Source: Verrucomicrobiaceae bacterium
GTDB lineage: Bacteria > Verrucomicrobiota > Verrucomicrobiia > Verrucomicrobiales > Verrucomicrobiaceae
NCBI GenBank assembly: GCA_016795365.1
Contig: JAEUHN010000020.1
Location: forward strand, 1-64,000
DNA length: 64,000 nucleotides
Direction: 5' to 3'
This document shows positions 1 to 64,000 of this stretch, one piece after another. The notes beneath the pieces are model-generated. The model saw only the letters and a list, made by a program, of their open reading frames with translations. It was not told the DNA's origin and ran no database searches. Made by a program: the position numbers and the translations under genes. Position 1 is the first letter of the stretch. The number at the start of each line of letters is the position of its first letter.

Positions 1-32
1 CCTCTCCCCCGCCACCTAAGAATAAAAGCGAT

Positions 33-1187
33 GTGGTGGGCCCCTCTTGTGGCGCGGCTCCGTATGAGCCGCGCCTCGTTGTTTCCACATTCTGCAAGAG
101 TTGTGGAGTGCATTTGAGGTTGGAGAAGAAAAAGGTGATCGCCTCGGCTGTGTCCAAGGCCGGTGGTCGCCCAGAGGTGCTCGTGCCCACGCGCCAGCCT
201 GTGCCGATGAATCCACCCTCCACCCCTGTTTCCGCACCTGCGGCGACTGCTCCCTTGGTCCGTCCATCAACAGTTCCGTTGACACCCGTCACGCCCGTCG
301 CTCCGACTCCTATTCCCGGGTTGCCAGCGTTCGATCCTGATATCTCTGAGACTGGTGAACTTGGGCTTGGCATGATGTTGCAAGCTGCTGTTGGAGCGCT
401 CGCTCCTTCGCCCCAATCCGCTCCCGTCGTTGAGCCTGCGCCCGAGCCAGCGGAACCCATTCCTCTGTTGGCGGAAGCCGTGCCCGCCCCGGCTTCTATC
501 GAGGCGGGATCATACTCGACGGGCACTGCTGCTGAGCCAGTCGCTCGTGTGGCAAGTCACGTGCCCACCGCCATTGCGGAGCTGATGCAGCAGTCCGCGC
601 AGAACTCGCCCACCGGCACCTTGCAGAAGATGCGTGAGCAAGGCGCGTTCCGGCAGCAATACTTCAAGGAAGCCGAGTGCTTTGACTGTTCGAACAAGTT
701 CAAGGTGGGGCGCTCCTCACGCTCGGCCAATTGCCCGTCCTGTGGTGCCTACATCTCGCTCGAAGACATCGAACTCAATCTGCCTTCGTCTCAGGCGATC
801 AAGACTCGAGGTGACGTGATGATTCGCAAACGCGGGCACCTGACGGCTGCTCACCTTTACGCCCGAGACTTGCGTTGCTATGGACTCGTCGAGGCTAACA
901 TCTTTTGCTCCGGCGATGCGACCTTTAAAACGACGGGCACGATCATCGGCGAGGTGAAATGCAAAAAGTTCCTGGTCGAGAAGGGGAGTGAGATCACGTT
1001 CATGAACCCGGTTCATGCAGATGACGTCGAGATCCACGGTGTGATTACCGGCCATGTCTATTCCAAGGGGCCTGTCATCATCGGCAATGGCGGTGCCGTG
1101 AACGGTGATGTGACCGCTCGTTCTGTTTCGATCGAGCCAGGTGGCGAGCTGAATGGCTCCATGAACATCGTTCGCACGGCGAAGTAG
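33..1187 (+). CDS. Bactofilin-like polymer-forming protein with zinc ribbons
   Basis: The C-terminal ~115 residues (about 262-375) are a bactofilin-type right-handed beta-helix: short repeats such as GTIIGEVKCKKF and GVITGHVYSKGPV with regularly spaced Gly and hydrophobic positions. Bactofilins self-assemble into cytoskeletal filaments near the inner membrane. Before it sits a clear zinc ribbon, C216-x2-C219 and C234-x2-C237. A second, degenerate ribbon lies at the N-terminus (C6, C21-x2-C24). A Pro/Ala-rich linker of about 150 residues separates them. The frame starts at a GTG here and is open back to the window edge, so the true start may lie upstream of base 1. nadA follows 43 bp downstream on the same strand. 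The bactofilin assignment is firm; the role of the zinc ribbons is unknown. Confidence 0.8.
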   Translation: MVGPSCGAAPYEPRLVVSTFCKSCGVHLRLEKKKVIASAVSKAGGRPEVLVPTRQPVPMNPPSTPVSAPAATAPLVRPSTVPLTPVTPVAPTPIPGLPAFDPDISETGELGLGMMLQAAVGALAPSPQSAPVVEPAPEPAEPIPLLAEAVPAPASIEAGSYSTGTAAEPVARVASHVPTAIAELMQQSAQNSPTGTLQKMREQGAFRQQYFKEAECFDCSNKFKVGRSSRSANCPSCGAYISLEDIELNLPSSQAIKTRGDVMIRKRGHLTAAHLYARDLRCYGLVEANIFCSGDATFKTTGTIIGEVKCKKFLVEKGSEITFMNPVHADDVEIHGVITGHVYSKGPVIIGNGGAVNGDVTARSVSIEPGGELNGSMNIVRTAK

Positions 1188-1230
1188 ATCACTTGCGTCA
1201 CGCAGGGGGCGGGATAAGCATCGGCCCACC

Positions 1231-2172
1231 ATGGCAGAATCCGCCGCTCCCAGTCTCATCGCCGACATTCTTCGACTCAAGAAGGAACGTAACGCCGTCA
1301 TTCTCGCGCATAACTATCAGACGCGGGACATCCAGGAGATCGCCGACTTCGTGGGCGACTCGCTTGGCCTCGCTTACAAGGCCAAAGAAACTGATGCTGA
1401 CGTGATCGTCTTTTGCGGGGTGCATTTCATGGCTGAGACGGCAAAGATTGTGAATCCTGGCAAAGTGGTCGTTCTGCCTGATGCCAATGCGGGTTGCTCG
1501 CTCGAGCAAGCCTGTCCTGGGCCTCAGTTGGAAGCCTTCCTCAAAGCCAACGCGGCAAAGAATTACTACGTCATCGCTTACATCAACTGCTCCGGGCATG
1601 TGAAGGCTCTCGCTGATTGCATCTGCACCAGCGGCAACGCAGTGAAGATCGTTCAGGCGGCTCCGCCTGATCGCCCCATCCTGTTCGTTCCTGACCAGAA
1701 CTTGGGTTCATGGGTGATGGAGCAAACCGGCCGGAAGATGGACCTGTGGAAGGGCTCCTGCTACGTGCATGTAGAGTTCACACGCGAGAGCATCGAGAAG
1801 ATCAAAGTCGATTATCCTGACGCCAAAGTCGTCGCGCATCCCGAGTGCACTTACGCTGTTCGAATGCTTGCCGATGAGGTGTGCAGCACGGAGAAGATGG
1901 TGGGCTACTGCAAGTCATCCCCGGCCAGCGCCTTCATCATTGTCACCGAGAGCGGTATGTTGCACCGCTTAGAACGCGAGGTGCCAGACAAGACATTCAT
2001 CGCTGGTCCTACAGGTCACTGCGCTTGCGCGGATTGTCGCTACATGAAGCTCAACACGCTTCAGAAACTGCACGATTGCCTCAATCACTTGCAGCCACGC
2101 GTGGAGTTGCCGGAAGACATCCGACAAAGAGCTGAGAAGCCGATCCTCCGCATGCTTGAGCTAAGCCGATAG
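1231..2172 (+). CDS. nadA: Quinolinate synthase NadA
   Basis: NadA condenses iminoaspartate with dihydroxyacetone phosphate to quinolinate in de novo NAD synthesis, using an oxygen-sensitive 4Fe-4S cluster. The 313-residue length fits the family. Visible signatures are AHNYQ near residue 27, the cluster-ligand context YINCSGHVKA (C120), HPECTYAVRM (C206) and the C-terminal PTGHCACADCRYMKLNT with C264, C266 and C269. These correspond to the three conserved cysteine positions of the family, with extra Cys near the last. The start ATG follows 43 bp after the bactofilin stop. nadB and nadC are not in the window, but nadE lies 12 kb away on the other strand. A strong hairpin terminator follows the stop. 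Confidence 0.97.
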   Translation: MAESAAPSLIADILRLKKERNAVILAHNYQTRDIQEIADFVGDSLGLAYKAKETDADVIVFCGVHFMAETAKIVNPGKVVVLPDANAGCSLEQACPGPQLEAFLKANAAKNYYVIAYINCSGHVKALADCICTSGNAVKIVQAAPPDRPILFVPDQNLGSWVMEQTGRKMDLWKGSCYVHVEFTRESIEKIKVDYPDAKVVAHPECTYAVRMLADEVCSTEKMVGYCKSSPASAFIIVTESGMLHRLEREVPDKTFIAGPTGHCACADCRYMKLNTLQKLHDCLNHLQPRVELPEDIRQRAEKPILRMLELSR

Positions 2173-2204
2173 GCGCGAGGCTTTAGCGAAGTGCCAGCGC
2201 GCTT

Positions 2205-2235
2205 CCGGCACCGTTTTTGCTCAAAACGGTGCCGG
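2205..2235. terminator. Bidirectional hairpin terminator between nadA and tex
   Basis: A perfect 13-bp stem (CCGGCACCGTTTT, 2205-2217, paired with 2223-2235) closes a 5-nt loop. The T-run at the end of the left arm and the A-run at the start of the right arm supply U-rich tails in both directions. It lies between the convergent nadA and tex genes, as expected for a shared terminator. Confidence 0.8.
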
Positions 2236-2249
2236 AGGTTTTATGGGGC

Positions 2250-4592
2250 CTATTTTTTCCCTTTGGCAGCAGCTTGGGTGAACCAGTCATTGCCACCGAA
2301 AGGATTGCCCATGCCACCCCCTGGTGGTGTGCGACCACCACCGCTGCTGAAGCTGCGCTGACCACCGCCGCCGCCACCTTGTCCGGGAGGACCACTGGGC
2401 TTTTTCTTCTCGAAGTCAGGCTTCGACTTCATCGAGAGGGCGATGCGTTTGCGTGCGAGATCGACTTCCGTGACGGTCACCATCACCTTCTGCTGCACCT
2501 TCACGACCTCGCTGGCGTCCTTCACGAAGTTGTCGCTCAGCTGGCTCACATGCACGAGGCCGTCTTGATGCACACCGATGTCCACGAAGGCACCAAACGC
2601 CGCCACATTGGTGACGATGCCGGGCAGCTTCATGCCGACCTTCAAGTCCTCCACCTTCTCCACACCTTCCTGGAATTGGAAGACCTCGAACTGCTTGCGC
2701 GGGTCGCGGCCCGGCTTGTTGAGTTCGTTCATGATGTCCTGCAGCGTGGGCAGACCCACAGTCTCGCTGACATACTTCTTCAAGTCGATCTTCGCGCGCA
2801 GTTCGGGCTTGCTCAGCAGATCGTTCAAGGTGCAGCCCAGGTCCGCAGCCATCTTTTCCACCAGCGGGTAGCGCTCGGGATGCACCGCGCTGCGATCCAG
2901 CGGATGCTCGGCATCACGAATGCGCAGGAAGCCGGCAGCTTGCTCGAAGGCCTTGTCACCCAGGCGCGGAATCTTGAGCAGATCGCGGCGCGACTTGAAT
3001 GCGCCATGCTCGTCGCGATACGCTACGATGTTCGCGGCGTGCGTGCTGTTGAGACCGGACACGTAGCTGAGTAGTTGCTTGCTCGCCGTGTTGAGTTCCA
3101 CTCCCACGCCGTTCACGCAGCTCAGCACCGTGTCATCCAACGAGGCCTTCAATTTGTTCTGATCCACATCGTGCTGATACTGGCCCACACCAATCGCCTT
3201 GGGATCGACCTTCACCAGCTCAGCCAGCGGGTCCATGAGACGACGCGCGATGGAAACCGAACCACGCACAGTGACATCGTGATTGGGGAACTCTTCGCGA
3301 GCGACTTCGCTGGCGGAATACACCGAGGCACCGGCCTCGCTGACCATGATCACCGGGATCGCCTTGGGCAGACCGATCTTGTTGACGAAGGCTTCCGTCT
3401 CACGGCTCGCGGTGCCGTTGCCGATCGCGATGGCTTCGATCTGGTAGTGCTTCACCACGTTGGTGAGCAGTTCCTTTGCGTGCATCAATGTGTTGCCGCT
3501 GCCGAGCAGGTAGATCACGTCGTTGAAGAGTAGTTTCCCCTGCGCATCGAGCGCCACCACCTTGCATCCCGTGCGGAAGCCAGGGTCGATGCCCATCACG
3601 CGCTTCTGTCCGAGCGGTGCAGCGAGAAGCAGTTCGCGCAGGTTGTCGGCGAAGACCTTCACCGCATCGGCGTCGGCTTTCTTCTTCGACTCAAGGCGCA
3701 TCTCCGTCTCCATGCTGGGCGCGAGGAGGCGCTTGTAGCTATCGGTGGCCGCGAGGCGAATCTGTTCACCACAGGGCGTCGTCGCGCGCGTGGCCATGCC
3801 TTCTACCAAAGCCGTGCCGGCGACTTCCGGCGGCGTGACGCGCATCATGAGGAAACCCTCGGTTTCGCCACGACGAATCGCCAGCATTCGATGCGAGGGG
3901 ATGGTCTTGAGTGGCTCATTCCAGTCGAAGTAGTCGCGGAACTTCGCGGCCTCGGCGTCTTCTTCTTTGCCCATAAGCACCTTGCTCGAAACGGTGCCCT
4001 GCTCTTGGAACAGCTTGCGCAACGCCGCACGCACCTCGGCGTTGTCACTGATGCGTTCGGCGATGATATCGCGCGCTCCGGCGAGCGCTTCGTTCACATC
4101 CTTCACTTTGAGGTCATCCGTCTCCGCATCGGGCTTCACATACTTCTCGGCCTCGGCTTGCGGGTTCGCGGCACGGTCAGCTTGATTGGCTTCAATCCAG
4201 TCAGCCAGAGGCTCCAAGCCTTTGTCCTTCGCGATGGTCGCACGCGTGCGGCGCTTCGGACGATACGGCGCGAACAAGTCTTCCAGCACCGTCAGCGAGT
4301 CAGCCTTGGCGATCTTGTCTTTGAGCGCATCGGTCATGAGGTTGCGCTCTTCCAGCGACTTCACAATGCTGGAGCGTCGATCATCGACGGCTTGCATCTG
4401 CTCCATGCGATCACGCACGGCGGTGATCTTCACTTCATCCATCTCGCCAGTCTGTTCTTTGCGGTAACGGGCGATGAAAGGGACAGTCGAGCCTTCGCTG
4501 AAGAGATGGGCGACGGCTCCGACGTGAATGGCTTTGACTCCGAGTTCGCGCGCGATGCGCTCGACGTGGGCAACGTTGATTTTGAGTTCCAT
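2250..4592 (-). CDS. tex: Tex-family RNA-binding transcription accessory protein
   Basis: Full-length (780 aa) Tex/YhgF homologue. Order of domains: N-terminal helical Tex region; a YqgF/RNase H-like domain around residues 325-450 with VMGIDPGFRTGCKVVALD; helix-hairpin-helix repeats around 500-570 (SYVSGLNSTHAANIVAYR); and an S1 RNA-binding domain around 650-720 (GIVTNVAAFGAFVDIGVHQDG). The last 55 residues are a Gly/Pro/Ser-rich tail, typical of Bacteroidota and Verrucomicrobiota Tex. Tex proteins bind RNA and affect transcription and translation fidelity. The gene follows mutL on the same strand after 120 bp, so co-transcription is possible. It is convergent with nadA. Confidence 0.95.
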   Translation of the reverse strand: MELKINVAHVERIARELGVKAIHVGAVAHLFSEGSTVPFIARYRKEQTGEMDEVKITAVRDRMEQMQAVDDRRSSIVKSLEERNLMTDALKDKIAKADSLTVLEDLFAPYRPKRRTRATIAKDKGLEPLADWIEANQADRAANPQAEAEKYVKPDAETDDLKVKDVNEALAGARDIIAERISDNAEVRAALRKLFQEQGTVSSKVLMGKEEDAEAAKFRDYFDWNEPLKTIPSHRMLAIRRGETEGFLMMRVTPPEVAGTALVEGMATRATTPCGEQIRLAATDSYKRLLAPSMETEMRLESKKKADADAVKVFADNLRELLLAAPLGQKRVMGIDPGFRTGCKVVALDAQGKLLFNDVIYLLGSGNTLMHAKELLTNVVKHYQIEAIAIGNGTASRETEAFVNKIGLPKAIPVIMVSEAGASVYSASEVAREEFPNHDVTVRGSVSIARRLMDPLAELVKVDPKAIGVGQYQHDVDQNKLKASLDDTVLSCVNGVGVELNTASKQLLSYVSGLNSTHAANIVAYRDEHGAFKSRRDLLKIPRLGDKAFEQAAGFLRIRDAEHPLDRSAVHPERYPLVEKMAADLGCTLNDLLSKPELRAKIDLKKYVSETVGLPTLQDIMNELNKPGRDPRKQFEVFQFQEGVEKVEDLKVGMKLPGIVTNVAAFGAFVDIGVHQDGLVHVSQLSDNFVKDASEVVKVQQKVMVTVTEVDLARKRIALSMKSKPDFEKKKPSGPPGQGGGGGGQRSFSSGGGRTPPGGGMGNPFGGNDWFTQAAAKGKK

Positions 4593-4712
4593 GCGGGGGT
4601 GGTTGGGGGAAATTTGAAAAGCGAGCGCTCGGAGTAGCGACGCGATTCATGATCGCAAGCAATGGCGCTGCGATGTGAAAAACTTTTCTTCAAGGAAGTG
4701 CCTTGACGTGAC

Positions 4713-6584
4713 TCACGGAGCGCGGCGTCCGAACTTCTTGTCGAGTTCGCCATACGAGATCTGGATCAAGGTGGGACGTCCATGTGGGCAGCAGTAGGGC
4801 ATCTCGCACTGCATCAAGTCGCGGATCAGGCTGGCGAGTTCGGGTTCGCGGAGATGGTCGTTGGCCTTCACGGCGTGGCGGCACACGGTGGTGGCGATCA
4901 TGTCTTCGCCAAGGCGTAGCGACGACGACTTTGAACTGAGACTCGCGAGTTCATCCACCACCTGGCTCAGCAAGGCGGCGGGATCGTCGGTGCGCATGAA
5001 GGTAGGCAAGGTGTCGATCTTCAGTGTGTTCGCGCCGAAGGGCTCGGCTTCGATGCCGAGCTTGGCCAACGAAGGAAGGTTGCGGCTAAGCAACTCATAG
5101 TCGCGCGGGCTGACGTGAAGCATCAGCGGCATGAGCAATCGCTGGGTCGGCACGCCTTCCGTCTCCATCGCCGTGCGCATCTTCTCAAACAAGACACGCT
5201 CGTGCGCTGCGTGCTGATCCATGAGCACGAGGCCCTCGGGGCTTTCCATCAGAACGTAGAGCTTGCCGAGCACGCCGAGGATCTTGAACTCATCGCCGGG
5301 CTGCTTCGGTGTGGAAGGCTGTGCCACTGGAGGTGTTGGAGGCGCGGAAGGAACGAAGTGTGCTGCCGGTGGAGCGACTTCTTGTTCAATCGCGGGTGCT
5401 GGCGAAACACGAACGGCGGGCGACGGTGCGACGGGCAACTCGCTCCAGTCGCGACGTAGCGCTGATTTTTCTGCCACCGGGATCGGCAGTTCGACCTGCT
5501 GCGGTGGTGGGACGATTGGAATGATGGGTTCGGCTTTGTCCTCCGGCACAAAAGGCACCGAGCGCCCTGTGGGATGCCCTTGCGGCAGTGCGCGACTGCG
5601 ATTCAGCGTGTCCTGGATCGCTCGCGACATGGCTTCGCGCACGGCATTGCCATCGTGGAAACGCACTTCCTTCTTCGCGGGATGCACGTTCACATCGTAG
5701 GCGTGTGGGTCCATGCGCACGAAGAGGAAGGTGACCGGATACTGCCCCTTCATCAGGGTCGTGTGATAGCCCTCGCGCACACCATAGTGCAGCGATGGAC
5801 TCTCGATGCAGCGACCATTGAGGAAGGTGAGCTGCATCTGTTTGTTGCTGCGACTGAAGCCGGGGCCGCCAATAAAGCCGTGGATCGCAACGCCGAAGCG
5901 CTCGACTTCCATGACTGGCAGCAGGCGTTGCGCGAGTTCATCACCGACGAGTCCACGAATGCGCTCCATCATGTTCTCCGTGGCCGGCAGATGGAACACC
6001 GGCTCGTCGTCTTTGATCAAGGTGAATGCGACCTGTGGATTCGCGATCGCGTGAAGCCGGAACTGCTGCTCGACATGCGCCCACTCAGTGGACTCGGTGC
6101 GCAGGAACTTGCGGCGTGCGGGCACGTTGTAGAACAGCGATCGCAACTCAATCGAAGTGCCGGGCGCACAGCCGCTGTCGCGGACGGCAATCAGTTTGCC
6201 ACCGTGAATCTCGATCTCGGTGCCGCTGAGTGCATTGGTCTCACGCGTTAACAAACGAAAACGTCCTACGCTAGCGATGCTGGGCAATGCCTCGCCCCGG
6301 AAGCCAAACGTGTAGATCGCTGCGAGGTCTTCCTTCGTCTTGATCTTGCTCGTGGCGTGGCGCTCGATCGACAGCATCGCATCCTCACGCACCATGCCGC
6401 TGCCATTGTCAGTAACACGGATCAACGATGATCCTCCGCGACTCACCGCGACTTCGATATGGGTCGCACCAGCGTCCAGACTGTTCTCGACCAGTTCACG
6501 CACGACAGCCGCCGGACGCTCGACGACTTCGCCAGCGGCGACCTGGCTGGCGAGTGCGTCGGAGAGAATGCGGATTTTTGACAT
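4713..6584 (-). CDS. mutL: DNA mismatch repair protein MutL
   Basis: 623 residues. The N-terminal GHKL ATPase shows ASQVAAGEVVERPAAVVREL with the catalytic Glu, followed by ENSLDAGA, DNGSGM and GFRGEALPSIASV. A Pro-rich linker (about 335-430) leads to the C-terminal dimerisation domain. This contains DQHAAHERVLFE, matching the DQHA(x2)E(x4)E metal-binding endonuclease motif, plus CRHAVK and the CPHGRP motif. MutL should therefore nick DNA itself, as in bacteria without MutH; E. coli MutL lacks this motif. It works with MutS in post-replicative repair. The gene is divergent from the IscA-type gene, with 96 bp between starts. Confidence 0.97.
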   Translation of the reverse strand: MSKIRILSDALASQVAAGEVVERPAAVVRELVENSLDAGATHIEVAVSRGGSSLIRVTDNGSGMVREDAMLSIERHATSKIKTKEDLAAIYTFGFRGEALPSIASVGRFRLLTRETNALSGTEIEIHGGKLIAVRDSGCAPGTSIELRSLFYNVPARRKFLRTESTEWAHVEQQFRLHAIANPQVAFTLIKDDEPVFHLPATENMMERIRGLVGDELAQRLLPVMEVERFGVAIHGFIGGPGFSRSNKQMQLTFLNGRCIESPSLHYGVREGYHTTLMKGQYPVTFLFVRMDPHAYDVNVHPAKKEVRFHDGNAVREAMSRAIQDTLNRSRALPQGHPTGRSVPFVPEDKAEPIIPIVPPPQQVELPIPVAEKSALRRDWSELPVAPSPAVRVSPAPAIEQEVAPPAAHFVPSAPPTPPVAQPSTPKQPGDEFKILGVLGKLYVLMESPEGLVLMDQHAAHERVLFEKMRTAMETEGVPTQRLLMPLMLHVSPRDYELLSRNLPSLAKLGIEAEPFGANTLKIDTLPTFMRTDDPAALLSQVVDELASLSSKSSSLRLGEDMIATTVCRHAVKANDHLREPELASLIRDLMQCEMPYCCPHGRPTLIQISYGELDKKFGRRAP

Positions 6585-6680
6585 GTGCCGTTTAGTGCGT
6601 ATGCGACGTTACAGAGGATACAGACGCGCTCACTCAGCACAGAACGCCCAATCCGTCCAGCCTCAGCCCATTTTCACCCC

Positions 6681-7016
6681 ATGATCACTCTCACGCCCTC
6701 GGCCATCACCCACCTCAAGGAACTGTTGCAAAGCCAAAGCGCCGCCCCTGGTGTGGGGCTTCGATTGCAGATCGAAAAAGGCGGCTGTGCTGGAATGCAA
6801 TACGCGATGAGGCTCGATGAGGCACGTGAGGGAGATGAGAGGGTCACTGCAGACGATGTCTCAGTGCTGATAGATGCCGGAAGTGCTGGATTTTTGAGAG
6901 GATGCACCCTTGATTATGTGGATTCGTTAAACGATTCGGGATTCAAGATCGAGAACCCGAATGCTGCCCGGAGCTGTGGCTGTGGAACGTCCTTTGAACC
7001 GAAGGGCGAAGAGTGA
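6681..7016 (+). CDS. IscA/ErpA-type iron-sulfur carrier (HesB family)
   Basis: A 111-residue A-type carrier that assembles or transfers Fe-S clusters. The three conserved cysteines are present: one in GGCAGMQY and two in the C-terminal SCGCGTSF motif. A longer reading frame opens at 6585, but the family N-terminus (MITLTPSAITHLKELL) begins exactly at 6681, so that start is chosen. There is no isc or suf operon around it. It could supply clusters to NadA or other proteins, but the window does not show which. A small hairpin lies 60 bp after the stop. Confidence 0.93.
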   Translation: MITLTPSAITHLKELLQSQSAAPGVGLRLQIEKGGCAGMQYAMRLDEAREGDERVTADDVSVLIDAGSAGFLRGCTLDYVDSLNDSGFKIENPNAARSCGCGTSFEPKGEE

Positions 7017-7076
7017 GGAACATTTTTTTACAGTTATGTGAAAAACTCTTTTCAAAAATACTGTAATTTGTTAATG

Positions 7077-7098
7077 ATCACCCAGGAGGGTGATTTTC
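7077..7098 (+). terminator. Candidate terminator after the IscA-type gene
   Basis: ATCACCC (7077-7083) pairs with GGGTGAT (7088-7094) around the loop AGGA, followed by TTTTC. The stem is only 7 bp and the T-run is short, so this is a moderate candidate. It lies between the carrier gene and the next gene on the same strand. Confidence 0.5.
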
Positions 7099-7129
7099 AC
7101 TCAACTCCGAGATTTTTTTCAAATTTGCC

Positions 7130-7948
7130 ATGCGCATTCAATTTTTACATGATGGTTCTGATCTCCGCAGTTACGGAGGTGGAAGTTTTGCAAAAAACCG
7201 GGGTAACGGGGGCCTGTTTTGGTGGACTATTTTTATCTTTTTGCTGATAGCCCTGGCCACTGCGACTTGGTTTTTCTGCATCATGGTTTTCAACTACCCA
7301 GAAAAGCCATTCAGCTATCGGTTCCTCTCAAAAATCAATAAGTTGGAGCCGATCAAGAGCTACGACTTGAATACCGTTCCCAAGAGCAAGTTCTTGTCGC
7401 CCACAAAACTCCTGGAAGAATACACGTTTTTCACTCCCGAACGGATGAGAGTGACGAATGATCAGTTCAAACGCGACTACATTCGCAACTTCAGAGACCA
7501 TGGCCCGGTGTATGTGCGTGGTGCCTTCACAGCCACGGCGACTCGTCGTCTCACCGATGGAGATGTTTTCACGAGTGGATGGGTGGTGGTCGCTCGCGCG
7601 AATGAACTCGAAGACGTGAGTGTGGAACTCATTCTTCCCGGACTGAACCGCAATGATCCGCCTTATCGTGCAGGCGATCAGATCACTCTTGATGGTAAGA
7701 AGGGGTGCGCTGCAGCTGTGCACCTCCAGAAGCAGGATAACGACCGACTTCTGGTAACGGCAGTGCCGCTGCTTTATGGCTCAATCACGACCTTTGAAGG
7801 GTCGGTGGCCTCATTAAAGGCACCGGAGAAACTCAATATGGACGCCATGTGGCCCATCTGGCGTGATGCGCCTGCGGCTGCTGGAGTGGAAGAAGGCGAC
7901 GGCGTGGTGAAAGCTGTGCAGGTGACTGCGGCTCAGGCTGTGCGATGA
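7130..7948 (+). CDS. Conserved-looking membrane protein of unknown function
   Basis: 272 residues. A Gly/Asn-rich N-terminal segment is followed by one strong membrane helix at about residues 31-53 (WWTIFIFLLIALATATWFFC). The remaining ~215 residues form a soluble domain with alternating beta-like segments (GPVYVRGAFTATATRR, VTAVPLLYGSITTFEG). There is no signal-peptidase site, so it is probably a single-pass anchored protein with the large domain outside. No family is recognised. The upstream 110 bp is unusually AT-rich with several poly-T tracts and holds a hairpin, so it is probably transcribed on its own. Confidence 0.75.
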   Translation: MRIQFLHDGSDLRSYGGGSFAKNRGNGGLFWWTIFIFLLIALATATWFFCIMVFNYPEKPFSYRFLSKINKLEPIKSYDLNTVPKSKFLSPTKLLEEYTFFTPERMRVTNDQFKRDYIRNFRDHGPVYVRGAFTATATRRLTDGDVFTSGWVVVARANELEDVSVELILPGLNRNDPPYRAGDQITLDGKKGCAAAVHLQKQDNDRLLVTAVPLLYGSITTFEGSVASLKAPEKLNMDAMWPIWRDAPAAAGVEEGDGVVKAVQVTAAQAVR

Positions 7949-7968
7949 TATAATCAACGGTGCGGGTG

Positions 7969-8550
7969 CTAGTCGCCTGCGCCGGTGAACTCCGCGTTTG
8001 GCCGAATCTGCATGCCAAGCAGAACCCAATCGTGCAGCGAGCCGCTCATGTCGCGCAGGTAGTTTCTCATGCGCAGGAGTTCGCTGAACCCAGCGGTTTC
8101 GAAGCAGTGAATGGAGGCGCCCCGTTCGCCATTGAACTCAGCTTCCAACTGCGTCAGACCGCAGTGCTGGGCCACCTCGATCATCTGGTGGATTAACATG
8201 CCGCTGACGCCAACATCACGATACTCGGTGTGAGTCAGGCAATGCACGCGGCCGATGTGACGTTTCCATCCACCTTCCCGCTGCTGCAGGGTAATCTTTC
8301 CAATCACATGATCGTGGGCGATGGCGATCAGAGTTAGCGCTTTGTCATAGTCGAGGTCCTGGCACCATTCTTTTCGAAAGCGTCCTGACCCAATACGTTG
8401 TTTGATAAACAGACGTTCGATCTCCGGCACCGCATGCAGGAAGGTGATGAAGGCTCGTTCGTCTGAGGTGGTCAGCGGGCGAATGGTGCACGCGGTTCCA
8501 TCGTCGAGCACTTGCATGAGGGGGTAGCGTTCGAGGGCGTCGTCGATCAT
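7969..8550 (-). CDS. GNAT-family N-acetyltransferase
   Basis: 193 residues from the start MIDDALERYPLM at 8550; the frame is open further upstream, but the extra residues are Arg/Ala-rich and off-family. The GNAT fold is visible: beta1 TIRPLTTSDERAF, the acetyl-CoA-binding region HCLTHTEYRDVGVSGMLIHQMIEVA (a relaxed Q/RxxGxG/A site), and AEFNGERGASIHCFETAGF in the C-terminal half. The domain most resembles acetyltransferases related to protein-lysine acetylation, but the substrate cannot be read from sequence. It is divergent from pbpC and its stop lies 20 bp from the convergent upstream gene. Confidence 0.85.
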   Translation of the reverse strand: MIDDALERYPLMQVLDDGTACTIRPLTTSDERAFITFLHAVPEIERLFIKQRIGSGRFRKEWCQDLDYDKALTLIAIAHDHVIGKITLQQREGGWKRHIGRVHCLTHTEYRDVGVSGMLIHQMIEVAQHCGLTQLEAEFNGERGASIHCFETAGFSELLRMRNYLRDMSGSLHDWVLLGMQIRPNAEFTGAGD

Positions 8551-8678
8551 GGCGGGCGCGCAGAGTAGTCGGAGATTGAACTTCGCCAACCGTCGAGATG
8601 CGCGAGCTGACGGTGGCGCGCGACGCGGACCCACTGCATGGTTCGGGTGTGAGCATCGTGACGAGCATCAAGGTAGTG

Positions 8679-10925
8679 ATGAAGACCCGCCTGGCGAAGG
8701 TCTACGTGCTTGCGGTGTTGCTGTGGCTCGCTGGTTGGTATGGACTGCCACGATGGGTTCAACTGCCGCCTGGTCTTTTGACTGAGCCGAAGCCTGGGCG
8801 AATCTATTGTGCGGCGGACGGCACTCGTCTTCGACAGATGCTCAATGATGACGGGCTTCGCATGATGGCTCCTGTGGGGTTCGATGAGATGCCCGAAGAT
8901 CTGATCCACGCGACGCTGGCAGCGGAGGACAAACGGTTCTTCAGTCATGGAGGAGTGGACCTTCTGGCGGTGCTTCGGGCGGCCGTGGGGAACCTTGGCT
9001 CCAGAAGAGTGACATCCGGCGCTTCCACGATTACGCAGCAGCTGATCAAGGTCAGTTCGCCCGCCCAAGTTCGTGATTGGCGGACCAAGGTGATCGAGGC
9101 GCTGCAGGCGCGGCATCTTGAGATGAAGTGGACGAAGTCCCAGATCCTGGAGGCCTACTTGAACCGGGTGGGTTATGGCAATCTGTTCACTGGTTGTTCG
9201 GCAGCGGCGCAGGGCTATTTCCATAAGCCCTTGAGCGATCTCACGGCGGCTGAATGTGCGTTTCTAGCCGCGCTTCCGCAGGCGCCGAGCAGGCTGAATC
9301 CGTTTCGTTCCGCAGATCGCGTGACGGTTCGGCAGCAGTGGATCATCGAGAGGATGCGAGAGCTTGGATGGTTGGAGGGCGAGGCCTTCGAGGTGGCTCG
9401 CGATCAGCGCATTCGATTGCAGCGTTACCTGGGAGGCTTCCTCGCGCCCCATGCTGTGGGTCTCCTGAATGAAGAAGTCACGTCCGATGAGCGCGAAGTC
9501 ACGACCACCTTGGAGGCGGTTCTTCAGCGACGAATCGAGAGCATCGTTGCCAACCGTCTGGAGGGGCTGCGTGCACGACATGTGGAGCACGCTGCCTGTG
9601 TGGTGATCGAGAACGCGACGGGCAAGGTGGTGGCGATGGTGGGATCTCGCGACTTTTTCTCTGAAGATGGTGGCCAAATCAACGGAGCCTGGGTGCCGCA
9701 CTCGCCGGGCTCCGCATTGAAGCCTTTCACCTACGCGCTGGCCTTCGAACGAGGACGACACGGGGCGAGCATGGTTCCCGATCTTCCGGTCGAGTATCAG
9801 ACGCCCACAGGTCTGTATCGCCCCGAGAACTACGACCACCGTTACTACGGCCCGATGACTTACCGCGAGGCACTGGGCAACTCACTCAACGTCTCGGCGG
9901 TGCGTGTGCTTCAGTCTGCTGGTGGTGCGGAGAAGCTCCTGGGACTGTTGCATGAACTCGGCTTCAGCACCTTGACCGAGTCGGCAGAGCATTATGGTCT
10001 AGGGCTTACGATCGGGAATGCTCCGGTGCGATTGATGGAATTGACCAATGCCTATGCAGCCCTGGCTCGCGGAGGCGAGTGGCGGTCTTGGACTCTGCGT
10101 GCCGAGCATGTGGCGAAGGATTCGAAGCGCGTGCTGTCCTCGACTTCATGCTTCTTGGTGGCTGACATTCTGAGTGACAATCAAGCGCGTCTCCTCACCT
10201 TCGGTCCTCATTCGCCCTTGCGATTGCCATTCCGGGTGGCGGTGAAAACAGGCACCAGCACCAACTACCGAGACAACTGGGCTGTGGGATTCACGCCTGA
10301 ATACACCGTGGGCGTGTGGGCCGGAAACTTTGAAGGCCAGCCGATGGAAGACGTGACGGGCGTCACCGGCGCAGGGCCGATCTTTCGTGATGTGTTCCTC
10401 GTGCTGAATGATCGTCACAGGCAAACGTGGTTCAGCGATCCTCCCGAGGTGAGCCGGTTGCGGATTGATCCTCGAAACGGAAAACTGGCACCCACCCAAG
10501 GGCCGCCGTTACGGGCGAGCAGAGAGGAGGTCTTTGTTCGCGATAGCCGTCCAGTCGTCGCCGATGCGCATGACTACGAGCCCAAAACTGGTGCTGCCTT
10601 CTTGCCGCCTATCTACGCGAAGTGGGTGGCCAGTGCGGACAATCGCTGGGGCAACCTCGTGGCGGTTGCGGGGCACGAGAACGAGGAGTGGCGAATCTTG
10701 AGCCCTGCGGATGGTTTGGTGGTTCGGCTCGATCCCGATTTGCCTGGGGGCAAGGTGTTGATTCTCCGGGCCGATGCAGAGGTTCAGTGGGTCTCGCCCA
10801 CGCTCAGGATCGTGAAGCAGGGAGCAGACGGACAGGCGTTGCTTGCGGACGGCGAGCATGAGATCAAGGCGAGCTTCCAGGGCAAAACTCAGTCTGTGCG
10901 GATTCGCGTGGAGCATCCTCGGTGA
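8679..10925 (+). CDS. pbpC: Penicillin-binding protein 1C (bifunctional class A PBP)
   Basis: 748 residues from ATG 8679, which directly precedes the membrane anchor (VYVLAVLLWLAGWYG); open frame extends to 8598, but that sequence is not anchor-like. The glycosyltransferase 51 domain has the catalytic AAEDKRFFSHGGVD (Glu83) and TITQQLIK. The transpeptidase domain carries SALK (SxxK, nucleophile Ser), SLN (SxN) and KTGTS. A C-terminal ~85-residue beta domain matches the PBP1C-specific tail in position. The enzyme polymerises and crosslinks peptidoglycan at the outer face of the inner membrane. The usual partner, an alpha-2-macroglobulin-like protein, is not adjacent. Confidence 0.95.
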   Translation: MKTRLAKVYVLAVLLWLAGWYGLPRWVQLPPGLLTEPKPGRIYCAADGTRLRQMLNDDGLRMMAPVGFDEMPEDLIHATLAAEDKRFFSHGGVDLLAVLRAAVGNLGSRRVTSGASTITQQLIKVSSPAQVRDWRTKVIEALQARHLEMKWTKSQILEAYLNRVGYGNLFTGCSAAAQGYFHKPLSDLTAAECAFLAALPQAPSRLNPFRSADRVTVRQQWIIERMRELGWLEGEAFEVARDQRIRLQRYLGGFLAPHAVGLLNEEVTSDEREVTTTLEAVLQRRIESIVANRLEGLRARHVEHAACVVIENATGKVVAMVGSRDFFSEDGGQINGAWVPHSPGSALKPFTYALAFERGRHGASMVPDLPVEYQTPTGLYRPENYDHRYYGPMTYREALGNSLNVSAVRVLQSAGGAEKLLGLLHELGFSTLTESAEHYGLGLTIGNAPVRLMELTNAYAALARGGEWRSWTLRAEHVAKDSKRVLSSTSCFLVADILSDNQARLLTFGPHSPLRLPFRVAVKTGTSTNYRDNWAVGFTPEYTVGVWAGNFEGQPMEDVTGVTGAGPIFRDVFLVLNDRHRQTWFSDPPEVSRLRIDPRNGKLAPTQGPPLRASREEVFVRDSRPVVADAHDYEPKTGAAFLPPIYAKWVASADNRWGNLVAVAGHENEEWRILSPADGLVVRLDPDLPGGKVLILRADAEVQWVSPTLRIVKQGADGQALLADGEHEIKASFQGKTQSVRIRVEHPR

Positions 10926-11221
10926 GGCAAACGATGGGCGGGATCGCGTGGGACATCGGGAATCGGCTCTGTTCTTCAACGCGAGTCCACACCGAATGGG
11001 CCTCGAATGCAGCTTTGCTGCTGTCTGAGGAGGATTCGAGTGGCAAGCGTGGTGACTCGTAGTGAATTCAAAGTCTCGACGGGTCTTTCGATGTCCGCTC
11101 GTGACTCCAACGAACTCGTGGCCCGTGGCTTGTTTGGAGCACCTGGGAAGAATCGAAGTTTCCCAACTTGCCACTTGCCAGATGAGGAGCCCCCGCCACT
11201 ATTCGCGCTCCGCCAACCGCG
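10926..11221. other. Intergenic stretch with nothing recognised
   Basis: About 296 bp between pbpC and tRNA-Pro. No convincing frame, hairpin terminator with a T-run, or repeat is seen on either strand. The reverse-strand frame crossing it is a shadow extending from inside pbpC. Confidence 0.5.
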
Positions 11222-11298
<77 letters not shown>

Positions 11299-11327
11299 TC
11301 GTTTCCGATGGTCAGCGCATTGAAGAA

Positions 11328-12794
11328 TCAAAGCAGTGGTGTGAACAGGCGGGCAACGCCGTTGCGGAAGCGTTCCGGCAGTGTCTGGGATGCGAGCGTT
11401 TCTAAGGTGACCTCGGTGCTGCGTGCGAGTTTTTGATCGAAACTGCGATTCAGAGTGGGGGCAAGCTGATCATCGAAGCATGCGAGATTGAACTCGAAGT
11501 TCAGCTTCAGACTGCGCGGATCGAGGTTCGTGCTGCCGATCATCGAGAAGATGCCGTCGATGGTCAGAAGCTTCGAATGGTCAAAAGGCATGCCGCTTTC
11601 GAAGATGCGAATGCCGCGCCGCAGGAAGGGCGCATACATGGTGCGTGATGCCCAGTGGACGAACGGAATATTGTTCGCGCCTCCCGAAGGCGTGATGATC
11701 CTCACGCGCACGCCACGCAGGGCACAGGAGATCAACGAGGAGAAAATCGGTTCCGGCGGCAGGAAGTAGGGCGAAATAATTCGCACCTCACGCTTGGCGC
11801 TGTCGAGTGCCGTAGCGATGGCGAGGCTGATCGTCTGCATATCATCGTCGGGACCATCCGGCAGACCGATGATGGAGACGTCGCCCGGCATCTCGAGATC
11901 GGGATACCATTTGTTGCCCTGCAGCCATTCGCCAGTGCAGAAATGCCAGTCTTCGGCGAAGACGCGTTGCATCTGGCTGACCACGGGACCTTCCACCAGG
12001 AAGTGAAGATCGGCGACGGGATGGGTGGGGGATTCGTTGAGCATGTTGCCCTGACGAATGTTCATGCCGCCGGTGAAGCCTGTCTTGCCGTCGATAATCA
12101 GCAGCTTGCGATGATTACGCAGATTCATCGTGATCAGCCGGTTCAGAAGCGAAGGCGGCATGAAGCGATGGGCCTGCACGCCACGCTTGCGCAGCACCGT
12201 GGTGATGGGTGGCCAGTCGTAGCGTGTGCCGGCATCATCGACCATCACGCAGACTTCCACGCCGCGCTGCACTGCACGGTCCAGCGCATCGACGAAGCGT
12301 GCCCCGATCCCTTTAGACTCAAAGATGTAGCTGATCAGCGAGATCGAGTGCTGCGCGGACTCGATCGCCTCCAGCATGGCTGGCATCGCTTCGTCCCCGT
12401 TGTGAAGTGGTCGAACGGCATTGCCACCCACAAGCGCGAGGCGTGACAAGGTCTTGAGGCTATTCACCAAGCCCGGCATCGACTGCACCTCCGTCTCCCA
12501 TTCGGGCAGGAGATGAGGCATGTAGGCGTTGCCACGTTCCCCATACGACTCCACCGCCTCGCGGTAACGACGACCACTGCGGCGAATGATATTGATGCCG
12601 AGCAAAAGATAGAGCAGCGCGCCCAGCAGCGGCACCAGCGCGATGAGCGCCACCCAGTAGCCAGCGGCGCGGGGATCGTTCTTGCGCAGAATCACATGCA
12701 GCAGAGCGCCACCAGCGGCTACGATCTCAAGGATCAAAAGGAACCAATGCCAGGCCGTGGGAAGGTATTCGTGCAGCAAACGCATCGGCGACAC
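11328..12794 (-). CDS. cls: Cardiolipin synthase (phospholipase D family)
   Basis: 488 residues with the layout of ClsA: two N-terminal membrane helices (about 15-35 and 44-67) followed by two HKD phosphodiesterase motifs. The first is HRKLLIIDGKTGFTGGMNI, the second HSKLLTIDGIFSMIGSTNLDPRS. The enzyme condenses phosphatidylglycerol or transfers phosphatidyl groups to make cardiolipin in the inner membrane. A second in-frame ATG three codons later is an equally good start. The gene begins 6 bp after the stop of the CorA-like gene, so the two are probably one transcript. Confidence 0.95.
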   Translation of the reverse strand: MSPMRLLHEYLPTAWHWFLLILEIVAAGGALLHVILRKNDPRAAGYWVALIALVPLLGALLYLLLGINIIRRSGRRYREAVESYGERGNAYMPHLLPEWETEVQSMPGLVNSLKTLSRLALVGGNAVRPLHNGDEAMPAMLEAIESAQHSISLISYIFESKGIGARFVDALDRAVQRGVEVCVMVDDAGTRYDWPPITTVLRKRGVQAHRFMPPSLLNRLITMNLRNHRKLLIIDGKTGFTGGMNIRQGNMLNESPTHPVADLHFLVEGPVVSQMQRVFAEDWHFCTGEWLQGNKWYPDLEMPGDVSIIGLPDGPDDDMQTISLAIATALDSAKREVRIISPYFLPPEPIFSSLISCALRGVRVRIITPSGGANNIPFVHWASRTMYAPFLRRGIRIFESGMPFDHSKLLTIDGIFSMIGSTNLDPRSLKLNFEFNLACFDDQLAPTLNRSFDQKLARSTEVTLETLASQTLPERFRNGVARLFTPLL

Positions 12795-12800
12795 TGTCGC

Positions 12801-13520
12801 TCAAGAACAGCGCTTCGCCAGCACGACACTCAAAACCACACCCGCGACACAACCAATGATCACAATCAATGGGAAGGCGGCGTTCGAGTTCTCAAATCCA
12901 TTATGAATCTCCATGCCGAACACGCTTGCCAAGGCGGTCAGCGGCAGGAACATCGCGGCGAGCAGGTTGATTCGATGCGCGGTCTTGGCCATCGACTGCG
13001 CGGACTGAGCCTGTGATTCCGCCTGCTTGGCCGCTGTGAAGTTGAGGCCGAACTGCGCATCCTGCATGAGCAGTTCCGCCGTTCGTTCAATCTCGGCAGC
13101 CTTGTCACGTAGGTTCAGCAAATCGCGGTCCGACTTCATCAAGTCGCGTGCCTGCTGCATGGCCCGATGCATTCCGCGAGCAGCCCGGAGCAGGGGAGTG
13201 AGGGATTCGAGCACCGCATGAAACTCGGCTGCTGAAGTCGCACTCGCCTCGCCCTCGTCCAAGGTCTGGAGACGCTCGTCATATTGCGCCAGCAAGTGCT
13301 GAAGACCCTCAAGGCCCGCATCGTCGTGAGTGCTCTTCCATTGGCCTGTCGGGTGACGCCAGAACAAGGCTGCCTTACGCTTGCGCTCGTTGGGCCCAGG
13401 CAATTCATGCAGCACAATCAAGAGGTGCCCTTCCTCCCGCATCGCTCGCTGCGGCCCGGCTTCCGCGCCGAGCCGGTCGCGCAGTTCGAGCGGGAGATTC
13501 CAGGAAGAGGGGAGGGACAT
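12801..13520 (-). CDS. CorA-like membrane protein
   Basis: 239 residues with the end-layout of CorA metal channels: a soluble N-terminal part, a long helical stretch (about 95-180), then two closely spaced C-terminal membrane helices (NLLAAMFLPLTALASVFG and AAFPLIVIIGCVAGVVLSVV). CorA carries the selectivity motif GMN between its helices; here the matching position reads GMEI, with Glu in place of Asn. The protein is also shorter than CorA (about 316 aa). It is probably a divergent family member, and ion specificity should not be assumed. It is the first gene of a pair with cardiolipin synthase. Confidence 0.7.
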   Translation of the reverse strand: MSLPSSWNLPLELRDRLGAEAGPQRAMREEGHLLIVLHELPGPNERKRKAALFWRHPTGQWKSTHDDAGLEGLQHLLAQYDERLQTLDEGEASATSAAEFHAVLESLTPLLRAARGMHRAMQQARDLMKSDRDLLNLRDKAAEIERTAELLMQDAQFGLNFTAAKQAESQAQSAQSMAKTAHRINLLAAMFLPLTALASVFGMEIHNGFENSNAAFPLIVIIGCVAGVVLSVVLAKRCS

Positions 13521-13524
13521 TGAG

Positions 13525-13617
13525 GAAAGGATGAATGATGAAGTGTGAAGGATGAACCAAGACAGCCTGAAGAGGACGAAGTTGTTTCATCCTTCATCAC
13601 TCAGACTTCATCCTTTC
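13525..13617. repeat. Imperfect inverted repeat of GGATGAA motifs
   Basis: Two ~33-bp arms (13525-13557 and 13585-13617) are imperfect reverse complements. Both start and end with GAAAGGATGAA / AAGGATGAA-type sequence, with a diverged middle. The unit sits in the 98 bp between the NagB-like gene and the CorA-like gene. It can fold as a long hairpin but has no T-run. It may be a dispersed intergenic repeat. Confidence 0.5.
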
Positions 13618-13618
13618 G

Positions 13619-14557
13619 TTAGTGCATCTCCACCGCCACCTCGCCGATGCCGCCGCGGTAGTAGTTGAACTGCACATTCGGGTGATCAGCGAGCAAGCTC
13701 ATGGGCACGGCGCTGTCGGCGATGCCTTTGGAAATCATGAGCGCGGTCAAACGCTGGCCGAGCGGGTTGTCGTGCGCGCCGGCGTGCCAGATGCTCACCT
13801 TGTCTGACATCCAGGTTTCCTTGGGGCCGACGGTGATCGCCATCTTCGGCACCATCGTGATGTTGCCGCCACCGCTCGTGCGGGCGTTCTGTGAGAGCGT
13901 GATCGGATGCAGTTCAACAATGCGCGTGCCCAGCTTGCGATACTCCGCAGGTGAAGGCGGCTCGCTCTTGTATTTGCCGGTGCGCTTGAGTGGATCGTTG
14001 AAGGCCCAGTGCTTGATGTCGCCCTGGCCACCCTGCATCACCGCGCAACGCACACCCGCGTTCCACGAAGCGACATACGGCTTCACATCGCCGCGCGGGA
14101 AGTGGAGGTTCGAGTCCGGCATGACGAGCTTCTTGTTAATGCGGTTGAAGCACAGTTCACGGTCTGCCTTCTCGAAGGACAGCGGATGCGTCACCGGCAC
14201 CTCGCGCTTCGTTTGATCGTCATACCATTCGTCCATGCCCCAGAAGTGCGCGGTCTTCAGATTGAGCCCGAGTTCATTCACCAAGCGTGCCACGAGCGGC
14301 AGTTGCTCGGTGGGACCGATGGGACCGCAGATGCCGACCGGATTGTCTGCGGTCGATTGCTTCCAGGCGTGGATGTATTCGAGTGCTTCGGCCAGGTAGA
14401 AATCCTCAAGCGTGTCATAGAACACGACCTTGAACCCTGGGCGCGAGAGCTTGAACAAGTCCTTCGGCGTCAGGCGCGCGGCTTCCTGGATGAGACTGTC
14501 GTCGAGCGTGGTGTAGTCCCACCAGTCGGGGGCGATGTGGCTGAGTTTGCGAGGCAT
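13619..14557 (-). CDS. NagB-like glucosamine-6-phosphate deaminase family protein
   Basis: 312 residues from ATG 14557 ([13 protein letters not shown]). The fold of glucosamine-6-phosphate deaminase / 6-phosphogluconolactonase is suggested by [14 protein letters not shown] (phosphate loop), [11 protein letters not shown] (equivalent to GLDEY), [14 protein letters not shown] (equivalent to GIGxDGHIAFNEP) and [12 protein letters not shown]. In the third motif the catalytic His is kept, but the aligned catalytic Asp and Glu become Ile and Asp. It is also longer than E. coli NagB (266 aa). So it is a sugar-phosphate-related protein of this superfamily, and deaminase activity is uncertain. Confidence 0.75.
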
Positions 14558-14760
14558 AAGAGAATGAAAGCGGAGTGGCTGGACTCTTGGCAAGAACGAA
14601 CGCGGGGAGGCTTAGATTTCGTCGGAGCGATGCAAGCACGGCGTGATGTCGGTTCCGTTGAGGGGAACAGCATTTTTCAATGCTGCTGAGGTGTGTGGCA
14701 TCGAGACCGCCTCAGCCCATTCGTTGAGGACGAGTCGGAGGACGAGGGCGAAAATCAGCA

Positions 14761-16686
14761 CTACAAATCACTCGGCATCCGCCAGTCTCCGCGCGGCGAC
14801 AGCGCGACGGAGCCCACCTTGGGGCCATCGGGCATGGAGCTGCGCTTGAACTGCTGGGTGCGGAAGCGGCGCAGGAAGTGCGCGAGCCAGTGTTCGACTT
14901 TCGCGGACGTGTGCTGGCCTTCGAATGCGAGCTTCGCCAGGAAGGCGATCTTGTCTGGCGAGCAGCCGTGGCGCACATGATGGAAGAGAAAGAAATCGAC
15001 CAGCTCATACGGTCCCACGCTGTCCTCGGTCTTCTGGGCGATGTGGCCCGTGGCGCTGGCAGGCAGGAGTTCGGGCGAGATGGGAGTGTCGAGAATGTCC
15101 CTCAGCACCGCGCTGGCCTTGACGAACGATGGCTGCGCAGCGCACCAATCAATGAGGTAACGCACGAGCGTTTTGGGCACGCCGGCATTCACATGATACA
15201 TGGACATGTGATCGCCATTGAAGGTGCACCATCCGAGTGCCGCCTCCGATAGATCACCAGTGCCCACGACGATGCCGTTGGTCTGATTCGCCACATCCAT
15301 GAGCACCTGCGTGCGTTCGCGAGCCTGAGCGTTTTCAAAGGTGATATCGTGGGCTCCGGCGTGGTCGATGTCCTTCAGATGCTGAGTGACAGCCGCCTTG
15401 ATCGAGATCGTGCGCAGCTTGATCCCGAGGGCTTTTGCGAGTTCGACCGCATTGCCTTTCGTGCGCGAAGTCGTGCCCATGCCTGGCATCGTGATGGCGA
15501 GGATGCTTGTGCCCCTGATGTGCCCTCGGTCCAGGGCGGCTTGAGCAACGAGCAGGGCGAGCGTGGAGTCCAGTCCTCCCGAAAGGCCGATGACGAGTGT
15601 CTTGGATTTCGTGGCCATCACACGACGGGCAAGTGCCGTGGCCTGAATCGCGAAGATCTCCTGGCAGACAGCACTGCGATCAGCCTGCGAGGATGGCACG
15701 AATGGATGAGCGCTCACTTGGCGATGGAGGTCCTTGGCCTTCCTGATGATGGGGCTGTTCCCCAGCGTGAACTGAATCCGATCGCCGCCGATGGACTCTG
15801 CCTTGGCGTCACGGAAGCTCGCGTTGTGCAAACGATCTTGATGCAGTCGCTGCAGGTCAATGTCGGCGATGATCGAACGGGTTGCGAAATCAAAGCGCTG
15901 CGACTCGGCAAGGATGGAGCCATTCTCCGCGATCAGGCTGTGGCCGCTGAAGACGAGGTCGGTCGATGACTCGCCGGGCCCCGCTGCGCTGTAGATATAA
16001 GCACTCACGCAGCGTCCTGACTGTTGAGTGACGAGCTGGCGACGATACTCCGCCTTGCCGAGCAATTCGTCGCTGGCTGACAAATTCAGCAGCACTGTTG
16101 CTCCAGCGAGCGCGGCCTTGCTTGATGGCGGAATCACAGTCCACAGATCTTCGCAGATCTCGATCGCAATCCGGCACTCTGGCAAGTCGGTCGCTTCGAA
16201 GATGAGCCCGGTGCCGAAGGAGACGGGAATATCGCCGATGTAAGCGAATTCGCGGCTCAAGGTGGACGCCGGTGAGAACCATCGACGCTCGTAGAACTCC
16301 CACGAATTCGGCAGGTGCGACTTCGGAACCAAACCCAGCACCTGGCCCTGATGCAAGACCGCTGCCACATTGTAGAGGCGATCATCGACGGCGAAGGGCA
16401 GCCCCACGATCACCAGGGCGGGCACGTTGGCGAGCTTGTCCGTCAGCAGTCGAAGGCCGTCGATGGCTTCCTGGCGGAAGCCCGCATTCATGAACAGGTC
16501 GCCACATGAGTAACCCGTGAGGCACAGCTCGGGAAAAGTGATGACCTGTGCCCCTTGCTTTGCCAGAGCCTTGGACGAGCGAGCAATCTCCTGGACGTTG
16601 GCTGCCACATTGCCCAAATGTAAGGCGGGCGTGCAGGCTGCGACGCGGACGAATCCGTGCGAGTTCAGGGAAGTAGCGGTGCTCAT
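14761..16686 (-). CDS. nadE: Glutamine-dependent NAD+ synthetase
   Basis: 641 residues, the two-domain glutamine-using form. The N-terminal nitrilase-like amidase has its Glu-Lys-Cys triad in ITFPELCLTGYS, VPKSHLPNSWEFYE and IAIEICEDLW. It releases ammonia, which is channelled to the C-terminal synthetase. That domain shows the ATP pyrophosphatase loop LSGGLDSTLALL and GTGDLSEAALGWCTFNGDHMSMYHVN. The product is NAD+ from deamido-NAD+, the last step of the pathway whose first steps include nadA at 1231. The gene stands alone: a terminator for the next gene lies upstream, and ~200 bp separate it from the NagB-like gene. Confidence 0.96.
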   Translation of the reverse strand: MSTATSLNSHGFVRVAACTPALHLGNVAANVQEIARSSKALAKQGAQVITFPELCLTGYSCGDLFMNAGFRQEAIDGLRLLTDKLANVPALVIVGLPFAVDDRLYNVAAVLHQGQVLGLVPKSHLPNSWEFYERRWFSPASTLSREFAYIGDIPVSFGTGLIFEATDLPECRIAIEICEDLWTVIPPSSKAALAGATVLLNLSASDELLGKAEYRRQLVTQQSGRCVSAYIYSAAGPGESSTDLVFSGHSLIAENGSILAESQRFDFATRSIIADIDLQRLHQDRLHNASFRDAKAESIGGDRIQFTLGNSPIIRKAKDLHRQVSAHPFVPSSQADRSAVCQEIFAIQATALARRVMATKSKTLVIGLSGGLDSTLALLVAQAALDRGHIRGTSILAITMPGMGTTSRTKGNAVELAKALGIKLRTISIKAAVTQHLKDIDHAGAHDITFENAQARERTQVLMDVANQTNGIVVGTGDLSEAALGWCTFNGDHMSMYHVNAGVPKTLVRYLIDWCAAQPSFVKASAVLRDILDTPISPELLPASATGHIAQKTEDSVGPYELVDFFLFHHVRHGCSPDKIAFLAKLAFEGQHTSAKVEHWLAHFLRRFRTQQFKRSSMPDGPKVGSVALSPRGDWRMPSDL

Positions 16687-16759
16687 GAGGGGGGCAGTGT
16701 GCCCTGGGAAGAAGCTTCGTGCATCAAGGTTTTGTGTCGGTGGAGACAGTTCGAGCCAA

Positions 16760-16794
16760 CAAAAAACTCCTGAGCCTCAGCGTGCCCAGGAGTT
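16760..16794 (-). terminator. Rho-independent terminator after the TIM-barrel gene
   Basis: Read on the minus strand, ACTCCTG and CAGGAGT pair around a 14-nt loop and are followed by TTTTTTG. It lies 35 bp past the stop of the isomerase-like gene and upstream of nadE, separating the two transcripts. Confidence 0.7.
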
Positions 16795-16827
16795 CTTCGT
16801 TTGTCGATTGGTGCTCGCGAGCGAGTG

Positions 16828-17685
16828 CTACCACTTCACGCTCTTGAGGTAGTCCAGGTGCTTCGGCAGCTGGTCCAGCACGGAGTCGCTCTCATCTTCG
16901 ATGAAGTAGTGCTTCATGCCAATCTTCTGCGCGGTGGAGAGCACCGATGGCCAGTCCACCTGACCTTGGCCAAGCACGACGTTGTTGTTCACGTCGGTGT
17001 GGCCGGTGAGGGCTCCTGTGGCCACGCCTTTCTTCAGATCCTTCAGATGCATGAGCACCCAGCGATCGGGGTAGATCTCCATCAGCTTCACGGGATTCTG
17101 GCCAGGGAAGACGATCCACAGCACGTCCAGCTGATACTTCACCGTGTCCGGTGTGGTCTGCTTGATCAGGCGATCTGCGAGCGTGCCACCTTCCGGTGCA
17201 GGCTGGAACTCGAAGCCATGCAGGTGGTAGAAGAATTTGATGCCTTCCTTTGCCAGGGCTTCACCCGCTTTGTTGAAGGTGGCGATCGCATCGGCGCACT
17301 CGGCGTCATCGAAGGTCTCTTTGTGGTCGATCCACGCGCAGCCCGCATACTTGATGCCGAGGATCTTGGCTTCCTTCACCACGTTATCGAGGTCGTTCTT
17401 CCAGCGACCATATCCAAAGTGGCTGCTCACGGCTTTGAGCCCGCGCTTGTCCAGCTCGGCGCGCATGGGCTCGGCTGCGAGGTCTGGCACACCGGAGGCG
17501 AGTTCCACTTCGACGATGCCCATCTCCTTCACCTTGTCGAGTGTCCAGGCCACACCGCGCAGCTTGAACTGCGAGCGCAGCGAGTAAAGCTGGAGCCCGG
17601 CGGGAGCATCGAAGCTGCCAGCGAAAGTGGAAAGGGAAGCAAGGGCCGCGAGCGCGGCGATGGAGGAGCGGAGCATGGTTTTCAT
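16828..17685 (-). CDS. Secreted sugar phosphate isomerase/epimerase-like TIM barrel
   Basis: 285 residues. The start at 17685 gives a clear signal peptide (MKTMLRSSIAALAALASLSTFAG); an earlier in-frame codon gives no such signal. The mature part matches the xylose-isomerase-like TIM barrel family: LQLYSLRSQ at strand 1, GIVEVELASG at strand 2, YHLHGFEFQP at a metal-binding strand, QLDVLWIVFPGQNP, MHLKDLKKG and the C-terminal IEDES. His, Asp and Glu at these strand ends are the usual divalent-metal ligands. Such proteins are common beside PVC-type secreted dehydrogenases, and this gene is divergent from one (141 bp between starts). The substrate is unknown. Confidence 0.85.
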   Translation of the reverse strand: MKTMLRSSIAALAALASLSTFAGSFDAPAGLQLYSLRSQFKLRGVAWTLDKVKEMGIVEVELASGVPDLAAEPMRAELDKRGLKAVSSHFGYGRWKNDLDNVVKEAKILGIKYAGCAWIDHKETFDDAECADAIATFNKAGEALAKEGIKFFYHLHGFEFQPAPEGGTLADRLIKQTTPDTVKYQLDVLWIVFPGQNPVKLMEIYPDRWVLMHLKDLKKGVATGALTGHTDVNNNVVLGQGQVDWPSVLSTAQKIGMKHYFIEDESDSVLDQLPKHLDYLKSVKW

Positions 17686-17826
17686 GAGGTGCAAAATCGA
17701 GCAGCCATCCAATCAGTCCCCGCGCTTTCGTGCAAGTCTGCGAGCACGGAAAGATGCAAATGCAGCACGCACATGCAGAGAAGTGCCCCGGCCGAAGCGT
17801 TTGGTTTGCCAGTTCTCGCACTGCCT

Positions 17827-20775
17827 ATGAAACCGACTCTGCTTCTGCTCGCCCTGCTGCCCGGTGCTATCCTCGCTGCTGATCTGCCGCCGGACAAAGG
17901 CAATGAGCTTCCCGCAAGCGCTCAGCGTCCGGTGGTGGTGACGGGCAAGCCTTCGATTGATGTCCCCAAGGCGGACTTGCCCGAAGGCTACACCTTGAGC
18001 GTCGCCGCCGCCGCGCCGCTGGTGCTGCATCCAATCATGGGCTGCCTGGATGACAAGGGCCGTCTCTTCATCGGCGATGGCGTGGGCGTGAACTGGAACA
18101 AGGCGCAACTGGAAGCCAATCCACCGAACCGCGTGCTGATGCTGGAGGACACGGACAACGATGGTGCCTTCGACAAGAGCACCGTCTTCGCTGACAAGAT
18201 GACCTTCCCGCAAGGCGCGGCCTGGCTCGATGGCTCGCTTTATGTGTGCTCGCCTCCTGGGTTGTGGAAGCTCACTGACACCAACAACGATGGCGTGGCC
18301 GACCAGCGCGAGATGATCGTGAGCGGCTTCGAATACACGGGCAATGCCGCCGACGTGCATGGGCCCTTCCTTCACCCGAATGGTCGTCTCTACTGGTGCC
18401 ACGGTCGCAAGGGTCACAAGGCGACCGACCGCGATGGCAAGGTGGTGCATGAGGGACTCGCGTGCGGCATCTGGTCGTGCAAGCCCGATGGCCGCGATCT
18501 GCAATGGCACGCCCTGGGCTGCGGTGACAATCCGGTGGAGGTCGATTTCACTCCCGATGGCGACATCATCGGCGTGCAGAACCTCTACTACACCAACCCG
18601 CGCGGCGACACGCTGGTTCACTGGCTGTTCGGCGGTGTCTATGAACGCAGCGATCAGCTCAAGGCGATCGAAGGTCTGCCCCGCACGCTGGAGCACATGC
18701 CGGTGATGTATAACTTCGGCCACGTCGCAGTGAGCGGCTCGTGCTTTTGGAAGAGTTATGAAAGGAGCGCGGACACTCCTGTCCGCAACGAGGGGCCACA
18801 GGACAAGTCGAAGTCAGGAGAAATGCGAGCGGACAAGAGTGTCCGCGCTCCTGTTGGCGCTCCTTTGCAGTTCATGGTTACGCACTTCAACACGCAGCGC
18901 GTGGTGCGCATGGAACTGACGCCTGATGGCTCCACCTACAAGGCGACGGAGAACGAGTTCCTCAAGCTGCACAGCCCGGACATCCACTTCACCGATGTGA
19001 TGGAAGACCCGCGCGATGGCTCGCTGCTCGTCGTCGATACCGGCGGATGGTTTCGCATTGGCTGCCCGTCCAGTTTGATGGCGAAGCCGGACATCGCGGG
19101 GGCGATTTATCGGGTGAAGAAGGTTCACGGCTTGGCCAAGACGCCAGGCCGCGATAAACGCTCTTATCTCGGACACTCAATTCATTTGCACGAAGCACTG
19201 CAGAGCAAGGACCCAATTCTCCGACGTCGGGCCATTGAGATGGCTGTTGGCTCAGAAGGCGTCGTATCCGACACGAAGACCGAGTTTGAAGTTCTCGAGA
19301 TGCTCGGAGACAAGTCTCTAGACCCATCATTGGAACATGCGTTGATGAATGCAGCGCGTAGAAACCAGATGGTAGATGCCAAGGCCACAGCAGCGGCGGA
19401 AAAAGATTCCCTATTGCGTCGTCGGTTGCTTGGTGTGCTGGCCACGACCAACCCTGATGAGGCGCTGAATCTGGCGCTGGAGGACGTTCAGTCGCACAAT
19501 GCCAAGTCAAGCGCTGCTGCTCTCACCATCGTGCTGAAGCATCCCGATGCGGACGCCAGACTTGCGCCCATGCTGCTCAAGTCGATTCAGAGCAAGCGGT
19601 CGATCGACTGGCAAACAGCAGCCCTCACGGGCGCGCTGGAAACACTGCTCGCCAAGCCCGAGACCCAGAAGCTGGTGGCAGTCATGCTTGAGCATGAAAA
19701 CTACGCCTTTAAAAACATCGCGCTGAATGCCATCGGCAATCAGGCGGGCGCGGTCAGTAGTCCGCTGTGGCTGCCTGCGCTGGAGACCCTTGTCAGCCGT
19801 CTGCCCGCTTCGCAGTATTGGCTGGTGCTGGATGCGATCAAAAAAGTGAAGCACCCGGGCTTCGACGTGAAGCTCCAGGCGCTCGCCAACGACACCAAGC
19901 TTCCGCAACCTATCCGCCTCAAAGCCCTCGATGCGATGAGCACGCGCAAGATCACAGGCGAGACGTTCACCATGGTGCTCGATGTGCTGACCAAGCCGGA
20001 ATCTTCGGCGGCGGCGAAGATTCAGGCGGCGGACATGATGGCGCACTCAGGTCATACATCCGATGAAATGAAGCAACTGGCGAAGGCTTTCGCGACGGTG
20101 GGACCAATCGAATTGAAGTCGTTGCTTGCCTTGATCAAGCCGTGCAAAGAGGAGGACATTCTGCGCGCGATGGCGACTGAACTTGCCAGGAACCCGGCCT
20201 TGATCAGCCAGCAGGAAAGCATCTACCGCACGGCGCTCGCTGATAAGCCGACGGACATCTTCGAGAAGATCATCCATCCTGCGTATGCGAAGGCCTACGA
20301 TGCAATCGACGCGAAGAAGCGCACACTCGGCCCGCTTGCGGACAAGGTGATCGCCAGCGGTGACGCGAAGGCTGGCCAAGCTGTGTATGAGTTGGGCAAG
20401 GGCACCTGCATTGCCTGCCATCAGATCGGCGACAAGGGCCGCACCATCGGACCAAACCTCTCTCATATCGGCGGCATCCGCACGGAGCGCGACATCCTCG
20501 AAAGCATCCTCTTCCCCAGCAACACGCTGGCCCGCGACTACGAGGCGCACATCATTGAGACCAATGCTGGAGAGACGATCATGGGTGTGATAAAGAGCCA
20601 CACGGCCGAGGGTTTGCTCGTGGTCGATGTCGCTGGCCAGGAGAAGAACATCCCGCAGACACAGATGGTAAGCGACACGACACTCAACACGAGCCTGATG
20701 CCGATGGGCCTTGATGCGACGCTGCCTGAAGAGGACCTCGTTGATTTGGTGGCCTATCTTCGCTCACTCAAGTGA
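17827..20775 (+). CDS. PVC-type secreted dehydrogenase with HEAT repeats and cytochrome c
   Basis: 982 residues from ATG 17827, which starts a signal peptide (MKPTLLLLALLPGAILA). The frame runs 1 kb further upstream, but that part is antisense to the isomerase gene. Order: a six-bladed propeller-like dehydrogenase domain (about 50-450), a HEAT-like helical region (about 460-820), and a C-terminal cytochrome c domain. Heme is bound by CIACH (C861, C864, H865), with a distal Met candidate near MPMG. Such proteins are typical of Planctomycetota and Verrucomicrobiota and are thought to oxidise sugars outside the cytoplasm. Residues about 313-342 are encoded by an inserted palindromic repeat (see 18763) that keeps the frame open. 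Confidence 0.9.
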   Translation: MKPTLLLLALLPGAILAADLPPDKGNELPASAQRPVVVTGKPSIDVPKADLPEGYTLSVAAAAPLVLHPIMGCLDDKGRLFIGDGVGVNWNKAQLEANPPNRVLMLEDTDNDGAFDKSTVFADKMTFPQGAAWLDGSLYVCSPPGLWKLTDTNNDGVADQREMIVSGFEYTGNAADVHGPFLHPNGRLYWCHGRKGHKATDRDGKVVHEGLACGIWSCKPDGRDLQWHALGCGDNPVEVDFTPDGDIIGVQNLYYTNPRGDTLVHWLFGGVYERSDQLKAIEGLPRTLEHMPVMYNFGHVAVSGSCFWKSYERSADTPVRNEGPQDKSKSGEMRADKSVRAPVGAPLQFMVTHFNTQRVVRMELTPDGSTYKATENEFLKLHSPDIHFTDVMEDPRDGSLLVVDTGGWFRIGCPSSLMAKPDIAGAIYRVKKVHGLAKTPGRDKRSYLGHSIHLHEALQSKDPILRRRAIEMAVGSEGVVSDTKTEFEVLEMLGDKSLDPSLEHALMNAARRNQMVDAKATAAAEKDSLLRRRLLGVLATTNPDEALNLALEDVQSHNAKSSAAALTIVLKHPDADARLAPMLLKSIQSKRSIDWQTAALTGALETLLAKPETQKLVAVMLEHENYAFKNIALNAIGNQAGAVSSPLWLPALETLVSRLPASQYWLVLDAIKKVKHPGFDVKLQALANDTKLPQPIRLKALDAMSTRKITGETFTMVLDVLTKPESSAAAKIQAADMMAHSGHTSDEMKQLAKAFATVGPIELKSLLALIKPCKEEDILRAMATELARNPALISQQESIYRTALADKPTDIFEKIIHPAYAKAYDAIDAKKRTLGPLADKVIASGDAKAGQAVYELGKGTCIACHQIGDKGRTIGPNLSHIGGIRTERDILESILFPSNTLARDYEAHIIETNAGETIMGVIKSHTAEGLLVVDVAGQEKNIPQTQMVSDTTLNTSLMPMGLDATLPEEDLVDLVAYLRSLK
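18763..18852 (+). mobile_element. Palindromic insertion element inside a coding sequence, copy 1
   Basis: A 90-bp unit with 24-bp terminal inverted repeats at 18763-18786 and 18829-18852 that match at 23 of 24 positions. Each arm holds its own hairpin, GCGGACA-4 nt-TGTCCGC. The unit is inside the PVC cytochrome gene and is translated as RSADTPVRN...RADKSVRAP, adding exactly 30 codons with no stop. A second copy is at 44400-44514. The 42-bp interior shares only short stretches (AACGAG beside one arm, CGAAGTCAGG) with that copy. No transposase is present and no target duplication is evident. Confidence 0.8.
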
Positions 20776-20814
20776 GTGGCTTGGCTTCTCGGGGTGATCA
20801 CTTCGTGTTCGAAG

Positions 20815-20890
20815 TGGTGGAGGCAAGGGGATTCGAACCCCTGACATCCAGCTTGCAAAGCTGGCGCTCTACCAACTGAGCTATACCCCC
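20815..20890 (-). tRNA. tRNA-Ala (anticodon TGC)
   Basis: On the minus strand the sequence begins GGGGGTATAGCTCAGTTGGT and ends with TCCACCA. The acceptor pairs GGGGGTA with TGCCTCC, allowing two G-T pairs. The anticodon stem CCAGC/GCTGG closes the loop TTTGCAA, giving TGC. The T-arm is AGGGG-TTCGAAT-CCCCT. CCA is encoded. It is convergent with the PVC cytochrome gene. Confidence 0.96.
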
Positions 20891-21382
20891 TTGTGAGAAG
20901 TCTCGCGCCGAATCTTGGTTCTCCCGGTGCGAGCGAGGCGCAGTGAATGCCGTGGAGCAGGCCACTTGTCAAGCAGACATCACATTGCGTTGTATTTGTT
21001 CCGTGAGAATCGCGAATGGTTCTGGCTGCAATAGCTTTCCCCATCGTGCAGCGCCGAAGCTTTGTCTGCCCGATGTGGCCATAGTTTTCATGCGGCTGAG
21101 CTTATCGTGCCAGCAGCATCACAACGACAGCTACCATCAGTGCCGCCATGACGAGCAGCACAATAGCTACCTGCAAACGTGCGAGGAACGACGGACGATT
21201 AGAATGACGTCGCCGGGATGTTATGCGGGAGAAGTCGGGCGGCATACAATTTAAGGGGGAAGAACCAAGGCAATATCCCGCAGATTTGCCTTGAGTCCAT
21301 ACATGTATGGAAACGAATTCGTTGCGGCGACAGCTTGGCCAATGGTAACGAGGGGCGAGACTCGGCGACGATCATAAAACGC
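20891..21382. other. Long intergenic region between tRNA-Ala and ahcY
   Basis: Apart from the possible 47-residue membrane protein at 21102-21245, nothing was found here on either strand. The longer forward-strand frame (20943-21254) is rich in Cys, His and Arg with no recognisable fold and is judged a shadow. Confidence 0.5.
21102..21245 (-). CDS. Possible 47-residue single-pass membrane protein
   Basis: A short frame in an otherwise empty 560-bp gap. It starts at ATG 21245 and ends at TAA 21102. The first 25 residues are basic (RRHSNRPSF region) and the last 22 are a continuous hydrophobic helix (VAIVLLVMAALMVAVVVMLL) ending in Ala-Arg. This basic-in, helix-out layout is typical of small inner-membrane proteins. 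No Shine-Dalgarno sequence is seen, which is not decisive in this window. It could also be chance, so it is listed with moderate confidence and no function. Confidence 0.4.
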   Translation of the reverse strand: MPPDFSRITSRRRHSNRPSFLARLQVAIVLLVMAALMVAVVVMLLAR

Positions 21383-21416
21383 AAAACGCGGATGGCCTTT
21401 CGACCATCCGCGTTTT
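21383..21416 (-). terminator. Strong hairpin terminator of ahcY
   Basis: A 13-bp perfect stem (AAAACGCGGATGG, 21383-21395, paired with 21404-21416) with an 8-nt loop. Terminal A and T runs lie on both sides. It is 39 bp past the ahcY stop and would work on the minus strand, and possibly also on the plus strand. Confidence 0.85.
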
Positions 21417-21454
21417 GGTGATGATGATACAGTTGCGGCGCAACTGGGCTACTT

Positions 21455-22861
21455 TTAGTAGCGGTAGTGATCGGTCTTGTAAGGACCTTCCACGGGCACG
21501 CCGATGTAGTCGGCCTGCTCCTGGGTGAGCTTAGTGAGCTTCACGCCGATCTTCTGGAGGTGGAGACGAGCGACTTCTTCGTCGAGCTTCTTGGGGAGGA
21601 CGGTCACGCCGATGGCGCGGCTGTCCTTGGTGGCCCAGAGTTCCATCTGTGCGAGGCACTGGTTGGTGAAGCTGTTGCTCATCACGAAGCTCGGGTGGCC
21701 GGTGGCACAGCCGAGATTGACCAAGCGACCTTCGGCGAGCATGAAGATGCTGTTGCCTTTTGGGAAGGTATACTTGTCCACCTGTGGCTTGATGTTGAGG
21801 CGCTTCACGTCCGTGCGGGCGTTGAGCTTATCGACTTGGATCTCGTTGTCGAAGTGACCGATGTTGCACACGATGGCCTGGTCCTTCATGGCTTCCATGT
21901 GTTCAAGGCGGATGATGTCCTTGTTGCCCGTGGTGGTGACGTAGATGTCGCCGGTGCCAAGGGTGTCTTCGATCGGCATCACGCGGTAGCCTTCCATGGC
22001 GGCCTGAAGGGCGCACACGGGGTCGATTTCGGTGACGATGACCTGGGCGCCCATGCCGCGGAGGGCCGCTGCGCAACCCTTGCCCACGTCGCCATAACCG
22101 CAGACGACGCCGACCTTGCCAGCGATCATGACGTCGGTGGCGCGCTTGATGCCGTCGAGGAGGGATTCGCGGCAGCCGTAGAGGTTGTCGAACTTGGACT
22201 TGGTGACGCTGTCGTTGACGTTGATGGCGGGGAACAGGAGCTTGCCTGCCTTGGCCATTTCATAGAGGCGATGCACGCCGGTGGTGGTCTCTTCGGAGAC
22301 GCCCTTGAGGTCCTTCACGATGGTGTGGAAGATGCCGGGCTGATCCTTGGCGATCTGCTTGAGCAGGTCCTTGATGACCTTCACTTCATGGTTGTCGGAC
22401 GGAGTCTCGACCCACTTGTCGCCGTTCTCCATCTCGTAGCCCTTGTGGATGAGAAGGGTCACGTCGCCACCGTCATCGACGATGAGTTCTGGTCCCTTGT
22501 TGCCGGGGAACATGATGGCCTTCCAGGTGCACCACCAGTATTCTTCCAGGGTCTCGCCCTTCCAAGCGAACACAGGCGTGCCGCTCTGCGCGATGGCGGC
22601 GGCGGCGTGGTCCTGGGTGGAGAAGATGTTGCACGAGGCCCAGCGCACGTCGGCACCAAGTTCCTTCAGCGTCTCGATGAGCACGCCGGTCTGGATGGTC
22701 ATGTGCAGGGAGCCGGTGATGCGGACGCCAGCGAGGGGCTTCTTCGGGCCATACTTCTCGCGGGTGGCCATCAGGCCGGGCATCTCGCTTTCAGCGATGT
22801 CGAGTTCCTTACGGCCGAAGTCGGCGAGGGCGATGTCTTTTACTTTGTAGTCGGTGCTCAT
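21455..22861 (-). CDS. ahcY: Adenosylhomocysteinase (SAH hydrolase)
   Basis: 468 residues, the NAD-bound cytosolic enzyme that splits S-adenosylhomocysteine into adenosine and homocysteine and so relieves inhibition of methyltransferases. Signatures: [18 protein letters not shown] near the N-terminus, the substrate-binding [20 protein letters not shown], the NAD Rossmann loop [12 protein letters not shown], and the C-terminal [10 protein letters not shown], where Lys and Tyr reach into the neighbouring subunit. The length fits the bacterial long form. The gene is monocistronic, with a terminator after it and a palindromic site about 25 bp before the start. Confidence 0.98.
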
Positions 22862-22884
22862 GTCGTGGGGTGGGTTAGATACAA

Positions 22885-22909
22885 ATCAACGTATCAGAAT
22901 GCGTTGATA
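22885..22909 (-). promoter_or_regulatory. Palindromic candidate operator upstream of ahcY
   Basis: ATCAACG (22885-22891) and CGTTGAT (22902-22908) form a 7-bp inverted repeat with a 10-bp spacer, with TATCA...TGATA nested inside. It lies 24-48 bp upstream of the ahcY start codon. Symmetric ATATC/GATAT-like sites upstream of ahcY are bound by ArsR-type SAH-responsive repressors in other bacteria, so an operator is the preferred reading. A hairpin in the leader is an alternative. No SAH riboswitch consensus was seen. Confidence 0.5.
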
Positions 22910-23066
22910 TGTTCTCGGGCAAGGGCGCAAGTCAACCACGAAACTGGGGGGCGTGGAAAGGTTGAGACGTGGCGCGGTGAGATGTTGAGAAGCAAGGATG
23001 CTCAACGCTTCCCCGGCTTCTCCACATCGCTACTTCTCAGCTCGGAGCTTCCCGAGTGGAGCCCCG

Positions 23067-24743
23067 CTAAGCCTGCTCAGTCGTTTGGAAGTCGGGGTAG
23101 GCGTTGGCGGCGTGCTCGCTGAAGTCGAGACCATTGATTTGCTCCTCCTCCGTCGCACGCAGCGGCATGATCAGGCGCACCACGATGAAGAACAGCCCGG
23201 CTACGATGAAACTGTAGAGCGAGACGGCGAACACGCCGAGCGTTTGGATGCCGAGCGACTTCATATCGAAGCCCTTCTCATTGAACAAGGCCACGCAGAG
23301 TGTGCCCCACCATCCGCAGGCAAAGTGAACGGGCACAGCACCCACGGGATCGTCGATCTGCCAGCGCTCGAGTGCGATGGTCGCAACCGTCGTGATGATA
23401 CCGCCGATCAAACCGATCGCGATGGCAGCTGCGGGCGTGACCACATGGCAGTTCGCCGTGATCGCCACCGCACCACCGAGCATCCCATTCATCGCGATAT
23501 TCACATCGGGCTTGCCCTGGATGAACCACATGGAGACCATGGCTGCGATGCCTCCGGCGGCAGGTGAGATGGTGGTGTTGACGATCAGGCGACCGATGAC
23601 CTCCGTCGCGGACAATGACGAGCCCGCATTGAATCCAAACCATCCGAACCAGAGGAAGAGCACGCCCAGGGTGACGAGCGGGATGTTGTGGCCAGCGATC
23701 AAGCGTGGCGTGCCATCCTTGCCGAACCGTCCCACACGCGGGCCCACGGCGAAGATGCCGGCCAGCGAGCAAGCACCACCACAAGCGTGGACGACTGTCG
23801 ATCCTGCGTAGTCGATGAAACCTATGCGCTGGAGCCAACCGCCGTCAGCAGTGCCGATGCCGAAGGGCGCACCCGCAGCACCCCAGGCCCAGTGGCCAAT
23901 CACCGGATAGATGAAGGCGCTGAAGAAGGCGCAGTAGAGCAGGTAGCCCAGGAACTTTGTTCGCTCGGCTACAGCACCTGACAAGATCGTGCACGACACC
24001 CCGGCGAAGCCGAGCTGGAAGAAGAAAAAGACATAAACCCGATGATCTCCGGCCAGCGTCGCGAGGTTGAACCCATCGGAGCCGATGAATCCCATCCAGC
24101 TGGTGCCGAACATGAGAGGGCAGCCAACCAGCAGATAAACAATCGCGCAGATGCAGAAGTCGAGGAAGCTCTTCATCACAATGTTGATCGTATTCTTCGC
24201 GCGGCAGGCACCGATTTCGAGCATGACGAATCCGGCCTGCATGAAGAACACAAGAGCCCCGGTGATGATGATCCACACATAGTCGATGTTCGCTTGCAGC
24301 TTGCTCAGAGCCTCAGAGGGAACGCCGGGAGCCACGGGCGGTGCCGGAGCAACGGGAGCCGGCGCGGGAGCGGGCTCGACCTTTGCTGGCGCGGGCGGGG
24401 GAGTGGCGAGCTTGTCGAGGACCTTGTCGTGTTCACGGAGCTTGTCGAGGATCCCGTCCAGCTTGGCAGCCACCTTGTCCGTAGCATCCAGCTTGGTGAC
24501 AATGCCATCGAGCTTGCTGCTCAGACGGTCATTGGCATCGAGCTTGGTGACGATGCCATCGATCTTTTGCTCGATCTCCTCGGTATCGACCACCACCGGC
24601 GCAGGAGAGGGGGCTGGTTTGGATTCGGCTGCGGGCGCTGCGGGGGACGTTGTAGGGGCTGGTTTGGCGGGAGTCTTCGCTGGCGATTGAGCGTGCAGAG
24701 AAGTCAAGGCCGCGCAGGCGAGGGCGATGATGAGGCGTTTCAT
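23067..24743 (-). CDS. amt: Ammonium transporter AmtB with N-terminal periplasmic coiled coil
   Basis: 558 residues, far longer than E. coli AmtB (428). From ATG 24743 there is a signal peptide (MKRLIIALACAALTSLHA). A Pro/Ala linker follows, then a three-fold repeat of KLDGIVTKLDAxD type (about 60-112), likely a coiled coil, and a second Pro/Ala linker. The Amt domain starts near residue 150 (YVWIIITGALVFFMQAGFV). The twin-His pore residues are in VVHACGGACSLAG and PVHFACGWWG. The C-terminal tail keeps GLDFSEHAANAY, the region that contacts PII proteins. No glnK is adjacent. The gene begins 10 bp after the Roadblock-like gene, so the three genes 23067-25809 look like one operon. Confidence 0.93.
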   Translation of the reverse strand: MKRLIIALACAALTSLHAQSPAKTPAKPAPTTSPAAPAAESKPAPSPAPVVVDTEEIEQKIDGIVTKLDANDRLSSKLDGIVTKLDATDKVAAKLDGILDKLREHDKVLDKLATPPPAPAKVEPAPAPAPVAPAPPVAPGVPSEALSKLQANIDYVWIIITGALVFFMQAGFVMLEIGACRAKNTINIVMKSFLDFCICAIVYLLVGCPLMFGTSWMGFIGSDGFNLATLAGDHRVYVFFFFQLGFAGVSCTILSGAVAERTKFLGYLLYCAFFSAFIYPVIGHWAWGAAGAPFGIGTADGGWLQRIGFIDYAGSTVVHACGGACSLAGIFAVGPRVGRFGKDGTPRLIAGHNIPLVTLGVLFLWFGWFGFNAGSSLSATEVIGRLIVNTTISPAAGGIAAMVSMWFIQGKPDVNIAMNGMLGGAVAITANCHVVTPAAAIAIGLIGGIITTVATIALERWQIDDPVGAVPVHFACGWWGTLCVALFNEKGFDMKSLGIQTLGVFAVSLYSFIVAGLFFIVVRLIMPLRATEEEQINGLDFSEHAANAYPDFQTTEQA

Positions 24744-24753
24744 GGGAGAGGGA

Positions 24754-25449
24754 TCAAAGTTGGTGTTCTTGAAGCACGGACTCGAGTTCACTGAGCAGCG
24801 CAGCGCGCTTGGAGCTGTTGGGCACTACTTCGATCATCTTGGTGGCCAGACCGCGCAGTTCGTCGGCAGGCAATCGATAAGGGTCGTCGATACCGAGTGC
24901 GTTCAGCTTGCGATCGATCATGGCGATCACTTGTGCACGCCCCATCACCTTGCCGAGCAGGGCTTCGACTTGCTTACGCAGCACACCCCAATTGTTCACG
25001 CGTGCTTCGCGTTTGGCCGCCAGTTCCTGTGCGGCACGAGGCGTGGCCACGATGAGTTCCTCGATCGGTGAAGTCGCGGGCGTAGCACCTGGCCTGTCGG
25101 ACAAGCCTGCCAGGTAAACGGCATAGTCCTTCATCAAGACCGTGCCGGCACTGGCGACGAGATCAGGATCAGCACGGCTGGTCAAAAAGAAGACCAAAGC
25201 GGTGGTCTCCTGCACGAGCAACAGCAGCACCCCGGCATCGAACTGAAGATACACCTGGCGTATGCGACGACGCACCTGCTGGTAGCCATCGAGCATCTCA
25301 CCCAGCACCTCCATCAGGTCCAGCGTGCGGCCGTCTGAGAACGGCATCTGCTTGTGAATGGCGTTCCTGCCCTTGAACAAAAATGAGCCCGCGACGCCAT
25401 CAAGGCGCTGCACGGAAGCGATGGCCGTGATCAGAGAAGAGTGGTCCAT
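24754..25449 (-). CDS. Roadblock/LC7-like protein of unknown role
   Basis: 231 residues, no signal or membrane segment. Residues about 1-115 resemble a Roadblock/LC7 fold: an N-terminal helix, GVAGSFLFKGRNAIHKQMP as the first strand pair, a central helix, and the hydrophobic strands YLQFDAGVLLLLVQETTALVFFL followed by a helix. The C-terminal half is helical (KREARVNNWGVLRKQVEALLGKVMGRA). Roadblock proteins usually act as partners or GAPs of small Ras-like GTPases, but no such GTPase lies nearby. The gene sits between a 117-residue gene (6 bp upstream) and amt (10 bp downstream). Confidence 0.65.
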   Translation of the reverse strand: MDHSSLITAIASVQRLDGVAGSFLFKGRNAIHKQMPFSDGRTLDLMEVLGEMLDGYQQVRRRIRQVYLQFDAGVLLLLVQETTALVFFLTSRADPDLVASAGTVLMKDYAVYLAGLSDRPGATPATSPIEELIVATPRAAQELAAKREARVNNWGVLRKQVEALLGKVMGRAQVIAMIDRKLNALGIDDPYRLPADELRGLATKMIEVVPNSSKRAALLSELESVLQEHQL

Positions 25450-25455
25450 GGCGTA

Positions 25456-25809
25456 TCAGCGTTTGCTCAGTTCCGTGCGGACATCGTCATAAGACAGCCG
25501 ATGGCTGGAGACGAAGCCATGCCAGCGTTGATCGACGGACGAGAAAGTGAAGCCAGTCTGAAAGTCGCGATCTTCCACCACGCCGATCTCCATGCGCTGC
25601 ATCGCCAGGATGTCCGAGATCTTCCGTGCGTAGAAATTGGCGAAGTGGATCTCGCTGACGAAGCGCTGTCCGGCTTCGGGATCCGGGCCGGCCACGCCTT
25701 CCTTGCCGGGTGTAAGATCCGCTCGGAAAAACTGCAGGTCATTGCCGTGTCGCGAGGAGAGAGAGGGGCGCGGCGTGGTCGCTGAAATGATTCGAGTGCT
25801 GTCGGACAT
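25456..25809 (-). CDS. Small protein of unknown function, first gene of the amt operon
   Basis: 117 residues, soluble, no signal peptide and no recognised domain. The second half (AGQRFVSEIHFANFYARKISDILAMQRMEIGVVEDRDFQ) looks like alternating helix and strand. An overlapping frame at 25467-25829 is rejected because its Arg/Pro/Ser-rich product looks like a shadow, and because this one ends 6 bp before the Roadblock-like gene. Its role is probably tied to that gene and to amt. Confidence 0.6.
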   Translation of the reverse strand: MSDSTRIISATTPRPSLSSRHGNDLQFFRADLTPGKEGVAGPDPEAGQRFVSEIHFANFYARKISDILAMQRMEIGVVEDRDFQTGFTFSSVDQRWHGFVSSHRLSYDDVRTELSKR

Positions 25810-26063
25810 TGGTTGGAGTCCGTGGGCAAAGCACGCCGTATGCCAATCTTAGCAAACGCTCGGAACTGGTAGATAAGAGAACGGTCCCGAGCTCATTCAT
25901 CGCCGAGCTTCCGGCACCAGCTTGGTGCGCACGAATGGGCTGCGAGTTAGCGCAGTGTGGCCCGTTGCGCGTTCCGGCAAAGATAATGCGCTGAAGGAAA
26001 CTGGGTTTGGGATTTTCGAAGTCGTTCTACCCATGGGCTGCGCTGGAATAAACCGCTAGCCAA

Positions 26064-27344
26064 TTACCTTCGCGGTGGTCCGCCTCCACCGAAAGGGTTC
26101 ATAGACATGCTCATGCCACTGCTGGCTGGCATGAACTGGCTGGTGACCACCTCGGTGCCTTCGTCGATGCCACTGATAGCCTCCGTCGTAACTCCATCCG
26201 TGAGGCCGACCTGAACTTCGACAGCTTTCGGTTCGCCGTTCTCGAGGACGTAAATGTTCTTGCTGGAAGGTCCGTCGCTCTTTTCCTCGGCCTTCGCTTC
26301 GCTGCGTTTGGAAGACGGCCCTTTGCCCTTGCTTTCACCCTTGGACTCTGATGACGAAGCCATGCCGCCACTGGGTGGTCCACCCATCGCCGGGCCAGCA
26401 CCAGGAGGTCCGCCGCTGCTCGGTTTGTAGCGTAGTGCGGCGTTAGGTATGGCGATGGCATTGTCACGGCGATCCAGCACGATGGAAACATTGGCCGTCA
26501 TGCCCGGGCGGAGTTCCAGTTTGGGATTCGCCACCTCAATGACGGTCACGTAAGTGACCACGTTCTCCACGGTCACAGGGGCAAAGCGGACCATCTTCAC
26601 CTTGCCCTCAAAGGTGCGGCCTGGATAGGCATCGACCGTGAAACTGGCAGTCTGGCCCTCCTTCACACCTCCGATGTCGGCCTCAGAGACATTTGCCTCG
26701 ATCTGCATCTTCGAGAGATCGTTGGCGATGGTGAAAAGCTTCGGGGCGGTCATCGCAGCGGCCACTGTCTGGCCTTCGTTTACATCGCGTGAGATGACCA
26801 CGCCATCGACGGGGGCGAAGATCGTGCAGCGCTGGAGGTCGATGGTGGCCTTGGACAGCAGGCCTTCTTTGATCTTCACCTGAGCTTCGGCCTGGTGAAG
26901 ATCGGCCACCGCTTTGTCGAGATCAGCCTGTGGAGCCGCATTGCCGGCGACCAGTTCGCGCTGACGCTTTTCGTTGAGTTGAGCGAGTTCCAGCGAGGCT
27001 TTGGCATTGGCAAGTTCGCCCTGCGCCTGGGACTTGACTGCCTCGTAGGTGGCGGCGTCGAGCTGAGCCACGATCTGCCCGGCTTTCACGGGTGTGTTGA
27101 AGTCGGCCAGGAGCTTCTTGATGTTCCCCGAGATTTGGCTGCCCACTTCGACCGTGACAAGGGCGCTGAGCTGGCCGGAGGCGGTTACGGCTTGCACGAT
27201 GTCGGCACGCTTCACAGGCACCGTCTGATACTGCGGCTTCACTTCCTTGGGCTTCAGCATGGGATACGCGAACCACGCTCCGGTGCCGATCAATGCCAGC
27301 ACCACCACCCACCAAAACACAGCTGATCCTCTTTCTGTCCTCAT
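26064..27344 (-). CDS. MacA-like periplasmic adaptor (membrane fusion protein)
   Basis: 426 residues. An uncleaved N-terminal helix (VFWWVVVLALIGTGAWFAYPM) anchors it in the inner membrane. Then come the lipoyl halves (TVEVGSQISGNIKKLLADFNTPVKAGQIVAQLD and IFAPVDGVVISRDVNEGQTV), flanking a helical hairpin (about 95-160), and beta-barrel and membrane-proximal domains. A Gly/Pro/Ser/Lys-rich insertion (about 315-365) is unusual. MacA-type adaptors link MacB-type ABC transporters to TolC. The TolC gene overlaps by 4 bp upstream, but no ABC transporter gene follows, so the inner-membrane partner must be elsewhere. Confidence 0.88.
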   Translation of the reverse strand: MRTERGSAVFWWVVVLALIGTGAWFAYPMLKPKEVKPQYQTVPVKRADIVQAVTASGQLSALVTVEVGSQISGNIKKLLADFNTPVKAGQIVAQLDAATYEAVKSQAQGELANAKASLELAQLNEKRQRELVAGNAAPQADLDKAVADLHQAEAQVKIKEGLLSKATIDLQRCTIFAPVDGVVISRDVNEGQTVAAAMTAPKLFTIANDLSKMQIEANVSEADIGGVKEGQTASFTVDAYPGRTFEGKVKMVRFAPVTVENVVTYVTVIEVANPKLELRPGMTANVSIVLDRRDNAIAIPNAALRYKPSSGGPPGAGPAMGGPPSGGMASSSESKGESKGKGPSSKRSEAKAEEKSDGPSSKNIYVLENGEPKAVEVQVGLTDGVTTEAISGIDEGTEVVTSQFMPASSGMSMSMNPFGGGGPPRR

Positions 27345-28624
27345 GGCTTCATCGCTTTCTGCACTCGTTGCTCCTGGAATACGCCGCTCACCACGTCGAG
27401 GCGCTTGAGCGCCAGCTGGAGACCGAGAGTTTGCACCGCGAGATCTTTGCGGGCGGCGTTCAGGGATTTGAGTTCGGCCAGCACGTCGATGCTTTTGGCG
27501 GTGCCGGCACTGTATTGAGTTTGCAGGTCCTTGTAGCTCTGCTCGGCGGCCGTCACCTGGGCCTGGAGCGCCACGATGGTTTCACGCAGCGTGCGCACTT
27601 CCACCCAGGCATTCATGACCTCTTCCTGCACGGCCTTGCGCTCCTGTTCAAAGGCCAGCCGCGCCTGCTGAATGTCGTAGTCCGCGCCCTTGAGGTCGAG
27701 CTTGCGCTGGCCGCCCGTCATGAACGGCATGCGCACTGAGAACCCTGCCTGCCATTCGTTGCTGTCGCGATCCTGCGATGCGGAGCTGGAGGAAGCCGAG
27801 AGCTGGGCGCCCAGTTTGGGGCCATACTGGCCTTTGATCTCCTGCCGACGCTCGATCTGCTGCTGGATCACGAGTTCCGTCGCCCTCAAGTCTTCGCGAT
27901 GGGCGTAAGCGGTGTCGAGCAGGGTATTGAAAGCTGGATCGGCTCCTGTCGCGGACGCAGGTTCGACAAGGATGAAGTCGCGATTCCCACGGAGATTGAG
28001 GATGTTCGCCAGGATGTTGCGCTTCAGATCCAGCGTGCTTTGCGAGACGATCAGCGAACGACGATTCTCCTCCAACGAAGCCGTCGCCCGCAGCACATCG
28101 GTGCGCGTCACGGCCCCGGCTTTGGCACGTTTGTCAGCGATGGTGAGATTCTCCTCAGCGAGCTTCACGGCCTCCAGGTCCACCGCCACGATGCGCTCCT
28201 GCTCGAGCACATCGTAGAACGCGGTCGTCACGGCGAAGAGTGTCTGACGGATGGCATTCAGGTATTGCAGACGTGCCGACTCGGAAATTAGTTTGCCCCG
28301 ACGAATGGCGGGCGCGAGGCTGAGATCGATCAACGGCTGGTCGAGCGTGATGCTGGCCGTGCCATTGCTTGTGACCCCGTTCGCTGTGCCGGTCGTGCCC
28401 GAGCCGTTGCGATCATTGCGTGTGGCGCCCGCGTTGCCCGTGAGGGTGGGCATCATGCGCACCAACGCGCTGCGGGGCTCCAGCGCGGCCTTTCCAGCTT
28501 CTGTCGCGGCGATCGCGATGCTTTGATCCGTGGCCAGCGCCTTGTCCAGGGCCTGATCGAGCGTCAACTTCTCGGCGTGCGCGGAAAGCACAAAACTGAG
28601 GGCGAGGGCGAGCAGTCTCTTCAT
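27341..28624 (-). CDS. TolC-family outer membrane efflux protein
   Basis: 427 residues from ATG 28624, which gives a signal peptide (MKRLLALALSFVLSAHAE); the frame extends upstream without a signal-like start. The two internally related halves of TolC are visible as long helical stretches (LQYLNAIRQTLFAVTTAFYDVLEQERIV and the second-half equivalent ARLAFEQERKAVQEEVMNAWVEV). They form the alpha-barrel that crosses the periplasm from an outer-membrane beta-barrel. The stop overlaps the adaptor start by 4 bp, indicating translational coupling. It is divergent from the diheme cytochrome gene. Confidence 0.9.
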   Translation of the reverse strand: MKRLLALALSFVLSAHAEKLTLDQALDKALATDQSIAIAATEAGKAALEPRSALVRMMPTLTGNAGATRNDRNGSGTTGTANGVTSNGTASITLDQPLIDLSLAPAIRRGKLISESARLQYLNAIRQTLFAVTTAFYDVLEQERIVAVDLEAVKLAEENLTIADKRAKAGAVTRTDVLRATASLEENRRSLIVSQSTLDLKRNILANILNLRGNRDFILVEPASATGADPAFNTLLDTAYAHREDLRATELVIQQQIERRQEIKGQYGPKLGAQLSASSSSASQDRDSNEWQAGFSVRMPFMTGGQRKLDLKGADYDIQQARLAFEQERKAVQEEVMNAWVEVRTLRETIVALQAQVTAAEQSYKDLQTQYSAGTAKSIDVLAELKSLNAARKDLAVQTLGLQLALKRLDVVSGVFQEQRVQKAMKP

Positions 28625-28770
28625 GGGCAGGGGTTCGGGGGCGGCATCCGTAGCACGAGCCTGTGAACCACGCCAACCCGGGATTGTTTTCACTCAATGA
28701 CAGTGATCGCACATTACTTGGCAGGAAACGACAGAGCTTTCGGGCTATTGGTGGCGTCCTGTTTGCTCGC

Positions 28771-29571
28771 ATGACCTTGCTCCGTCTCTCACTCGCGCTG
28801 GCGACCCTCGCCGTCTCCGCCCTGCACGCGGAGGACTCGCCTCGCCTGTCCTTCGACTTCTCTTTGTATGCCGAAGGGAAATATGTCTTCGAGCGCAACT
28901 GCATCATCTGCCACGGTCCGCGCGGCGATGGCAAAGGCGAGATGAGCAAGGGCCTCACACCGATGCCGCGCTCGTTCCGCGAGGGCATGTTCAAGTTTCG
29001 AACCACGCCCTGGGAGAAGCTTCCCACGGATGACGACCTCCGCCGCACGATCAAAGGCGGGCTCACTGGCACTGCGATGGGCATGTTCACCACGCTCAAC
29101 GACCACGAAGTGGATGCCGTCATCGCCTATGTGAAATCCTTCTCCCGCCGCTGGCGCAAAGAAGAGAACTACGCCGAGCCGCTGACATTCCCGGCAGCGC
29201 CCGACTGGATCTCCAAGGCCGAGACGCGCGCCCCGCACGTGGCCCCTGGGAAAGTCTTGTTCGACAACATCTGCGCCACCTGCCATGGGCCGAATCTCGA
29301 TGGCAAAGGCCCCACGGCTCCCTCGCTCAAGGACATCTGGGGCATGACTCCCGTTCCCTCTGATCTCCGTCAGATGCATCTGCGTTGTGGCGATGGTCCG
29401 GGCGACATCTTTCGCGTGCTGACTACCGGGCTCAACGGCACGCCGATGATCAGCTATGGCCAAGTGCTGACCGAGCAGCAACGCTGGCAGATCATCGCCT
29501 ACGTGATGAGCAAGCGCGTCGAAGGCCCACCACTGCTCAATCCCTCATCGACCTCACAGGCATCGAAGTGA
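28771..29571 (+). CDS. Secreted diheme cytochrome c
   Basis: 266 residues from ATG 28771, which begins a signal peptide (MTLLRLSLALATLAVSALHA). Two cytochrome c domains follow, each with a CxxCH heme site: CIICH (C44, C47, H48) and CATCH near residue 168. Met residues in GTAMGMFTTL and GTPMISYGQVL are plausible distal ligands. It should carry electrons in the periplasm, for example from dehydrogenases such as the one at 17827. No oxidase subunits lie nearby. It is convergent with the sulfatase at 29611. Confidence 0.9.
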   Translation: MTLLRLSLALATLAVSALHAEDSPRLSFDFSLYAEGKYVFERNCIICHGPRGDGKGEMSKGLTPMPRSFREGMFKFRTTPWEKLPTDDDLRRTIKGGLTGTAMGMFTTLNDHEVDAVIAYVKSFSRRWRKEENYAEPLTFPAAPDWISKAETRAPHVAPGKVLFDNICATCHGPNLDGKGPTAPSLKDIWGMTPVPSDLRQMHLRCGDGPGDIFRVLTTGLNGTPMISYGQVLTEQQRWQIIAYVMSKRVEGPPLLNPSSTSQASK

Positions 29572-29610
29572 GATGGCTCGCACGCCTTCGAAAATGCTCT
29601 CGTAGTGCAG

Positions 29611-31146
29611 CTACGGCAGCACCTTGGGCTCGATGTCGGTCTTGTCGATCCAGTTGGCTTTCATGGGTTCGCCGCGCATGAACTTCTCGTAGAAGCCAAC
29701 GTTCGGTTTGGCGGCGTGCTCATACTTGTCGAAGATGTCGCCCTGGCCGTCCATGCGGGGATCGCCCTGGGCCTTGAGTTCAGCGTGAAGCTGGTCACGC
29801 AGAGTTGGAGCGCGCGGATCGGAGGCGAGGTTCTGCACGAAGTCGGGGTCCTTTTTCAGATCGTAGAATTCCAGCGCGGGCCGTTTGCCGAAGCACAGTT
29901 GCCAAAAAGGATCCACAGGGTTTTTGCGATGGGCGTCGAGGATGAAGGTTTTGGTCGCACCCGCGTCGCAGTCCATGTAGCCGGTTTCGGGATTGCCGCC
30001 GGGCCAGCGCGAGGGTTCGAAGTTCTCGATGAAGATGCTGTCGTGCTTGATGATTCCGCGAATGGGATAGCCCCAGTCATTGGGCCTGCCTACGTCGGTG
30101 CGCTCGCGTCCGATAAGCACATGATCACGTGTGTGGACGGGTTTGTTGGCAAACAAATCTGTTAGGCTGCGGCCTGGCGATTCGGCCATGCCGGTCTCCT
30201 TCCATGGAATTTGGGCTACGTCCATAAAGGTGGGGGCCAGATCCACGAAACTGATGAAGTCCGTGATCACACGGCCTGCGGCAGTGATGCCTTTCTTCCA
30301 CATCACCGCCAGAGGCACATGATTGGCCATGGCATTGGAGTTGCCCTTGCTCCGTGGGAAAGGCATGCCGTGATCCGAGGTGACGACTACCAGGGTGTTG
30401 TCGAGCAGTCCACGCTTCTCGAGTTCCGCTAGCATGCGGCCCACGTGCGAATCCCAGTATTCGATCTCGAAGGCGTAGTCGAGCAGGTCATTGCGAATCA
30501 CATCATTGTCTGGCCAATAGGCAGGCACGTGGTCGATGTCGGAGAGCTTCTTGCCGCCCTTGTTTACGCCGCTGCCGAACTCATAACCGCGATGTGGTTC
30601 GATCGCGCCGCACCAGAAGGCCCAGGGCTTGTCAGCGGGAGCTGCATCGAGGAAGTCGGTGAAGTTGGCTGCGTAGTCGCTGTTTCCAATTTCGCTCGTG
30701 GGGGGCTTTGCCTTGCGTTTGTTCCAGGCCTTGCCGGTCATTTCGCGGGGTTTGCCGTTCGCGTCTTTTGCGACGCCAGGTCCCCAGCCCTTGGTCGTGT
30801 GGCCCACATTCCAGCCTTTCTCCGCGAGCGCTTCGCCCCAGCCTTTGAACTCGGGCGGGAAGTAGCAGATGTGATTCGCTGCTTCCTTGAGCTGCCAGGA
30901 GTTGCGGCCGGTGAGGATGCAGGCACGCGAGGGAGCGCACTTCGCGTTTGGCGTGTAGGCATTGGTGAACAGCAGTCCATCCTTGGCTACGCGATCAAAG
31001 TGCGGCGTCTTCACCCAGGGCGTGGCATAAGCGCCCGCGTGAGGTCCCCAATCATCGGCGATGGCGAAGAGAATGTTCGGCCGGTCGGCGGCGGTGGACG
31101 ATGAGATCCATGTGAGGGCGAGGAGGCTGGCGAAGAGGCGAATCAT
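29611..31146 (-). CDS. Secreted sulfatase
   Basis: 511 residues with a signal peptide ([20 protein letters not shown]). The first metal-binding motif is [11 protein letters not shown]. The catalytic Cys is C70 in [13 protein letters not shown], matching C-x-P-x-R; this Cys is converted to formylglycine by a dedicated enzyme. A second metal site is [18 protein letters not shown]. The enzyme would remove sulfate from a polysaccharide or small ester in the periplasm. It follows the DUF1080 gene by 41 bp in what looks like a three-gene operon with the metallophosphoesterase. The substrate cannot be told. Confidence 0.93.
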
Positions 31147-31187
31147 GCGAGGGGAGAACGAGTTGCAGCGTCCGGGCTTTCGCCAAG

Positions 31188-32615
31188 TCACTTCTTCTTC
31201 GCCTCCAGCATCTTCTTCACACGCTCGTTCTCCTTGGCCAGCGCGGCGGGCGGGATCGGCATGGGAGTGAAGTCCGAGCGTGCGAGTAGCTCGTCCTCCG
31301 GAATCGTGCGTAGCTGGATGTTGCGGAACCACACGTCTTGCCCGTGGTCTTGAAGCCAAAGCTTGCCACCGCGTGCATTCAGATCCGCACCACGAATGCG
31401 CAGCAGCTCGACTTCCTTTGTCCACTTCGGATCGGTGTAGTCGAAGTCGATCACCTTCTCGCCATTGAGCCAGTGCTGAATAACGGTGCCTTTGCACATC
31501 ACGCGGCCTTCGTTCCATTCGCCCAAGGACTTGGTCGCATCCTTTGATGGGGCCATGCAGAAGAAGAGCGATGCAGCGGCCTGTCGTGGGTTCTCACCAT
31601 ACGGGCTGTTCACATTGTCGAGCACCTGATACTCGTATTGCGACGGACGGTAATACACGCCGCTGTTGCAGCCCTTGCTCACCTTCCATTCGAAGCGCAG
31701 TTCGAAGTCATCCGGCACCGGCTTCACTGTATAGGTTAATGAGCCGCCCTTCGCCTTGCGATAGAACGCGCCGTCCTCGATCACCCAGTTGCCGCTCTGT
31801 TCCCAGCCGGTGAAGGTTTTGCCATCGAACAAGCTCTCGAACACCGGCCCCGCGCTGATTCGCGACACGATGACTTCCTTCGTCTTCCGCTGAATCGAAT
31901 ACAGCACGCCATCTTCACCGCGATCCCAGGCAAAGGCCTGCCCGGCGGCGCTGATCGGGATCGTGCTGATCCACTTTAGCTCTCCGCGGCTCGTTGGCAC
32001 GTCGATCACATACAACTCCTTCGCGTCATGCCCGGTGACAAAGAGGTGACCACCCGGCCCGAACGATCCACCGGAGCTGCTCATGCCTGCGAAGCGCTCG
32101 ATCAGTTTCGTGGGAAACGACCAGCGAGCTTGCTCCTGCCATTGATGATTGAACTTCACCACGCAGCTCTTTGCGGGATCGCTCGTCTGCTTGTAGTGCG
32201 CGAAGCAAGCAAACCACGCGCCGTCTTTTCGATCTACCCAGGTCAGAGAGCCTGGTGGTTGCTCGAAGGCGTGCTTGTCCACTGGCTGCATGGTTGTTGT
32301 GTCCCAAATCTCCACCGAGCTTTCTTCTGGCAGCGCGGGGAAGTTCGAGTGCGCGCAGTAGAGTTTGCCGTCGAGCACGAGGCCTGCGTTGAGATGCTTG
32401 ATGCGGCCGTCCTTCGCGCCTTCCCAGCCTGCGACGCGCTCACCGTTGTCTTTGCGATACTTGCCGATCGCGTGGTTGGTGATCGCATAGAAGTGCTGCG
32501 CATCGACCGCGACACCTTGATTGGCTTCAGCGGCTTTGAAGCGACGCAGTTCGGTGTGTTGCAACTCCACCGCCGAAGCGAGTTGACAAATCAGAAGGAA
32601 AGCAAGAGTGCGCAT
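31188..32615 (-). CDS. Secreted fusion of a propeller-like domain and DUF1080
   Basis: 475 residues with a signal peptide ([17 protein letters not shown]). Residues about 20-245 look like a beta-propeller: repeats beginning [45 protein letters not shown]. From about 250 on is a DUF1080 (3-keto-disaccharide hydrolase / laminin G-like) domain starting [15 protein letters not shown], with [18 protein letters not shown] and [19 protein letters not shown]1080 usually occurs alone or on dehydrogenases; the propeller fusion is less usual. The gene starts 3 bp after the metallophosphoesterase stop. The likely role is breakdown of oxidised sugars or binding of glycans outside the cytoplasm. Confidence 0.85.
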
Positions 32616-32618
32616 GAG

Positions 32619-33503
32619 TTAGGATGGGTGAGGAAGTTCACGATTCGTTTGGCGACGAAAGCCATGCAGCCGCAGCGAGTGATCCGGCATCACATCGAGC
32701 AAGGTATAGCCGCTGTTCTCGATCCCGCTGCCTTCCACCATCGCGACGAGCGTGCAGTAGTGGATGCCCGCGATCTGCTGGTAGTCGTTCTTGTGCGAGT
32801 GCCCTTGGAAGACGGCGAGCACTTTGCCGGACTTCTCCAGCACGGCTCGCACCGCGTTCGCGTTCTTCACATTGTGAGGCGCGCTGTCATCCAGGCGCTG
32901 GTGGGCAAAGATCACCACCGGCCCCTTCGCCGCCGAGAGCTGCGCTTGCAGCCAGTCGAGTTCCACCTGCGGAATGAAGGTGTCCTTCCAGTCGAAGTTC
33001 TCCCGCCCATACGCCACGCCATCCGCGCGATAACACGCATCCAGGACGATGAAGGTGACGCCATCTTCATCGAAGGCATAGTGCGGTGTCTTCGACATGC
33101 CGGTGTGCGTGGCAAACTCCTCCTTGGTCAGCGTCGTGACGCAGTGATTGCCCAGCACGTAATGCCTCGGCATCGAAAGACGAGCGTAGTGTTTCTCGAT
33201 GGTGCCCAGCCATTCGATCTCCTGCTCCACCGTCGTCGCCTTGTCGATGAGGTCGCCGAGTTCGATCACCAAGGCTGGCCGCTCCTTGTTAAAGAAGTCC
33301 ACGGCTTCATCGAGCTTGCCCAGAGCTTCTCGATAAAAGCGCGTCTTCGTGGGTTCTTTGTCTGCGTAGTGGAGATCGGTCATGAGGCCGACGCGGAACA
33401 GCGGCCGTGCCGTTGATTCGGCGGCAAGTAGGTGGGCTGCACCGCTGCTGGCGAGGCAAAGGCTGCCGCGGTGCAGGAAGGCGCGTCGGGTGAGGGGACT
33501 CAT
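32619..33503 (-). CDS. Tat-exported metallophosphoesterase
   Basis: 294 residues from ATG 33503. The N-terminus MSPLTRRAFLHRGSLCLASSG has the twin-Arg motif RRAFL, which favours Tat export over the upstream in-frame start. Metallophosphoesterase motifs are in order: GLMTDLHYADKE (D-x-H), VIELGDLIDKA (GDxxD), YVLGNHCVTTL (GNHE-like, with C in place of E), IFAHQRLDDSAP and QGHSHKND (GHxH). Two metal ions are expected. It leads the operon with DUF1080 and sulfatase genes. The substrate is unknown. Confidence 0.88.
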   Translation of the reverse strand: MSPLTRRAFLHRGSLCLASSGAAHLLAAESTARPLFRVGLMTDLHYADKEPTKTRFYREALGKLDEAVDFFNKERPALVIELGDLIDKATTVEQEIEWLGTIEKHYARLSMPRHYVLGNHCVTTLTKEEFATHTGMSKTPHYAFDEDGVTFIVLDACYRADGVAYGRENFDWKDTFIPQVELDWLQAQLSAAKGPVVIFAHQRLDDSAPHNVKNANAVRAVLEKSGKVLAVFQGHSHKNDYQQIAGIHYCTLVAMVEGSGIENSGYTLLDVMPDHSLRLHGFRRQTNRELPHPS

Positions 33504-33689
33504 GCGAAAAAGGGGAAACGAAGGGAAGGCGTGGCACATGAACGTCGGTGTCGCGTCCTAGCAATCCTCGATTGTCAGCGCTGGACGATCTGATACCCTC
33601 GTGACGAAACTCGGCTCTCACTGGCTCGCAGAATGCTGCGACTCGCTGCCGCTTGGTTGCCTCTTGTTAACCGTTAGCCTGTCAAGCTT

Positions 33690-36600
33690 ATGAAGTCGCA
33701 CCATTTTTCAACACTCCTGCTGGCCGTCCTGGCCTTGGGGATTCAGTTCACGCTCTCCGCTGCCCCGACGATCCCGAATCCGAGCTTCGAACTCAACGCG
33801 ACGCCCACCAACGTCCCGGGCTACATGAACGGCAACTCGCCGATCATTGGCTGGACGACGAACGACCCTTCTCGCGTGGGGCTGAATCCGGGCACGAACT
33901 TCACGCCCTTCGGCGACAATGGCACGATTCCGAATGGTGCGCGCGCTGCGTTCATTCAGAGCACAGGTTTCACGACGACGCTGAGCACCACGATCACCGG
34001 GCTCACGGCGGGCACTTGGTATCGGGTGCAGTTCCGTGCGAACAGCCGTCAGGCTACCTCGCCAGTCGGTGCTTTGTGCAAGGTGAATGGCGGCGCGGCG
34101 CTGCCCTTTACCGCGCCGGCTGGTTCTTACTCGACCATCAGCACGAACTTCCAGGCCACATCCACCACGGCGGCTCTGGAGATCACCAACAACACCGCTG
34201 CGGACTCCACCTTGCTTGTCGATGACTTCACGATCAGCGCAGCCACGCCCATCGTGGTCACGAGCAATGCCGACTCTGGCGCTGGTTCGTTGCGTGCGGC
34301 GCTAGCCACGGCAGCGGGCACACCGGCGTTCAATCTGATTACCTTTGCCCCGGCGCTCAATGCTGGCACGATCATGCTGACATCGGGTGAGATCCAGTTG
34401 AGTGATGCGGGCGGTGTGGCGCTCGATGCGTCCTCGCTCAGTGGCGGACTCACCATCAGCGGTGGCAGCGGTGACAATCGCATCATGAACCAGTTGGCCG
34501 GGTCCACTCTGAGCCTGCGCCGCCTCACCTTCACGAGCGGAGACACCAGCGCAGGCAGCGGAGGTGGGGCCATCATGAATGCAGGCACGTTGTCTGTCTT
34601 CGAATGCGTTTTCACCGGGAACACGGCACCGCACAACGCAGCGGGGGGCGGTGCCATTGCCAACACAGGTGGTCTCTATCTCTACCGCTGCCTGCTCACT
34701 AACAACTCTGCGGGTGAAGGCGGCGGAGCGATTGAAAACATCGGTGGCCGTGCGCATCTGACCCAGTGCACGCTGACCAACAATTCGGCGACACCTCTGT
34801 CGTCCGCACTGGGAGGTGCTATTTTCAACAACAACGCCGGGGTGCTATCGCTGGAGCATTGCACGGTCTCGGGAAACACGGCATCCGCCTACGGCGGAGG
34901 TATCTCGAGTGACATTGGCGGCCATTGCTCTCTGGCCAACTGCATCGTCGCTGGGAACACCGCGACAACTTCGGCCGCTGGGCGTGATGTTGATAACTAC
35001 GGTGGCACTGTCACCCGCGTGGGTGCCAACCTGATTGAAGCCCTCGAGAACGGTAATGGAGGCACGGACTCCGGCCCTGCGGCCATCACGGCAGCTCCGC
35101 AGCTCTCGGCGCTGGCAAGCAACGGCGGCCCGACGCCGACCATGGCGATCGCCAGCACCAGCCCGGCTCGCAATGCAGCGGTCGGCTCCCCGATCACGAG
35201 CGACCAGCGCGGCTTCCCCGTCGTGGGCACGCCGGACATCGGAGCGTTTGAGGTGCAGACGGGAGGGACCTTCTCGCTGGATGACGATATTTACACGGCC
35301 TATGAAGGCGGTGCCGCCGAGATCACGATTCAGCGCTCGGGCAATGCCACGGGCACCTGCACCGTGCGGCTCGTTACCACGCTGGGGACCGCTGGGGCGG
35401 CGGATTTCACGGGACGGCCTGACACGAGCGCATCGGATGTGACCTTCCTCGATGGCGAGACTGCCAAGATGGTGCGGATCAATCTCCTGGCCGATAGCGC
35501 GACCGAGGGAGATGAAACCTTCACCATCAAGCTGAGCAATCCCTCCTCAGGTGCGACGCTGGCCGCTCCGACCATGATCACGGGATCGGTGACGATCAAG
35601 GATGCCTTCGTGGTGACGAACACGAATGACCTCGGACCAGGCAGTCTGCGCCAGGCGCTCACGGATGCCGCGAATCATGCCGGAGCGGACGCGGTGGCTT
35701 TTGCTTCCAGCCTCAGCGGGCAAACGATCACCTTCGGCAGTGAGATCATCGTTACCGACACGGGGGGAGTCACTGTCGATGCCACCTCCGTCGGAAGCAT
35801 GACCCTCAGCGGTAACAATACCACCCGGCTTTTCCGCGTCTCCTCTGGGGGCGTTCTGAATCTCCAGAGGCTCGTGCTGACGGAGGCGAATGGCAATGGA
35901 ACTGCGGCTGACGGCTATGGGGGCGCGATGCTCATGAATTCAGGAACGGTCGTCACCGCGACCGATTGTGTATTCACCGCCAATGCGGCCACCTTTGGCG
36001 GGGCCATCATGAACTACGACACGTTAGTCGCTACGGGGGGGACTCTAACGCTCAGACGATGCACGTTTTTCGGCAACACGGCCTCGCAGCGAGGTGGTGC
36101 TGTCTATTCCTATACTCCGACGAATGGCGGCGCCATCCGCACGCACCTCGATCACTGCACCTTGTCAGGAAACACGGCGACAGCGGACCATGGGGGCGGT
36201 CTCTTGAACTTCAATGGCCTCACCACCCTCATTCATTGCACCGTGACGAGCAATACCGCGCCTGGTGGAAAAGGCAGCGGCATCGCTTCGTATGGCGACA
36301 ACTCCACGGAGACCATCGTGGAGAAAAGCATCGTTGCCGGGAACACGAACAGTGATTTGGACTTCGTGGTCGCGCCTTCCAACAACAGCTTCACCAGCGC
36401 GGGCAGCAACGTCATCGGCACTGGCAATGCCACGGGCGACTTCATTCAAAGCCGTGACGTGACCAGCAGCACACCTCTGCTCGCTGCTCTCGCCGACAAC
36501 GGTGGCCCCACCCAAACCCACGCGCTGCTCTCAGGCAGTCCGGCGCTGGATCGAGCGTCAGGGTCCATCAGCACGGCAGATCAGCGAGGGAGTGCGATCT

Positions 36601-39600
36601 ATGGGGTGGCGGACAGTGGAGCGTTTGAGTCGGGAGCGGGCGGGCGTTTCCGCTTCCCGGACTACGATCCGAATGTGCCAGAGGGAAGTTCACGTGACAT
36701 CATCATCGTGCGTGAGGGCGACATCCGCGGCGCCGCCTCTGTGCGTCTGGTCACCACGCCGGGCACGGCGACAGCGGCTGATTTCACCCTGCGCCCGAAT
36801 ACCTCTGCCTCGGATGTGATCTTTGCTGATGGTGAGGTCTCGAAGACTGTCACGCTTTACACCACGGCGGATCCCTTGGTGGAGGCCGCGCAGCTCTTCA
36901 CGATCTCGCTGACGTCACCTTCGCCGGCATCGCGAGCTTCCGTGCCGCCGGGCAATATGGGAGCCGTGACCATCATCGATCCCATCGTGGTCACCACGAC
37001 GAATGACGACGGCCCCGGCTCGCTACGGCAGGCATTTCGAACGGCAGCTGCGAATAGCTGGGCGGATCGCATCACCTTTGCTCCCGGCCTGAGCGGACAG
37101 ACGATCACGCTGGGCAGCGAGCTGGTGATTGACGATTTCGTCGGCGTCACCGTGGATGCGTCTTCGCTTCCGAAAGGCCTGATTCTCGATGGTGCGGGCT
37201 ACACGCGAATCCTCCGCACGGTTGGCGTGACCATCATTGATCTTCGCCACATGACTTTTGCACGGGGACGTTCGGAACTGGATGGCGGGGCATTCTACCT
37301 GCATGATGGTGTCGTGTCGGTGAGCTACTGCACGTTCACCGAAAACTCGGCGGATCTCCGGGGCGGCGGCATTTTCAATGATTCTGCCAAGGTGACCATT
37401 TCCCACTGCACCTTCTGGGGCAACAGCGCTGACCGTCAGGGAGGCGCGGTGCGCAATGGACCGACTGGGCTCATGACGCTGCGCCATTGCACATTCTCCG
37501 CAAACTCAGCCAGTTCTGACGGACGGGCCATCTTTGACTACAACAATAGAATGACTCTTGATCGTTGTGTTTCGGCAGGCAATTTCGGCGCAGCCGGTCA
37601 GGACATCGATACTCGCGAGGATTCCATCGAACTGGTTGGCACGAGCATCTTTTCAACCCCGATCACCGGCATCACCTTCACCGGCACGGGTTCGATTCTC
37701 ATGGCGGACCCACTGCTCCTGCCGCTCGCCAGCAACGGTGGCCCCACGAAGACCTGCGCCCTCTCAGCAGGCAGCCCGGCCATGAACGCGGGCGGAGGCT
37801 CAGCGATCAAGAGTGACCAACGAGGCTTCCGCATCGTGAGTGCACCGGATCTTGGGGCGTTCGAGACGCAGCTTGGCGGGAGCTTTACTTTCTCGAGCAC
37901 AGGTTTCTCCACCAATGAAGGGAGCACGGCTACGGTGACCATCAAACGTCTGGGCGGCAGCGAGGGGACTGCCAGCGTCCGTGTTTTCACCCAGACCGGC
38001 ACGGCCAGCGCTGCAGACTTCACTGCCCGCACCGACGCGGCGACATCGAATGTGCTCTTCTGGGAGGGCCAGGACACGGCCACCATCTCCATTGCCACGA
38101 CATCAGACAGCCTGCTGGAGGCGAATGAACTTTTCAGCGTGAAGCTCAGTCTGCCTTCTCCCGGCTGCACCCTCGGCGCGATCACCACTGCTACCGTGGT
38201 GATCGTCGATGCCTCCAGCATCTCCGGTGACACCAAGAATCCAGCCTTGCCTGTGATCACCTACCCAACAGCGAATGCCGAGATTGGTGTGGACGTGGGC
38301 GGCACGATTGAAGTCTCGGGATCGGCCAGTGATGACAAAGCCATCGGCGCAGTCTTAGTGACGCCAGCCTCCGGGCCTGCTGTTCTCGCGGATCGTGTCA
38401 CACCGAAGGCACCGACCACCGTCTGGAAAGCCACCTTCACTCCGGTGACCGGGTTGAACTCGTTCGTGGTGTCATGCACCGACGGTGCTTCCCATACGTC
38501 GCCAACCACTGCTCCGCGGTTCTTCAAGGTATTGCGTCCCTTGCTCGTCAATGTGAGTGGCACAGGCTCCGTCACACCCGCTGGATTCACTCCGAAGTCG
38601 TATCGCGAAGTGGGCAAGCCCTACTCTCTCACCGCCGTGTCGGGGGCGGGTTCCATGTTTGTCGGCTGGAGCATTCTCAGCTCCCACACACCAGCTCAGA
38701 TCGGAGTGAACGCGACGGATTTGCAATTGCCCGTGATCACCTTCATCCACCGCGAAGGCCTTGCCCTGCGCGCCGTCTTTGCCGCCAGCCCTTACAACTC
38801 TCAACTCACCGGCATCTACAATGGTGCGATCACACCCAATGCCACGCTGCCCACGCTCTCCGCCCTGGACACTGAGGGCTTCGCCACCTTCACGTTGCAA
38901 AGCAACGGCAGCTTCACGGGCAATTTCAAGCTCGATGGTGGCTCGCTGCCGCCGGTGAATGGCATCTTCGATACCGCAGGCATCGCCCGTTTTGGTCCCA
39001 CCCGAAGCCAGACATTCGTGATCACCCGGACGAACAAACCCGCGCTCACCGTGACCCTGCAGATCGACATCATACCACCGCTCGACGGCCAGATCACCGG
39101 CACGCTGAGCATCCTTGATGGCTCGAATCGCAAGTGCGACATCGTCGCCGACCGTGCGGTTTACAGTCCGACGAATTTGGTGCCCTCCGGCTTCCTCGGG
39201 GCGAACAATGCGGACGCCGTTTACAGCATTGCCTTCTCGAAGGGAACCAATGCGGGCTATACGGCCGATCAATACCCGCAGGGCGATGGCGTAGGCTACT
39301 ACAAGCTCACCAAAACAGGAGCGCTCACCCTGGTGGGAACGCTCCCCGATGGCACCACCGTGACGAACACGAGCACGCTGTCTGGAGCAAATACGTGGCG
39401 TTTGTTCGTCCCTCTATACGGCAACAAAGGACTGCTCGCAGGCAATGTCGCCATCGTCACGGGCGATGCCTTCACCGACATCCAGGGCTACAATTCCGTG
39501 TGGATCTGTCCCGTGCTCGACCGGCAGCACTACCCGGCAGGCTGGCCTCTCGGCATCATCGTGGACACCGTGGGGGCCAAGCTCAATGTGCCGCTCAGCG

Positions 39601-39938
39601 CCAGCATTGTTCCCGGTCTGCCCGTCGGCGGTGCAGCGACTCTTTCCATCTCCGCTGGTCTGCTAGCGACATCACCGATCACCCGCAACCTGACCATCAG
39701 CGCTGCCGATCTCGTTACCCATACGGCACCCATCGACACCGGCTTTACGATGAAGATCGACCGCAAGACCGGCCTCTACAGCGGCACCTTCACCCACAGC
39801 GATGGCACGAAGGTTTCATACCGAGGCGTGATCGTGAACAAGAATCCGTTGAATCCTTGTATCGGCTTCTTCCTCACCACCTCGCCAGCTGTGAAGACCT
39901 ACACAGGTCAGGGCGGGAAGGTGAGCCTGCTGCGGTGA
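33690..39938 (+). CDS. Giant secreted protein with three beta-helix/Calx-beta units
   Basis: 2082 residues with a signal peptide (MKSHHFSTLLLAVLALGIQFTLSA). An N-terminal lectin-like domain (about 28-180) is followed by three related units starting near residues 187, 640 and 1098. Each opens with VVTxxNDxGPGSLRQA-type sequence, continues as a right-handed beta-helix rich in CTFxGNTAxxxGGA repeats, closes with LASNGGPTxTxAL...DQRG, and ends with a ~100-residue Calx-beta domain (about 526, 984 and 1396). An Ig-like domain (~1521), a GSGSVTP repeat domain (~1618) and a unique C-terminus complete it. No autotransporter barrel or LPXTG is visible. It is probably a surface or released adhesin. Confidence 0.85.
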   Translation: MKSHHFSTLLLAVLALGIQFTLSAAPTIPNPSFELNATPTNVPGYMNGNSPIIGWTTNDPSRVGLNPGTNFTPFGDNGTIPNGARAAFIQSTGFTTTLSTTITGLTAGTWYRVQFRANSRQATSPVGALCKVNGGAALPFTAPAGSYSTISTNFQATSTTAALEITNNTAADSTLLVDDFTISAATPIVVTSNADSGAGSLRAALATAAGTPAFNLITFAPALNAGTIMLTSGEIQLSDAGGVALDASSLSGGLTISGGSGDNRIMNQLAGSTLSLRRLTFTSGDTSAGSGGGAIMNAGTLSVFECVFTGNTAPHNAAGGGAIANTGGLYLYRCLLTNNSAGEGGGAIENIGGRAHLTQCTLTNNSATPLSSALGGAIFNNNAGVLSLEHCTVSGNTASAYGGGISSDIGGHCSLANCIVAGNTATTSAAGRDVDNYGGTVTRVGANLIEALENGNGGTDSGPAAITAAPQLSALASNGGPTPTMAIASTSPARNAAVGSPITSDQRGFPVVGTPDIGAFEVQTGGTFSLDDDIYTAYEGGAAEITIQRSGNATGTCTVRLVTTLGTAGAADFTGRPDTSASDVTFLDGETAKMVRINLLADSATEGDETFTIKLSNPSSGATLAAPTMITGSVTIKDAFVVTNTNDLGPGSLRQALTDAANHAGADAVAFASSLSGQTITFGSEIIVTDTGGVTVDATSVGSMTLSGNNTTRLFRVSSGGVLNLQRLVLTEANGNGTAADGYGGAMLMNSGTVVTATDCVFTANAATFGGAIMNYDTLVATGGTLTLRRCTFFGNTASQRGGAVYSYTPTNGGAIRTHLDHCTLSGNTATADHGGGLLNFNGLTTLIHCTVTSNTAPGGKGSGIASYGDNSTETIVEKSIVAGNTNSDLDFVVAPSNNSFTSAGSNVIGTGNATGDFIQSRDVTSSTPLLAALADNGGPTQTHALLSGSPALDRASGSISTADQRGSAIYGVADSGAFESGAGGRFRFPDYDPNVPEGSSRDIIIVREGDIRGAASVRLVTTPGTATAADFTLRPNTSASDVIFADGEVSKTVTLYTTADPLVEAAQLFTISLTSPSPASRASVPPGNMGAVTIIDPIVVTTTNDDGPGSLRQAFRTAAANSWADRITFAPGLSGQTITLGSELVIDDFVGVTVDASSLPKGLILDGAGYTRILRTVGVTIIDLRHMTFARGRSELDGGAFYLHDGVVSVSYCTFTENSADLRGGGIFNDSAKVTISHCTFWGNSADRQGGAVRNGPTGLMTLRHCTFSANSASSDGRAIFDYNNRMTLDRCVSAGNFGAAGQDIDTREDSIELVGTSIFSTPITGITFTGTGSILMADPLLLPLASNGGPTKTCALSAGSPAMNAGGGSAIKSDQRGFRIVSAPDLGAFETQLGGSFTFSSTGFSTNEGSTATVTIKRLGGSEGTASVRVFTQTGTASAADFTARTDAATSNVLFWEGQDTATISIATTSDSLLEANELFSVKLSLPSPGCTLGAITTATVVIVDASSISGDTKNPALPVITYPTANAEIGVDVGGTIEVSGSASDDKAIGAVLVTPASGPAVLADRVTPKAPTTVWKATFTPVTGLNSFVVSCTDGASHTSPTTAPRFFKVLRPLLVNVSGTGSVTPAGFTPKSYREVGKPYSLTAVSGAGSMFVGWSILSSHTPAQIGVNATDLQLPVITFIHREGLALRAVFAASPYNSQLTGIYNGAITPNATLPTLSALDTEGFATFTLQSNGSFTGNFKLDGGSLPPVNGIFDTAGIARFGPTRSQTFVITRTNKPALTVTLQIDIIPPLDGQITGTLSILDGSNRKCDIVADRAVYSPTNLVPSGFLGANNADAVYSIAFSKGTNAGYTADQYPQGDGVGYYKLTKTGALTLVGTLPDGTTVTNTSTLSGANTWRLFVPLYGNKGLLAGNVAIVTGDAFTDIQGYNSVWICPVLDRQHYPAGWPLGIIVDTVGAKLNVPLSASIVPGLPVGGAATLSISAGLLATSPITRNLTISAADLVTHTAPIDTGFTMKIDRKTGLYSGTFTHSDGTKVSYRGVIVNKNPLNPCIGFFLTTSPAVKTYTGQGGKVSLLR

Positions 39939-40847
39939 TCAGTGGCCAGTCACCACCTGATGCGCCACATTCTGGAGGAACTTCGCATACGCCACATCCA
40001 GCCCCTTCGGCAGGAAGCTGTTGCCTAACACATTCTTGCCGAACAACGCCTCATACCACACGCAGGCACCGAGATACTCACCCGCCATGTTGGCATGGTG
40101 GCCGTCCATGGCGAGCTTGAGCTTGCCATCGGGCTGCTTCTTCCAGTTCCAGCCCACGTTGAGTGAGTGCGTCTGATCCGGCAGCTCGCCGGGCTTCGCG
40201 TTCTTCGAATCAAATTTCACCGCAGGCACTTTGTAGCCCCACTCTGGATCACGGTTCGCGAGATGAAACGCATCGCCCACAGGGATGAGTTTCATATTCA
40301 GTTCCTTTGCGATGGTGTCATACGCGCTCTTCAATCCCCCATACATCGCGTCCTGTGTCTTCGGCTCGCCGGGTTTTGGCTCCTTCACTGAGAAGCGCGG
40401 ATCGTCCACGCGATACTCCCAGGTCTGATGCATGATCAGCGTCGCACTTGGCGCGTGCTTGCGGATGAAGTCCGCGAGCAACTGCGCGTGAGGTCGATAC
40501 GTGTTCACATCGTGGCTCTTGATGCTCGCCTGCTGGATGGTGATGAAGTCCCACTGCTTCTCCGTGAGATCATCCTTCAGGCTGCGTCCCTCGGTATAGG
40601 TGCCGAGTTTGCTCTTCGGGTCCTTCTCCGCGACGGCGAACTTCTTGAGGTGAACGTCAAAGCTGGAGCCGCCGATGTTGTCCTCGCGAAGAATGAGCGT
40701 GTCTCCTGCTGCTTTGGCGATGTCGCCGAGGTAGTGCGTCGTATTGTGGGAGAAGCTATTGCCCACGGTGAGCAGACGGATCGTCTTGGACTCGGCAGCT
40801 TGGAGATGCAGGGCGATGAGAGAAAGCAGGAAGAGGGCTCGGATCAT
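39939..40847 (-). CDS. Secreted DUF4886 (SGNH-like) protein
   Basis: 302 residues with a signal peptide (MIRALFLLSLIALHLQAAE). The start of the mature part, IRLLTVGNSFSHNTTHYL, fits the GNSFS block typical of DUF4886 proteins. These have a SGNH-hydrolase-like fold with the nucleophile Ser in this block. HHANMAGEYLGACVWYEALFG near the C-terminus supplies a His in the usual late position. The stop is immediately adjacent to, and convergent with, the giant protein's stop. It lies 4 bp after an esterase gene and probably shares its transcript. Esterase or deacetylase activity on a glycan is inferred, not shown. Confidence 0.85.
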   Translation of the reverse strand: MIRALFLLSLIALHLQAAESKTIRLLTVGNSFSHNTTHYLGDIAKAAGDTLILREDNIGGSSFDVHLKKFAVAEKDPKSKLGTYTEGRSLKDDLTEKQWDFITIQQASIKSHDVNTYRPHAQLLADFIRKHAPSATLIMHQTWEYRVDDPRFSVKEPKPGEPKTQDAMYGGLKSAYDTIAKELNMKLIPVGDAFHLANRDPEWGYKVPAVKFDSKNAKPGELPDQTHSLNVGWNWKKQPDGKLKLAMDGHHANMAGEYLGACVWYEALFGKNVLGNSFLPKGLDVAYAKFLQNVAHQVVTGH

Positions 40848-40851
40848 GGCT

Positions 40852-42087
40852 TTAGTTGTTCACGGATGATGATGCTGGAACGGATCGCAGCCCCGCCGCG
40901 TTCACGGTGATGACACGATACGCGTGCTTCTCGCCAGCCTTCGCTGTGCTGTCGATATACTTCATCTCCGGCTCCGCAACGACGGGCGTGTCACCACCGC
41001 TGAGACCTTGGAACAAAGGCGTGCCCATCTTCTTGCCCACAGGCTTCTCCGGAAGACGTGCGATCTCTTTGCCATCGCGTTCGATGACGAAGCCAGCGAG
41101 TCCGCTCTCGAGATCAGCCTCTGCATTCCACGTTAGCGTGCCGTTCTTCAAGACCACGTTCGTCGGCGCAGGCGGAGGCGTCGTGTCCTCGGGCTTGCCG
41201 TTTTTGTTGTAGCGATCCCACACCTTGGCGAACTCCGCATCTGGCAGCCACGAGTCGTCGATGACCACCCCTTTGCCCGCAGGCTTGAGCGCTCCATCAC
41301 CAAGGCGTTGCTTCAGACACGCATCGAAGAACGCGATGGCAAGGTAGCGCGAGTCGCCGCACTCGTGACCGCTCAGTGGATCGGACGACATCCCACCCGG
41401 AGCCCCATGCGAGCGCCACAGGCTCCACATTGCCTTGTCCAGAATGCGTGGTGGACCATGCGCCTTGTCTTGTGCCTCCTTTACCCCGCCGATGAACAGG
41501 AAAGGCACTGTGTAAACTGCAGGCGTTAATGTCGGCTCGGGAATCTCGCCCTTCGTCCACGCTCCATACGCTGAGCCCGAGCGGAAAAAGATCGCCGCGA
41601 TGCGTTCGGGGTGCAGCGTCAGCATCAGGCTCGACCAAAACCCACCACCCGAGTGCCCCCACAAGCACCACGGCACCGTCGTCAGCTCGGGATGCTGCGA
41701 TTGCTTCGCGAAGTCGCCGAGTGCCCGCTGAAACGCGGCATCCGATCCACGGCGCGGATCGCACCAGTTGCGACACTCTTTGTCGTTAGGAAGGTGATAC
41801 GACGGCCCCAGCAAGGCGCAGTCCCACTTCTTCGCCAGCGCCTGCCAGTGCAGATCGTAGGCCGCTGTGAGTCCTGTCTTGGCTGAGGAGATGCCGCAGC
41901 CATGCTGATGCACGATCACCCCGCGCAGTGTCTTCGCACCGGGCGGCACCCACAGTGTGTAAGTTACGCCCATCGCCAGTTCGTTCGGCTTCTGCGATGC
42001 CTCATAAGTCACCGAGTAGTAAGGCGACGCGATTTCAGCCGCGACGGACGAGACAAGCGCCAGTAGCGCAAAGAGATAAGTGTTCAT
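40852..42087 (-). CDS. Secreted alpha/beta hydrolase with C-terminal FN3-like domain
   Basis: 411 residues with a signal peptide (MNTYLFALLALVSSVAA). The hydrolase core has VIVHQHGCGISS (oxyanion region) and the nucleophile elbow LWGHSGGGFWSS (GxSxG), followed by a helix-rich part with PLSGHECGDSRYLAI, which holds a candidate His. From about residue 300 a fibronectin type III-like segment appears (TTPPPAPTNVVLKNGTLTWNAEADLESGLAGFVIERDGKEI), usual in polysaccharide-binding enzymes. A secreted esterase acting on plant or algal material is the likely reading. Confidence 0.8.
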   Translation of the reverse strand: MNTYLFALLALVSSVAAEIASPYYSVTYEASQKPNELAMGVTYTLWVPPGAKTLRGVIVHQHGCGISSAKTGLTAAYDLHWQALAKKWDCALLGPSYHLPNDKECRNWCDPRRGSDAAFQRALGDFAKQSQHPELTTVPWCLWGHSGGGFWSSLMLTLHPERIAAIFFRSGSAYGAWTKGEIPEPTLTPAVYTVPFLFIGGVKEAQDKAHGPPRILDKAMWSLWRSHGAPGGMSSDPLSGHECGDSRYLAIAFFDACLKQRLGDGALKPAGKGVVIDDSWLPDAEFAKVWDRYNKNGKPEDTTPPPAPTNVVLKNGTLTWNAEADLESGLAGFVIERDGKEIARLPEKPVGKKMGTPLFQGLSGGDTPVVAEPEMKYIDSTAKAGEKHAYRVITVNAAGLRSVPASSSVNN

Positions 42088-42108
42088 AATGAAGTGGGTG
42101 GCTCATGA

Positions 42109-42161
42109 GCAGAAGCATAAAGGCAGCACAACACCCCATTCTTCTGCCTTCATTCTCCTGC
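42109..42161. repeat. Imperfect inverted repeat in an intergenic spacer
   Basis: Arms GCAGAAGCATAAAGGCAG (42109-42126) and CTGCCTTCATTCTCCTGC (42144-42161) pair at 15 of 18 positions around a 17-nt loop. It sits between the esterase start and the phosphodiesterase stop. It has no T-run, so it is not a clear terminator. Confidence 0.45.
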
Positions 42162-42189
42162 CAGTAATCTCAAACGCAGAACCCATGAT

Positions 42190-43221
42190 TTACTTCTTCG
42201 GTGCCTCCGTCGTCGGCGTTGGGGCAGGGGACTCAGGCGCAGGAGTGGGATTCCATTCCGGCTTCGCCACGATCCCAAGATGCTCATACATCATCGGCAC
42301 GAGAGCGGTCTGTGGCACTGGCTTGGTCGTGAGGTCTGCTTTATTCAGATGTCGGCCATGAGCTGCTAGCCAAATCTTCCGCTCAGAATCGCTGTCACCG
42401 CCGTGACTGTTGCCGCGTCCTCCGTGATCCGTGCACACGAGCACCAGCCAGTCCTCGTCAGCGAACTGCGGCCGCGTCTGCATCGCCCGCAGCAGCTCGC
42501 CGATGTGCGAGTCCACATGGCTGATCGCATTCAAATACAAGGCATTCTCCGGCGTGAAGCTCGCACGCTCGTCAATTGCCCCGTGCCCGAACTCATCGAC
42601 CGAACCGAAATACACAAACATCGCATCCGGGTTTTGCGTGCGCAGTGTCTTCAGTGCTTCATCGCGCACCTCGATGTCCTTCTCGGGATTGTCGATGAAG
42701 TGGCGCGAGGCATCCGGTCGCGCGGTGAACTTCACATCGAGAAACTCCGCGCCCTGCACTCGCGAACCATCTGCGATGTTTTCATGAATTGGAGGCCAAT
42801 CCGCGAATGAGGCGCACCACGCACTCGGCTTCTCCTCCTTGATGCGACGCATGAAGTGCGAGTAGGTCTGAAACCGCGAACCCAGGAAACGATTGTCCTT
42901 CACCCGATGCCGGTCCACCCACACGCCCGTGAGCAAGCTGCTCCACCCCGGCCCGCTCACCGTCGGTTGATGCGTCGGCGAATTGAGTTCACCACCCGCA
43001 TAGCACGTCCGCGTGAAAAGCCCGCCCTCGCTCTCCACCAGAGCCTTCAGTTGCGGTGCCAGCCCGCGCTCCATTGCCTCGCTCACCGCATCTGCCCGAC
43101 AGCCGTCGATGCCAATGAAGAGCACGCGTTTGCCTTCGAAGTCACTCGTCTTGCCTGGTCCATGAGCGAAAACCGAAGCCGCCGAGGCGAGGATGAGCAG
43201 GGAGAGAAGTCGATAGATCAT
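42190..43221 (-). CDS. Secreted alkaline phosphatase-superfamily phosphodiesterase
   Basis: 343 residues from ATG 43221, giving a signal peptide (MIYRLLSLLILASAASVFA). It belongs to the type I phosphodiesterase/nucleotide pyrophosphatase group of the alkaline phosphatase superfamily. Motifs: VLFIGIDGCRADAVSEA (first metal site), PTHQPTVSGPGWSSLLTG (nucleophile Thr or Ser), FVYFGSVDEFGHG and DSHIGELL (metal site with Asp and His), and VLVCTDHGGRGNSHGGD. The C-terminal 20 residues are Pro-rich and unusual. There is no formylglycine motif, so it is not a sulfatase. The substrate is unknown. The gene precedes the esterase and DUF4886 genes on the same strand. Confidence 0.88.
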   Translation of the reverse strand: MIYRLLSLLILASAASVFAHGPGKTSDFEGKRVLFIGIDGCRADAVSEAMERGLAPQLKALVESEGGLFTRTCYAGGELNSPTHQPTVSGPGWSSLLTGVWVDRHRVKDNRFLGSRFQTYSHFMRRIKEEKPSAWCASFADWPPIHENIADGSRVQGAEFLDVKFTARPDASRHFIDNPEKDIEVRDEALKTLRTQNPDAMFVYFGSVDEFGHGAIDERASFTPENALYLNAISHVDSHIGELLRAMQTRPQFADEDWLVLVCTDHGGRGNSHGGDSDSERKIWLAAHGRHLNKADLTTKPVPQTALVPMMYEHLGIVAKPEWNPTPAPESPAPTPTTEAPKK

Positions 43222-43268
43222 GCGCGCGACATCCAACGCACCGGCCTCCTCGCGTATTCCAGCCAACC

Positions 43269-43676
43269 TCACACCGCCCCCGGCACCCGGATCGCACAGA
43301 AGCCCAGGTCCACCACACCATCGGCCCGCCGCAGCGTCGTCGGGATGTAATACAGCTCCAGCCGCCCGTCCTCCTCGCTGCGCCGCGAGGTCACCACCCC
43401 AGCCGACCGCATCACCCGCAGGTGCTTGCTCACCCCGTCGAAGTCCCGTTTCAGCCGTCCTGCCGCCTGACTCGCCGTCAGTGCCTCGCCCCTGGCCAGC
43501 ATCTGATAGATCGCCCAGCGCAAAGGATTCCCCAGCGCCGCGAACGCCGCCGCCGGATCGATGCCCGGCCCACCCGTGCTCTGCACCGTTGGCGGCGCGG
43601 TTACCGGCGCAGCAGGCGGAGCCTCCACCGGAGGCGTCAAGTCGGAGACCGGAGCGGGAGCAGCGTCAGGCGTCAT
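43269..43676 (-). CDS. ArsR-type winged-helix transcriptional regulator
   Basis: 135 residues. A Pro/Ala-rich N-terminal tail of about 40 residues precedes a winged helix: FAALGNPLRWAIYQMLARGEALTASQAAGRLKRDFDGVSKHLRVMRSAGVV, followed by the wing EDGRLELYYIP. No metal-binding CxC motif is in the recognition helix. It lies 47 bp before the phosphodiesterase gene and could control it and the genes beyond. The DNA upstream of its start is taken up by a 42-bp tandem array. Confidence 0.8.
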   Translation of the reverse strand: MTPDAAPAPVSDLTPPVEAPPAAPVTAPPTVQSTGGPGIDPAAAFAALGNPLRWAIYQMLARGEALTASQAAGRLKRDFDGVSKHLRVMRSAGVVTSRRSEEDGRLELYYIPTTLRRADGVVDLGFCAIRVPGAV

Positions 43677-43729
43677 ACCCCTAGCCTAGATCGCCAGCGC
43701 CCGCTGCTGCAAGCCCATTCTCGGAGCAG

Positions 43730-43935
43730 AAAGGCGGAGATTCGATCCTTCGAGCAGCCTCGCCGATGCTCCGAGCCCCGATCTCGGAGCTAAAAGTCTG
43801 ATACACCCTCCTCCAAGCTCCGACCACGGAGCAGAAAGTCGGTAATCCGCCCCTCAAAGCTCCGATCTCGGCCCAAAAAGTCGGTAATCCGCCCCTCAAA
43901 GCTCCGATCTCGGCCCAAAAAGTCGGATAGCCGAC
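43730..43935. repeat. 42-bp tandem repeat array upstream of the ArsR-type gene
   Basis: Copies of AAAGTCGGTAATCCGCCCC followed by TCAAAGCTCCGATCTCGGCC start at about 43793, 43835, 43877 and 43919, a period of exactly 42 bp. The two middle units are almost identical. An earlier partial copy is offset by 63 bp (1.5 units). The period is a multiple of three, and the minus strand has a stop-free frame across the array, giving 14-residue repeats of PTFWAEIGALRGGL type (43681-43962). The array fills most of the 400 bp between the regulator and the STAND gene. There are no unique spacers, so this is not a CRISPR. Nothing else is seen in the rest of the gap to 44078. Confidence 0.8.
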
Positions 43936-44078
43936 GCTTCGAGCACCGAAAACGACGCTCAAGGCGCTGGAAGCCGCGTGTGATCGTTCGTTATCCGATC
44001 AATTTGGCGGAGAGATGGCGATTGTGGGCAAGGATGGACGGAATTAGAAAGGGAGCGCCGGACGACAGCCAAAAGCAT

Positions 44079-45977
44079 TCACAACGACACACTCGTCACT
44101 CCACATCCCACTCGGCCAGCTTTGCGCGAACCTGTTCTGAATGTGCGTCGCCGATACGTTTCATAATCAGGAAAGCGTCGCGACACATCTGAATCGCCCG
44201 CCAAATAAAGAGCGTCGGCTTTTTGGGCGATACTTTGGTAATGCCGCGCATGAGCCAGCCGCAGGGCGGTGCAAGTTTCCTCGCCCAATCGTTCACGGGC
44301 ATACTCGGCGGCGAGGTCGTGCATCTCGTAGCGTCCGCCGGGAAGCCGCTCGAGCAGGCTGCGGCGGACGAAGAGGGAGAGGAGCGCAGCGGCGTCTAAA
44401 GGAGCGCGGACACTCTTGTCCGCCATCGAACGGCCCCTGACTTCGTCCTCGCGAGAGTCATCGGCTTGGCTGGGGGAGGAGACGCTCGTTGCGGACAAGA
44501 GTGTCCGCGCTCCTGTCGGCTCGCCCACCGCAGGGCTTTTCGCTGCCAACTCGAAAGCCCTCATGACCGCAGCCGCTGCTCCTTCCTCAAAGCAGTGTGT
44601 GAAGACTCCGAGCGCACGCCACGCATCGCGTTCCTCCGGCTTCAGCATGGCCTCGCTGAGGCGCAGGGTCTCACTGATGGTCACCTCGCCTGCATCCGCC
44701 GCCTCGGGATCGAGTGCGCCGATGCGACTCTGCTGCAAACGCTCGATGTAACCGGCCACATCCGGCTCTGGTCCATCCAACTGAAGATGACTGCCCGCGA
44801 GCTTCAATGCCAGCGGCAGTCCCGCGCACAGCCGTGCGAGTTCCTTTGCGTCTGCATCGAGCAAGCCCTCATGAAACTCACGTAGCAGTGCGATGGCTTC
44901 GGCTTCCTTCAGCTTCCCTACAATGTGCACGAGCCCCGCACTGCCCAAGACCAGCGGATGTCGCGAACTAACAATCAATCCGCAACCCGACGGCGGCAGC
45001 AGCGGCTTCACCTGCTCCGTGCCGGAAGCATTGTCCAACACCAGCAGAATGCGCCGCCCATGCAGCAGATCGCGATACGCAGCGCCCAGCGCCGCGAGAT
45101 CATCAGGCAACTCGCGCGCGCTGCCGGGCTTTAGAAGATCAATGATGCGGATCAACAACTCCTGCGCCGTCGGTGGAGTCGGTGAGGTGCCCCGGCACTC
45201 GATGAAGAGCTGTCCGTCCGGGAATCGCGGCGCGAGTTCATGCCCGAGCACGACTGACAACGCGGTCTTCCCAATGCCACCCATTCCCTTTAACCCGGTG
45301 ATCGCGGTGACCGCCAATGAGGCTTGCGTGAGCATCTTATCCAGATCGTCCCCACGACCGACGAAGCCATGGAGACGTGGGTCGGGAGGGAGTTGGTGGA
45401 GTCCGGATGGACGAGCATCATCAGGAGCTTCTTCATCCAGCACCGCCTTTGCCGCCAGAAGCTGCGCCACGCTGACTTCCGTGCCGACCATTTGCTTCAG
45501 GAGATCGCGGATGCACCAAGGCTCGATCATCGGTCCTTGTGGCGGCTGCTGGAACTTCTTGGGCACCGTCGGCACGGTGGAGAGCAGGAAGAAGAGAATG
45601 ATGCGATCGCAGCGCTGGTTCAGATGATGATCGATGGCGCGCTGGGCAGTGTCGGTATGCTTGTCGCCATCGCTGTTATTGGTGACCTGAATGCCTAGAC
45701 GCCTGTCTTCATCCAGCAGATCAATGCCTGGGGCGTTCGGGTGCGAGGGGTTGAGGTTGGTGAGCTTCCAGCCGAACAAGGCATTGAAGAAACGCCCCAG
45801 CACCGTTTCGATCACATGGCTGCCATCATTGAGACTCGCACCCGTGCGTGCTTTGAGCTTCTGCTCCAAGACGACCAGACGGTCGGAGAGATGCTTCGCA
45901 AGTTGTTCGCGTGGGAGGGAGCCGTTGGACATCGGGATGCGAGTCCCACCGTGTAGCGACACCTGATGGACTGACAA
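44079..45977 (-). pseudogene. SMEK/NB-ARC STAND ATPase, apparently truncated with a frameshifted end
   Basis: 632 codons. Residues about 20-110 resemble the SMEK domain found at the N-terminus of STAND NTPases (HVIETVLGRFFNALFGW, APGIDLLDEDRRLGIQVTN). An NB-ARC ATPase follows with Walker A GMGGIGKTAL, Walker B RILLVLDNA, and the GLPLALKLAGSHL motif, then a winged helix ending in YEMHDLAAEYARERLG. Such proteins sense triggers through C-terminal TPR arrays, often in defence. Here the array is missing: after ADALYLAG the frame leaves, while in the next frame AIQMCRDAFLIMKRIGDA...AKLAEWDVE, a typical last TPR, continues to a stop at 44096. A palindromic element adds residues about 488-526. ATG 45932 is an alternative start. 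Confidence 0.75.
44400..44514 (-). mobile_element. Palindromic insertion element inside a coding sequence, copy 2
   Basis: A 115-bp unit with 24-bp terminal inverted repeats (44400-44423 and 44491-44514) that are perfect reverse complements and match copy 1 at 18763 at 23 or 24 of 24 positions. The interior (67 bp) is longer than in copy 1. Shared AACGAG and CGAAGTCAGG stretches give the orientation, reversed relative to copy 1. On the gene strand it reads TGARTLLSAT...MADKSVRAP, without a stop. It lies in the loop between FELAAKSPAV and AALLSLFVRRSLLE of the STAND ATPase winged-helix region. Confidence 0.8.
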
Positions 45978-46048
45978 GGAATAGGTGCCCGAGCCATTCA
46001 GTTACCCGGATATCACTGAGCATTTCATGCGAGTGGCGATGCCTCAGC

Positions 46049-46825
46049 TTACCGCTTCTTCGGCTTCTCCGACTTCGGTGGCTTGGGAGTGCCGCCGGTG
46101 GGTGCTTTGGTCGTAGCCTTGGTCTCGGAGGATCTCATCTTGGCGTAGATTTTTTGGGCGGTGGAGGCGAGTTGCTCCTGGGTGCGCTCGGGGTGCTTTG
46201 CGGCGGAGGCTGTGATGATGGACGTGAGCTTTTCGCGGTTCTCTGGCGACAACGCATTGAGCATCTCCTTACCCTGATCGCCCAGAAGAGACGCAGTATC
46301 GATTCCCGCCGATGAGCCCGCTTGTGATCGCGCCGTGCTGCTGCCGCCGAGCTGCTTGCCCGAAGACGAATTGATTCTTCCGTTACTTGAGTTCTCGGGC
46401 GCCGCTGACACCTCACTATAGTGCATCACCACTTCCTCAGGACCAATCATGACGCGCACCTCCGTCTTCTCAGGGTCGTCAGATAAATGTGCTTCCGTCA
46501 GTGTCATGCCCAGGGAGTTGGTTTCCTCAGAGACGACGAAGTGTTGCTTGGTGTCCTTGTTGACGAAGGTCGCCATCGGTTTGCCATTGACGTAAGCGAC
46601 ACCGGTGAGCTTGTAGGTGTCCGCGAGGCTCACCACTCGATTGAACGGGGAATGCGTGCGAAGGTTGTTCAGGGCCTGTGCATCGAACGCGAACGGCTGC
46701 GGCAGATCGGGGTCGTTCTCTGGAACGCGTTGTTCCACAGCGTGGGCCAAGCCGACGAGCATCACGAGGACGCCTAGCCGAACTCCGTTGATCAGACTGT
46801 GAGGGCGGAGGTTTTTGGGGGACAT
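46049..46825 (-). CDS. Secreted protein of unknown function
   Basis: 258 residues with an N-terminal signal-like helix (GVRLGVLVMLVGLAHA). The mature N-terminal half (PFNRVVSLADTYKLTGVAYVNGKPMATFVNKDTKQHFVVSE) reads as a small beta-rich domain. A Ser/Gly-rich linker follows, then a helical segment (GKEMLNALSPENREKLTSIITASAAKHPE), and a Lys/Pro-rich basic tail ending KPPKSEKPKKR. No family is recognised. It lies between the sulfatase at 46900 and the STAND gene on the same strand, each with over 70 bp of spacing. Confidence 0.65.
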   Translation of the reverse strand: MSPKNLRPHSLINGVRLGVLVMLVGLAHAVEQRVPENDPDLPQPFAFDAQALNNLRTHSPFNRVVSLADTYKLTGVAYVNGKPMATFVNKDTKQHFVVSEETNSLGMTLTEAHLSDDPEKTEVRVMIGPEEVVMHYSEVSAAPENSSNGRINSSSGKQLGGSSTARSQAGSSAGIDTASLLGDQGKEMLNALSPENREKLTSIITASAAKHPERTQEQLASTAQKIYAKMRSSETKATTKAPTGGTPKPPKSEKPKKR

Positions 46826-46899
46826 GGGGGGCGCTCACAACGCGGTCGCCCCCGGATTTCGCACATCAAAATGATGCGCAGCGCTTGTTCGCGGTCGGT

Positions 46900-48231
46900 T
46901 CAGGGCTTTTGCCAGCCCACGGTGCCGCCACGCTGACCTTGCCGACGCAGCAGGGCGTTGAGTTCGAGAAAGACTTTCTTGTTCTTGGCGGCGAGGTCCG
47001 TGGTCTCATACGGATCGTCCTTGAGGTTGTAGAGTTCCTGCGGGGCAAAGGGACTGTCTTGCAGCAGCTTCCAGTCGCCATGAATGATCGCGTCGATGGT
47101 CTTGCCGCCATATTGCGGTCCGCCTTCGCGACGGATGAAGTAGTGGTCGCGCGCAGGCCCGGGCTGCGACTGGCCGAGCAGCGTGGGCAGGAAGGTGATG
47201 CCGTCGATGTTGCCGGGCACAGGCTCGCCCGCGACCTCGCAAGCGGTGGCGAAGATGTCCATGCTCATCGCCTGTCGCTCGGTGCTGGAGCCGGGTTTGA
47301 TCTTCGCTGGCCAACGGGCTGCGCACGGCACTCGCAAGCCGCCTTCATACATGTGCGTCTTGCCGCTGCGCCAGGGGCCGTTGTTGGCACCGCTCGGGAG
47401 CAGACCCCCGTTGTCGCTGGTGAAGATGATGAGCGTGTTGTCACTGAGCTTCAGTTCATCAAGACGTGCGAGCACCTTGCCAATGCCATCGTCGAGGTGC
47501 TCGATGAGCGCGACTAGCTTTGCACGCTTCTCGTCAATCGCAGGCTCACGCGCTTTCACCTTGTCCAGCCACGCAGGTGGAGGCTGCACGGGATCATGCG
47601 GAGCGTTGTAAGCAAGATACAAGAAGAAGGGCGACTTCGCTGCCGCGCGTTCGGTGAGGTAGTCGCACGCCCACTGCGTAAACACATCCGTCGCGTGACC
47701 TTCGGGCTTCACCTCCTTCATGCCCTCGCGCATAAAATTCTGCCCGTGTCGCAGGTGCGTCCAGTAGTCGTCCATCATGTCGCCGAGGAAGCCGTGGAAG
47801 TGATCGAAGCCGCGCTCGGTCGGTGTGTTCGGCGAATGGATGCCGAGATGCCACTTGCCGACGATGCCGCTGTGGTAACCGGCTTTCTTCAGCACCTGCG
47901 GCAGCAGCGTCGCCGAGGCGGACAGGTAACCCCAGTTGTTCGCAGGTTCCTCCTCACGAATCACGCCCGGCACGCCGACACGATCGGGATGACATCCGGT
48001 CAAGAGCGCCGCACGCGTTGGCGAGCACACACAGGAGTTCGCGCGGAAGTTCTGAAACGTCATGCCCTGCGCAAAGAGCGAGTCGATGTGCGGCGTCCGA
48101 ATGTCTTTGGTGCCGTAGGCCGAGTAGTCAGCACGTCCCAGGTCGTCGCAGAGGATGACGAGGATGTTGGGCTTGTCGTCTGCGCGAGCTAGCAGGGCGA
48201 CAGTGCAAAGGAGAAGCGTGATCAGTTTCAT
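46900..48231 (-). CDS. Secreted sulfatase
   Basis: 443 residues from ATG 48231, with a signal peptide (MKLITLLLCTVALLARA); a longer frame upstream is Arg-rich and rejected. NILVILCDDLGRADYSAYG is the first metal site. C69 in CSPTRAALLTG is the formylglycine cysteine of a C-x-P-x-R motif. TLIIFTSDNGGLLPSGANN is the second metal site and WHLGIHSP carries the conserved His. The family resembles arylsulfatase A type enzymes acting on sulfated glycans. It is third in a same-strand series with the GH79-like fusion and the unknown secreted protein, fitting a polysaccharide-degrading locus. Confidence 0.93.
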   Translation of the reverse strand: MKLITLLLCTVALLARADDKPNILVILCDDLGRADYSAYGTKDIRTPHIDSLFAQGMTFQNFRANSCVCSPTRAALLTGCHPDRVGVPGVIREEEPANNWGYLSASATLLPQVLKKAGYHSGIVGKWHLGIHSPNTPTERGFDHFHGFLGDMMDDYWTHLRHGQNFMREGMKEVKPEGHATDVFTQWACDYLTERAAAKSPFFLYLAYNAPHDPVQPPPAWLDKVKAREPAIDEKRAKLVALIEHLDDGIGKVLARLDELKLSDNTLIIFTSDNGGLLPSGANNGPWRSGKTHMYEGGLRVPCAARWPAKIKPGSSTERQAMSMDIFATACEVAGEPVPGNIDGITFLPTLLGQSQPGPARDHYFIRREGGPQYGGKTIDAIIHGDWKLLQDSPFAPQELYNLKDDPYETTDLAAKNKKVFLELNALLRRQGQRGGTVGWQKP

Positions 48232-48295
48232 TCGTGGCGAGTTAGGACCTTTGAAGACGCGCGTGGCGCTCGATTCTTGAACTAGAAATCCGCGA

Positions 48296-49165
48296 TCAAA
48301 AGCCAGGCAAGCCTTTCGCGAACGAAGCGGACGTGTCCTCCGCGAGCGCCTTTGCCTTTTCCTTCCACGTTGGCTCATCGGCACTCACACTGCGCACGAC
48401 GACCTGTGCTTCGACCTTGGTGCCCTTCGGCACGGGCGTGTGCGAGTAAAGTTGGTTGTAGAGCTTGTGATAAACTGTCTTGTCCCAGTAGCCGGTCTTG
48501 ATGCCCATGCCTTGGAGCGGCTGCGGATACCACACGAGGGTTGCTCGCTTCGCTGCCGGATCGAAGATGGCGGTCCATTTCGGGTCATCTCGCAGCTTGA
48601 AGTCGCCACGGTTGTCGAACTTGCCCTCCTTCATCTTGCCGTCTGGCATCTGAGCAATCCACTCGGTCGTCCTCGGCAGAAACGGATGCATGAAGGCGTA
48701 GAGCGTGCCGATGGTGATCTCGGTCGTGAACTCGTAGCGATGCCTTTCCAGCAAGGCGTCGTCCGTCACAACATACGTTGCCGCCAGCTTGATCGGTCCA
48801 AGCATCGACTGCTTCTCCACCACCGCACGCGAGCACTTGTAGGTCGCCTTGTCAGCGAGATCAGCGGGCTTGCCATCGACGGTGAGCGTGACCTTCTCGA
48901 CGATCTCGATACCGCCTTCGTTGTGGCCTGTGCCGATCCATTTCTTTCCCTCCTCGGACATCACCGTGCCGTAGAAGCCGGTGCGCTCGGTGATGATCTC
49001 GTTCTGATGGGAAATGCGTTGCGGCGTCCACGCTCGATCGCCGCCGAACTCGATCGTCATGTCCCGCGTCTGAATGGTGACTACGTAGGGCGGTCCTGGC
49101 TTCGTCTTCTGAGCGAGAGCGGGGACCGACAACAGAACAAGGCTGAAAACAAGAAGGCGTGACAT
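48296..49165 (-). CDS. Secreted protein of unknown function (beta-rich)
   Basis: 289 residues from ATG 49165, with a signal peptide (MSRLLVFSLVLLSVPALAQ). The mature protein is rich in alternating strands: YVVTIQTRDMTIEFGGDRAWTPQRISHQ, GGIEIVEKVTLTVDGKPADLADK, TYVVTDDALLERHRYEF. This resembles carbohydrate-active or aldose-epimerase-like beta sandwiches, but no catalytic residues are recognised. It sits 64 bp before the sulfatase and 66 bp after the GH79-like fusion on the same strand. Confidence 0.75.
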   Translation of the reverse strand: MSRLLVFSLVLLSVPALAQKTKPGPPYVVTIQTRDMTIEFGGDRAWTPQRISHQNEIITERTGFYGTVMSEEGKKWIGTGHNEGGIEIVEKVTLTVDGKPADLADKATYKCSRAVVEKQSMLGPIKLAATYVVTDDALLERHRYEFTTEITIGTLYAFMHPFLPRTTEWIAQMPDGKMKEGKFDNRGDFKLRDDPKWTAIFDPAAKRATLVWYPQPLQGMGIKTGYWDKTVYHKLYNQLYSHTPVPKGTKVEAQVVVRSVSADEPTWKEKAKALAEDTSASFAKGLPGF

Positions 49166-49231
49166 CAGCACAAACCAACGTTGCAAGCTCGTGATCTCAT
49201 TCCTTCGACGAACGATCCGGGCCGCTGTTGT

Positions 49232-52102
49232 CTATTTCAATTCGATCACAACAGCGCTCGTCGCTCCCGCGCGGAAGGTGATGTGTCCATCGCGCACTTC
49301 GGTTGACTCGATCGTCAACTCACCCACGGGTTTGCCATCCGGTGTGTCATCGAAGGACTGTCCGGCCCAGTGCACTCCTTCACTGACTGTGATGGCGGGA
49401 GCTTCGAGTCGCTTTAGCGTGGCGTGGCCTTGCTTGCCGAGATTGAGCGTCACATCAGCGGGCGTCATCGCTTTGTTGATCACTAGCACGCGAACATGAT
49501 CGTTGGAATCGCGCACAGCCCATAGCTTGACGTTGCTTGACTCATCCATCTTGACCGGAAGCAACTGCGCATCATTCGCGATCATCTCCTGAAACACCAG
49601 CAGCGCATAGTAGGTCGGCATCGCTCGCACGAAGGTCGGCACAGGCTTTTTGTCATCGGTGTCGTCCTGGATGGCAGAGTAGTGGCCTTTGCCACCGCCG
49701 TGGAAGTTGATCCCAGCGAGTCCGGCCTGCGCGAGGGTGAAATTCAAATCCAGCATCCACAGCGCGGACGCAAACGAGTCGCTGAAGCCGCGTGCGCCGC
49801 CGCCCCAGGCGCTGCCGGCTTCATCAAGACGAAACGGCAGGCCAGCTTGCTTCGCGGCGTCGATGCCGGGCTTCAGAAAGTCGAGTGTTTGCTTGATCGG
49901 TTCGCGTCGCAGCAGGCGGAAGACCTCGCGGCCGACGCTCGGTGCAAAGGCATACGCGTGACCGGTGAGCATCGTGAGTGCGGCGGGATTGCGTTTCACC
50001 ATCATGGCGGCGATGTCCGGCGGCAAACCGTGCGCCCATGACGGACCGATGATGCTCGGCACGATGGCGGGCACGAGCTGCGCACGCATCGCGGCGAACT
50101 CATCGAAGTAAGTGTCCCATTGGTAGTCCTTCGGCTTGTGGCGGCCGAACCAGCCATCGGGTTCGTTGCCGAGTTCGAAGCCGCGGATGGCCTCGGCGGG
50201 CAAATGCTCGCGCACGCGGGCGATCCATGATTTGCACAGCTCCACGTCGTTGTGCGCGAGATTGACGGTGAGGATCATCGGCGCACGCACGGCATCGTGC
50301 ACTTGCGCGAGCTGTTTGAGGCGCTCGACATCGGGCGGCGACTTCATGCCATCGGCGCTCGCGCCACCGATGCGGATGCCGATGCCGCGCAGATTGCGCA
50401 GGAGTTGAAGATAAGCGGGATGCACCTGATCGAGCTGCTGCATCGAGGGCGCGGGAAAGCGTCGCCACTCGCGCGAGAGACCGGCGAAGTCAGATGGAAT
50501 GCGCAGGCCGGGCTTGGTGGTGTCGATGCGGGCTGAGACGTTCACCACATCGCTCGTGGTGATGCCGGGCTTCGTGAGTGAAAAGGTGCGCGTCACCGGC
50601 TCGGCGGTCCGCACGGTGCCTTCTTTGCCCCATTGCCAGGCGGTGACGGTCACGCGCATCGGCAGACGTGCTTTCTTTGGGATCGCGGTGAAGCGCAGTT
50701 CATCGCCGATGACCTCCGCGGGACCTTCGCGGACGAAGAAGCGCGCTTGGAGGCCTGCATCGCTCGTCGCGTGGAGTTTGAGGCTCTTCGTGCCGACGAT
50801 TTGATCCGCGATGGGCTCGAAGGTGATGCGCTGAGGCTTGCCGCTGGTGTTTTGAAAAGGAAACGGCAGCATAGCCTGCTGCACGGCGCGTTGGTAAGTG
50901 CCATCGCCGGGATGCTCGGCCTGGAACCACATCTCGCTGCCGCGTTTCGGATTTTCGAGGTCGGCGCGGCCAAAGCGAAGCGCGAAACGGTTCGGCGCGA
51001 GCTGCTGCAAGGGGCCGGTGATCGGATGGATGGCGATGAGGTTGCGTGATTCGGGATGCGGGATGCGTGAGCCTGCTTTGAGGCCGGTCCAGCGCTCGGG
51101 GCGGCCTGCGGGCACGGTTTCGAGAAAAGTGCCGTCGAGTTGAAACGCGAGATCGTCATCCGGTGGCGACCACTTCAACGTGACCTGCTGATGCGTGCCG
51201 TTGATTTGATCGATCAATGCGCCGTTTTGCGTGTAGCCGACCAAAAAGGGCTTCTTGCTCAGAAACGCGTTTTGCAGCGCTTCGGTGGCTTGGCGCAGTT
51301 CGTCGTCGAAACACCAAAAAGTGCCTTTTTGCGGCTGTTTCCATCGCGGGATGCTCACGCCGGTCTTCGTGGCATCTACGGGCCGTTTGTCGTGCTGCGC
51401 CGCTTTGGTGATGTAGTCGGCGATGAAGGTCGTGAGCGCCGGATGATGATCAAAATGGCCGCCACCGGCATCCGCGAGCATCGAGAGCGGCGCTTTCGGA
51501 TACTTCTGTCGAAAGGCCTGTGCCTTGCCCGCGCGTTCGTCGGCCCATTCATACTCGCCGCTCACCCAGAGCAGCGGCACGCCGCTCTCGCCGAAGGCCT
51601 TCACCCACGGCTGCTTCTCCGGCCATGCGCCTTTGAGCGAAATGCCCGCCAGCACGCGATGCGGCATCCGCGCGGCCATCAAATACGGCATCTCCGCTGC
51701 CGCCGAATGCCCCATCGGCACGAGCGGCGCGGCGATCAGGCTTTCGTAACCCGATTCGACGGCGAGCGCCTGAATCGTCGCCTCGATCGCCGCCTGTTCT
51801 GCCCTTCCAAAGGTCTTCAAGCCGCCGGGCGAAGGCGCGATCCACAAAATGCCAAAGTCGAGCCGAGTCATCGCCTCGCGAAACGCGGCACTTTCGAAGA
51901 TCGGCTGCTCCAGCATGTTCTGCGGCGCATAGACGAGGCCTTTCACGCGATCCGTCTTCGTCGGCAGCCAGAGGTAGGCGCGTGGTGCGGAATTCGTTTC
52001 CGTGCTGATGACGCCTGGCACTTCGACGGCCCATTGATACTCCGCGGCATGAGTTGGGCCGCAAAAGATCGCAAGGAACGCAAAGAGGTGGATTCGGAGC
52101 AT
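49232..52102 (-). CDS. Secreted fusion of an esterase-like hydrolase and a GH79-like glycosidase
   Basis: 956 residues with a signal peptide (MLRIHLFAFLAIFCGPTHAA). Residues about 20-230 form an alpha/beta hydrolase with nucleophile elbow VPMGHSAAAEMPYL (Ser near 131) and a late His in GGGHFDHHPAL. A middle beta region (about 250-520) follows. From about 540 there is a TIM barrel of the GH79 type: GFELGNEPDGW (acid/base Glu near 646) and RLDEAGSAWGGG (nucleophile Glu near 760), then a C-terminal beta domain (LWAVRDSNDHVRVLVINKA). GH79 enzymes are beta-glucuronidases and heparanases. Two chemistries in one chain suggest attack on an esterified uronic-acid glycan. Confidence 0.82.
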   Translation of the reverse strand: MLRIHLFAFLAIFCGPTHAAEYQWAVEVPGVISTETNSAPRAYLWLPTKTDRVKGLVYAPQNMLEQPIFESAAFREAMTRLDFGILWIAPSPGGLKTFGRAEQAAIEATIQALAVESGYESLIAAPLVPMGHSAAAEMPYLMAARMPHRVLAGISLKGAWPEKQPWVKAFGESGVPLLWVSGEYEWADERAGKAQAFRQKYPKAPLSMLADAGGGHFDHHPALTTFIADYITKAAQHDKRPVDATKTGVSIPRWKQPQKGTFWCFDDELRQATEALQNAFLSKKPFLVGYTQNGALIDQINGTHQQVTLKWSPPDDDLAFQLDGTFLETVPAGRPERWTGLKAGSRIPHPESRNLIAIHPITGPLQQLAPNRFALRFGRADLENPKRGSEMWFQAEHPGDGTYQRAVQQAMLPFPFQNTSGKPQRITFEPIADQIVGTKSLKLHATSDAGLQARFFVREGPAEVIGDELRFTAIPKKARLPMRVTVTAWQWGKEGTVRTAEPVTRTFSLTKPGITTSDVVNVSARIDTTKPGLRIPSDFAGLSREWRRFPAPSMQQLDQVHPAYLQLLRNLRGIGIRIGGASADGMKSPPDVERLKQLAQVHDAVRAPMILTVNLAHNDVELCKSWIARVREHLPAEAIRGFELGNEPDGWFGRHKPKDYQWDTYFDEFAAMRAQLVPAIVPSIIGPSWAHGLPPDIAAMMVKRNPAALTMLTGHAYAFAPSVGREVFRLLRREPIKQTLDFLKPGIDAAKQAGLPFRLDEAGSAWGGGARGFSDSFASALWMLDLNFTLAQAGLAGINFHGGGKGHYSAIQDDTDDKKPVPTFVRAMPTYYALLVFQEMIANDAQLLPVKMDESSNVKLWAVRDSNDHVRVLVINKAMTPADVTLNLGKQGHATLKRLEAPAITVSEGVHWAGQSFDDTPDGKPVGELTIESTEVRDGHITFRAGATSAVVIELK

Positions 52103-52304
52103 CCGTCACCTTTGCAATGACAGCGTCATTTCGCCAAGCGCGGAGTGATTGATCCAGTTTCAGCCCTTTCGGCCCCTGACGAAGCCCGACTGAAGAAAAG
52201 TTCAAAAAACTTGTCCTCCGTGTCCTCGGTGCTTTGGCTCGTTCGTCGTGACATCGAACAGACATTCTCCTCTGGGTGTCTCCTCCTCACTCTGTCTCTC
52301 ACTC

Positions 52305-52724
52305 GTGAACCGTCTCATCTTCATCAATCTGCCCGTGGTCGATCTGGCCAAGTCCATGGCGTTCTTCAAGGCGCTGGGGTTCTCGCACAATCCTCAATAC
52401 ACCGACGACACGGCGGCGTGCATTGTCATCAGCGATGTCATTCACGTGATGCTGCTGACGCAGGCGAAGTTCTGCGAGTTCACTCCGAAGACGATCTGCG
52501 ATGCGCAGTCGAGCACCGAGGTGATAAACTGTCTGAGCTGCTCCAGCCGGGAGGAAGTGGACTCCTTGGTCGCGAAGGCGAAGGCTGCCGGAGGCTCGAT
52601 CTATGCGCAGTCCAAGGACTACGGATTCATGTATCAGCACTGCTTTGCCGATCCTGACGGGCACTGCTGGGAACTCGTTTATATGGCACCGGGCGAGACT
52701 TGCCCAGAGCCCACCTCCGTCTAA
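52305..52724 (+). CDS. VOC-family glyoxalase-like protein (copy 1)
   Basis: 139 residues from GTG 52305; the longer frame upstream is unlike the family. FINLPVVDLAKSMAFFKALGF is the first beta-alpha-beta unit of the vicinal-oxygen-chelate fold, and YGFMYQHCFADPDGHCWELVYM the second, with a Glu at the usual metal-ligand place. It is the first gene of a ten-gene same-strand run ending in an ECF sigma factor. It is paralogous to the gene at 53857 (both have INLPV/IHLPV, KSxAFF and DYGFMYQ). Confidence 0.88.
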   Translation: MNRLIFINLPVVDLAKSMAFFKALGFSHNPQYTDDTAACIVISDVIHVMLLTQAKFCEFTPKTICDAQSSTEVINCLSCSSREEVDSLVAKAKAAGGSIYAQSKDYGFMYQHCFADPDGHCWELVYMAPGETCPEPTSV

Positions 52725-52753
52725 CCTCAACCTAACACCTGACACCCAACACC

Positions 52754-53284
52754 ATGACTAAACCAACTCTCATCTTGTCGATCGTCACCCTTGCGGCTCT
52801 CACCGCTTGCCAGTCAACCAACACGAAACATGCAGACTGCTCCGACCAGCTGCCCTACAAAGGCTCCGCCGCCTTCGAACGCATGCGGACACTCGTTGGC
52901 AAGTGGTCAGCCGAGTCGCCCATGATGGGCAAAATGAAAACCGAGTTCCGCCTCATTGCTGGAGATTCCGTCGTCGAGGAACGCTTCGCCGCAGGCACGC
53001 CGATGGAGATGCTTAGCACTTACCACGACGTGAACGGACAGCTAACGATGACGCACTATTGCATGTTGCGGAACCAGCCACGCATGAAGCTCGTGAAGAG
53101 CACGGCGGACTCACTGTCCTTTGACCTCGCGCCGACACCGGGCCTGAATCCTGCGAAGGACAAGCACATGCATGGAGCCACCTATACCTTCATTGACGCG
53201 AACCACTTCAAACTCGAAGGCGTCGCCTGGGAAAACGGCAAGAGCGCACCTTGTGGCCCTCCCGTTGTCTTCACACGTCAGTAG
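52754..53284 (+). CDS. DUF1579-like lipoprotein
   Basis: 176 residues. The N-terminus MTKPTLILSIVTLAALTAC ends in a lipobox (LTAC, Cys19), so the mature protein should be lipid-anchored. The body (MRTLVGKWSAESPMMGKMKTEFRLIAGDSVVEERFA) has the beta-barrel-like pattern of DUF1579-type proteins, which share a lipocalin-like fold. It follows the first VOC gene by 29 bp. No ligand is known. Confidence 0.75.
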   Translation: MTKPTLILSIVTLAALTACQSTNTKHADCSDQLPYKGSAAFERMRTLVGKWSAESPMMGKMKTEFRLIAGDSVVEERFAAGTPMEMLSTYHDVNGQLTMTHYCMLRNQPRMKLVKSTADSLSFDLAPTPGLNPAKDKHMHGATYTFIDANHFKLEGVAWENGKSAPCGPPVVFTRQ

Positions 53285-53317
53285 TTCACGCTCTGGCCCT
53301 CCACACAGCCGCTTACC

Positions 53318-53860
53318 ATGATCAAGAAAGCATTACTCGCCCTCGCCGGTCTTCTCGCCGTTGTCCTCATCATCCCCATCTTCAAGTCGCCACAGTTCCG
53401 TGTCGAACGCAGCCGGTCGATTCCCGCGGCAGCGGACGCCTTGTTTCCCTACTTCAACAACCACAAGAAGTTCAACGAGATCAATCCCTGGCTGAAAATG
53501 GACCCCGACGCCAAGGTATCGTATGCAGGACCCGAGAGCGGCGTGGGAGCGGTGAGCAGTTGGGAAGGTGGCAAGACGGGCAAGGGAAGCGCTACCATTA
53601 CTGAAAGCAAGCCTAACGAATCCGTGAAGCTGCGCATGGACTGGAAGGAGCCGATGGAAGGAGTCAGCACTGTGGAATACACGCTGGTCCCAGATGGCGA
53701 CAAAACCAAAGTCACGTGGGCCATGTATGGCGACAACAACTATGTCGGCAAGCTCATGAGCCTGATCATGGACTGCGAGAAGATGTGTGGCCCGCCCTTT
53801 GAGCAGGGTCTCGCTGACATTGAGAAAGCTGTCACCACTCCAGCTGCTGCAAAGCCGTGA
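53318..53860 (+). CDS. SRPBCC-family protein with membrane anchor
   Basis: 180 residues. An N-terminal helix (ALLALAGLLAVVLIIPIFK) anchors it in the inner membrane. The rest is a START/polyketide-cyclase-like SRPBCC domain: FRVERSRSIPAAADALFPYFNNHKKFNEINPWLKMDP, GAVSSWEGGKTGKGSATITESKPNESVKLRM, and a long final helix near ISLIMDCEKMCG. SRPBCC domains bind hydrophobic ligands in a deep cavity. The stop overlaps the next gene by 4 bp. Confidence 0.88.
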   Translation: MIKKALLALAGLLAVVLIIPIFKSPQFRVERSRSIPAAADALFPYFNNHKKFNEINPWLKMDPDAKVSYAGPESGVGAVSSWEGGKTGKGSATITESKPNESVKLRMDWKEPMEGVSTVEYTLVPDGDKTKVTWAMYGDNNYVGKLMSLIMDCEKMCGPPFEQGLADIEKAVTTPAAAKP

Positions 53861-54258
53861 GCAGGCAAGTTTTCATTCACCTGCCTGTGGCTGACGTGGC
53901 GAAGTCACGTGCGTTCTTTGAAGGCATTGGCTTCTCACTGAATCAGGATTGCAGCGGCGAGCACTCTGCGTGCCTTGCATTCAGCGAAACGATTCATGTC
54001 ATGCTGTCCGCGCACGAGCAGTTCAGACAGTTCTCTCCGAAGCCCATCTGCGACACGTCCAAGGCGCTCGAAGTGCTGCTGTGCCTGCAGTGCGATAGCC
54101 GCGCTGAAGTGGACGACATGGCCACCAAGGCGGTGGCTGCTGGTGCCACTGACGCAGAGACCAGCGACTACGGCTTCATGTATCAGCGCAGCTTCATCGA
54201 TCTCGATGGCCATGGTTGGGCGCTCAACTTCATGAGTGAAGAGCTTCCTCAAAGCTGA
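53857..54258 (+). CDS. VOC-family glyoxalase-like protein (copy 2)
   Basis: 133 residues from a GTG that overlaps the preceding stop by 4 bp, so translation is probably coupled. It is clearly related to the gene at 52305: FIHLPVADVAKSRAFFEGIGF and YGFMYQRSFIDLDGHGWALNFM. Both copies keep SxTIHVMLS/SDVIHVMLL at the same place. Divergence is moderate, so the duplication is not recent. Confidence 0.88.
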   Translation: MSRQVFIHLPVADVAKSRAFFEGIGFSLNQDCSGEHSACLAFSETIHVMLSAHEQFRQFSPKPICDTSKALEVLLCLQCDSRAEVDDMATKAVAAGATDAETSDYGFMYQRSFIDLDGHGWALNFMSEELPQS

Positions 54259-54289
54259 TCCGGCTAAAACAGCATCGCCTGACCACACC

Positions 54290-54700
54290 ATGACTAACAA
54301 CCAGCTACCCACCAACGAGCATCTGCTCTTCGTGCGCGGAACGCACTGGAACAGTAGCCTCTCGCCTGCCGAACTCCAGCGTGTGATGACCGACTTCTAT
54401 GCCTGGGTCGGCGGGCTTCAGGAACGTGGCATCCTGCGTGGTGCTCAGCCGCTGATGGAGGAAGGAAAGCTCGTCACAGGCGCACGCGGAGCCTTTGTCA
54501 CCGATGGTGTCTTCGCGGAGTCGAAGGAGTCCATCGCTGGGTATTTCCTCCTCGATGTCGATTCCACCGATGAAGCCGTGAAGCTCGCTCAAGCCTGCCC
54601 CATCCTCGCCTACGGAGCCCAGATCGAAGTGCGCCCCATCGCCAATCTCTGCCGCCCCATGGCGGATGTGAAAGCGGCGCAAGTGCCACCCTCAGTCTAA
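54290..54700 (+). CDS. YciI/DGPF-family protein (copy 1)
   Basis: 136 residues from ATG 54290. The YCII (DGPF) fold is shown by FLFVRGTHWN-like start, FYAWVGGLQERGILRGAQPL, and FVTDGVFAESKESIAGYFLLDVDSTDEAVKLAQACP. The hallmark DGPF motif is DGVF here. Such proteins commonly cluster with ECF42 sigma factors. A second copy is at 55532. Confidence 0.88.
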   Translation: MTNNQLPTNEHLLFVRGTHWNSSLSPAELQRVMTDFYAWVGGLQERGILRGAQPLMEEGKLVTGARGAFVTDGVFAESKESIAGYFLLDVDSTDEAVKLAQACPILAYGAQIEVRPIANLCRPMADVKAAQVPPSV

Positions 54701-54710
54701 ATACGATCTC

Positions 54711-55082
54711 ATGAAAATACCCGGATCTTACATCGACGGTTTCCTGCTCTCGGTGCCCACCGAAATGCTGGAAGAGTATCGCCAACTCGCTGAAATGGCC
54801 GCAGCGATCTGGCTTGAATACGGTGCGCTGCAATACACTGAATGCGCCGGTGACGACCTTAGCACTGACTTCTGCCGCTCGTTCGTGAGTGCCGCCGATG
54901 CCAAAGACGATGAAACCGTCATCTTTTCCTGGGCTGTCTTTCCTGATCGTGCAGCCCGCGATGCAGCCAATGCCAAGATCATGGCTGATGAACGGTTGAG
55001 AACCATCTGTCCGGCGTCCGGCGAGATCTTCGACTGCAAGCGCATGGCGTTCGGTGGCTTTAAGCCCATTGTCGCTCATTGA
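54711..55082 (+). CDS. DUF1428-family protein
   Basis: 123 residues, a ferredoxin-like-fold family of unknown function. Visible family pattern: YIDGFLLSVPTEMLEEYRQLAEMAAAIWLEYGALQYTECAGDDL and TVIFSWAVFPDRAARDAANAKIMADER, ending KRMAFGGFKPIV. It begins 10 bp after the YciI gene, and its stop overlaps an upstream-extended frame of the next gene. Confidence 0.88.
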   Translation: MKIPGSYIDGFLLSVPTEMLEEYRQLAEMAAAIWLEYGALQYTECAGDDLSTDFCRSFVSAADAKDDETVIFSWAVFPDRAARDAANAKIMADERLRTICPASGEIFDCKRMAFGGFKPIVAH

Positions 55083-55099
55083 ACCCAACTCCATCCATC

Positions 55100-55522
55100 A
55101 TGAAGCCCATCGTTGAACCCTACCTCTTCTTCGCCGGAAAATGCGAAGCCGCCCTAGAATACTACCGCCAGCATCTCGGTGCCGAGATTGGCATGGTGAT
55201 GCGCTACAATCAGAACCCAGAGCCGCCCCAGTGCCCGCTGCCGGAGGGTTGGGATGACAAGATCATGCACGCGTCCTTCACCATCGGTGCGAGCCGGTTG
55301 ATGGGCTCAGATGGCATGAAAGACCAGATGCCTGCAGATGGCCACTGCATGTCCCTCACGATGCCGGACGAAGCTGAAGCGAAGCGTGTCTTCGCTGCGC
55401 TCGCGGATGGTGGCGAGGCCTTCATGCCCATTGGTAAAACGTTCTGGTCACCTTGCTTCGGCATGGTGACGGATCGTTTCGGCATTCACTGGATGGTGAC
55501 TGTGCCGGAACAACAAGCCTGA
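55100..55522 (+). CDS. PhnB-like VOC-family protein
   Basis: 140 residues from ATG 55100. YLFFAGKCEAALEYYRQHLGAEIGMVMRY at the start and FWSPCFGMVTDRFGIHWMVTVP at the end are the PhnB/3-demethylubiquinone-like branch of the VOC fold. SRLMGSDGM lies in the middle. It is 17 bp after the DUF1428 stop. No enzymatic function is assigned for this branch. Confidence 0.9.
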   Translation: MKPIVEPYLFFAGKCEAALEYYRQHLGAEIGMVMRYNQNPEPPQCPLPEGWDDKIMHASFTIGASRLMGSDGMKDQMPADGHCMSLTMPDEAEAKRVFAALADGGEAFMPIGKTFWSPCFGMVTDRFGIHWMVTVPEQQA

Positions 55523-55531
55523 TCGACGTTG

Positions 55532-55912
55532 ATGAAACGGGACTACCTCGTCATCTCGCGCGGGCAATGGGATGCCAGTGCCTCCAAGGATCACATTGAG
55601 GCTGCCATCTCGCAGTTCTATGACTGGCTGCACACGTGCATCGCGAATGGACAGATGAAGATGGGCTCACGCCTCACTACCGAAGGTGCTGTTGCATCCA
55701 AAGGCGGGGTCGTCACAGACGGCCCGTTCGGCGAGGGCAAGGAAGTCGTGGGTGGCTACTGGTTCATCGTCGCCGAGAGCTTGCGCGAAGCAGCTGAACT
55801 CGCTGCGAAGAACCCCTGCGCGCAGTTTGGGCTGACCTTCGAGGTCCGCCCGCTCGAAGCCGAACGTTGCTCCGCTTTCGACCTCACCAACGAGACTCCG
55901 CCATCCAACTAG
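55532..55912 (+). CDS. YciI/DGPF-family protein (copy 2)
   Basis: 126 residues from ATG 55532 (a TTG three bases earlier is possible). It contains the true hallmark DGPF in VVTDGPFGEGKEVVGGYWFIVAESLREAAELAAKNPC, and WLHTCIANGQMKMGSRL. It is paralogous to 54290. It is followed by two SRPBCC genes. Confidence 0.9.
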   Translation: MKRDYLVISRGQWDASASKDHIEAAISQFYDWLHTCIANGQMKMGSRLTTEGAVASKGGVVTDGPFGEGKEVVGGYWFIVAESLREAAELAAKNPCAQFGLTFEVRPLEAERCSAFDLTNETPPSN

Positions 55913-55932
55913 CTCAGCTTTATCCAATCATC

Positions 55933-56385
55933 ATGAGCACTCACACCATCCATCTCCATCGCGTTCTGTGCGCAAAGCCTGAACTGGTTTACAAAGCGTT
56001 TCTCAATGCCGATGCACTCGCACGTTGGCTGCCGCCGAACGGCTTCCTATGCCAGGTCCACGAGTTTGACGGCAGGGTGGAAGGCCGCTTCAAGATGTCG
56101 TTCATCCAGTTCGCCACCGGGCACAGCCATTCTTTTGGTGGCGAGTATCTGGAGCTCGTGCCTAACGAGCTGCTGCGTTACAACGATGTGTTTGATGATC
56201 CCAACCTGCCCGGCGTCATCGAAGTCACGGTGAAGCTCAAAGCTGTCTCCTGTGGCACTGAGATCGACATCACCCAGGCCGGCGTTCCCGGCGTGATCCC
56301 GGCGGAGATGTGCTATCTCGGCTGGCAGGACTCGCTGCAACATCTAGCCCGGCTGGTGGAGGCGGATGCTCCGCCAGAAGAGTAA
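55933..56385 (+). CDS. SRPBCC/AHSA1-family protein (copy 1)
   Basis: 150 residues from ATG 55933. AHSA1-type helix-grip fold: HLHRVLCAKPELVYKAFLNADALARWLPPNGF, VEGRFKMSFIQFATGHSHSFGGEYLELVPNELLRYNDVFD, and the final helix CYLGWQDSLQHLARLVE. The Trp-rich ends are typical. The gene belongs to the VOC/YciI/SRPBCC run. Confidence 0.9.
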   Translation: MSTHTIHLHRVLCAKPELVYKAFLNADALARWLPPNGFLCQVHEFDGRVEGRFKMSFIQFATGHSHSFGGEYLELVPNELLRYNDVFDDPNLPGVIEVTVKLKAVSCGTEIDITQAGVPGVIPAEMCYLGWQDSLQHLARLVEADAPPEE

Positions 56386-56418
56386 ACATTGTTCTCCCAA
56401 TCATCAGCCCGCTCTCAC

Positions 56419-56898
56419 ATGTCATCTTCATCCACACCCTCGCCACTGTCGGAACGTGAAATCGTCATCGTTCGTGAGACCCACGTCTCGCCTGAAAAGC
56501 TCTACGCTGGCTGGACCACTGCTGAGTTGTATCCGAAGTGGTTTTGCCCCAAGCCGTGGTATGTCAAGGACGTGCAGCTTGACGTTCGCCCCGGCGGATT
56601 CAACAGCATGACCTTCTGCGGTCCAAATGGTGAGAGCTTCCCGAATCGTGGAATCTATCTCGAAGTCGTCCCGAACGAGGAGCTGGTCTTTACGGATTGC
56701 TTCTTTGCCGACTGGGAACCGAATCCTGACTTCATGTTCGTCGGCATCCTGACGTTCGAAGCCCTACCAAACGGCGGCACCCGCTATACGGCAAAGGCAC
56801 GCCATTGGACCAAGGAAGCCTGTGAAAACCATGCCGCCATGGGCTTCGTTGATGGCTGGAACAAGGCTTTCGATCAGCTCGTGGAAGTCGTAGGCTAG
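56419..56898 (+). CDS. SRPBCC/AHSA1-family protein (copy 2)
   Basis: 159 residues from ATG 56419. VIVRETHVSPEKLYAGWTTAELYPKWFCPKPWYVKDVQLDVRPGG, NRGIYLEVVPNEELVFTDCF and GFVDGWNKAFDQLVEVV form the AHSA1-like helix-grip fold. The chain keeps GGxxGW-like packing at the end. Its stop is 5 bp before the sigma factor gene. Confidence 0.9.
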   Translation: MSSSSTPSPLSEREIVIVRETHVSPEKLYAGWTTAELYPKWFCPKPWYVKDVQLDVRPGGFNSMTFCGPNGESFPNRGIYLEVVPNEELVFTDCFFADWEPNPDFMFVGILTFEALPNGGTRYTAKARHWTKEACENHAAMGFVDGWNKAFDQLVEVVG

Positions 56899-56903
56899 GT
56901 TCC

Positions 56904-58175
56904 ATGAGCGACATCGGCGAGCGAAGCCCCAGCCTCGTGACGGATGATCTCTTTCGTCATGAGGGTGCGCGCATCATTGCAGCACTGACGGCGCAGCTTG
57001 GCACGCATCGGCTTCAGCTTGTCGAAGACGTGGTCCAGGAGGCATTGGTGCGGGCACTGCAAACGTGGCCGTATCGTGGCATCCCTGACAACCCGGCAGC
57101 GTGGCTGACCCAGGCCGCAAAGAATCTTGCTCTTGATGTTCTGCGCCGTGAACAACGATGGCAGGAGAAAACGCAGGACATCACTGCCGAGCAAGAGCGC
57201 TGGCTGAGCAGTCCCGCGGAGGATGACATGGAAGCGCACTCCATCACCGATGACACCTTGCGGATGCTGTTTGTGTGCTTTCATCCGCAGCTCTCCGCAG
57301 AAGCTCAGCTCGCGCTTGCCCTGCGCGTCGTGTGCGGCATGAGCCCAGCGGAGATTGCCGCAGCCTTTCTCACCAGCGAGGCTGCAATTGCGAAGCGCCT
57401 CGTGCGTGCCCGCCAGCGCATCCGCGAACTCGCCCTGCCATTTGCCGTGCCTGATGTTTCGGAGCTTCCATCGCGGCTCGATGGGATGCTTGGCGCGCTC
57501 TATTTGCTTTTCAACGAAGGCTACAAGGCCTCGGCCGGTGACCGACTTGTGCGCCAGGACTTATGCCATGAAGCGATCCGCATGACGGAACTGCTCGCGG
57601 CTCATCCTGCTGCGAGCCAGCCCCGCATCCACGCCTTGCTCGCCCTCATGTGCTTCAATGCCTCACGTCTCACCGCGCGCACCGATGACGCAGGCAACCT
57701 CCTGCGTTTGCATGAACAAAATCGCGGTTTGTGGGATGCGATACTCATTCAACATGGCACCCAGCATCTCGCTCTCGCGGCGCGCGGCGACATCATCAGT
57801 CCGTATCATCTGGAAGCCGCCATCGCCGCCAGCCACAGCCTCGCCGCTGATGATGCGAACACTGACTGGTCGCGCATTTTGCAACTCTACGATCAACTGA
57901 TCACGCTCGCGGCTTCGCCCGTCACTGAGATGAATCGCGCTGTCGCCGTAGGCCGCGTCCATGGCCCGCAGCAAGGCCTTGCCGCACTGGATGCCATTAA
58001 GGATCGCACCACACTTGAAGCCTGGCACCTCTACCATGCCATCCGCGCCACCTTCACCGCTCAACTCGGTCGCACCGCTGAAGCATTGACACACTTCAAG
58101 CAAGCCGGTGACCTCGCTCAACTGCCCGCCGAGCGCGACTTCATCGCGCGGAGAGTGGAGGAGTTGTCGAAGTAG
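56904..58175 (+). CDS. ECF sigma factor with C-terminal helical extension (ECF42-like)
   Basis: 423 residues. Sigma region 2 (HRLQLVEDVVQEALVRALQTWPYRGIPDNPAAWLTQAAKNLALDVLRRE) and region 4 (SAEAQLALALRVVCGMSPAEIAAAFLTSEAAIAKRLVRARQRIREL) occupy residues about 1-180. The remaining ~240 residues are an extension with LFNEGYKAS and repeated helical pairs, like the TPR-type domain of ECF42 sigma factors. That group is known to occur beside YciI/DGPF genes, as here (two copies upstream). No anti-sigma factor is adjacent; the extension is thought to regulate the protein. It closes the run of ten genes. Confidence 0.9.
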   Translation: MSDIGERSPSLVTDDLFRHEGARIIAALTAQLGTHRLQLVEDVVQEALVRALQTWPYRGIPDNPAAWLTQAAKNLALDVLRREQRWQEKTQDITAEQERWLSSPAEDDMEAHSITDDTLRMLFVCFHPQLSAEAQLALALRVVCGMSPAEIAAAFLTSEAAIAKRLVRARQRIRELALPFAVPDVSELPSRLDGMLGALYLLFNEGYKASAGDRLVRQDLCHEAIRMTELLAAHPAASQPRIHALLALMCFNASRLTARTDDAGNLLRLHEQNRGLWDAILIQHGTQHLALAARGDIISPYHLEAAIAASHSLAADDANTDWSRILQLYDQLITLAASPVTEMNRAVAVGRVHGPQQGLAALDAIKDRTTLEAWHLYHAIRATFTAQLGRTAEALTHFKQAGDLAQLPAERDFIARRVEELSK

Positions 58176-58217
58176 ATCTCATCGCGGAACCCGTTGCGTT
58201 GCTTCGCTCCGCCGCTG

Positions 58218-59573
58218 TCAGTCCTCCTTGTCATTGGCCTTGATGTAATCCTTCGGCAATGTGGCGACCCAGGCTTCAACCTTGCTGGAGAGTTGTTTTA
58301 CGATGTCGGGATGCTGAGCTGCGACATCATGTTCTTCAGCCGAATCCGCGAGCACGTTGTAGAGTTCGATCTCGCCTGCGCGCTTGCGCGTGGGGTGGAC
58401 CAGCTTCCAGGGACCTTCACGAATGACGGACTCACTGCCGGCTGTGCTGGTCTTCCAAAGCAGGGGCTTCGCGCGCACATGTGGCTTCTGTCCCAGCCAG
58501 GCTTCCGTGGCGACTTCGCCATCGAAGTCGGCGGCGTTGAACGCCGTGCCAGTGATGTTGCACAGCGTAGGCAGCCAGTCGGCACCGCTGAGCACGGAGT
58601 CATTGTCGGTGTGCCCCACGGGCACATGGCCGGGCCAGCGAAGGATGAAGGGCACGCGCACGCCACCTTCCCAGTTCGTGTGTTTTCCACCGCGAAGTGT
58701 TCCGTTGCAGCCCATCAGATTGATGCGCAGGCCGCCGTTGCCAGCCTTGCCCATCTCCGCGCCTTGATCGCTGCTGAAGGCAACGATGGTGTTCTCGCGC
58801 AGTCCGAGTTCATCGAGTTTCTTCAAAAGACGGCCCACCGCGTCGTCGAGTGACTCCACATCGGCCAGGTAGCGCCTCATAGCGTCGTCCACATCGCCAC
58901 CGGCTTGGCGGGCATCGCCAAACTTCGCCAGCATCTGCGGCGGGAAATCTTCGTCCTTTACCTTCAGGGTGCTCCAGCGATCCACAAGCGGGTCCACGGG
59001 ATTCACCGGATTGTGAGAGATGTGACCCCACACGTTCAGATAAAAGGGTCCATCCTTGTGTTTCTCGATGAAGCGGATGGCGGCATCGTAGATGAACGCA
59101 TCGCGACCGCGTTCATCGCCATGCTTCTTCCTGCCGCCTTCGTCTTCCTCGGCGCCGCCAATTTCATCAATGCCATAAGTGCCGGGCTTCTGCGAGGGGC
59201 CGATATGCCATTTGCCAAAGTGACCGGTGGCATAACCTTGCTTCTTCAAGAGGTCAGTGATGGTGGTGCGGTCCGCAAAGCCGCCATTGGCCGGATAAGT
59301 CGGATACGTGGCGGGAAACCGCGACGACATCCAGCCCGTGCGAGCTGGGCAGCAGGTGCAGCCGGTGGCATACGTTTGCATGAAACGCGTGCCTTCACTG
59401 GCCAGCTTGTCCAGGTTCGGCGTGCGTGAATACGGATGCCCGTAGCAGTGCAGATCGCCACAGCCGAGGTCGTCAGCGAGGAGGAAGATGACGTTTGGTT
59501 TTGATGCCGGTGCGCCGGACAAAATATTGGATGCGACGATCAGCAGTGTGAGCAGGACAAAGGCGCGTTTCAT
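58218..59573 (-). CDS. Secreted sulfatase
   Basis: 451 residues from ATG 59573, with a signal peptide (MKRAFVLLTLLIVASNILSGA). NVIFLLADDLGCGDLHCYG is the first metal site. The formylglycine Cys is C74 in CCPARTGWMSSRFP (C-x-P-x-R). WHIGPSQKPG carries a conserved active-site His and VAFSSDQGAEMGKAGN the second metal site, with Gln in place of the usual Asn or His after Asp. It stands alone between the convergent sigma factor gene and the sensor kinase gene, on the same strand as the latter. Substrate unknown. Confidence 0.93.
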   Translation of the reverse strand: MKRAFVLLTLLIVASNILSGAPASKPNVIFLLADDLGCGDLHCYGHPYSRTPNLDKLASEGTRFMQTYATGCTCCPARTGWMSSRFPATYPTYPANGGFADRTTITDLLKKQGYATGHFGKWHIGPSQKPGTYGIDEIGGAEEDEGGRKKHGDERGRDAFIYDAAIRFIEKHKDGPFYLNVWGHISHNPVNPVDPLVDRWSTLKVKDEDFPPQMLAKFGDARQAGGDVDDAMRRYLADVESLDDAVGRLLKKLDELGLRENTIVAFSSDQGAEMGKAGNGGLRINLMGCNGTLRGGKHTNWEGGVRVPFILRWPGHVPVGHTDNDSVLSGADWLPTLCNITGTAFNAADFDGEVATEAWLGQKPHVRAKPLLWKTSTAGSESVIREGPWKLVHPTRKRAGEIELYNVLADSAEEHDVAAQHPDIVKQLSSKVEAWVATLPKDYIKANDKED

Positions 59574-59620
59574 GAGCAAGACTTCGCTCGTAAACGCGAA
59601 GACCCTCGGGGCCTTTCGAG

Positions 59621-60988
59621 CTAGGTTATTCGCAATCCAAACACCGCACCGCCTTCCGCTGCATTCGTGGCCTCCAAAGCGCCGCCGTGGGCTTCGACGA
59701 TGGCTTTGCTGATGGCGAGGCCGAGGCCGTTGTGCTGGGTGCCGTGGCGGGATTCGTCGGCGCGGTAAAAGCGGTCGAAGAGGTGCGGGAGATGCTCGGG
59801 GGCGATGCCGGGTCCGTTGTCGATAACGCGGAGATGGCGGTGGCCGTTTTCGCGATTGGTTTCGATGCGGATGCGGTCGCGGGTGTGCTCGATGGCGTTG
59901 CTGAGCAGGTTGATGACGACCTGACCGAGGCGCTGGGCATCGCCGTGGCAGGGCGCGGGGTCGAGCTGAAGATCGAGCGTGATGCCGCGGGCATCGGCGA
60001 GGGTTTGCACGAGGTCGATGGCATCGCTGGCGACGTGCGCGAGGTCTAGCGGCTCGTGCTTCATGCGCTCCTGGCCGGCGTCGAGGCGTGCGATTTCGAG
60101 CAGCGAGTCGATGAGGCGCTTCATGCGTTGCGCGGCGCGGGCGCAGGCATCGAAGGCCTCGCGTTGCTCGTCAGTGAGCGGCGTGGTGGCGAGTCCGTTT
60201 TGGGCATGCATGAGCACGGCGGTGACGGGTGTGCGCAGCTCGTGCGCGGCATCGGCGGTGAAGCGTGCCTGCTGCGTGAAGGCAGCGTCGAGGCGCGAGA
60301 AGGTGGAATTGAGCACGCTGGTGAGCTTGCCGAGTTCGTCATCGGACGTGGCAGCGGGGATGCGGCGCGAGAGATCGCCGGTGGCGATTTTTTCGGCGGT
60401 GTCGCTGATGGCGGTGATGGGCGCGATGGCGCGTGAGGCCATCCACCAGCCGCCGAGCAGTCCAAGCGCGAGCACACCGGCACCTGCGGCGATGAGATAC
60501 CACGCGAGCTGATGCAGCTCCGCGGCTTCTTTTTGAATGGGACGGCCGACGAGGAAGCAGCGACCGGTGTTGTTGAAATGCACAGCTTGCCTCAGCTCGC
60601 CCAAGGTGCGCATGAAGGTGATGTCGCTGTCTTTTGGCCGTGCGGGCAGTGTGGTGTTGGTCGGGAGATTCGTGGAGGAGGCTTGCAGGAGACCGTCGGC
60701 ATTCCACACGGCGTAGTGAACGCCCGCGGCCTCGATTTGATCGAGCAAACCAGTGCCGCGAGGTGGTGGCGGTCGCAAGCCGGGACGTCGCGGTGCCTCG
60801 CGTGCGGCACTGGGCGGCACGGCGATGCCGAGCTGCGTGACGTGCGATTGCAGCTCCTGATCGACTGCGCGGAGTCGATCACTCGACGCGAGTCGATGCG
60901 CGGTGATGCCGAAGCCCGCGATGACGGTGGTGAGCAGCAGCGCGTGCCAGGCCTGCAATCGCCAGCGGATGGAGTGGGTGAAGATCAT
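59621..60988 (-). CDS. Sensor histidine kinase (QseC type)
   Basis: 455 residues. Two membrane helices (about 15-30 and 165-185) flank a ~130-residue periplasmic domain, followed by HAMP (about 186-235) and a HisKA domain with the phospho-accepting His in DAAHELRTPVTA. The ATPase has N-box INLLSNAIEHT, G1 DNGPGIAPEHLPHLFDRFYRAD and G2 GLGLAISKAIVEAHGG. It overlaps the upstream regulator stop by 4 bp. The inducing signal is unknown. Confidence 0.93.
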   Translation of the reverse strand: MIFTHSIRWRLQAWHALLLTTVIAGFGITAHRLASSDRLRAVDQELQSHVTQLGIAVPPSAAREAPRRPGLRPPPPRGTGLLDQIEAAGVHYAVWNADGLLQASSTNLPTNTTLPARPKDSDITFMRTLGELRQAVHFNNTGRCFLVGRPIQKEAAELHQLAWYLIAAGAGVLALGLLGGWWMASRAIAPITAISDTAEKIATGDLSRRIPAATSDDELGKLTSVLNSTFSRLDAAFTQQARFTADAAHELRTPVTAVLMHAQNGLATTPLTDEQREAFDACARAAQRMKRLIDSLLEIARLDAGQERMKHEPLDLAHVASDAIDLVQTLADARGITLDLQLDPAPCHGDAQRLGQVVINLLSNAIEHTRDRIRIETNRENGHRHLRVIDNGPGIAPEHLPHLFDRFYRADESRHGTQHNGLGLAISKAIVEAHGGALEATNAAEGGAVFGLRIT

Positions 60989-61635
60989 GGGATGCAGTAG
61001 CCGTGACCGCGGCGCGTGGTGATGAGATCGCGCCCGAGCTTGGTGCGCAGGTTGTAGATGAGCACGTCCATCATGTTCGAGAGCGTGTCACCGCTTTCAT
61101 CGTAGAGATGCTCGTAGAGCGTGGTGCGCGTAACGAGCTTCCCGCGATGCAGCGCGAGGTATTCGAGCACGGCATACTCACGCGAGGTGAGTGCCACCGG
61201 CTCGCCGCCGAGCGTGACGGTGCGGCTGGCGGTGTCGATTTTCACCGCGCCGATCTCGATGGCAGGCGTCGATTTGCCCGCACTGCGGCGGATGAGCGCC
61301 CGCAGTCGTGCGAGCAGCTCGTCCAGCTCGAAAGGCTTCACGAGGTAATCGTCCGCACCCGTGTCAAAGCCGCGCACGCGATCCTTCGTGGCATCGCGAG
61401 CCGTGAGCATCATCACCGGAGTGCTCTTTTTCTCCCGCAACCGGGCCAGCACGCCCCAGCCATCCAGCCGCGGCAGCATGACATCGAGAAGGATGGCGTC
61501 GTAGTCGATCTCCAGCGCCTTGAAGAGCCCCTCCTCCCCATCCTCCGCCACATCCACCGAATACCCCGCCCTCCGCAACGCGCGGGTAAGGCCGGAAAGC
61601 AGGTCCGGCTCGTCTTCAATGAGGAGGAGTCGCAT
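60985..61635 (-). CDS. OmpR-family response regulator (QseB type)
   Basis: 216 residues. The receiver domain has the acidic pair IEDEPD near residue 7, the phospho-accepting Asp51 in LLDVMLPRLDG, the Thr switch in MMLTARDA and Lys in YLVKPFELDELLAR. The C-terminal OmpR winged helix follows (VALTSREYAVLEYLALHRGKLVTRTTLYEHLYD, with DVLIYNLRTKLG as recognition helix). Its stop overlaps the kinase start by 4 bp, so the two form a cognate pair. Targets are not evident; adjacent genes are not obviously in the same process. Confidence 0.95.
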   Translation of the reverse strand: MRLLLIEDEPDLLSGLTRALRRAGYSVDVAEDGEEGLFKALEIDYDAILLDVMLPRLDGWGVLARLREKKSTPVMMLTARDATKDRVRGFDTGADDYLVKPFELDELLARLRALIRRSAGKSTPAIEIGAVKIDTASRTVTLGGEPVALTSREYAVLEYLALHRGKLVTRTTLYEHLYDESGDTLSNMMDVLIYNLRTKLGRDLITTRRGHGYCIP

Positions 61636-61855
61636 GACAGAGCGATGATGGACGAAGATGAACGGGAGATGAATGCGGAAGTCGCGATTTTTGGGAGGGG
61701 GGTTCCCACAGATTCAGTTCACCAAGGATGGTTGAAGGGATCGGATGGGGCTTAAAGGGGGGGCAACCACCACCTCTTCGTTCAAGTCACGACTTGTCCA
61801 GTCTTGGCATGACGAAGGGCCGTTGTTTGCGAACGGTCCGGATGAAGTTGCCGGC

Positions 61856-63391
61856 TCAATTCAGAATTCTGAACATGCCATTACTCACTCTCAAGCCGCT
61901 GTAACCGTTCGGAAGTGCGGGGAGTTCGCCGAACTCAGGGAGGTTCGTCTGGCTCCGCAAACTCACGCTAATGTCTCCTTCAGAAGGCAACTCGAATAGA
62001 TCATCCAGTATGAAGTCCGGAAGAGTCAGGTGCTCACCGACAGCTAACCTGACGCGTTTGGATTGCCCGGGATGGATTGGCTTCTCCGCAAAACTGCGAT
62101 TCGTCGATTCTTCAATAAGCGAAAAGCGAACCACGGAACGTGGCGATGGAACATCAAACTCAATCGGGAGACCGCTGATATTCGTCAGCGTAATCCGAGC
62201 GGTGCGATGATCAGGGCATGTTTGAGTGATGCCCAGCACCTTGTGAGGCGAAACACGGCGAACGAACTCAACAAGCTTTTCCTTGTATAGCCCTGGCTCC
62301 GCCGCCTTCCACAATGCAGTGAGCTTTGAGTGGTGCTTCTCTTGAGGGAATCCGCAGGCATACACAGAGCCAGCGCTTTGGCTCAATGGATGGCTTGGCT
62401 TTGAAACTAAGTCTTCGAGCCATTGATCAAAATCCTCTGCGAAATGCCAGGGAGCCCAACGAACGGCAGCGAACCCTATGCGAAAGAGATGGGCCTCCAC
62501 CAACTCGGTTCGTTTCTGCTGCTCGGGCTTCAACAGCCATGCAGCCCAGCCATCGAGTGACTCCTTCTGGAGGTCACAAAGGCCTTCAACCGCCGCACTC
62601 CAAAGCCGGGACTTGGGTTTCTCTGCGCCTACGATCTGCTCGAGTGCTTTTGTGGCTTCGAAGACCTGTTTGCTCGATGAAATGGCTCTTATGGCATCCA
62701 TGCGAACCCATTCTTGTCCCTCCGGGGTAAGGGATTCGCGCTGGTAGCTCTCCAGCTTCTCAAGCAGTCGCTGAGGCAGTGACGGAGAGCCTTGTTGAGC
62801 GACTCTGATCATGATTGCCAAAGGGGCGTCTCGCAGCCCCATGGCATCACAACGACACCACTCGATCCAAGCCTTATCGACACGAGCGTTGATCACTGGC
62901 GAGGCTACATTGCGATGGGCGTCCGTGTAGAATCGGTAACGCACTTTTGCCTCGGGCTGTCCTTCGCCATCATTCAACGGGCCTTCGCGCATGAAGAAGT
63001 GCTTGGAAGGCAATGGGTCTGCACCGTAGCTGTTCCCACAGTCGGAGTAAGTGTGTGTCTGCACGCGATGCCAGCCATCCAAGTCCACGAACACCTCACG
63101 CTTGAGATAGAAATCGCCATCCTGGGAAGCCAGCGAAACTGCATCACCGGTGTCGTTGATGATATACAATCTCACTTTGTTTGCTGCTTGGTCTGGAAGC
63201 ACCTTCAAGGAAAGCATGCCGGGATCACCAACGATATCATTGGGCAACTCTGTGATCGGATGCGGACCCAGCAGCCTCCTCCATTCTTCCTGCGTTTTGG
63301 GTGCATCTTGGGCTTGAGTGCCGCTCGACAGCAAGCAGAAGCCAGCTGCCAGTTTGAAGAACAACGTGGTGAAATGGCTGAAGGCTTTCAT
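61856..63391 (-). CDS. Secreted protein of unknown function
   Basis: 511 residues from ATG 63391, which gives a signal peptide (MKAFSHFTTLFFKLAAGFCLLSSGTQA). An N-terminal beta domain (ANKVRLYIINDTGDAVSLASQDGDFYLKREVFVDLDGWHRV) is followed by a helical, HEAT-like stretch (about 190-390: DAPLAIMIRVAQQGSPSLPQRLLEKLESYQ), and a C-terminal beta domain (TARITLTNISGLPIEFDVPSPRSVVRF). No enzyme motif is seen. Its base composition is a little more AT-rich than its neighbours. It is divergent from the intradiol dioxygenase gene. Confidence 0.7.
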   Translation of the reverse strand: MKAFSHFTTLFFKLAAGFCLLSSGTQAQDAPKTQEEWRRLLGPHPITELPNDIVGDPGMLSLKVLPDQAANKVRLYIINDTGDAVSLASQDGDFYLKREVFVDLDGWHRVQTHTYSDCGNSYGADPLPSKHFFMREGPLNDGEGQPEAKVRYRFYTDAHRNVASPVINARVDKAWIEWCRCDAMGLRDAPLAIMIRVAQQGSPSLPQRLLEKLESYQRESLTPEGQEWVRMDAIRAISSSKQVFEATKALEQIVGAEKPKSRLWSAAVEGLCDLQKESLDGWAAWLLKPEQQKRTELVEAHLFRIGFAAVRWAPWHFAEDFDQWLEDLVSKPSHPLSQSAGSVYACGFPQEKHHSKLTALWKAAEPGLYKEKLVEFVRRVSPHKVLGITQTCPDHRTARITLTNISGLPIEFDVPSPRSVVRFSLIEESTNRSFAEKPIHPGQSKRVRLAVGEHLTLPDFILDDLFELPSEGDISVSLRSQTNLPEFGELPALPNGYSGLRVSNGMFRILN

Positions 63392-63631
63392 GGCGGTGGT
63401 GAACGCCATGAGTCTGAGATTCCGGCCTGAGAGTGTCAATCTCCGACTGACATGCGCTTTTTCGTCGCGCGACGCAGTTTCCGCGTTTCCAAAGCTGAGA
63501 CCGAAAAATCTGAATCTGGCCTGTGGTGAACTGAATCTGTGGGAATCCAGAACCTGAGCCTATCCGCCGCCGAATCACGATTTTCTCGCCGCGATTCATT
63601 TTCCATTCATCTCGGACGGGAAGGTAGAGTC

Positions 63632-64000
63632 ATGAAAGCGATCACCATGAGCACTCCGTCACCTTTTCACCTCCGCCTCGACCGCCGTCGTCTCCTGAAA
63701 AGCCTGCTGCTTGCCACTGGCGGCATCATCACCTCAGACATTTACGCTGAAGCCCTCGTGCTCACGCCACGCTGCACGGAGGGGCCGTATTACCCGGATC
63801 ATCTGCCGCTCGATCAGGACAACGACCTCCTTCGCATCGCTGACGGCACGCCCGCCGGTGGCATCGTCACCGAACTCGGCGGGCGATTGCTCGACGCGGA
63901 TGGCAAACCGCTACAGCAGCATGTCATCGAACTCTGGCAGGCCGATGTGAATGGTTGCTACATCCACAGCCGTGGCGAGCAGCGCGGCAAGAAGCGCGAC
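63632..64000 (+). CDS. Intradiol ring-cleavage dioxygenase-like protein, N-terminal part
   Basis: The 123 residues visible start MKAITMSTPSPFHLRLD and carry a Tat signal (RRRLLKSLLLATGGIITS). The mature part begins VLTPRCTEGPYYPDHLPLDQDNDL and continues with GGIVTELGGRLLDADGKPLQQHVIELWQADVNGCYIH. This is the typical strand order of protocatechuate 3,4-dioxygenase-like enzymes, which bind iron via Tyr and His residues that lie beyond the window. The gene is cut by the window end. A start at 63647 (second Met) is also possible. Confidence 0.85.
   Translation, partial: MKAITMSTPSPFHLRLDRRRLLKSLLLATGGIITSDIYAEALVLTPRCTEGPYYPDHLPLDQDNDLLRIADGTPAGGIVTELGGRLLDADGKPLQQHVIELWQADVNGCYIHSRGEQRGKKRD

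Follow-up and report, generated by a model that had tools for sequence, protein, structure and literature searches.

In-frame REPINs of a RAYT-associated family in genes of Verrucomicrobiaceae, exemplified by a PVC-type cytochrome gene

How can a gene harbor a near-perfect palindrome within its coding sequence and still encode one continuous protein? This question is raised by a gene for a PVC-type cytochrome, which lies in the first 64,000 nucleotides of contig JAEUHN010000020.1 from a Verrucomicrobiaceae bacterium (assembly GCA_016795365.1); this whole stretch is named the window in the following. REPs are by definition extragenic, and coding palindromes that keep the frame are mostly quoted as a peculiarity of Rickettsia. 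The relevant features of the window are:

17827..20775, plus strand: host gene of a PVC-type heme-binding CxxCH protein, 982 aa (profile matches TIGR02604, N-terminal; TIGR02603, C-terminal; plus DUF7133)
18764..18851, no strand assigned: REPIN of 88 bp, two inverted REPs plus spacer, in-frame insert (evidence: inverted repeat, fold, empty site)
18764..18786, plus strand: left REP GGAGCGCGGACACTCCTGTCCGC, consisting of GGAG tag, C and a hairpin with 7-bp stem and 4-nt loop; read as (R)SADTPVR
18787..18828, plus strand: spacer between the REPs, with the motif GTCAGGAG that is common to the spacers of the copies L043, L056, and L068
18829..18851, minus strand: right REP, inverted; its in-gene translation is ADKSVRAP
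44401..44513, no strand assigned: another REPIN of this family (113 bp) with fully (100%) complementary arms, likewise in frame within a gene
44079..45932, minus strand: gene that contains this second REPIN, coding for an SMEK plus NB-ARC (STAND-type) protein (Pfam)

The inverted-repeat arms (18763-18786 and 18829-18852) comprise 24 nt each, are 96% complementary and enclose a spacer of 42 nt; relative to the REPIN at 18764-18851, these boundaries contain one additional complementary A/T pair. The REP itself is a 23-nt unit, GGAGCGCGGACACTCYTGTCCGC, in which the GGAG tag and one C are followed by a hairpin (7-bp stem, 4-nt loop). The initial annotation had described near-perfect arms of 24 bp, each of them a hairpin with a 7-bp stem and devoid of stop codons in six frames; the degree of complementarity, the fold of the 23-nt arm and its six-frame translation (zero stops) agree with this description. 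The fold of the whole REPIN has a z-value of -6.6, and the REP core pattern gave 4 matches in the window versus 0.10 expected in shuffled sequence. Two other inverted repeats were seen in the window. One of them (21371-21428) is located just 3' of an adenosylhomocysteinase-like gene and is probably a terminator; the other one (13511-13631) is long, imperfect and intergenic (50-nt arms, 72%), and is unrelated to REPs.

The ortholog of the cytochrome gene in G001, a genome of the same genus, has an empty site. It is shorter by 93 nt (31 codons) and the flanks are identical in 93-95% of the nucleotides; G001 reads ...FWKSY-GSAPLQF..., the window gene ...FWKSYE[RSADTPVRN...RADKSVRAPVG]APLQF. Because the empty site is exactly 93 nt shorter at this level of flanking identity, the extra sequence is an insertion and not a native loop. 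The palindrome proposed initially is real and in frame within the 982-aa gene, only its size has to be corrected from 90 nt to 93 nt. Relative to this nearest relative, the insert consists of the 88-nt REPIN and 5 additional nt, which a clean duplication does not account for; at this site, the sole one with a clean empty counterpart, there is no clear target-site duplication. Homologs carrying the same residues would have pointed to a native loop; besides the empty G001 ortholog, the window's REPIN pair is absent from every ortholog of the alignment, and the length of the loop varies among them. In an AlphaFold model, the REPIN-encoded residues 313-342 form a low-confidence loop between beta strands: residues 313-345 have pLDDT values below 50 and no secondary structure, and are flanked by two strands. 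As the mean pLDDT of the model is 68.9 and the alignment contained 18 sequences, we regard it as supportive only. The insertion added 31 residues to this probably disordered loop.

The same loop contains REP-derived peptides in other genera, namely two SADTPVR in G029, SDAGTPAR in G030, and SADTPVR in G004 and G019. In public genomes, a REP core is present in 4 of the 33 PVC-cytochrome loops that were readable; the named relatives are Verrucomicrobiaceae, many of them labelled Prosthecobacter. We also observed that an NREPRTEN/NREQRTEN-like peptide recurs in the hypervariable loop of PVC proteins (L084, L085, L086, L087, L278, L306, L307), which is possibly yet another coding repeat.

The second REPIN of the window folds with z = -7.8. 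Its insert (GARTLLSA...ADKSVRAP) sits downstream of the NB-ARC domain; the homologous gene of G011 lacks an insert, and that of G010 has a REPIN at a different place. In the 6.74-Mb genome (G000), a search allowing up to 2 mismatches gave 68 matches of the REP core and a single one for the reversed control. This count rules out a two-copy local repeat: the element is not confined to this site and position 44400, but belongs to a dispersed family, as had been supposed. As is characteristic of REPINs, inverted REP pairs with a spacer form one hairpin and are over-represented in the genome, and, as described below, the same REP flanks a RAYT gene. A second stem variant (GGGCA..TGCCC) often pairs with the first one. 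Short REPINs of G000 span 84-113 nt; long ones (165-187 nt) number nine, and none of them is in a gene. Left flanks are A-rich and right flanks often T-rich, similarly for in-gene and intergenic copies.

Ten Y1_Tnp matches were found in G000. One of these ORFs, the RAYT at L062:2256-2915, is directly placed between two REPINs of the GGAG family (2026-2205 and 2864-3045), and the REP encodes KERGHSCPP near its C-terminus. The protein matches PF01797 (Y1_Tnp) above the cut-off; NF047646 (REP-associated tyrosine transposase) is its best NCBIfam match with 60.8 bits, which is below the cut-off of 80. It has the Y1/HUH signature of HxH and tyrosine: in the RAYT alignment, H121 and H123 are invariant, and Y165, which occurs in 27 of 30 sequences, is the presumed catalytic tyrosine. 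For relatives drawn from 57 genomes, we scored REP cores within 1.5 kb. They adjoin 11 of the 13 RAYT orthologs that are at least 51% identical and none of the 17 RAYTs below 48% identity. G001 has kept an ortholog (L210, 59%) and possesses just one REP core, which is not next to the RAYT; the inverted repeats around this RAYT revealed no REP of another type. The REP population of G001 seems to have been lost or replaced. G030, which represents a second genus, has a further REP subfamily (loci L231-L270) that shares the hairpin but is tagged GTGA; it surrounds a RAYT of its own (L254). There, the GTGA tag doubles as the TGA stop of the RAYT gene.

Of 47 elements in G000, 15 are located in genes, which correspond to 14 sites in 13 predicted genes (two chance matches in L074 with 4-5 mismatches were excluded); the respective number for G030 is 24 of 47. 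According to Pfam, the G000 hosts comprise PVC cytochromes (L051 twice, L052, L056, L064, and the window gene), a PSD1/PSCyt protein (L043), an N6/N4 DNA methylase, an MmeI-type enzyme, a Cas4-Cas1 fusion, two Ser/Thr kinases, a GH5-CBM protein, and the NB-ARC protein. ClpB, RecD2, PSD1, and PVC cytochromes are among the hosts in G030. This in-frame occupancy of many unrelated genes in two genera bears out the initial comparison with Rickettsia palindromic elements (RPEs); the host proteins presumably tolerate their inserts. In-gene copies are located in linkers whose length varies among relatives. For L043, L051b, and L068, homologous sites without a REPIN exist; in the linkers of L051a, L056, and L064, G030 has REP or REPIN peptides of its own. 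A clean boundary could be drawn at the window site only, because at the other sites the differences between homologous linkers often extend past the insert.

Three of these cases deserve separate mention. The Cas4-Cas1 fusion (L057:2044-4215, C23 of G000) contains a single REP in the linker between Cas4 and Cas1, read as GARTLLSA. The ClpB and RecD2 genes of G030 (L263:1408-4008 and L237:1597-3837) contain in-frame REP or REPIN peptides (SEAGTPARSEDAGKSVRNT; SDAGTPAR). In the G011 homolog of the L068 host (L180), the site of the REPIN is taken by another coding palindrome (GTDFQSVP...TDRLQACPT, DNA AGTGGAACAGACTTCCAGTCTGTTCC...), apparently a GTGG-tagged dimer of REPs from another family.

Reading frames were analyzed by counting hairpin cores. 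The gene caller was a hexamer model of our own making; it accepts only open frames and is thus biased against disruptive copies. Uninterrupted host genes are therefore to some extent a product of the method, but this does not apply to the choice among open frames. Forward arms in genes use the A(D/G)T(P/L)(V/A)R frame in 11 of 14 cases in G000 and 20 of 23 in G030, and reverse arms the A(D/G)(K/R)S(V/A)R frame in 11 of 12 and 12 of 15 cases, respectively. The pooled value of 31 out of 37 forward arms corresponds to p = 4e-10 against an expectation of 1/3 and to p = 2e-5 against 1/2, assuming independent copies, which related copies are not fully; the latter expectation is fairer for the GTGA type, because its third frame has a stop. 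The favored frames are hydrophilic, with a GRAVY of about -1 in the case of forward arms. The second frame, ARTLLSA/ALLPA, to which most exceptions belong, is hydrophobic (+0.6 to +1.4), and the third carries Cys. This third frame (ERGHSCPP) was used by none of the 37 forward arms in genes and by one case in G010 (L312); it is rare, not forbidden. Moreover, 19 of 25 short pairs in genes have a core spacing divisible by 3, compared with 6 of 17 outside genes (Fisher p = 0.01).

The share of elements in genes is below the coding share, with 27% vs 81% in G000 and 51% vs 83% in G030, if each long REPIN is counted as two elements. We asked Pfam whether intergenic copies hide gene disruptions: on the flanks of nine same-strand intergenic copies, no split genes were visible and this idea thus gained no support. 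At seven sites the flanks belong to unrelated families, at two (L063, L265) only one side gave a match. The low in-gene share and the lack of visible split genes at these sites fit with a removal of harmful insertions.

The explanation that we consider very probable is a REPIN mobilized by a RAYT, whose insertions were filtered by selection so that in-frame copies in tolerant loops remain. The REPIN would be a non-autonomous miniature element moved by the cognate RAYT of the genome, a REP-associated tyrosine transposase of the Y1/HUH type, which may recognize the single-stranded tag plus hairpin and then move or copy the REPIN. Because the GGAG-type REP has no stops in any frame, an insert whose length is a multiple of three would keep the host gene open. 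Selection would purge insertions that break genes or hit structured parts, leaving survivors in variable linkers and loops, and would also favor the frame in which both arms are hydrophilic, (R/G)SADTPVR ... ADKSVRAP. The data demonstrate the anatomy, the dispersal, the RAYT association, the empty site, the in-frame occupancy, and the frame bias; we infer that the RAYT has moved the REPIN, that the host protein is made and functional, and that the frame bias results from selection and not from target choice. Against this explanation stand the NF047646 score below the cut-off, the GGAG tag in the place of GTAG/GTGG, the 5 additional nt at the empty site, and the single REP of G001 despite its RAYT ortholog.

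Other explanations were weighed against the RAYT-mobilized REPIN. That the insert is a native loop of the PVC family, palindromic by chance, is hardly credible. The varying loop length of the orthologs would suit it, but G001 lacks exactly the 31 codons, none of the aligned orthologs has the pair, and the 23-mer has tens of further copies across the genome; empty site and dispersed copies rule it out. Instead of RAYT transposition, the spread of copies might also reflect recombination or gene conversion among REPs already present, as the local arrays near contig ends (L059, L045, L066) could indicate. We consider this very unlikely, since the window insertion lies at an otherwise intact gene site with no REP nearby and since the association of REPs and RAYTs tracks RAYT orthology.

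With respect to the frame bias, the RAYT itself may prefer targets linked to codon position and generate one frame and orientation without selection at the protein level. A tetranucleotide guide picks the sites of HUH transposases of the IS200/IS605 group (PMC8266576), and in-gene and intergenic copies have like flanks. However, both arms reach the same hydrophilic frame across spacers of differing length, the exceptions are mainly in the ARTLLSA/ALLPA frame, and the sites are in variable linkers, so that this mechanism is unlikely as the full cause; insertion-site preference could contribute a part of the bias. Adaptive exaptation, i.e. a retention of REP-derived linkers for a benefit beyond mere tolerance, appears quite unlikely: the re-use of the same linkers across genera (the window loop in G029, G030, G004, and G019; L051a, L056, and L064 in G030), the strong frame bias, and conserved hosts like ClpB and RecD2 are in its favor, but the inserts are lineage-specific and variable in length, and an in-gene share below the coding share is expected of tolerated insertions.

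Compared with known systems, the family resembles the REPINs/BIMEs with RAYT of Pseudomonas, Escherichia, and Stenotrophomonas, which are dispersed inverted pairs of tagged REP hairpins plus spacer and flank a family-specific Y1 transposase gene. In contrast to their GTAG or GTGG, also the hallmark of the GTAG superfamily, the tag at the hairpin foot is GGAG in G000 and GGAG or GTGA in G030. Furthermore, between a third and a half of the copies lie in genes. For the most abundant 16-mers of P. fluorescens SBW25, gene overlaps are much scarcer, with only 14 among 1,067 occurrences (PMC3116915). Intragenic REPs are also described from the same phylum: according to a 2013 paper (PMC3733652), REP singles and dimers inside ORFs encode 20-30 aa, intragenic GTAG dimers are most numerous in O. 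terrae (Verrucomicrobia), dimer partners of some families are just 1-2 bp apart there, and flexible linkers or loops were proposed as the seat of intragenic REPs. The parts of its main text consulted here mention neither a frame bias nor a recurrent use of linkers for O. terrae. RPEs, the classic in-frame coding palindromes with tolerated peptides in unrelated genes (PMC10969869), are alike in behavior, and the analogy holds at this level; their host is an intracellular alphaproteobacterium, and RPE-4 and RPE-6 are listed among CGTC REPs without an associated transposase gene (PMC3733652, Table 1). MITEs are likewise short, non-autonomous and bordered by terminal inverted repeats; here, however, each end is a tagged hairpin belonging to a Y1/HUH system, and the one clean empty site lacks a clear target-site duplication.

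The initial suggestion of a new element type is not supported, given the REPIN anatomy, the cognate RAYT, and the in-ORF REP dimers in PMC3733652. Intragenic REP insertion is known in kind; new are the GGAG/GTGA tags, the frame bias, and the recurrent linkers, and the high coding share also sets this family apart as a variant of REPIN plus RAYT. The combination of these tags with a high coding share, frame bias and cross-genus re-use of linkers was not found in the main texts of openly accessible papers.

A 2024 review deemed coding palindromes outside Rickettsia conceivable (PMC10969869). The family offers such a system: its transposase can be identified, a relative shows the empty site, and the copies in two genera are numerous enough for biases of frame and position to be quantified. 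This makes it possible to test, by statistics and a mobility assay, whether mobile hairpins feed new peptides into proteins. Where the peptides SADTPVR, ADKSVRAP, SDAGTPAR, and AGKSARIT occur in proteins of Verrucomicrobiaceae, they should be interpreted as REP insertions and not as conserved motifs. Tentatively, and as a possibility we would not yet bet on, repeated protein-level selection may have shaped the RAYT-REP system of Verrucomicrobiaceae into a portable hydrophilic linker module: GGAG and GTGA subfamilies would use one frame and, in different genera, end up in corresponding inter-domain linkers of large cytochromes, kinases, and further proteins, and the mobile element would thus be a recurrent source of new protein loops.
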